Virus record (IMG/VR): IMGVR_UViG_3300025085_000166
Coordinates: 1 to 25,601 of that record
Reading direction: 5' to 3' (one strand)
DNA from: a virus
Length of the DNA: 25,601 nucleotides
Below the pieces are notes generated by a model, which was not told the origin of the DNA, did not search any database, and saw only the letters and a program-made list of their open reading frames with translations. The translations under genes and the position numbers were made by a program. Positions 1 through 25,601 of the stretch are shown piece by piece. How positions within the stretch are numbered: position 1 is the first letter of the stretch; each line of letters opens with the position of its first letter.

Positions 1-21
1 GGTCAATAGACCACTTTTTTT
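1..21 (+). terminator. Terminator-like hairpin at the window edge
   Basis: GGTC (1-4) and GACC (9-12) form a four-base stem around AATA, followed by seven T residues at 15-21. The stem may continue to the left of the window: A13 and C14 could pair with bases I cannot see. It would end a rightward transcript arriving from the left, just before the terminase gene. Confidence 0.45.
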
Positions 22-22
22 G

Positions 23-30
23 TATTTATA
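23..30 (+). promoter_or_regulatory. Putative late promoter motif TATTTATA (terminase)
   Basis: TATTTATA ends four bases before the terminase ATG. The same element precedes seven other genes in this window. Because the gap is so short, a transcript started by this element would be leaderless or nearly so. The promoter role is inferred from recurrence and position only. Confidence 0.45.
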
Positions 31-34
31 GGAT

Positions 35-1810
35 ATGGATAAACATAAACTCATACAGTTAAAAGAATACGCGAAGATCATGAAAGATACTCCGTATGCT
101 CTTAAAACATATCTAACTACGTACGATAACACAAAAAAGAAATACGTACCATTAGAGTTATTCCCTGACCAAATTGAACTAATAAATGACTACGACAATT
201 ATAATGAAAACATAACTCGTAAGTATAGACAGGCGGGTGTATCCACAGTAACTGCGGCTTGGTTATCTAAAAGGATTCAAATGTCAAAACCAGACGAACC
301 TGAGAGAATTCTAATTATTGCCAACAAAAGAGATACCGCAATCGAGATGGCAAATAAGGTTAGAGGTTTTTTAGATCAGTGGCCAGAGTGGATTAATGTT
401 GGTTTTTCGGCGGACAAGAATTCAGAAAGTAGATATAGAATGAATAATGGGTGTGAAGTTAAGGCAGTTGCGACTTCTGCCGATGCACTACGTGGTTATA
501 CACCAACAGTACTAGTTTTTGATGAGGCCGCATATATTGAGGCGGGAGAAGATTTTTGGGCGGCATGTATGGCATCCTTATCAACAGGTGGTAAGGTAAT
601 TCTCATCTCTACACCTAACGGACATGACCCAATTTATTACGGGGTATATGATCAGGCACTAAGAGGTATGAATGACTTTAAAATAACCGATTTAAGGTGG
701 TTTAAAGATCCGAGATATGCTAGTGACTTAAAATGGGTTAAAGTGGATGATATTATTCATTATATGTTAAATAGAGAACAATATAATGATGATGAAATAA
801 TTTTAGAACAGGGTTGGGAAGGATATGAAAAATTACTCGAACAAGGATACAAACCGTACTCTCATTGGTTTGAGAATATGGCAAAAAAATTCAAGTATGA
901 CAAAAGAAAAATCGCACAAGAATTGGAGTGCGACTTCCTTGGTTCTGGTGATGGTGTTATCCCAAGTACAGTACAGGACAAAATAAGAAAGACCATGATA
1001 AAAGACCCCATGGAAAAATACATGCAGGGTACTTTTTGGTTATGGAAAGAACCTGTTGAGGGTCATAGATATATAATGGGTGTCGACGTATCTCGAGGAG
1101 ATAGTGCTGATTCATCATCTATATGTGTTATTGACTTTGATGAAAACGAACAAGTTGCAGAATATGTTGGTATGATACCACCCGACGATTTAGCGTCCAT
1201 TGTTTATAAATGGGGTACATTGTATAAAGCGTTCGTAGCAACAGATATTACGGGAGGTATGGGTATTGCAACATCTCGTAAACTACAAGAAATGGGTTAT
1301 AAGGACCAATATATTGATGGGGTTAATTCTAATAATATTTGGCAATACAACAAAAAGGCACAAGAAAAGATACCGGGTATAAACTTTAATAATAAACGAA
1401 CTCAGATCGTTGCAACCTTTGAGGAGAAACTTAGACATGGGTTTATGGTTAGATCCTCAAGACTATTAAATGAATTAAATACTTTTGTCTATATTAACGG
1501 TAGACCTAACCATATGAAAGGATCTCATGATGATGCGATTATGGCGATGGCAATAGCAATGTATGTTGGTGATATATGTTTTACACAACTAAAAAGAAGT
1601 GACAGTGCAAATAAGGCAATGTTAGATTCTTGGTTATTAACGGAAAGGACATATGAAACTAAAAAATCATTTTATTCTCACGGAACCGCATTTGATGCAA
1701 TAGGTGGGATGACTACAGACGGACAACCGTATAACCCATCTAACCAAAATGTCAGTAAGGATCAATACATGGAACACAGTTGGTTATTTAGTAAAAGAGG
1801 ATATAGGTAA
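35..1810 (+). CDS. 17: Terminase large subunit, gp17-like
   Basis: Packaging motor ATPase and headful nuclease that drives DNA through the portal into the prohead. The N-terminal ATPase has a Walker A-like RKYRQAGVST at residues 62-71, corresponding to the SRQLGKT-type loop of T4 gp17, a Walker B VLVFDEA at 159-165 with catalytic Glu164, and the coupling motif STPNG at 192-196. The C-terminal RNase H-like nuclease shows GVDVSRG at 349-355 (Asp351), a second acidic position near Asp404, and SHDDAIMA at 497-504 (Asp499/500). At 591 aa the length fits the family (T4 gp17 is 610). The next gene is the portal; in T4 the tail sheath and tube genes lie between them, so the order is rearranged. The start follows a TATTTATA motif with no Shine-Dalgarno sequence. 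Confidence 0.96.
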   Translation: MDKHKLIQLKEYAKIMKDTPYALKTYLTTYDNTKKKYVPLELFPDQIELINDYDNYNENITRKYRQAGVSTVTAAWLSKRIQMSKPDEPERILIIANKRDTAIEMANKVRGFLDQWPEWINVGFSADKNSESRYRMNNGCEVKAVATSADALRGYTPTVLVFDEAAYIEAGEDFWAACMASLSTGGKVILISTPNGHDPIYYGVYDQALRGMNDFKITDLRWFKDPRYASDLKWVKVDDIIHYMLNREQYNDDEIILEQGWEGYEKLLEQGYKPYSHWFENMAKKFKYDKRKIAQELECDFLGSGDGVIPSTVQDKIRKTMIKDPMEKYMQGTFWLWKEPVEGHRYIMGVDVSRGDSADSSSICVIDFDENEQVAEYVGMIPPDDLASIVYKWGTLYKAFVATDITGGMGIATSRKLQEMGYKDQYIDGVNSNNIWQYNKKAQEKIPGINFNNKRTQIVATFEEKLRHGFMVRSSRLLNELNTFVYINGRPNHMKGSHDDAIMAMAIAMYVGDICFTQLKRSDSANKAMLDSWLLTERTYETKKSFYSHGTAFDAIGGMTTDGQPYNPSNQNVSKDQYMEHSWLFSKRGYR

Positions 1811-1859
1811 TTAAACAGGTTTATAAAATGAAAAAAAATTCGTATATTATAAAGACTAA

Positions 1860-1868
1860 TATTTATTA
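1860..1868 (+). promoter_or_regulatory. Putative late promoter motif TATTTATTA (portal)
   Basis: TATTTATTA ends two bases before the portal ATG, the tightest spacing of the eight copies seen. The 60-base gap between terminase and portal also holds CGTATATTATAA at 1841-1852, a 12-mer that recurs upstream of the dCMP deaminase gene. Confidence 0.45.
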
Positions 1869-1870
1869 AT

Positions 1871-3691
1871 ATGGCAAAACAAAATATGACAGTGTATCAA
1901 AGGTTAACAAAGGTTTTCGGTTTTACCGCCGACCAACCTTCTACGCCACCACAATACAAATTTGATAGAGACCAACTGTTAAAAACAGATAGTAAAGAGG
2001 AATATGAAAAATCACTCTTACAACAACAACAATCTCAATATATTGCAGATAAATGGTCTAAATTAGATCAATCGTTATATAATCAATCAGTTTACTATGA
2101 ACCTAACAGATTGGCGGCATATTACGATTATGAATCTATGGAGTTTACCCCTGAGATATCTGCGGCATTGGACATATATTCAGAAGAATCAACGACACTT
2201 TCTGAAAAGGGAGATATACTTACAATTTATTCAGAATCAAAAAGAGTAAAAAACATACTTACAGATCTTTTTGAGAACATCTTAGATGTGAACACTAACT
2301 TACAAATGTGGTGTAGAGGTTTAGGTAAGTACGGAGATAACTTCGTTTATTTAAAAATAGATCCTGAAAGGGGGGTTGTGGGTTGTCAACAATTACCCAA
2401 CATTGAAATCGAGAGACACGAAGGTGCGGCCTCCAATGTACATAAAGCGGAACCGTCATCAAACGTTACAATGCCAAGTAGAGAATTAAGATTTGCATGG
2501 AAGAACAAAGACATGGAATTCCAAGCATGGGAAGTTGCTCATTTCAGACTATTAGGTGATGACAGAAAATTACCTTACGGTACGTCTATGTTAGATAAAG
2601 TAAGACGTATATGGAAACAGTTATTACTTGCGGAAGATGCGATGTTAATATACAGAACATCGAGAGCACCCGAAAGAAGAGTATTTAAAGTCTTTGTTGG
2701 GAATATGGACGATAAAGATATTGAGTCGTATGTACAACGTGTGGCGAACAAATTTAAACGAGATCAAGTAGTAGATCCTCAAAATGGTCAGGTTGATATG
2801 AGATACAATCAAATGGCCGTGGATCAAGATTACTTTATTCCCGTTAGAGACCCAGGTCAAACATCACCTATCGAAACATTACCAGGAGCACAAAACTTAG
2901 GTGAGATTGCAGATATTGAATACATTCAAAAGAAGATGTTAGCGGCACTTAGAATACCTAAGGCCTTTTTAGGTTTTGAGGAAATTGTTGGTGATGGTAA
3001 GACTTTAGCGTTAATGGATATTCGTTTTGCAAGAACGATTAATAGAATACAAAAATCATTAATACAAGAATTAAATAAAATTGCATTAGTTCATTTATAC
3101 TTGTTAGGTTTAGAGGACGAGTTAGATAATTTTACATTGTCTTTAACTAACCCTTCGGCACAATCTGATTTATTAAAAGTAGAACAGTGGAAAGAAAAGA
3201 TAACATTATATAAAGACGCAACATCAGATCAATCTCAAATTGGTATACAACCTGTTTCACACACATGGGCTAAGAAAAATATCTTAGGTATGAGTGATAA
3301 CGACGTAGTATTAGACTTACAACAACAAAGACTTGAACGTGCACTTGGTGGTGAATTAGGTGCTACACCTAATATCATTAAGAGAACAGGTGTGTTTGAT
3401 GAAGTGGATAAAAAGTACGGGATACCTGAAGAGGAAAGACAGTCTATGGACCCTAGTGCGGCCGCTGGTGAAGATGATATGGGTGATATGGGAGGAGCAC
3501 CACCTCCACCCGCAGGAGATATGGGTGGTGAAGAACCTTTAAGTGAAGGAACTAAAAAATCAAAGAAATCTAAAATATTAAGTATGTTAGGTGACGAATC
3601 ACAAGATTTTGATGATCTTTTTGATGTTAATAAGGCACAACAGAATATTTATGAAGTAGAGAATAAACTCAAAGACATATTAAAAGAATAA
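1871..3691 (+). CDS. 20: Portal vertex protein, gp20-like
   Basis: Forms the dodecameric portal ring through which DNA enters and to which the terminase and neck bind. Recognition rests on the N-terminal MEFTPEISAALDIYSEES segment (near residue 93), matching the early portal segment in T4-like phages, and on the block beginning ETLPGAQNLGEIADIEY (about 335-371) continuing into LRIPKAFLGFEE, which corresponds to the conserved T4 gp20 segment with LPGADN. The protein has 606 aa against 524 in T4. The extra length includes a low-complexity Gly/Met/Pro/Asp stretch near 530-560 and a Lys-rich, then acidic helical tail. It is separated from the next gene by only two bases, suggesting co-translation. 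No Shine-Dalgarno sequence precedes the ATG. Confidence 0.94.
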   Translation: MAKQNMTVYQRLTKVFGFTADQPSTPPQYKFDRDQLLKTDSKEEYEKSLLQQQQSQYIADKWSKLDQSLYNQSVYYEPNRLAAYYDYESMEFTPEISAALDIYSEESTTLSEKGDILTIYSESKRVKNILTDLFENILDVNTNLQMWCRGLGKYGDNFVYLKIDPERGVVGCQQLPNIEIERHEGAASNVHKAEPSSNVTMPSRELRFAWKNKDMEFQAWEVAHFRLLGDDRKLPYGTSMLDKVRRIWKQLLLAEDAMLIYRTSRAPERRVFKVFVGNMDDKDIESYVQRVANKFKRDQVVDPQNGQVDMRYNQMAVDQDYFIPVRDPGQTSPIETLPGAQNLGEIADIEYIQKKMLAALRIPKAFLGFEEIVGDGKTLALMDIRFARTINRIQKSLIQELNKIALVHLYLLGLEDELDNFTLSLTNPSAQSDLLKVEQWKEKITLYKDATSDQSQIGIQPVSHTWAKKNILGMSDNDVVLDLQQQRLERALGGELGATPNIIKRTGVFDEVDKKYGIPEEERQSMDPSAAAGEDDMGDMGGAPPPPAGDMGGEEPLSEGTKKSKKSKILSMLGDESQDFDDLFDVNKAQQNIYEVENKLKDILKE

Positions 3692-3693
3692 TT

Positions 3694-4428
3694 ATGGCAA
3701 CATTCGGTAACATTAAAAATAAGATTTTAGTTAAATTAACTGAATCATATGGTAAAAAGGATTTTAAAAATAACCTTAATACATATTTTAAACCTATAAC
3801 TAAAAATGATACTCTCAAAGAGATGTATTCATTATATGAAGAATTAGAGGGTAAAACTTTTGAAGATAAAGAGACTGCGACATTATATGTGGAAGAACTA
3901 TCAAGAATATTAAAAGAAAAAAATTCTAATATACAAATCGATTTAAATAAATTAAGTGAAGACTTATCTAATGTTGAATCTACAAGTAACGAATTATATG
4001 AAAGTATTGATTCTTTGTCTACTCCCGATAATTTAAGTAATATATCTGATAAGGTTATTGCTAAAAAATATTTAGTCGAACATTTAACAAAAAATAAAAC
4101 TAACGAATCACTTACTGTAAATCAAGGTGTAAATGAATCATTATTAAATTCAGTCTTAGTAAACAACTTTAATGTTAGTTTTGATAAGACGTTGAGTGAA
4201 GAAGATAAAAGTAGATTAAAAAATATATTATCTCTTAACCAAGAAGATTTAGAAAGTAAGTTTACTGAATTGACTGAAAGTATCAACGAAAAGTTGGGTT
4301 CAATAGTAGAATCAGACGCGGAATTTAAATCTAAGTCTATTGAGGTTAAGACCGAGATTAATGAAATGAGTCAAAGTAAGTATAACTTATACAGATTAGA
4401 AGAGTTATTAAGTAACTTGTCAGAATAA
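3694..4428 (+). CDS. Unknown 244-aa protein in the gp67/gp68 position, possible prohead core component
   Basis: I do not recognise the family. The product is rich in Lys, Glu, Asn and Ser, has no Cys or Trp, no signal peptide and no membrane segment, and appears mostly alpha-helical. Coiled-coil potential is likely near residues 85-110 and at 185-244. It starts two bases after the portal stop and is followed by a terminator, so it ends the terminase-portal transcription unit. In T4 the genes between portal (20) and protease (21) encode the small prohead core proteins gp67 and gp68, so position suggests a core or scaffold accessory role. That is inference from synteny; no sequence similarity to gp67 or gp68 is claimed. 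Confidence 0.8.
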   Translation: MATFGNIKNKILVKLTESYGKKDFKNNLNTYFKPITKNDTLKEMYSLYEELEGKTFEDKETATLYVEELSRILKEKNSNIQIDLNKLSEDLSNVESTSNELYESIDSLSTPDNLSNISDKVIAKKYLVEHLTKNKTNESLTVNQGVNESLLNSVLVNNFNVSFDKTLSEEDKSRLKNILSLNQEDLESKFTELTESINEKLGSIVESDAEFKSKSIEVKTEINEMSQSKYNLYRLEELLSNLSE

Positions 4429-4459
4429 TATTCCTTTACGGCAGCTACCTTAGAGGTGT

Positions 4460-4504
4460 AAATCCCTGTTTTTGATATATCAAAGTCTCAAATAGGGATT
4501 TTTT
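4460..4504 (+). terminator. Rho-independent-type terminator after the portal operon
   Basis: AAATCCCT (4460-4467) pairs with AGGGATTT (4494-4501) and is followed by a T run to 4504. The long loop contains an inner palindrome, TTTGATATATCAAA (4471-4484), so the structure is compound. It stops rightward transcription just before the bS21 gene on the other strand. The T run overlaps the bS21 stop codon. There is no T run in the leftward sense, so it looks one-directional. Confidence 0.7.
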
Positions 4505-4694
4505 AATGCTCGTTTTCGTCGTTCAGTTTCTGTATATACACTGCCTTTTGTTTTTGTAGTCTTTTTTTGACGGATGGTTTGGTGAATTCTTTTTTCTCCC
4601 TGAGTTTATTGATCTGTTTTACGTTTCTTACTTTTTTACGCAATTTCTTTATCGCTTTCTCAATACCACCTTTGTCTACTTTTATTATTAGCAT
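4503..4694 (-). CDS. rpsU: Phage-encoded ribosomal protein bS21
   Basis: This 63-aa very basic protein matches small-subunit ribosomal protein bS21, which binds near the 3' end of 16S rRNA on the 30S platform. The N-terminus MLIIKVDKGGIEKAIKKLRK and the central EFTKPSVKKRLQKQKAVYIQ (36-55) carry the signature of Bacteroidota-type bS21: an F-x-KPSV-x-x-R core followed by QKA-x-YIQ. This differs from the longer Arg-rich Proteobacterial form. In Bacteroidota ribosomes bS21, with bS18 and bS6, holds the anti-Shine-Dalgarno tail, so a phage copy could replace the host protein and change initiation choice. It is the only leftward gene inside the rightward head module and has its own upstream TATTTATTA motif. 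There is no Shine-Dalgarno sequence before its ATG. Effect on host translation is inference. Confidence 0.93.
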   Translation of the reverse strand: MLIIKVDKGGIEKAIKKLRKKVRNVKQINKLREKKEFTKPSVKKRLQKQKAVYIQKLNDENEH

Positions 4695-4710
4695 ATATAA
4701 TTTTGTATAT

Positions 4711-4719
4711 TAATAAATA
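4711..4719 (-). promoter_or_regulatory. Putative late promoter motif TATTTATTA (bS21)
   Basis: On the minus strand TATTTATTA ends 16 bases before the bS21 ATG. It lets this lone leftward gene be expressed with the late genes although it lies against the surrounding operon. Confidence 0.45.
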
Positions 4720-4730
4720 TACTAGAAAAA

Positions 4731-4763
4731 TTTGTTTTTCCAAAGAAAATTACTTATATTTTA
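4731..4763 (+). promoter_or_regulatory. Putative Bacteroidota-type promoter TTTG-N20-TATATTTTA
   Basis: TTTG at 4731-4734 is followed after 20 bases by TATATTTTA at 4755-4763, 35 bases before the ATG at 4799. This resembles the Bacteroidota vegetative promoter pattern (TTG near -33, TAnnTTTG near -7). A very similar arrangement, TTG-N20-TATATTTTG, precedes the 410-aa glycosyltransferase gene. Evidence is pattern only in AT-rich DNA. Confidence 0.3.
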
Positions 4764-4798
4764 TTAAACACCATTAAAAGATTATAATAATGAATTAA

Positions 4799-5224
4799 AT
4801 GAAACTAGGACGTTACATCCCATTAGGGGATCATAAAAACGTTAAGATTGGATATGGGACGATAAACCATAAAAACTTAAAGACAATTTACCTCTCTTTA
4901 AACTCTTGGTTAGAACCAAATGAGATATGTGAGGATTACGATGCAATACTAAGGTCATCGAAAAATAAAATAAAAAGATTAGTTCACAATTTAGGTCACG
5001 GACTTTTTAGAGAAGAATCTATCGTTGATTTGGATGTGAGAACTAAAGGTATAAAAAAAGAAAAGAGATCTTTTATGAATTTAGAAGTTACTCTTTATAC
5101 GTTAAAACAAGTAAACGTCAAGGATAAAGACTTGAAAACAGACATGTATAGTCTACTATGTGAAATCATAGATACTTGTTTAGATAACGAATTATTATAC
5201 AATTTCCACAAAAAGAAAAAATAA
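4799..5224 (+). CDS. Unknown 141-aa protein between portal and protease genes
   Basis: I do not recognise this protein. It is basic, with a compact N-terminal part (Gly/Tyr/Ile-rich, residues 1-35), a conserved-looking HNLGHGLFREESIVDLDVR segment around 63-81 and a helical C-terminus ending in a run of lysines. No membrane or signal segment is visible. It stands as a separate unit: a terminator and the leftward bS21 gene lie upstream, and a late-type motif restarts transcription before the protease gene downstream. A two-codon ORF, ATG AAT TAA (4790-4798), ends exactly where the ATG begins, which could couple initiation. A prohead core role is possible from position but has no sequence support. 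Confidence 0.75.
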   Translation: MKLGRYIPLGDHKNVKIGYGTINHKNLKTIYLSLNSWLEPNEICEDYDAILRSSKNKIKRLVHNLGHGLFREESIVDLDVRTKGIKKEKRSFMNLEVTLYTLKQVNVKDKDLKTDMYSLLCEIIDTCLDNELLYNFHKKKK

Positions 5225-5238
5225 GTCCGTTTTCCATG

Positions 5239-5246
5239 TATTTATA
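5239..5246 (+). promoter_or_regulatory. Putative late promoter motif TATTTATA (prohead protease)
   Basis: TATTTATA ends 19 bases before the protease ATG, in the short gap after the 141-aa gene. With T4-like spacing from promoter to start site it would give a leader of roughly a dozen A/T-rich bases. Confidence 0.45.
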
Positions 5247-5265
5247 GTAATAAAACTACAGATAC

Positions 5266-5949
5266 ATGAAAGTATTAGGACCAAAAGAAACAGGTAAAGG
5301 AATATTAATAGAATATGACGCGGGATTTATTTCTCCCAAAGAGAATAAAAGTGTTATATCGGAAATGAAGGGAATTGATTTCTCTGAGGATATTATCCTT
5401 TACGCTGTTCTACAGAAATATGATACCCCGAATAAGAACGGGAGAATCTACCCAGAGAGATTACTCAAGAGAGAGATGGAAAAGTATCAAGAGATAATTG
5501 ATAAAGGTTCAGCATTAAATGAATTAAATCATCCATCATCTTCACTCATAGATTTAGATAGAGTTTCACATACGATCACCGAGACTTGGTGGGACGGTAA
5601 AATTCTTATGGGAAAAATTAAATTACTTCTTTCACCTGGTTGGAAAAAATCAGGTATTGTAAGTACCAAAGGTGACCAAGCGGCAATGTTATTAATGAAC
5701 GGTGTTACCTTAGGTATATCATCAAGAGGGGTGGGATCACTTAAATCAGTTAAAGGACAGAATATAGTACAGGAAGACTTTGAATTGGTTTGTTTTGATT
5801 TAGTATCATCCCCATCAACACCTGGCGCATATGTATTTCAAGATCCAGGAGATAGAGAAAAATACGAAGAATCGATTGAGGAACAACCTATAGTAGATGA
5901 GAGAATGAGTAAACTTATGGGTAATCTCAATAGTTTCTTGTCTAAATAA
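5266..5949 (+). CDS. 21: Prohead core protease, gp21-like
   Basis: Serine protease assembled inside the prohead that cleaves scaffold, capsid and internal proteins after (L/I)xE sites, then destroys itself. The sequence has NKNGRIYPERLL (57-67), ELNHP with candidate catalytic His89, an ETWWDGKILMGKIKLL strand region (106-121) and the GISSRGVGSL nucleophile motif at 150-159 with Ser152/153. All match the T4 gp21/S77-type prohead protease pattern. Length is 227 aa against 212 in T4. It lies directly upstream of the scaffold and capsid genes, as in T4. The N-terminal region before residue 40 is poorly conserved. Confidence 0.94.
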   Translation: MKVLGPKETGKGILIEYDAGFISPKENKSVISEMKGIDFSEDIILYAVLQKYDTPNKNGRIYPERLLKREMEKYQEIIDKGSALNELNHPSSSLIDLDRVSHTITETWWDGKILMGKIKLLLSPGWKKSGIVSTKGDQAAMLLMNGVTLGISSRGVGSLKSVKGQNIVQEDFELVCFDLVSSPSTPGAYVFQDPGDREKYEESIEEQPIVDERMSKLMGNLNSFLSK

Positions 5950-5963
5950 TAAACTTTTCTTTG

Positions 5964-5990
5964 ATTACTATATCATAAAAGTAATTTTTT
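5964..5990 (+). terminator. Weak terminator-like hairpin between protease and scaffold
   Basis: ATTACT (5964-5969) pairs with AGTAAT (5980-5985) around a ten-base loop, followed by a T run at 5985-5990. The stem has a single G-C pair, so it would be weak. It may lower readthrough from the protease gene so that the scaffold is driven mainly from the motif at 6004. Confidence 0.35.
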
Positions 5991-6003
5991 CTTAATTAAC
6001 AAG

Positions 6004-6012
6004 TATTTATTA
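6004..6012 (+). promoter_or_regulatory. Putative late promoter motif TATTTATTA (scaffold)
   Basis: TATTTATTA ends 18 bases before the scaffold ATG. The capsid gene downstream has no copy in its 36-base leader, so this element may drive scaffold and capsid together. Confidence 0.45.
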
Positions 6013-6030
6013 TTAAACTATATAAAACAA

Positions 6031-7344
6031 ATGAGTAAAAAATCCATTTTAGAACAAGCATTGCTTCAAGTACAAGACCTTGAAGAGGCAGTAAAGGCAA
6101 ACGCAAAAGGTATACTTGCTTCAACCATGAAGGAAGAACTAAACGATGTCCTAAACGAATCTATGGAACAAGAGGAAGTTGAAGAAATTGAAACTCCTAA
6201 TAAAGAAGACGAACAAGATATGCCAATCTCAGAACAAGGAATTGAAGACGAGGAAGGAAATGATGACGAAACTTCGATAAACGACGAGCCAGCAGACGAC
6301 GTTGATCCAGACATGGAAGATGAAGAGGGTGAAGACGAATCAGACGACGAATTATCTATAGATGATGAGGACGAAGATTTTTCATTACCAATGGATTCTG
6401 AAGAAGAAGGTGAAGATGAAGTCCTTGACATGACCGACGCATCTGACGATGAAGTTTTAAAGGTATTCAAATCAATGAAACCTGAAGACGGAATTGTTGT
6501 GAAACGTGACGGTGATAATGTTGAACTCGAAGATGGAGACGACGAATACATCATCAAATTAGATGACGAAGAAAGTGAAGTCGAAGAAACAGAATACAAC
6601 GAAGAGGTATCTGAAGAAGAAGTAGAGGAATCAGAAGTATCTGAGACCGATATGGAAGAAGAGGTATCTGAAGAAGAAGTATCTGAAACTGACGACACTG
6701 TCTACGAAATTGAGTTAGAAGACGTATCCGAAGAAGAAGTTTCCGAAGAAGAAGTTTCCGAAGAAGAGGTATCTGAAGAAGAAATTGACGAATCAGAAGT
6801 ATCTGAGGAAGAAATGGAAGAAGAAGTCTCTGAAGAGGAAGAATCTCATGAAGAGGAAGTCGACGAAGCTGCAAGAACAAAATCCAATGTACATGGTGAC
6901 AAAGGAGGTGCTAACAGAGCCGGTATTAAGTCTAAGACTAAATATAAGGCAGGTGCAATCAACGAAGAAGTTGAAACTTTAAGAAAACAAAACGGTGAAT
7001 ATAAAAAGGCGTTAGTTTTATTTAAAGAGAAACTAAACGAGGTTGCTGTGTTTAACGCTAACTTGGCATACGCTACAAGATTGTTCACAGAACATTCGAC
7101 AACTCGTCAAGAGAAATTAAATATTTTGAAAAGATTTGACTCTGTCAGTTCTTTAACAGAATCTAAATCCACTTATAAAGTAATAGAAGGTGAATTAGGT
7201 TCAAAACAAAATGTTACTGAGTCGGTTGCCAAAGCAATCGTTTCAACTCCGACATCATCCTCATCTCAAGAGGTACTTTCAGAAACAAAGGCATATGAAA
7301 GTCCTCAGTTCAAGAGAATGAAAGATTTAATGTCAAAATTATAA
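6031..7344 (+). CDS. 22: Prohead scaffolding core protein, gp22-like
   Basis: Major internal scaffold around which the capsid shell forms, later degraded by the prohead protease. Four regions are visible. Residues 1-45 form a helical N-terminus. Residues about 47-280 are extremely acidic and include a small more ordered segment (about 136-181, SDDEVLKVFKSMKPEDGIVV) and a SEEEV repeat tract. Residues 280-310 are basic (from AARTKSNVHGDKGGANRAG). Residues 310-437 hold a coiled coil with LNEVAVFNANLAYATRLF and a C-terminus ending FKRMKDLMSKL. The pattern of coiled coil followed by NLAYATRLF-type text is typical of scaffold proteins of marine T4-like phages. T4 gp22 is 269 aa; the extra length is the acidic tract. 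VDE279|A280 is a plausible protease site at the acidic-basic boundary. It lies directly before the capsid gene, as in T4. Confidence 0.87.
   Translation: MSKKSILEQALLQVQDLEEAVKANAKGILASTMKEELNDVLNESMEQEEVEEIETPNKEDEQDMPISEQGIEDEEGNDDETSINDEPADDVDPDMEDEEGEDESDDELSIDDEDEDFSLPMDSEEEGEDEVLDMTDASDDEVLKVFKSMKPEDGIVVKRDGDNVELEDGDDEYIIKLDDEESEVEETEYNEEVSEEEVEESEVSETDMEEEVSEEEVSETDDTVYEIELEDVSEEEVSEEEVSEEEVSEEEIDESEVSEEEMEEEVSEEEESHEEEVDEAARTKSNVHGDKGGANRAGIKSKTKYKAGAINEEVETLRKQNGEYKKALVLFKEKLNEVAVFNANLAYATRLFTEHSTTRQEKLNILKRFDSVSSLTESKSTYKVIEGELGSKQNVTESVAKAIVSTPTSSSSQEVLSETKAYESPQFKRMKDLMSKL
6727..6786 (+). repeat. Tandem 15-base repeat encoding SEEEV in the scaffold gene
   Basis: Four consecutive 15-base units (TCCGAAGAAGAAGTT and close variants) encode SEEE(V/I) four times at scaffold residues 233-252. 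Degenerate copies of the same unit extend through about 6604-6855. Such a tract can change length by slippage while staying in frame. Confidence 0.85.
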
Positions 7345-7380
7345 TAAAATAAATAAAAAAAACTAAAACTTACATTTAAA

Positions 7381-9105
7381 ATGGGAGCATTATTAGAATC
7401 AGGTATGGTTGGTAACATCGGGTTAAAACACCTAAGAGTTATCAAAGAAGATACCATCAAAAAATGGGATGACCTAGGTTTCTTAGAGGGACTTAATGGA
7501 CATCAAAAAGATAACATCGCTCAGTTATATGAAAACCAAGCGTCTTATCTAATTAACGAAGCTGCTGTGTCTGACTCATCAGGTTCATTCGAAACAGTTG
7601 TTTTTCCAATTATTAGAAGAGTATTCTCTAAATTATTGGCAAACGATATCGTTTCTGTACAAGCTATGAACTTACCAATTGGTAAATTGTTCTACTTTGT
7701 ACCTAAAATCGGCGAAAGAGATGCGAACGGTAATCACAAGAAACCTTATGGTGTACCAAACGGAGATACTGACGTAGCAAACGGAGACTTTGACGGTGGA
7801 AGAAATCTTTATGATAGATTCTACGAAGAAGGTGACGGAGCTGAAGAAGGTCTATTTGACTACTCTAAAGGTAAATACACTACCGAAGCACTTTCTGGTC
7901 TTACAATCGTAACATTCGAAAACGGAGCGGCTACTGAAACTGCAACACTTGCATCAGGAGCAACATCATCTGTAATCGTTAAGTTAAAAGGTTTTAACAA
8001 ATTAGGATCAGGTAAAATTTCAGGACCTAATGGTAATGAAATGGATACTGAAGAATTTTTAGCATCTTTAGAATTATCTCACTCTGGTATCAACGGAGGA
8101 GCTAAATTACCTTTTAACGTTGTAACTCAAAAATACGGAAACGGAATCGTTGAGTACGGTGTAAAAGGAGATGGTTTAACAGGAGAATATCCTGATATCG
8201 TAGATAAAGATGGTGTCATCTTCTTAAACGTTGACCTTGAAACGTACACTGCATCGGCAGGTTTCGCAGCGTATGACGCGGCAGGAACTGAAGCGGCAAC
8301 TGATTTCGCGGCAAGTTACAGACAGTATGGTTCACTTGAATTCGAAGATGAAATCGGAGAAGTATCTTTCGATTTAGATTCTGTAACAGTTTCTGTTACT
8401 GAAAGAAAGTTAAGAGCTAGCTGGTCTCCTGAATTGGCTCAGGATGTATCTGCTTTCCATAACATCGACGCTGAGGCTGAGTTAACTGCATTGTTATCTG
8501 AGCAAATCGCGGCTGAGGTTGATAGAGAGATCTTAAGAGACTTAAGAAAAGGTGCAGCTTGGAACCTTAAATGGGACTACAATGAGTGGAAATACGGTGG
8601 AGACAATAACAAAACTCTACAGGGTTATACTCAAAAGGATTGGAACCAAACGTTAATTACTAAAATTAACCAATTATCGGCTCAAATCCATAAAACTACA
8701 CTTAGAGGTGGTGCTAACTGGATCGTTGTTTCTTCTGAAGTTTCAGCTGTATTCGATGACTTAGAGTACTTCCACGTATCTAACGCAGGTGCTGAACAAG
8801 ACCAATACAATATGGGTATTGAGAAAGTTGGTACTTTAGCAGGAAGATACCAAGTGTATAGAGATCCTTACTTCCCAGCGGGTAAAGTATTGGTTGGACA
8901 TAAAGGAAAGTCGTTGTTAGACGCAGGGTACATTTACGCACCTTACGTACCGTTACAACTTACACCTACAATGTACAATCCATTCAACTTTACACCGATC
9001 AAGGGTATCATGACGAGATACGCTAAGAAAATGGTTAATAACCGTTACTTCGGTGTAATAAACGTTGCAGGATTACAAACATTCAACTTAGATTCTTTAA
9101 GATAA
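7381..9105 (+). CDS. 23: Major capsid protein, gp23-like
   Basis: Forms the hexamers of the head shell (HK97 fold). Matches to T4 gp23 include the segment starting VVFPIIRRVFSKLLANDIVS near residue 73 and the block starting VSFDLDSVTVSVTERKLRAS at 328, which continues into SPELAQDVSAFHNIDAEAEL. The C-terminal MYNPFNFTPIKGIMTRYAKK segment also matches. A prohead protease site is likely at LINE60|A61, removing a 60-residue N-terminal part, close to the 65 residues lost in T4. Length is 574 aa against 521 in T4. Residues of about 170-325 form a Gly/Ala/Thr-rich region that is poorly conserved and may be a surface insertion. Codon use here is richer in C-ending codons than in neighbouring genes, as expected for a highly expressed gene. 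A strong terminator follows. Confidence 0.96.
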   Translation: MGALLESGMVGNIGLKHLRVIKEDTIKKWDDLGFLEGLNGHQKDNIAQLYENQASYLINEAAVSDSSGSFETVVFPIIRRVFSKLLANDIVSVQAMNLPIGKLFYFVPKIGERDANGNHKKPYGVPNGDTDVANGDFDGGRNLYDRFYEEGDGAEEGLFDYSKGKYTTEALSGLTIVTFENGAATETATLASGATSSVIVKLKGFNKLGSGKISGPNGNEMDTEEFLASLELSHSGINGGAKLPFNVVTQKYGNGIVEYGVKGDGLTGEYPDIVDKDGVIFLNVDLETYTASAGFAAYDAAGTEAATDFAASYRQYGSLEFEDEIGEVSFDLDSVTVSVTERKLRASWSPELAQDVSAFHNIDAEAELTALLSEQIAAEVDREILRDLRKGAAWNLKWDYNEWKYGGDNNKTLQGYTQKDWNQTLITKINQLSAQIHKTTLRGGANWIVVSSEVSAVFDDLEYFHVSNAGAEQDQYNMGIEKVGTLAGRYQVYRDPYFPAGKVLVGHKGKSLLDAGYIYAPYVPLQLTPTMYNPFNFTPIKGIMTRYAKKMVNNRYFGVINVAGLQTFNLDSLR

Positions 9106-9130
9106 TATATCTTTAAGTTCTATTAATATT

Positions 9131-9159
9131 AAAGGGGATCGATTCGGTCCCCTTTTTTT
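9131..9159 (+). terminator. Strong intrinsic terminator after the capsid gene
   Basis: AAAGGGGA (9131-9138) pairs with TCCCCTTT (9148-9155) around a nine-base loop, followed by a T run through 9159. It closes the head operon and isolates the dCMP deaminase gene. It is the most GC-rich hairpin in the window. Confidence 0.9.
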
Positions 9160-9188
9160 ATTGCATTATTTTCCGTATATTATAACTT

Positions 9189-9629
9189 ATGATATGGAAA
9201 GATTACTTTGTTAGTATTGCAGAACAAGTTAAAGAAAAGTCTAAAGACGTTAAGACTAAAATAGGTGCCGTTATTGTTGGTAAGGACAATGAAATTCTAA
9301 GTACGGGATATAACTCATTCCCAAGAGGATTAAACGATAATATGGTTCAGAGACAAGAACGACCTGAAAAGTACTTTTGGTTTGAACATGCAGAAAGAAA
9401 CGCCATATATAATGCTGCGAGAATAGGTGTATCACTAAAACAATCCACAGTATATCTAACTTCAGGATTACCATGTATGGACTGTGCAAGGGGTTTGGTA
9501 CAATCGGGGGTAATAAAGATTGTATGTAAAGAACATTGTACTACTAAGAATTTAGGTAAGTGGAAGGAAAGTCAAGAACGTTCCCTTATTTTGTTAAACG
9601 AGTGTGGGGTAGAAGTTGAGTTTTATTAA
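9189..9629 (+). CDS. cd: Deoxycytidylate (dCMP) deaminase
   Basis: Zinc enzyme that converts dCMP to dUMP, the thymidylate synthase substrate, in the cytoplasm. The signature residues are present: HAE at 67-69 (zinc His and catalytic Glu) and PCMDC at 95-99 (zinc Cys pair). The N-terminal TKIGAVIVGKDNEILSTGYN (23-42) is typical of the family. Length is 146 aa, near bacterial and phage norms and shorter than T4 Cd (193 aa). With the dUTPase encoded at 22187-22831 it supplies dUMP by two routes. The gene lies alone after the capsid terminator, is the last rightward gene, and its final 44 bases overlap the end of the convergent cupin gene. A CGTATATTATAA element at 9174-9185 sits just before its start. 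Confidence 0.93.
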   Translation: MIWKDYFVSIAEQVKEKSKDVKTKIGAVIVGKDNEILSTGYNSFPRGLNDNMVQRQERPEKYFWFEHAERNAIYNAARIGVSLKQSTVYLTSGLPCMDCARGLVQSGVIKIVCKEHCTTKNLGKWKESQERSLILLNECGVEVEFY

Positions 9630-9897
9630 GTTTTCTTATTTTTACATTTAAGTCACCACTTCCCTTAATGACCCTATGGAATTCTCCTTCAGGTATTGTA
9701 ACAACTAAACCTTTTGTAATTTTAATAGGAAGTTGATTATCCATTTGAAACGACCAGTCACTTTCATGTAAAAAAGTCACTTCACGATCTTCATTATCAA
9801 AATGCCATTTCAATTCAGACTCATTAATGTCCTTTGAAAAAATCCTTGTACTGTAGTTGTTATACAATATTTCTCTAAATGGTAAAGTCTCCCCCAT
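9586..9897 (-). CDS. Small cupin-like protein
   Basis: A 103-aa protein with a cupin-like pattern: ELKWHFDNEDREVTFLHES (28-46), a central beta segment with PIKITKGLVVTIPEG (57-71), and FHRVIKGSGDLNVKI (73-87). His32 and His74 are candidate metal ligands. I recall similar short proteins with a W-H-x-D-x-E-D-R motif in marine T4-like phages, without known function. It is the last leftward gene. Its ATG shares one base with the stop of the upstream gene (TAATG), and its 3' end overlaps the dCMP deaminase gene by 44 bases. A role as a small-molecule-binding or sugar-modifying protein is possible but not shown. Confidence 0.78.
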   Translation of the reverse strand: MGETLPFREILYNNYSTRIFSKDINESELKWHFDNEDREVTFLHESDWSFQMDNQLPIKITKGLVVTIPEGEFHRVIKGSGDLNVKIRKLNKTQLLPHTRLTK

Positions 9898-10397
9898 TAA
9901 AGTGTAAAGTTTTTCTTATTACTTTGTTTAATGATATCCATTAGTGAATTAAAAACAGATCTATCGTTAATATACAGTCCTCTAATTATTATTTTACCAT
10001 ATTCTATTAATGCAACACCTGATTCATACTCATCATAATCTACACCCACATCACCTTCTTCCATTGAGATAGTGGCATACATAGTTAGACTACCTTCAAC
10101 CATTTCGGCATTATCTTTATCTAATACATCATATGAGTAACGACCATCCTCATCCTCATCTTCCTCAGGATATTTATCGGCCATATAATAATCGTTATCC
10201 ACCATATCGGTGTGAGCTAAATACTTGTCTTGTGTTTGTTTGTTTCTTACAATAAACAATCCTGTTTTTTTATCCCATAACAACAATTCAAAACGATCCT
10301 CTACGTCATCTAGTTCAGAGTCATAGAAACCCTCTCCCGTAGAATCAGGATATTCTGGTGGGTCATAATACCCTTCAAATAAATCAGATAATTTCAT
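9897..10397 (-). CDS. Unknown acidic protein with a capsid-targeting-like N-terminus
   Basis: Unrecognised 166-aa acidic protein with an Asp/Glu/Tyr-rich centre (DKYPEEDEDEDGRYSYDVL near 75-93) and a beta-rich remainder. The N-terminus MKLSDLFE|G resembles the short capsid-targeting sequences of T4 internal proteins, which end in an (L/I)xE site cut by the prohead protease. If so, the first eight residues direct the protein into the prohead and are then removed. It lies one base after the 327-aa gene and overlaps the cupin gene start by one base, so it is translated as part of an operon. The targeting idea is inference from the motif and neighbours. Confidence 0.75.
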   Translation of the reverse strand: MKLSDLFEGYYDPPEYPDSTGEGFYDSELDDVEDRFELLLWDKKTGLFIVRNKQTQDKYLAHTDMVDNDYYMADKYPEEDEDEDGRYSYDVLDKDNAEMVEGSLTMYATISMEEGDVGVDYDEYESGVALIEYGKIIIRGLYINDRSVFNSLMDIIKQSNKKNFTL

Positions 10398-10398
10398 A

Positions 10399-11382
10399 TT
10401 ACCAAGGATTAGAAGATTTTATACCTAACGCTTTACGGTATCGTGCAATATTACAACTCCAATACCCCGCTTTAGTACGATCTTTCTTCTCACTACACTT
10501 ATGTCTAGCTCTAAACGATTTTGCCGCCTTCTTATTATTATTCCTAACTTTTAAATTAGGGTCTCCAAAAGTCACTTTCTTAATTGTTCCTTTTGGGGTT
10601 TTAACATAGACTGCAAATTTCTTTGGTCCACTAGGAGTTCTAAATGGTTTATTTAATTTAACGTTTTTACCTCTGTGTTTTGCTTCAAGTAAATGTTCAT
10701 CTTGATTTTCAATAAAAGGTATATCTAAATAAACCTCAGAACCTTCATATAAACCTGTTTGTCCTAAATCAGTATTAATTAAATCTAAATCGATTCCTGA
10801 GACTTCTAAGACATTATCTTCACTTAACTGACGTACTTCATTATAAATGTTAAAGAACTCATTAGAATAGATCCTATATACGTTCTCGACAATAGGTAAG
10901 TTATTATTAATATGGTATTGTAAACCTTCACTTAGTTGTTTAGATTCATTTACCATTTTAAGTTTAGGTTCTTGTATAGTTAACTTTTGTTGATCTAAGT
11001 TATTGAAAACTAAAGAAATAATTCTGTTTTCATCAAACCTTGCAAAATTAGGTGTTCTACCTTTTCCCGATTTTTTACTTTTTCTCTCTTTACGTCTTTT
11101 CTGACGTGTCATTGATTTCTTTTCTTTCTTACTGTATGACCCTGTTGTTTTAGGTGTCTTCTTAGAGACTTTTTTAGATGGTCTACATTTTGGGTATCCT
11201 TTTCTTTTTTTATCTCCGTCAGCGTCTTTTCTACCACACGGTGGATGTTTTCCGTCCACTTTACGAGATACATCGACCCATTTTTCTTTAAACCAACGAC
11301 CAAGATCTTCTTGAAGTACTTCTCCGTTTGAGAGACACTCCTCCAAATAAATCTTATCTTCCTCGTTTATAGTTATTTTCAT
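10399..11382 (-). CDS. Multidomain basic protein: DUF5872-like part plus RARHKC-type part, possible internal head polyprotein
   Basis: Three distinct parts in 327 aa. Residues 26-110 hold a very basic DUF5872-like domain with WFKEKWVDVSRK (30-41), two cysteines (C49, C66) in HPPCGR and YPKCRPSKK contexts, and a long Lys/Arg tract. Residues 153-233 are acidic. Residues 234-327 form a second basic domain with KKVTFGDPNLKVR (268-280), SFRARHKCSEKKDRTKAGYW (289-308) and Cys310, a pattern I know from many marine phage proteins of unknown function. LQE25|D, LSE152|G and LLE233|A fit or nearly fit prohead protease sites and fall near domain borders. Middle and C-terminal parts occur together elsewhere, so the N-terminal part looks like a fusion. 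DNA binding inside the head is inferred from charge. Confidence 0.82.
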   Translation of the reverse strand: MKITINEEDKIYLEECLSNGEVLQEDLGRWFKEKWVDVSRKVDGKHPPCGRKDADGDKKRKGYPKCRPSKKVSKKTPKTTGSYSKKEKKSMTRQKRRKERKSKKSGKGRTPNFARFDENRIISLVFNNLDQQKLTIQEPKLKMVNESKQLSEGLQYHINNNLPIVENVYRIYSNEFFNIYNEVRQLSEDNVLEVSGIDLDLINTDLGQTGLYEGSEVYLDIPFIENQDEHLLEAKHRGKNVKLNKPFRTPSGPKKFAVYVKTPKGTIKKVTFGDPNLKVRNNNKKAAKSFRARHKCSEKKDRTKAGYWSCNIARYRKALGIKSSNPW

Positions 11383-11392
11383 ATCTCTCTAA

Positions 11393-12133
11393 TTATTTCT
11401 TTGGTGTTGATGGTGGGTTTAAAAATTCTTGAAATTTCTTAGTTAGTTGTTCAAGTTCAGGATCATTCATACCATCAAGTAGGTCACTTGAATATTGTTT
11501 TATAAACGATGGTGTTACGAACATGTATGTGTCTTTATGTATAGTTAATTCGGTACTTGTACTGTGTTCTTTTATACAAGGTCCTATAGACAATGCTTGT
11601 GAATTTTGCTCAGTATCAAAAGTACATACAATAGCACTAATGACGGGCATTCCTAATAAGTACTCACATACGAATATAATGTTACTGGCCTTCTTTGAGG
11701 TGTGACTCTTATCTCCTGAAATATTTAATCCTTCTTTTCCAACTGAACTAACCATCGCCTTTGCAAATGCCAATCCTCCAACACCTGTGGCGAGTCCAAG
11801 AACCCCTTCTAATAACTCCTTAGAAAACGTTGCTCCCCAAGAATTAGATTTATGATTAACATCTTCTTCATTAACGTGTACGAAACAACCCGAAGAATCA
11901 ATTATTTTTTGTAATGCATCATAATCATAAAGAGATTTACCTTCATTATCCAATGCCTTTGTCATTGCACCAAAAAATACGGATACTTCCGCAAATACAT
12001 CTCTTACTTCTTTTTCTATTGTTGCATTGGTCATATCAGTAGTTGCCATCATGATATTACCTGTTTCATTAAATACAAACCCTTTTTTAACTTCTTGGTT
12101 ATTTGGGTCTTGTTGTGTTACTTTATCAGCCAT
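11393..12133 (-). CDS. Unknown 246-aa protein with a Gly-rich hydrophobic segment
   Basis: I do not recognise this family. The N-terminus is polar; residues 107-130 (starting LLEGVLGLATGVGGLAFAKA) form a Gly/Ala-rich hydrophobic stretch that could be a membrane-active or buried helix. A second hydrophobic stretch lies near 146-170 (IIFVCEYLLGMPVISAIVC). The C-terminus is a charged helix ending in Pro/Lys. There is no signal peptide at the N-terminus. It lies between two probable internal head proteins, and LLE109|G would also fit a protease site, but inside the hydrophobic stretch. Virion protein, pore-forming effector or membrane-associated protein are all open. Confidence 0.75.
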   Translation of the reverse strand: MADKVTQQDPNNQEVKKGFVFNETGNIMMATTDMTNATIEKEVRDVFAEVSVFFGAMTKALDNEGKSLYDYDALQKIIDSSGCFVHVNEEDVNHKSNSWGATFSKELLEGVLGLATGVGGLAFAKAMVSSVGKEGLNISGDKSHTSKKASNIIFVCEYLLGMPVISAIVCTFDTEQNSQALSIGPCIKEHSTSTELTIHKDTYMFVTPSFIKQYSSDLLDGMNDPELEQLTKKFQEFLNPPSTPKK

Positions 12134-12151
12134 ATTATTTTATTTAAAATT

Positions 12152-12595
12152 TTATTTTTTCTTTTTACAGTATGAACCTGAACATCTCTTTTTACCGTCT
12201 AAACCTTTGATGGTTCCTTTACAGACTTGTACAGCATATCCATTAGCGTAAGCACTTGGGTAAACGTCGAATTTAGATTTTGCAGCAGATATACCACGAG
12301 AACACAATTTATTTTTCTTTTTCTTCTTTGCCTCGTGTAATTCATGTCCATCTTCAGTTTGGTTCATTAAGAAATCCAACACTTGATCCATGTTTTCCTT
12401 AGCAACACTAACGTGATCGTCGGCCCAATCATGACCATTCTGTAATATATCTTCGATTATATTTTCATCTAAGTTTAGTAATATTTCACACTGTCTGTGT
12501 ATTTGTTTAAGGTTACTAAAAAACATATAGTTTTCAGTTCTCTCCTCATTGAGAGAGTTTAAATGTTTTTTTATTAATTTTTTAATATTGTCCAT
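12152..12595 (-). CDS. Basic Cys-rich small protein, possible internal head protein
   Basis: A 147-aa protein in two parts. Residues 1-88 are helical and mildly acidic, with DWADDHVSVAKENMDQVLDF (56-75). Residues 89-147 are very basic, start with AKKKKKNK, contain CSRGISAAKSKFDVYPSAYA (98-117) and four cysteines (C98, C125, C138, C143), and end in a lysine run. The C-terminal pattern RG-x-x-AAKSKF-x-VYPSAYAN is one I recall as widespread in phage and large-virus proteins without assigned function. LHE88|A89 at the junction fits a prohead protease site, so the basic half could be released inside the head. The gene has its own TATTTATTA motif three bases before the ATG. Confidence 0.8.
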   Translation of the reverse strand: MDNIKKLIKKHLNSLNEERTENYMFFSNLKQIHRQCEILLNLDENIIEDILQNGHDWADDHVSVAKENMDQVLDFLMNQTEDGHELHEAKKKKKNKLCSRGISAAKSKFDVYPSAYANGYAVQVCKGTIKGLDGKKRCSGSYCKKKK

Positions 12596-12598
12596 ATC

Positions 12599-12607
12599 TA
12601 ATAAATA
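12599..12607 (-). promoter_or_regulatory. Putative late promoter motif TATTTATTA (147-aa protein)
   Basis: On the minus strand TATTTATTA ends three bases before the ATG of the 147-aa gene, one of four copies at this very short distance. It may drive the block from 12595 down to 9586. Confidence 0.45.
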
Positions 12608-12609
12608 GT

Positions 12610-13983
12610 TTATTTTTCGGATACAATCTCGAATTTTATGACTTCAGGGTAGAAAATCTCTTCGTTGTGTTTTACACCCTTCACTTCTATGTAATATTCT
12701 CTTGGTATTAGTATTGAGGTATCTAAAACAAAACTGTTCTCGTTGGTAACATCCATGTAAGTCCAATCAAAAACGTTTACGTTAGTTACACCCTCTTTAA
12801 TGTAGATTCGGTAAAACACCTCATCGAACAATTCATTTGTTGATTTACTTATAGTTCTGAACATCGTGGTTAGTTTCCTAACTTCACCAGATTTTATTTT
12901 TTCATTTTGTTTTATACCTGAGTATTGTACAACATACTTGTTTGATTCCTTTTTATTTTCACCAATACTAAATTTTGATGAATAAGGTTTAGGTACAAAT
13001 TTTTGTGTTATGTCGGGAAATGTATTTCCTTCGACTTTAATTCCTTTCCATACATCATAAAAGAAACGTTTACCGTCACACACTAACCCGTCTATACCTA
13101 AGGTAACTCTATAAACCCCTTTTCTAATTTTTTCCACTGTTAGATCAGTTAGTCCCGTAATTGGTGTTTTTGTTGAGTCTAAAATATCAACACTTGGTAT
13201 TTGATCTAAATCAAAAAAGTTTGTCTCCTTGTTTACATATAGAAATAAGTTCTGATCTGTTTTCTCTATAAAATTTTCACGATCGTCAACTATCCTATCA
13301 TCGAAATTAGTTTCTAAGTATGGTTCAAAAAATGTCTGTGTGTACTTTGTGAAGAATGCCACTGATTGGTCAACTTCGGAAGATAAATCTTCATATAAAG
13401 GTTCAAACGCAATACCTAAACCGTAGTTTACGGTACCACCCGTTATTACTTCGTTTATATAGTCTGTTATATCTACATCTAAATGTTCATTACCATTATC
13501 GAATTGTTGTTCACCTATGATTACAGGATTATTCGAATATATTCCTTCGGCAGACCATGAATCTAAAGTTGTTCGTGAAAACCAATTTGATGGTCTAATG
13601 TCAAAAGTATCATTACCTGTTGTGTAATCATAACCCGAATCTTCATAATCGAAACCGACACCTTCATCCCAATACTGATCTATCTTAAATAAAATAAGTT
13701 TAAAGGAAGTTGTTCTTTCTCGTCCAGTTCCTCTTTTCGCACCTAAGAATGTTTCATCACCAAAAATAGTATTGGTCATGTGTATTCTATGTATTGTGTC
13801 TGAGTTTAGGACATAATCCCCATTATCTATTTTAGACTTTAGACCGTCTAAATCTAATTTAAGGATGTATTTGGAAAACCCCGAACCATAAAAAATCTCA
13901 GTTGTAGGATTTTTTGCGGTGTTAACCTTTAAACCTTTAATTATAGTATTGTTTTTTTCAAAGTATGAACGATAGTATGACAT
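12610..13983 (-). CDS. Putative virion structural protein with DNRLRE-like region
   Basis: A 457-aa protein that appears beta-rich throughout, with no membrane segment or signal peptide. The first half resembles DNRLRE-type beta-sandwich domains: an opening that places residues on a strand framework, then LDVDITDYINEVI (about 168-180), NYGLGIAFEP near 187-196 and a closing FFEPYLETNFDD near 219-230. This mirrors the D-V-T-D-x-V / N-Y-G-L / P-x-L-E pattern. The second half looks like further beta-sandwich repeats and may mediate protein or glycan contacts. It lies next to a baseplate hub-like gene, so a tail, neck or fibre-related virion role is likely by context. The specific part is not identified. 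Confidence 0.72.
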   Translation of the reverse strand: MSYYRSYFEKNNTIIKGLKVNTAKNPTTEIFYGSGFSKYILKLDLDGLKSKIDNGDYVLNSDTIHRIHMTNTIFGDETFLGAKRGTGRERTTSFKLILFKIDQYWDEGVGFDYEDSGYDYTTGNDTFDIRPSNWFSRTTLDSWSAEGIYSNNPVIIGEQQFDNGNEHLDVDITDYINEVITGGTVNYGLGIAFEPLYEDLSSEVDQSVAFFTKYTQTFFEPYLETNFDDRIVDDRENFIEKTDQNLFLYVNKETNFFDLDQIPSVDILDSTKTPITGLTDLTVEKIRKGVYRVTLGIDGLVCDGKRFFYDVWKGIKVEGNTFPDITQKFVPKPYSSKFSIGENKKESNKYVVQYSGIKQNEKIKSGEVRKLTTMFRTISKSTNELFDEVFYRIYIKEGVTNVNVFDWTYMDVTNENSFVLDTSILIPREYYIEVKGVKHNEEIFYPEVIKFEIVSEK

Positions 13984-14001
13984 CTTGTGTTTAGTTTCTT
14001 A

Positions 14002-14009
14002 TATAAATA
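14002..14009 (-). promoter_or_regulatory. Putative late promoter motif TATTTATA (DNRLRE-like gene)
   Basis: On the minus strand TATTTATA (in ATATTTATAT) ends 18 bases before the ATG of the 457-aa gene. Spacing matches the 16-19 base class. Confidence 0.45.
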
Positions 14010-14013
14010 TCTG

Positions 14014-15519
14014 TTAGTTTATTCTAATCGACTTATTTAAGATGTCATTTTCAAGTGTCTGTCTAAGTTTTACTAATTTATCCCAATCTGAATAACCATT
14101 TTTAACCATTGGTTTTGTTGGTTGATGGGCGTGTCCTGCAATAACTCTTGTTAAAACATCTAAAAACTCTAATAAAGTTTCACCTCTTACAGTTGAGAAA
14201 GTATTAGGTTCTATAGAGGATAAAAGATCTTCCTGAGTGTATTCGTATTTATCTAATTTATTAAACAATATCTTTTTACCTCCCGTAACAACGTTTGTAT
14301 CGGTTGATAACATAAAAATTCTATCCGAAGATAATGTACTAAACGATTGTTCAAGTGTAGTAGATACGGTTTTAAGTATTTTTTCTTTTTTCTTTTCCGT
14401 AATTGGTTTCGGTGTGGGTTCATTAGGACTAAAAACTAATCCCGACCCCATTACCGATGAATTCCCAAAACAACCAGGACTTATCTTACTTAAAAATTCT
14501 ACACTGTTTAGTGTTCTTACTGGTCTATAATAAAAAGGATGTAATGATACTTTAGGTAGGTTACCATCAAACTTCCTAAGTCCATCATTATTTAGTTCAC
14601 ATAATGTTGTTCGTATTTTTATATATGCACCTTGATAATCACTTGCAGTTTGTGAGAACGATGGGGAGGACGACGTACCGTCCGTATTGATTAATTTAAT
14701 TTGTTCAGAATAACTTGACAAGTCCTGTGCAACATCTCTACTGAAGACATTGGTGTTGAATGTTTGTCCATATATTTTCTTTACTTCGTATACATACCAA
14801 TCGATGGTATATGACGATTTACCTGTGTTAGTGTCATTAATATTATATTCAATAATATATGATAGTTTCTTATAAGGTACTTTTTCTATTACGGTCTCTT
14901 CTTCTTTTAATTCTTGTTTTGTACCGAATTTTTTTAAACTTAGTATTGATCTTTTTTCTGAAAGAATAGGAAAATTTATAATATCTGTCCTAACCTTGTC
15001 TGACGCACTATCTTTAGATACTAACTTACCACCCCTCAAAGTTAAACCGTTCTCAGTAAAAAGAACATCAGAACCATAAGGACCGTAGATTGCATAATCT
15101 CTTAAGTTAGAGATTGTACCTTCAGATTTTTCTTTAACGTAAGTACCATTTTCTGAGAATACGTTGTTCATCTTTTTAACGTTGGATCCGTAACTAGTAT
15201 TCTCCACTTGTCTTGCATTAGTTTGACTTTGAAAGTCATGTACCGTAGTGAATGGACCCGCAATATATTCTCTATTAACTAAATCATTATCAGGGTTATA
15301 AACTATTATTTTTACAGCCTGACCTATTTCAGGTATAAAATTAATATTCGTCGGAAGGAAAGGGTTAGCAATGAAAGGATCATTTTTGTCCCAAGGTTCA
15401 TAATCTCTCGCCTTTTCAATGGGTCCTGTCGGGACTCCTGTAAGTTTAACGCGTATTCTACCAATTCCTTTAGGATCAACGTTATTATCTACAATCGCTA
15501 AACTTATTATACTACTCAT
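14014..15519 (-). CDS. Baseplate hub/spike-like protein with gp5-type OB fold
   Basis: Residues 4-85 resemble the OB-fold domain found at the start of gp5-like tail spike proteins: DPKGIGRIRVKLTGVPTG (15-32), then NFIPEIGQAVKIIVYNPDND, the beta strand after which the sequence becomes VNREYIAGPF. A RDYAIYGPYGSDVLFTENGL segment (139-158) and a C-terminal domain with TVRGETLLEFLDVLTRVIAG and HAHQP (about 438-465) are typical of baseplate proteins that pair this OB fold with a helical end. No lysozyme domain as in T4 gp5 is visible. The protein is 501 aa and its ATG shares one base with the stop of the upstream 66-aa gene (TAATG). Likely cell-puncturing baseplate part; the exact T4 counterpart is uncertain. 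Confidence 0.75.
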   Translation of the reverse strand: MSSIISLAIVDNNVDPKGIGRIRVKLTGVPTGPIEKARDYEPWDKNDPFIANPFLPTNINFIPEIGQAVKIIVYNPDNDLVNREYIAGPFTTVHDFQSQTNARQVENTSYGSNVKKMNNVFSENGTYVKEKSEGTISNLRDYAIYGPYGSDVLFTENGLTLRGGKLVSKDSASDKVRTDIINFPILSEKRSILSLKKFGTKQELKEEETVIEKVPYKKLSYIIEYNINDTNTGKSSYTIDWYVYEVKKIYGQTFNTNVFSRDVAQDLSSYSEQIKLINTDGTSSSPSFSQTASDYQGAYIKIRTTLCELNNDGLRKFDGNLPKVSLHPFYYRPVRTLNSVEFLSKISPGCFGNSSVMGSGLVFSPNEPTPKPITEKKKEKILKTVSTTLEQSFSTLSSDRIFMLSTDTNVVTGGKKILFNKLDKYEYTQEDLLSSIEPNTFSTVRGETLLEFLDVLTRVIAGHAHQPTKPMVKNGYSDWDKLVKLRQTLENDILNKSIRIN

Positions 15520-15719
15520 TATTTAGTTAATCTATTACCGATTTCATCGTTTATATTATTATATAATTTCTCAATTTTATCCATATGTTTTGTCAATTCA
15601 ACAATACTGAATTTTGTTTTCTCAAATTCCTCATTTAAGTACTTTAATCCTTCTTCTAAATCTTTGTTAGATTTTACTGACGGTTGATTCGAAACCTCTA
15701 AAACTTTTTTTAAATCCAT
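15519..15719 (-). CDS. Small coiled-coil protein between virion genes
   Basis: A 66-aa protein beginning MDLKKVLEVSNQ, followed by a likely coiled coil (KYLNEEFEKTKFSIVELTKH, 26-45, and onward). A longer reading frame reaches 15809, but that would overlap the upstream gene by about 90 bases and add Trp/His/Pro-rich text unlike the rest. The ATG at 15719 lies one base after the upstream stop, so it is preferred. It is coupled by TAATG to the baseplate gene. It may be a small tail or assembly factor; there is no family match. Confidence 0.7.
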   Translation of the reverse strand: MDLKKVLEVSNQPSVKSNKDLEEGLKYLNEEFEKTKFSIVELTKHMDKIEKLYNNINDEIGNRLTK

Positions 15720-15720
15720 A

Positions 15721-17616
15721 TTAAAACATTTTACCTGAAAAATTAATAAATCCTGGTGGTATTGGTATTGGTCCCATAGGGGATGCCAGAACGGTAAATT
15801 TATTACCACCCTTTATATGTGAATTCGTATCTATTTCTTCACTTTGACCATCGATCATACTTTTTACCATTCCCATCATTTCATTGGCCTCACCATATAT
15901 GGGTCCCGTATTAAGACCTAAACCGGCCATTCTCTCAGCTGCATTCATATACGCCCTATCTGCACTATACCCCGGTAATAAATCTGAAAAACTAAGTAAT
16001 ATACCTGGTATGTTAATTGTGGGTCCTCTCATATTTATTGCCCCTAATATAGTATCTATTATTGCTTGGAAGATTGCCAAACAATTATCTAAACCTCGAG
16101 ACAATATCTTTCTAATTAGTGCGATAATTGCTAAAAGTATTCTACGGAATCTTTTAAATTTGTTTGTAATAATCTTTAACGCAATTTCCTTAATAAAATT
16201 TAAAAGGTCTCTCTTTATAAATCCCCAAAATTCTTTTATAAACCTCCAAAAAACATCTTTTATTATTTTAAAAAATAGTTTTGAAAGTTTTTTCATTATA
16301 TCTTTTACGTCACCAGCAAAACCCTTTATTTGTTTCCATGCGACTATTATGGGAAACATCATTTTTGGTGATATTATTGATGATACCAATGCCTTTGGTA
16401 CATTTAAAATAAATAAATTTATGAGTTCTAAATTAATATTATCTATCGGTGCAAAATTATCACTTTGTATTGCTGAATTACTTGCGGTATTTGCCAAGGT
16501 AGCGTCTACCAATTGACCTAAATCACCATTTTGTGAGAGGTAAACAAAATCTTCAAAATTCTCGGATGAGGATGGTACTTCAAAATTACCACAATCTACG
16601 AATCTAAGTACTTTGCGATACCTTGCATCTTCATCATCTAAATCTATACCCTCTACATCATTGAAATCGAAATACGATTCAATATCTTGATCGTTCTCAT
16701 TAAATTGTTTACTTGTTGTTTGTATAAGTCCCGAATCGTCCTTTGGAGAGTTACATATTTTAAATAACTTACTACAGAGTTTGTTTAACTCATTAACCGC
16801 CTTATCAAAAACAGGTGGATTCTCACCATCTCCTTGTAAAGTCATTAACATTGCGGTTTTAATGATATACTCAAAACTAGGTTGTTCAATACTACTGTAG
16901 TAATCACCAACAAACTGCCCTACCTTAGGGACAGTACCTCCACCACCTTGTAACCCACTTACGTCATACTTTTGAGTACCTGCATTCCAATTTAAATCAA
17001 ATAAACTAGAACCTGAATTAGCACTGAAAGTATATGGATTTGAGAAAGCACCATAAAGGTCTCTATTCATTTTCACATTACCCGTACTACTATTAGGATC
17101 CTCGTACATGATTAAACCCACCTTAGAATCGGGTTCCGACTGTAAAACTTCTAAGAAGTCAAACTCTTTAGGTGATATTGACATTGTATCTGCCGGCATA
17201 TCTGTATCCACCCCACATATACTTGTTTCTTCATCTACAAATAATACTTTCTTAACGGCATCTGCAACAATATTTTTGGCGTCTTCAGAAGTTATTCTTG
17301 CCGATTCCATTGCGTACTTCTTAATTTTATTTCCTGATATTAATTTATCATTAACTTGAATGTCATTACTCTTATTACTAAGAAATCCAGACGCAACATC
17401 TATGATCGAACTGAATATGTCGGTTTTCTCACCTTTTTTCTTAAACTTAGATTTTAGACCATCTATTTTGGTCTGTAATAGTTTATCGGTCTTGGTTATA
17501 CCATCCGCATAAATGTCATATAATTCGTCAGTGCTTAATTTAGGATCATCCTTGATCTTTTTAATCACGTCGATTTTAGACTTTAGTTTATTTCTAAGTT
17601 GTTTAACTTTACTCAT
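15721..17616 (-). CDS. Large virion-associated protein with amphipathic hydrophobic segment
   Basis: A 631-aa protein I do not recognise. The N-terminal 100 residues are Lys-rich and helical. Residues of about 110-390 are mixed alpha/beta and acidic. Residues of about 400-545 form a long series of hydrophobic and basic helices (for example IISPKMMFPIIVAWKQIKGF, then KKLSKLFFKIIKDVFWRFIK), several hydrophobic enough to sit in or on a membrane. The C-terminus is Gly/Pro/Met-rich (from LASPMGPIPIPPGFINFSGK). It lies between the sigma factor block and the baseplate gene, so a tail or baseplate role, possibly membrane-contacting during DNA entry, is suggested. The function is not established. Confidence 0.75.
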   Translation of the reverse strand: MSKVKQLRNKLKSKIDVIKKIKDDPKLSTDELYDIYADGITKTDKLLQTKIDGLKSKFKKKGEKTDIFSSIIDVASGFLSNKSNDIQVNDKLISGNKIKKYAMESARITSEDAKNIVADAVKKVLFVDEETSICGVDTDMPADTMSISPKEFDFLEVLQSEPDSKVGLIMYEDPNSSTGNVKMNRDLYGAFSNPYTFSANSGSSLFDLNWNAGTQKYDVSGLQGGGGTVPKVGQFVGDYYSSIEQPSFEYIIKTAMLMTLQGDGENPPVFDKAVNELNKLCSKLFKICNSPKDDSGLIQTTSKQFNENDQDIESYFDFNDVEGIDLDDEDARYRKVLRFVDCGNFEVPSSSENFEDFVYLSQNGDLGQLVDATLANTASNSAIQSDNFAPIDNINLELINLFILNVPKALVSSIISPKMMFPIIVAWKQIKGFAGDVKDIMKKLSKLFFKIIKDVFWRFIKEFWGFIKRDLLNFIKEIALKIITNKFKRFRRILLAIIALIRKILSRGLDNCLAIFQAIIDTILGAINMRGPTINIPGILLSFSDLLPGYSADRAYMNAAERMAGLGLNTGPIYGEANEMMGMVKSMIDGQSEEIDTNSHIKGGNKFTVLASPMGPIPIPPGFINFSGKMF

Positions 17617-17993
17617 TACATTTTATACTTTTGAGTATTATCTTCAGATTCATCATCCTCTTTCATGAGTTTTTCAAGTAAGATTCTATCCTCCTCGGAT
17701 AAATCCATTTTACCACCCATCTGAGGTCCTGTACCACCTGTTTGTTTAAGAAGGGTACTTTGTAACTTAACAAGAGAAATCTTCTTTTCAGTACAATCAT
17801 TCATAATTTTCTGTTGTTCTTTAATTACAGGTCCAATTACACTCATATCTTCCGCCTCTTTCATAAAACTCAACATCTTTTTAGTAATCATACTAGCAGT
17901 TTGTTTTTGTTCTACGATGTCGTTATAAATTTCTTGCATAAGTGCAAGTGCAGAATCTGTATCTAAAGACAATAAATTCTTTTTTCTTCTCAT
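17616..17993 (-). CDS. Unknown 125-aa helical protein
   Basis: The product is mainly helical and polar, with SLDTDSALALMQEIYNDIVE (9-28), a helical middle with several methionines, a Gly-rich turn (TGGTGPQMGG, 85-94) and an acidic C-terminus. There is no membrane segment. It starts the virion block: a TATTTATA motif ends three bases before the ATG, and its stop shares one base with the ATG of the 631-aa gene (TAATG). It is thus probably co-translated with that protein and may assist its assembly, as an inference from coupling alone. No family is recognised. Confidence 0.7.
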   Translation of the reverse strand: MRRKKNLLSLDTDSALALMQEIYNDIVEQKQTASMITKKMLSFMKEAEDMSVIGPVIKEQQKIMNDCTEKKISLVKLQSTLLKQTGGTGPQMGGKMDLSEEDRILLEKLMKEDDESEDNTQKYKM

Positions 17994-17996
17994 AAC

Positions 17997-18004
17997 TATA
18001 AATA
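17997..18004 (-). promoter_or_regulatory. Putative late promoter motif TATTTATA (virion block)
   Basis: On the minus strand CTATTTATAG ends with TATTTATA three bases before the ATG at 17993. It sits directly after the sigma factor gene and could drive the coupled 125-aa, 631-aa, 66-aa and 501-aa genes. Confidence 0.45.
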
Positions 18005-18011
18005 GATTGTT

Positions 18012-18713
18012 CTAGTAATTTATAAAATCTAACTTCAACACCTCATAGAGTTTTTTAAACTTTTTCATAGCAACTCTAATTTCTTTGGTGGATAGTGAGG
18101 TCATTTCACGTAGGGATAATAGTATTAAGTTCTTATTAAACTTATTTCCTTCACCCACTTGAAATATCTTTTCAAAATTGGTAAAAACCTCGACCAACGC
18201 GTAACCTAATTTCTGCTCGTTCTCGTTAAGGTTTTCTTCTTCGACAAATTTTTCTAACTCAACCGTAAGTTTATTTACGACATCCTTATAATCAATTATT
18301 TCTTCGTCTATAATATAAGAAAGGTCCGCCCTATCTTCAATCCGTGAGGATATGTCTTCATAGGAAACGGACCTGTTCATTAGTTTTTGGTCCTTCTGTA
18401 TAGTACCCATTAGGTAATTCTTACAGATGGTACCGAAATAGGAGTATGCCTTATAATTCTTAGTAGTATCAAACTTACTAATCTTCGTCATTAGAAATGA
18501 CAAAGTATCAGTATGTATCTGTTCAAAATTATAATCTTTCCTATAAAGTTTGTAACGGCGAATTATACTTTCCACCATTATTTTGAGAGGTTCTCTTAAA
18601 TATTCATTAAATATCTTATTCTTTTCGTCTTCGTTTTCTGATTCTAAAAATCTTACTACCGCTTGTTCTTGCTCCTCCCCAAAGTACATTTTTTGGGTTC
18701 TTTTTCTGGGCAT
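18012..18713 (-). CDS. 55: Probable late sigma factor, gp55-like
   Basis: Likely RNA polymerase sigma factor for late genes. Residues 37-110 fit sigma region 2: an IIRRYKLYRKD helix (50-60), then FEQIHTDTLSFLMTKISKFD (63-82) and KAYSYFGTICKNYLMGTIQK (88-107), the polymerase-binding and -10-reading part kept in T4 gp55. The C-terminus (near 195-233) has LREMTSLSTKEIRVAMKKFK, a helix-turn-helix-like segment. At 233 aa it is somewhat longer than T4 gp55 (185 aa). Its ATG shares one base with the stop of the glycosyltransferase upstream (TAATG). The window's recurring TATTTATA motif is the natural candidate for its target. Confidence is good for sigma-like, moderate for the exact gp55 role. Confidence 0.78.
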   Translation of the reverse strand: MPRKRTQKMYFGEEQEQAVVRFLESENEDEKNKIFNEYLREPLKIMVESIIRRYKLYRKDYNFEQIHTDTLSFLMTKISKFDTTKNYKAYSYFGTICKNYLMGTIQKDQKLMNRSVSYEDISSRIEDRADLSYIIDEEIIDYKDVVNKLTVELEKFVEEENLNENEQKLGYALVEVFTNFEKIFQVGEGNKFNKNLILLSLREMTSLSTKEIRVAMKKFKKLYEVLKLDFINY

Positions 18714-19498
18714 TAATTGTCTTTATATTCTACTTCTCGTTTATTCTTGAAGAAAAATTCTTTTTTAGCAGTCTCTAACCAAAACTTCGCCTCACCACCT
18801 TCTAACTTGTGATCCTCCGAATTTTTATATGACCAAAATAATGAGTCTTCTCTAAAGTTTACATGTCTATATCCTATTTGTGGGATAGTGGCCACTTTAG
18901 CTCCGTTATGTGTTAATCTCAATAAAAACTCATAACTAAATGTGAGTTTAATATTATCTTTAAATGAACCACTTTCTTTAACAACTTCTGTTTTATAAAA
19001 ACCACCACTTGTTTGGTAGTTTTGATAGTCTAAAAGTATTTCATTACTAAGTTCTCCTTGGTTTTCACTAAAACCATACGCCCAAACAGATTCATTTGTA
19101 AAATTCAGAAGTTTACCTTCAGAATTAACGTCTTTCACTATTGGTAGTAGAATATCAGCGTCGGGGAAAAGAGTGTGGTACGTTCTAAATGAATTAATCC
19201 AATTAGGTGTGTATTCGTCATCTATTTCTAATATTGAGAACCATTCGGTCTCACAATTATCAATCCCTAAGTTCACTTGGGAACAAAATCCCGTATCTCC
19301 GTCATTAATAATAATATTAACATCCAACTTATCTGATATACTGTCTCTTTTTAAGTCCCCTAAAACATTTTTGGGTCCCACAAGTAATAAAGATACATCA
19401 TCATGAAATTGTTCTACAGAAAGTATTGCTCTTGAAAACATTTCATTGTATTCACCTTTTAAATCGTGAATGGGTAAAATTACTGTTATATTTTTCAT
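18713..19498 (-). CDS. GT2-like glycosyltransferase
   Basis: GT-A fold sugar transferase. Opening VILPIHDLKGEYNEMFSRAI (6-25) is the usual nucleotide-binding start with repeated beta-alpha units, NDGDTGFCSQVNLGID (65-80) matches the GT2 donor region, and ILEIDDEYTPNWINSF (89-104) holds the acidic metal motif (Asp93/Asp94 in place of DxD). Length of 261 aa suits a soluble single-domain enzyme; no membrane segment is present. Its ATG overlaps the stop of the GT-B gene upstream by four bases (ATGA), and its stop overlaps the sigma factor ATG, so the three are translated as a set. Substrate is unknown: DNA base, capsid or host-surface glycan are all possible. Confidence 0.85.
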   Translation of the reverse strand: MKNITVILPIHDLKGEYNEMFSRAILSVEQFHDDVSLLLVGPKNVLGDLKRDSISDKLDVNIIINDGDTGFCSQVNLGIDNCETEWFSILEIDDEYTPNWINSFRTYHTLFPDADILLPIVKDVNSEGKLLNFTNESVWAYGFSENQGELSNEILLDYQNYQTSGGFYKTEVVKESGSFKDNIKLTFSYEFLLRLTHNGAKVATIPQIGYRHVNFREDSLFWSYKNSEDHKLEGGEAKFWLETAKKEFFFKNKREVEYKDN

Positions 19499-20562
19499 GC
19501 TGTCTCTTCTTGTTTTAAATTTTCTAATGCTTCCCCAATTACTTTTAGTCTTCCCTCTTTAAGTGAATTAAAAATAGAGGTAACATTATTATCGATTATA
19601 TCACTATCATAAGGTGTTAGTGTTTCTCTCATTTTAACTTTTACTTCTTCAGTAATTGTTACACCCTCTAACCACGCCAAAACATATGTACCTAATAACT
19701 CCACAATTTTATTTAAATCGTAAGTCCATATACCATTTTCAGATAACCATTCAGGTTCTGTTGTAGGTATTTTACCAATTACTGGTACTTCACATTTCAT
19801 TGACTCTAAAGGAAACGTTCCAAAGGTCGAATCATCATCCATCCATACAGAACAGATACATTCTTTTAATTGTGTTGAGAATTCATCGTATGTTAATTGA
19901 ACCATGTCTCTAAAAGTAACCCATCTTAATTGTGGATATCTTAAATAGAATTCAGATATAACTTTTCTATGTTGTCCTCTATCTCTTGCACTAATTGCAA
20001 TAAAAGGTTTTGTTGGTAAATCTGATGGTCCAAAATTATTCCCTATTTTAGGTGGATTAACGTGAATTAAACTCTCAGGGAAAATACTTTGTATATAATC
20101 TTTAGATTTTTGAGTTGTAGTAATAACTTTATCAAAACCATAGTCACTCCATCGACTACCTACAGGAAGAGTTTCAAAAATATACTCAGTTTGTTGTATT
20201 AACATAACTTTAGTACATTTAACTGAAGATAACTGTTCAAGTACGTTAGAATAGTATTCGGGTACGACTAAAATATCATCGACACCCATTTGTACTTGGT
20301 CTTCTTTTATGGTAACTACGGGAATATCTTTGTATGTATCCCCCAACCACGAATTAATCCCAACGTAGTTCTTATCTTCAACTAAAATGTATGCATCTAA
20401 ACCCTCTTCTCTTAGAGTATGTACGGTATCGTATATATATTTAACTGACGCCCTCGCATTTGTTTTAGTATCGTATGTTAAAAAGTACAATTTATGTTGG
20501 TTAGATTTTAACCTTTCATATGCACTCTCTAGTTTTTCAATGTTTTCTATTTTTTCACTCAT
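19495..20562 (-). CDS. GT-B type glycosyltransferase (355 aa)
   Basis: Two Rossmann-like domains. The N-terminal half (24-165) starts KLYFLTYDTKTNARASVKYI and includes the acceptor-binding region. The C-terminal half (185-330) has FIAISARDRGQHRKV (187-201) and DDSTFGTFPLESMKCEVPVI (243-262), which gives the acidic segment of GT4-like enzymes just before the donor sugar site, although the EX7E spacing is only approximate. The N-terminal 20 residues are a charged helix. Length 355 aa is normal for the family. Overlaps on both sides (eight bases with the 97-aa gene, four with the GT2 gene) place it in one translational unit. Substrate unknown. Confidence 0.82.
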   Translation of the reverse strand: MSEKIENIEKLESAYERLKSNQHKLYFLTYDTKTNARASVKYIYDTVHTLREEGLDAYILVEDKNYVGINSWLGDTYKDIPVVTIKEDQVQMGVDDILVVPEYYSNVLEQLSSVKCTKVMLIQQTEYIFETLPVGSRWSDYGFDKVITTTQKSKDYIQSIFPESLIHVNPPKIGNNFGPSDLPTKPFIAISARDRGQHRKVISEFYLRYPQLRWVTFRDMVQLTYDEFSTQLKECICSVWMDDDSTFGTFPLESMKCEVPVIGKIPTTEPEWLSENGIWTYDLNKIVELLGTYVLAWLEGVTITEEVKVKMRETLTPYDSDIIDNNVTSIFNSLKEGRLKVIGEALENLKQEETA

Positions 20563-20848
20563 ATTCTTCTTTAACTAAAATACCATATTTTATTAATGTG
20601 TTAAATGCAAATTTGAATGGTAATGATAGTTCTGAATTAAGTAATCCTAATCCGTTATCATCTACCACATTTTCAGTTAAAATTGTATCTATACATTGTT
20701 TAACTGCATCGTATTTGAACACGTTTATTGTTTGTTCCACTTGAAGTGGTTCCCCCTTATCGTTCATGATCGGATCAACCTCTAACTCACACGTTTGAGT
20801 AATTTTGTTAATGTCGATACAATAATATTCTCCGAAGATTTCAACCAT
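20555..20848 (-). CDS. Unknown 97-aa protein
   Basis: A small, acidic, probably mixed alpha/beta protein beginning MVEIFGEYYCIDINKITQTC. There is no membrane segment or recognised motif. The chosen ATG at 20848 creates a 67-base overlap with the upstream HAD-like gene; the next in-frame Met is residue 28, which would remove a well-formed N-terminal strand region, so the long form is preferred. It also overlaps the 355-aa glycosyltransferase start by eight bases, indicating tight coupling. It may be a small partner of the glycosyltransferases, by context only. Confidence 0.65.
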   Translation of the reverse strand: MVEIFGEYYCIDINKITQTCELEVDPIMNDKGEPLQVEQTINVFKYDAVKQCIDTILTENVVDDNGLGLLNSELSLPFKFAFNTLIKYGILVKEEYE

Positions 20849-21432
20849 GTCTTATCTATTTCTGTTAATTTATGTATTTCTAATTGATTTGTAAAGTGTT
20901 GGTTATACTCAGTGTTAAACTTAATAACCTTCTTATTCTTAGGACAATGATCTATAACTGTTTTATTATCTGTAATCCACAAGTCGCATGTTTTCCATAG
21001 TTTAGGTATTTCACTAGACATTGTAAATTTTACATTGTTACCCATAAAACCATTTTTAGAAAGGAAAAATAGTGTTGAGGGTTTGGACTTACCTAACTGA
21101 TCTAAACCAACTAATGTAAAATTATGTTCCTTATTTTCATATATAAGATTATTTAAATCATGAAACGCCTTTAAATAACTTTGATTAGAATGTCCGAATA
21201 TTTCCATTGCATAATCAATAAAAATAAAATTATCGAACTCTTCTTTTGACTGATATTTGTAACTTTCTAATAAGAAATTGTTTTTAACTGGTTCTATAAC
21301 ACCATATTCAAATGAATTTTCTTCATCTGTTTTCTCATCGGTTTCTCTATCTAAATAATAGTCTTTATAATGGTAATCAAACTTAGCAATTGTGTTACGT
21401 AAGACCCCATCTATATTAATTAAAATTTCCAT
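20782..21432 (-). CDS. HAD-like protein with altered catalytic motif
   Basis: A 216-aa protein whose N-terminus, MEILINIDGVLRNT (1-14), matches HAD phosphatase motif I (DxDGVLxN), except that the nucleophilic Asp is Asn6 and only Asp8 remains. The later CDLWITDNKTVIDHCPKNKK (149-168) resembles the motif IV region of HAD enzymes. The middle (70-140) looks like a cap or inserted region. Loss of the nucleophile suggests a binding rather than phosphatase role. The 3' end overlaps the 97-aa gene by 67 bases. It lies 36 bases downstream of the PhoH gene. HAD assignment is moderate. Confidence 0.7.
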   Translation of the reverse strand: MEILINIDGVLRNTIAKFDYHYKDYYLDRETDEKTDEENSFEYGVIEPVKNNFLLESYKYQSKEEFDNFIFIDYAMEIFGHSNQSYLKAFHDLNNLIYENKEHNFTLVGLDQLGKSKPSTLFFLSKNGFMGNNVKFTMSSEIPKLWKTCDLWITDNKTVIDHCPKNKKVIKFNTEYNQHFTNQLEIHKLTEIDKTWLKSSENIIVSTLTKLLKRVS

Positions 21433-21468
21433 ATTAGTAATATAATGAATTTATTATTATAAGTAAAG

Positions 21469-22164
21469 TTAATCGTACCTTTTTAAAATTTTACTGATTA
21501 TTGGGTTTCTAACAATGTCTTTACTTGAGAACTCATAAACACCGACATTTTTTAAATCGGTTAATCTCATTTTTGCATCATATAAACCACTTTTAGTTTT
21601 ATCTCTAAATTTATCAGATTGTTCTAAATCCCCCGAAAGAAAGAATTTTGAATTATATCCAATACGAGTTAGTAGTAATTTAATTTGTGCTGGTGAGGCA
21701 TTCTGTGCCTCTTCAAAAACAAGTATAGTGTTATCAACATTCCACCCTCTCATATAGGCGAGTGCCGCAACCTCAATATATCCTTCATCTTTTAACTTCT
21801 CACGTTGATCCTTACCTATAATTTTATTCAAAAGATAATATGATGGAAATATATACGGGTCAAGTTTATCTTCAAGTCCTCCAGGTAAAGATCCTAACTT
21901 TTCTTCCGCTTCAACCGCTGGTCTAACAATAAGGATCTTTTCATATTTATTATCTTCACTCCATAGTAAATCGACCGCTCTTTTCATTGCGATATAGGAT
22001 TTACCCACACCTGCGGGGCCAAAACAAAGAGTTATTTCATTATCACTAAGAGTATTCCAATATTCTCTTTGAGATTCTGTGAGAAATTTTTCTCTCGGTT
22101 TTTTAACTATTTCTTTAATTCTAGCCTTATGTGATTTCTTAACCGTAGTGTTTCTTTTTGTCAT
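21469..22164 (-). CDS. phoH: PhoH-like ATPase
   Basis: P-loop ATPase of the PhoH family, common in marine phages. From the ATG at 22164 (231 aa), Walker A GPAGVGKS is at 49-56, the PhoH-specific RPAVEAEEKLGSLPGGLEDK segment at 81-100, and Walker B ILVFEEAQN at 147-155. The remainder has the sensor region LSGDLEQSDKF typical of the family. An upstream ATG at 22218 would add 18 residues and overlap the dUTPase gene by 32 bases; the 22164 start gives a 22-base gap and is preferred. Biological role in phages is not settled; RNA metabolism has been proposed. Assignment to the family is firm. Confidence 0.92.
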   Translation of the reverse strand: MTKRNTTVKKSHKARIKEIVKKPREKFLTESQREYWNTLSDNEITLCFGPAGVGKSYIAMKRAVDLLWSEDNKYEKILIVRPAVEAEEKLGSLPGGLEDKLDPYIFPSYYLLNKIIGKDQREKLKDEGYIEVAALAYMRGWNVDNTILVFEEAQNASPAQIKLLLTRIGYNSKFFLSGDLEQSDKFRDKTKSGLYDAKMRLTDLKNVGVYEFSSKDIVRNPIISKILKRYD

Positions 22165-22186
22165 TAATCTTATTTGTGTGTAACTT

Positions 22187-22831
22187 TTATTTACCTGTAG
22201 AACCAAAACCTCCCTCACCTCTATCGGTTTCGGACAAATTGGATACTTCGGTAAATTTTATTTTGGGGTAGGGTAGAATCATTAACTGACATATCCTATC
22301 TCCGTTTTCATAAATGGTGGATTGGTTAGTCCCTGTATTAATATTAAATGTTGCCATTATTTCTCCTCTATAACCACTATCTATAACACCAACAGAATTA
22401 CTTAACTCTAAAACAGTTCTACGGATTGAAGATCTTGGAAAAACCAAACCAACGTATCCCGAAGGTATCTCCAACGAAATTCCTGTGCTGTATGTTACTT
22501 GGTTTGTTTGTTCGTTCAGTGTATAATTTACACTATGTAAATCTACACATCCGTCACCTTTTTTAGAATATGTTGGTGTGACCGCATCTTTATGTAATTT
22601 TTTAAATTTACAACCAATAGTATATTCGTAAGGTGTACTTGTTGTATTATTTACATTGACACCTTGTTGGGAGTTTTGGACATGATCCATAGAATCTGAG
22701 GTTAACTTATTTAACGTCTCAGCCACTTCGTTCATGAATGACTCATCTATATTGTCTTCATCTTCTTCTGATAGAATCTCCTCAAAACCTTCTAATTTTT
22801 TTAGATATTCTTCTAATGATTTTTTATCCAT
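22187..22831 (-). CDS. dut: dUTPase with acidic N-terminal extension
   Basis: Hydrolyses dUTP to dUMP and pyrophosphate, keeping uracil out of DNA and feeding thymidylate synthesis. From the ATG at 22831 (214 aa) the trimeric dUTPase motifs are all present: I GCVDLHS (94-100), II PRSSI (132-136), III GVIDSGYRGEI (148-158), IV GDRICQL (177-183) and V RGEGGFGSTGK (204-214). Typical enzymes are near 150 aa; here about 65 residues precede the domain, mainly acidic and helical (EEILSEEDEDNIDESF near 17-32), with no known motif. An ATG at 22858 would lengthen the overlap with the upstream gene from 8 to 35 bases and is less likely. Confidence 0.93.
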   Translation of the reverse strand: MDKKSLEEYLKKLEGFEEILSEEDEDNIDESFMNEVAETLNKLTSDSMDHVQNSQQGVNVNNTTSTPYEYTIGCKFKKLHKDAVTPTYSKKGDGCVDLHSVNYTLNEQTNQVTYSTGISLEIPSGYVGLVFPRSSIRRTVLELSNSVGVIDSGYRGEIMATFNINTGTNQSTIYENGDRICQLMILPYPKIKFTEVSNLSETDRGEGGFGSTGK

Positions 22832-23384
22832 GTTTTTGTTCAAATATTGCCAACTCAAATCCTTGTTTAACGATTTGTGCTAATGGTGTTGAGTGGTATT
22901 TGGATTGTAAATCATTATCTCCTTTGTCAGAATTAACTATTGTCTGATACTCTTCTTCATTTAATTTAACACCATGTAGTGAACAATAGTATGCGGATCT
23001 TTCACCAACTCTCATAGAAACTAATTCATCGTTGAACTCATACATTTTACCCAACTTATTACGATGCCACTCACTTTCATTCGGTACGAATAAAAATACC
23101 TTACCTATTTGAGACAAGATTGTGCATTTTAATATACTGTTGATGGGTTGTTGTAAGTTTTCAGGTAAGATACTGTTAACCTTAACTGCATATTTTGATG
23201 CGGTAAAAACATGTTCTATTAAACCACCGGGGTAAGCACCATACATATCTAATGTAGTTGATGCGGGGGAAGTAAAAAGATCATCACCTAAGAATTTAAG
23301 TAAATCAGATGTTAATACATCATATTTCTCTGAAGTCTCAAGTAACTTCTTTTTATTGTTCTCTATTTGTTCTTTGTTTAACAT
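22824..23384 (-). CDS. Degenerate HD-domain protein
   Basis: A 186-aa protein with the architecture of HD phosphohydrolases similar to the YhaM type. AYPGGLIEHVFTASKYA (50-66) gives the first His (His58) after a GGL motif. The expected HD pair before IGK is Ser91-Gln92 here (ILSQIGKVFLF, 89-99). A later segment AYYCSLHGVKLNEEEYQTIV (131-150) fits the final helices. Loss of the central His-Asp suggests no metal catalysis. Its ATG is preceded by AAAGGA at a usual distance, the only clear Shine-Dalgarno-like site noticed in the window. It ends 8 bases inside the dUTPase gene, and the 77-aa gene stops just 4 bases before it. Confidence 0.72.
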   Translation of the reverse strand: MLNKEQIENNKKKLLETSEKYDVLTSDLLKFLGDDLFTSPASTTLDMYGAYPGGLIEHVFTASKYAVKVNSILPENLQQPINSILKCTILSQIGKVFLFVPNESEWHRNKLGKMYEFNDELVSMRVGERSAYYCSLHGVKLNEEEYQTIVNSDKGDNDLQSKYHSTPLAQIVKQGFELAIFEQKHG

Positions 23385-23388
23385 AATT

Positions 23389-23622
23389 CTATCCTTTATA
23401 AAGTTGTGGAGTGATTGCTGGATCTAATATACATTCGATCGGCATCTTTACGATTGATATACTTTCACTCGATCTCATATCTTCAGACTTATATTTGTTC
23501 AAGACAATTGTTGCCTCTTCTACAGACTCTGCCTGTACGACATATTTTACCTTGTCTAATCTTGGATTTCCGTTTCCATCCAATTGTTCTTTTTCGTAAC
23601 CTACTGTTGCTAAATAATACAT
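23389..23622 (-). CDS. DUF4494-like small protein
   Basis: A 77-aa protein with the plan of DUF4494: a start with aromatic residues (MYYLATVGYEKEQLDGNGNP), then VKYVVQAESVEEATIVLNKY (25-44) and IVKMPIECIL near the end. In that family I recall a Y-E-K strand, a V-x-x-Y-x-V-x-A strand with a following S-x-x-E-A helix, and a final strand ending in E-I. The family, of unknown function, is mostly found in Bacteroidota and their phages, which supports the host inference. It sits between the 410-aa glycosyltransferase and the HD-like gene with gaps of four bases each. Confidence 0.65.
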   Translation of the reverse strand: MYYLATVGYEKEQLDGNGNPRLDKVKYVVQAESVEEATIVLNKYKSEDMRSSESISIVKMPIECILDPAITPQLYKG

Positions 23623-23626
23623 AATT

Positions 23627-24859
23627 TTACTTTTTTATAATTGATTTTAAAAATTCCACTCTATCCTTAGAAACAGTGGCGAGTGAATATTTATCCTTTA
23701 CTGTTTCATATAGTTTATTACCTAAGTCTTCTATCATATTAGGGTTTTCTATTAACTTCTTCATATGTTTACCCCACTGTTTATGATTTTTGTTTGTTGA
23801 CACTAATAAAGAATTACCTTTAGGGTTAATTCCACCACCACGTTCAACTGAGGACACTAAATCAATAAGATAGGGATCTTCTTCTGTTGCGATGATTGCC
23901 TTCTTATGAAATCCCGCCTCAATTACCTTTAGTTGAGATTTATTAGCGTTAAATTCGGATTTAACCAACGGAGCTAAGGACACATCAAAATAGTTGTAAT
24001 TGGAAGCGTACTTGTTTATATCCATGGTCCATCTACGAACATAGGGTTGGTTTAATTCATCAGGAAATTCTGTTTGTGTAAATGTGTGTAAATGATTTTT
24101 ATAATCTTGAGAAACTGATCTATAATCATTAGTGAAAATATTTTCATATTTAAACCACACGGTTTCCATAGGTTTGATAGGTCTTTCTGACATCTGACCT
24201 GTTTGTCTATTAATCATTTTCATATTCCCTCTCAAATCGAAACCACATAAAACAAATTGTGTTTTACCTTTGTATTGTTGAGTTATTGTTGAAATACCAC
24301 TTTTAATTAATTCTAAGTCGTGTAAGTGGGACGACCCCCCTAACCAACCAAATCTAACTAAATCAGAATCTTTTGGTTTTGGTTTGAATTGAGGTTCTTT
24401 TTCGTTGACCGCATTTGGAAATACTGAAACATTCTTTATTCCTAATAAAGATTTAATTGTTTTTTGATAAATAGGTGTAGTGGTTGTTACATAGTCGGCA
24501 CTTTTAAGTAACTCTGCACGTAATTTACTATACCCATTTCTTTTAAATGTTTCGTAGTTTGGGTGTCTGTGATCTACTCTCCAAAAATCGTCAATATCCA
24601 TAACGACCTTAATCCCCTCTTTTTTTAACCAATTGATTCGGTCTAAATTTAATTGAGATTCTCCTTTGTGTATGAATGAGTGAAAGTATACAATGTCGTA
24701 ATTATCGAAAAATTTATTTTCGTTAGGTACGTCGAATACGAGATCAACATGTACTTCATCTGAATGGTTATCACCAATGTAAGTAAATGGATCTATGATT
24801 CTATATTTCCCAACACCGTGACTATCAGACGGGATTGCGAGTACTCTAACTTTTGACAT
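23627..24859 (-). CDS. GT-B type glycosyltransferase (410 aa)
   Basis: GT4-like enzyme of 410 aa. N-terminal part (1-160): VRVLAIPSDSHGVGKYRIID (4-23) with the Gly-rich acceptor loop, YDIVYFHSFIHKGES (54-68), VVMDIDDFWRVD (85-96). C-terminal donor part (165-410): VRFGWLGGSSHLHDLELI (168-185), FVLCGFDLRGN (202-212), NKSQLKVIEAGFHKKAIIAT (306-325), which includes the acidic residue (Glu314) of the donor site. No transmembrane segment. It is the largest of three glycosyltransferases in the leftward arm. A Bacteroidota-type promoter candidate precedes it. Possible roles are DNA base glycosylation, virion glycosylation or host-surface changes; the sequence does not tell which. Confidence 0.88.
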   Translation of the reverse strand: MSKVRVLAIPSDSHGVGKYRIIDPFTYIGDNHSDEVHVDLVFDVPNENKFFDNYDIVYFHSFIHKGESQLNLDRINWLKKEGIKVVMDIDDFWRVDHRHPNYETFKRNGYSKLRAELLKSADYVTTTTPIYQKTIKSLLGIKNVSVFPNAVNEKEPQFKPKPKDSDLVRFGWLGGSSHLHDLELIKSGISTITQQYKGKTQFVLCGFDLRGNMKMINRQTGQMSERPIKPMETVWFKYENIFTNDYRSVSQDYKNHLHTFTQTEFPDELNQPYVRRWTMDINKYASNYNYFDVSLAPLVKSEFNANKSQLKVIEAGFHKKAIIATEEDPYLIDLVSSVERGGGINPKGNSLLVSTNKNHKQWGKHMKKLIENPNMIEDLGNKLYETVKDKYSLATVSKDRVEFLKSIIKK

Positions 24860-24876
24860 ATATTATTGTTATATAT

Positions 24877-24908
24877 CAAAATATAAGAAAAAAATATGAT
24901 GAAATCAA
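24877..24908 (-). promoter_or_regulatory. Putative Bacteroidota-type promoter TTG-N20-TATATTTTG
   Basis: On the minus strand TTG (24906-24908) is followed after 20 bases by TATATTTTG (24877-24885), which ends 17 bases before the glycosyltransferase ATG at 24859. The spacing and elements match the candidate at 4731-4763. It would let host polymerase transcribe the glycosyltransferase-to-sigma block before late sigma is made. Pattern-based only. Confidence 0.35.
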
Positions 24909-24911
24909 TCC

Positions 24912-25517
24912 TTACTTGGACTTATTTACTCCAGTAATTTTACCTTTGAATATGGAATCTCCTACTTTAAGTACTAAAGTCTCGTTAATTGATGCCGTTT
25001 TAGATGCTGTTAAAATTAATTCTAACTTTCGATCAACAATTTCTTCCAAGGTATCTTTAATTGTTTCTTTAATAAGTGATTGTATATCTAAGTTGTTCGT
25101 TCCTTCTGAAATCACTTGTTTAGGTTTTGATGTGGATTTTTTAGATGTCGACAATCCTTCTCTCTCCATTAATTTTTTAGCCCCTTTTAACAAGTCCATA
25201 TCTAACCCATCACCCAATGAAATTTGATCCATTGTTGGTATTGGGTTACTTATCATTGCTCGTTTTATTGAGTCGGGTAATTTAGAATTATTAATCTTAT
25301 CCTCGTTCACTACGTTGGTCGCAACGTTTCTTGTATTTGGTTTACTTTCTATTTGAGATACTGCATCACTAGCACTTCTTTGTAAAACAGACTCATCTAT
25401 GTTACCTGTAGTGTAGTCCCCTCCGTCAACCTTAGTCATAACTTTTTTAGCATTAACTAATTTAGACATAAGATCCGTTGGACTTATAGGTTTTGTATTT
25501 AATTGTGTATCTGACAT
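24912..25517 (-). CDS. Unknown 201-aa protein with conserved C-terminal strand motif
   Basis: The N-terminal 135 residues are polar, Ser/Thr/Asn-rich and probably unstructured or lightly helical. Residues of about 143-165 form an amphipathic helix (SLIKETIKDTLEEIVDRKLE). The last 25 residues, ending LVLKVGDSIFKGKITGVNKS, form a small beta motif. I have seen this helix plus VGD-x-x-F-x-GKIT ending in hypothetical proteins of marine T4-like phages, without a function. It is transcribed ahead of the glycosyltransferase gene and separated from it by 52 bases that carry a promoter candidate. Confidence 0.75.
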   Translation of the reverse strand: MSDTQLNTKPISPTDLMSKLVNAKKVMTKVDGGDYTTGNIDESVLQRSASDAVSQIESKPNTRNVATNVVNEDKINNSKLPDSIKRAMISNPIPTMDQISLGDGLDMDLLKGAKKLMEREGLSTSKKSTSKPKQVISEGTNNLDIQSLIKETIKDTLEEIVDRKLELILTASKTASINETLVLKVGDSIFKGKITGVNKSK

Positions 25518-25556
25518 TGTATTATAGTTTGTTAAAATATAAACTTTTATTTCTTA

Positions 25557-25601
25557 TTAATAAAGTAATCTTTTGATTCTCTTTATATTCTCATTTAAAC
25601 C
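25557..25601 (-). CDS. C-terminal end of a gene running off the right edge
   Basis: Reading leftward from the window end gives 14 codons, GLNENIKRIKRLLY, then TAA at 25557-25559. The basic helical ending (N-E-N-I-K-R-I-K) resembles C-terminal tails of small marine phage proteins, and the position 40 bases before the next gene start fits the dense packing here. The evidence is thin because the frame is short and truncated. Confidence 0.4.
   Translation of the reverse strand, partial: GLNENIKRIKRLLY

Follow-up and report, generated by a model that had tools for sequence, protein, structure and literature searches.

The reverse-strand gene at 4503..4694 of the window, the whole 25.6-kb record (25,601 nucleotides) analysed here and a fragment of the head module of a T4-like phage, encodes a genuine ribosomal protein bS21 of the Bacteroidota type. 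The gene is under purifying selection, its product preserves the tyrosine equivalent to Tyr54 of Flavobacterium johnsoniae bS21, and its leader carries a late-promoter-like motif and no Shine-Dalgarno (SD) sequence. On balance, we consider it probable that the phage protein replaces the host bS21 late in infection and keeps the ribosomes SD-blind; it would also be predicted to silence the host bS21 gene, rpsU, in trans.

The sequence provides stronger evidence for the assignment than the fold. The 63-residue product, starting at an ATG, matches the Pfam family Ribosomal_S21 (PF01165; E 2.8e-9, 37 bits against a cut-off of 27), and its closest sequence in the PDB is the bS21 of entry 7jil, from F. 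johnsoniae (E 3.1e-9), in agreement with the Bacteroidota-type identity proposed in the earlier note. The predicted AlphaFold model (pLDDT 87, pTM 0.46) comprises two helices, residues 10-35 and 40-62, and all 14 PDB chains aligned with it belong to bacterial, mitochondrial or chloroplast ribosomes; the Z score of the best alignment (Z 5.5, rmsd 5.9 over 62 residues) and the pTM are both modest. A PHROGs search with the protein at E 0.01 returned no family. A chance open reading frame at 4503-4694 is ruled out by the family match, the synteny and the dN/dS values described below; on the plus strand, frame 1 over the same bases reaches a stop after 18 codons.

The surrounding head module, read on the plus strand, includes (i) the large terminase subunit TerL (35-1810); (ii) the T4-like portal protein gp20 (1871..3691; PF07230, E 1.6e-78); (iii) a gene for a 244-residue protein (3694..4428), the constant portal-side neighbour of bS21; (iv) a gene for a 141-residue protein (4799..5224), the constant protease-side neighbour, divergent from bS21; (v) the S77 prohead protease (5266..5949; PF03420, E 3.1e-24); and (vi) the gp23-type capsid protein (7381-9105). 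The location between portal and protease genes on the opposite strand, claimed in the earlier note, therefore holds, with one uncharacterised gene on each side. A scaffold-like protein of 437 residues, rich in acidic SEEEV repeats, is encoded at 6031-7344; a serine-rich ORF of 210 residues, antisense to this gene, looks spurious.

This arrangement is preserved among the relatives of the phage. A scan of IMG/VR with the bS21 protein disclosed 39 loci having a relative, 38 of which display one or more of the head-module genes of the window beside bS21; two further scans, with the portal protein and with the 141-residue neighbour, contributed the best 80 loci each, on partly shared contigs. Across all scanned loci, 92 distinct portal-to-protease intervals were readable, near-identical intervals being counted apart, and bS21 lies between both neighbour genes on the opposite strand in 84 of them and on the same strand in none; since the sample consists of close relatives, this fraction is uninformative on T4-like phages at large. 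No bS21 was found in the other eight intervals (L329, L334, L343, L345, L367, L372, L399 and L401), where the two neighbour genes are separated by 80-133 nt, compared to 281-559 nt in five loci with bS21. These eight relatives constitute a natural comparison set, and all of them retain both neighbour genes, so that no dependence of either gene on bS21 is seen. The remaining locus of the 39, L029, has none of the head-module genes beside bS21; its bS21 gene, a member of the same clade (6001-6198), shares its strand with the adjacent genes, and PhoH-like and RNase HII-like genes, both named from reading their translations, lie nearby. Among phage bS21 gene pairs of equal length, with an identity of at least 75% and dS between 0.1 and 1.5, the median dN/dS is 0.13, and none of the 380 pairs reaches 1, as expected under purifying selection. 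Annotated phage records rarely contain a relative: at E 0.01, six of 50,697 do, none of these relatives reaching 60% identity and each record bearing the label of an uncultured phage or Bacteriophage sp.

The 141-residue neighbour, modelled with a pLDDT of 87.5, matches neither a Pfam nor a PHROGs family at E 0.01; against the PDB, a profile search gave a best E of 0.085, and Foldseek returned no match below E 0.001. Its model shows one close structural match to a viral protein (A0A8S5L9A5), whose function is likewise uncharacterised, and a second comparison gave Z values below 8.

The placement against the head operon, presented in the earlier note as the point of interest, is not new, being central to the work of Chen et al. 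2022 (PMC9723584) on five clades of Bacteroidetes phages in which bS21 is encoded on the reverse strand within the TerL-portal-protease-capsid region. These authors assigned the phages to Bacteroidetes hosts on the basis of CRISPR or of gene content, and reported that bS21 and the capsid genes are highly transcribed together, late; that the aromatic residue 54 is conserved; and that the protein diverges significantly at Arg21, Phe23, Asp25 and Thr28, the altered helix being located where mRNA would bind. They proposed that the phage protein replaces the host bS21 and confers a preference for phage transcripts, and raised its packaging into the virion. The window bS21 shares with those phages the reverse strand, two conserved flanking genes, the aromatic residue 54 and the divergence in the first helix, and is a further member of the same kind; the complete genomes published are those of large myoviruses and measure 293-331 kb, whereas the window is a 25.6-kb fragment. 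Chen et al. also described a neighbour gene, which may correspond to either of the two neighbours here, missing from two outgroups devoid of bS21. The words 'promoter', 'sigma' and 'paralog' do not occur in the main text of that paper, and no analysis of the leaders or SD sequences of phage genes was found in the portions examined. In a limited open-licence search covering titles and the openings of abstracts, nothing was found on a second or alternative Bacteroidota bS21 associated with a sigma factor, on Bacteroidota bS21 paralogs, or on phage bS21 with late promoters; within that search, the SD-less phage leaders, the TATTTAT motif and the likeness of a protein segment to a second chromosomal bS21, described below, appear to be new.

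The expression signals around the gene are consistent with an independent reverse-strand transcript. The sequence TATTTATT (4712..4719, minus strand) lies 25 nt 5' of the bS21 ATG, surrounded by an AT-rich inverted repeat (4705..4722) in a leader with no SD; the leader folds into a modest hairpin that could hinder initiation. The motif is recurrent. TATTTATW occurs in eight of the 30 window gene leaders picked, versus 1.3 expected and one antisense occurrence (p = 0.0005), and, of the 72 distinct leaders of phage bS21 genes, 34 contain TATTTAT (8.5 expected, one antisense) or, after clustering, 17 of 36 (3.8 expected, one antisense), leaving 19 of the 36 clusters without it. These counts uphold the earlier description of the motif as late-type, and it resembles the T4 late promoter. 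A possible late sigma factor is encoded at 18012..18713 on the minus strand (phrog_234, weak match, E 0.0039). The bS21 gene and that of the 244-residue protein converge, and their 3' ends are separated by a hairpin with a T run (4460..4507), which is terminator-like on the plus strand (-18.8 kcal/mol, z -3.8) and less so on the minus strand (-13.6 kcal/mol, z -3.1); a pattern scan for terminators did not list this hairpin, though the folding supports it.

The comparison of translation signals highlights a difference between phage bS21 genes and many housekeeping rpsU genes. The last 25 nt before each start were paired with the standard 16S tail, with a threshold of -8 kcal/mol. None of the 26 window leaders pairs more strongly than the threshold, confirming that the genes of this phage lack SD sites, as the earlier note had stated; the bS21 leader itself gives +1.7 kcal/mol, without an extended SD, and none of the 72 distinct phage bS21 leaders falls below the threshold. 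On the other hand, McNutt et al. 2023 (PMC9976891) reported that F. johnsoniae rpsU is autoregulated via an extended SD read by bS21-less ribosomes, which translate this gene more strongly; they suggested the loop as a possible counter-defence against phage bS21, mentioned bS21 paralogs in other phyla and described an alternative anti-SD. Among the housekeeping rpsU genes of all our samples except one fetch of 20 Flavobacteriaceae sequences, 36 of 117 fall below -8 kcal/mol. Within the 84 genes read in the Flavobacteriales sample, from which genomes of ~0.6 Mb were left out, 27 show the usual SD and 15 a TGAGAT type fitting the alternative anti-SD. The 20 Flavobacteriaceae sequences, chosen mainly from ranks where housekeeping genes lie, comprise 19 leaders at -17.5 kcal/mol or stronger, the twentieth (L255) being of the second bS21 type. 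The contrast is thus sharp within Flavobacteriaceae and weaker outside; since half of the Flavobacteriales sample has no SD on rpsU, the host loop may be absent in this case. The opposition between an rpsU gene autoregulated through its SD in many Flavobacteriales and an SD-less phage gene was missing from the earlier note, and yields a concrete prediction, namely that phage bS21 would repress the translation of host rpsU and leave its own unaffected.

At the residue level, the protein combines a kept anti-SD contact with a changed first half. In an alignment of 80 phage rows, corresponding to 79 distinct proteins with the window copy counted twice, every row has an aromatic residue at position 54 (77 Y, 2 H, 1 F), and the core residues K40, R46 and A52 are found in 80, 79 and 79 rows, respectively; the housekeeping proteins, 108 distinct ones from class, order and family samples, show Y, F or H at position 54 in 107. 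Loss of the anti-SD contact, named beforehand as a finding that would speak against the proposal, is therefore not seen at this residue in any of the 79 distinct copies. In contrast, all 80 phage rows carry V, I or L at position 23 and K or R at position 27, with Q at position 28 in 76, versus F or Y at position 23 in 103 and G at position 27 in 96 of the housekeeping proteins. Taken together, the counts indicate that the residue holding the anti-SD tail is kept while the first-half segment is changed. Compared to the housekeeping bS21 of F. johnsoniae (7JIL), the window protein preserves the family, the length and Tyr54, which corresponds to its own Tyr53, but it has one residue fewer near position 9, VRNVK replaces FDKTG and the gene has no extended SD.

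A second chromosomal bS21 with RNVK-like residues replacing FDKTG, called B type only in this text, was encountered in some Flavobacteriales genomes. Searching 299 Flavobacteriaceae genomes with five B-type proteins gave a match in 284 at E 1e-19, housekeeping copies included, and in 87 (88 rows) at E 4.0e-30 or better; the B type was confirmed in all 63 rows fetched out of those 88, and further copies below that line are those of L227, L229 and L255. The B-type loci are L163, L164, L165, L166 and L167, L177-L244 minus L228, L230 and L231, and L255. An RpoD-like sigma gene, comprising sigma-70 regions 1.2 to 4, is located upstream on the same strand in 30 of 65 B-type loci, with gaps of 10-221 nt; the remaining 35 show two recurrent gene families, one located upstream and one downstream, each present in 23 loci. 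A search for that sigma factor in five genomes gave three matches in G287, two in G271 and G264, and one in G330, where part of the sequence 5' of the second bS21 is masked, and in G001, which has no second bS21. Only two of 70 B-type leaders, a single gene fetched twice, fall below -8 kcal/mol and none below -12; some other genes are also present twice in this set. G27 is replaced in the B type, by K in 56 of 60 distinct proteins. The window gene thus resembles the B type in its missing extended SD, its replaced G27 and its RNVK segment, and differs in being phage-borne rather than chromosomal. A prophage origin of the B-type genes was rejected, since a comparison of 19 window proteins with five wide B-type neighbourhoods, one of them partly masked, matched bS21 only. 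This SD-less second bS21, frequently adjacent to an RpoD-like sigma gene, would be a tractable example for studying how ribosomes specialise in Bacteroidota. As a separate observation, one genome (G314) carries two divergent bS21-like genes, L149 and L150, with TTG starts and a very long tree branch.

The segment common to the phage and B-type proteins is plain, and their common descent is unproven on the trees built. A 64-column tree joins them with support of 97/80, another with 100/98, its bootstrap not settled, and a tree without long rows with 98/86; the join also appears in a quick search with the housekeeping proteins set apart (SH-aLRT 92). On the other hand, the quick-search tree minus five long rows does not join them, and leaving out residues 22-30 abolishes the join, although forcing it is not rejected (AU p 0.27).

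According to the mechanism we favour, the bS21 gene would have a reverse-strand promoter of the TATTTAT type to itself and be transcribed late, with the transcript ending at the shared hairpin, a putative terminator. Late production is suggested by the motif together with the transcripts of related phages reported by Chen et al. (PMC9723584). The protein would then take the place of host bS21 in the 30S subunits, an expectation based on the proposal of the same authors and on Mizuno et al. 2019 (PMC6375957), who are reported to have found the bS21 of Pelagibacter phage HTVC008M incorporated into E. coli ribosomes; that protein is phage-borne like the window copy and belongs to a phage of a different host group. 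The kept aromatic residue would stack on A1534 and hold the anti-SD tail, so that, as Tyr54 argues, the ribosomes would stay SD-blind, as SD-less phage mRNAs need. Without an SD in its leader, the phage gene would escape the loop controlling rpsU in many Flavobacteriales. Moreover, bS21-less ribosomes are the ones that efficiently translate rpsU with its SD; once they take up the phage protein, synthesis of host bS21 should cease, and we infer from the published loop that this shut-off in trans would lock in the replacement. Counting against this mechanism are the eight intervals of 92 devoid of bS21, the 19 motif-less clusters and the weak match of the late sigma factor.

According to published work, bS21 is the commonest ribosomal protein in phages, and its role there is described as unsettled. 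A wider version of the mechanism, held only tentatively, takes the phage gene as a capture or mimic of the Flavobacteriaceae SD-less bS21, from which the phage form may have arisen: both would escape autoregulation, and the phage form would silence rpsU and convert the ribosome pool. That the altered segment, residues 23-28, instead makes ribosomes prefer phage mRNAs beyond SD-blindness, as in the interpretation of Chen et al. (PMC9723584), seems to us possible and rather unlikely; it would account for V/I/L23, K/R27 and Q28 in the phage rows opposed to F/Y23 and G27 in the housekeeping copies, and for the altered helix those authors place at the mRNA site, but a similar segment in the host paralog implies that the change need not target phage mRNA, and the leader features examined, SD and TATTTAT, include none known to be read by such ribosomes.

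A simple dosage aid, in which a bS21 identical in function to that of the host is topped up during heavy late protein synthesis, fits the late-type motif, the head-module position and the conserved core residues, and nevertheless appears improbable, given that a plain copy would not be expected to depart so consistently at residues 23-28. Least credible, and very improbable, is a virion or assembly protein derived from bS21: selection on the core residues and Tyr54, and the relative in L029, which sits close to a PhoH-like gene and apart from any head genes, speak against a non-ribosomal function, to which the head-module location seen in 84 of this lineage's 92 intervals and the packaging raised by Chen et al. 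(PMC9723584) would otherwise lend weight.

Elsewhere in the window, glycosyltransferase-like genes are located on the minus strand at 18713-19498 and 23627-24859, with matches below the Pfam cut-off, and a protein of 327 residues encoded at 10399-11382 matches DUF5872.
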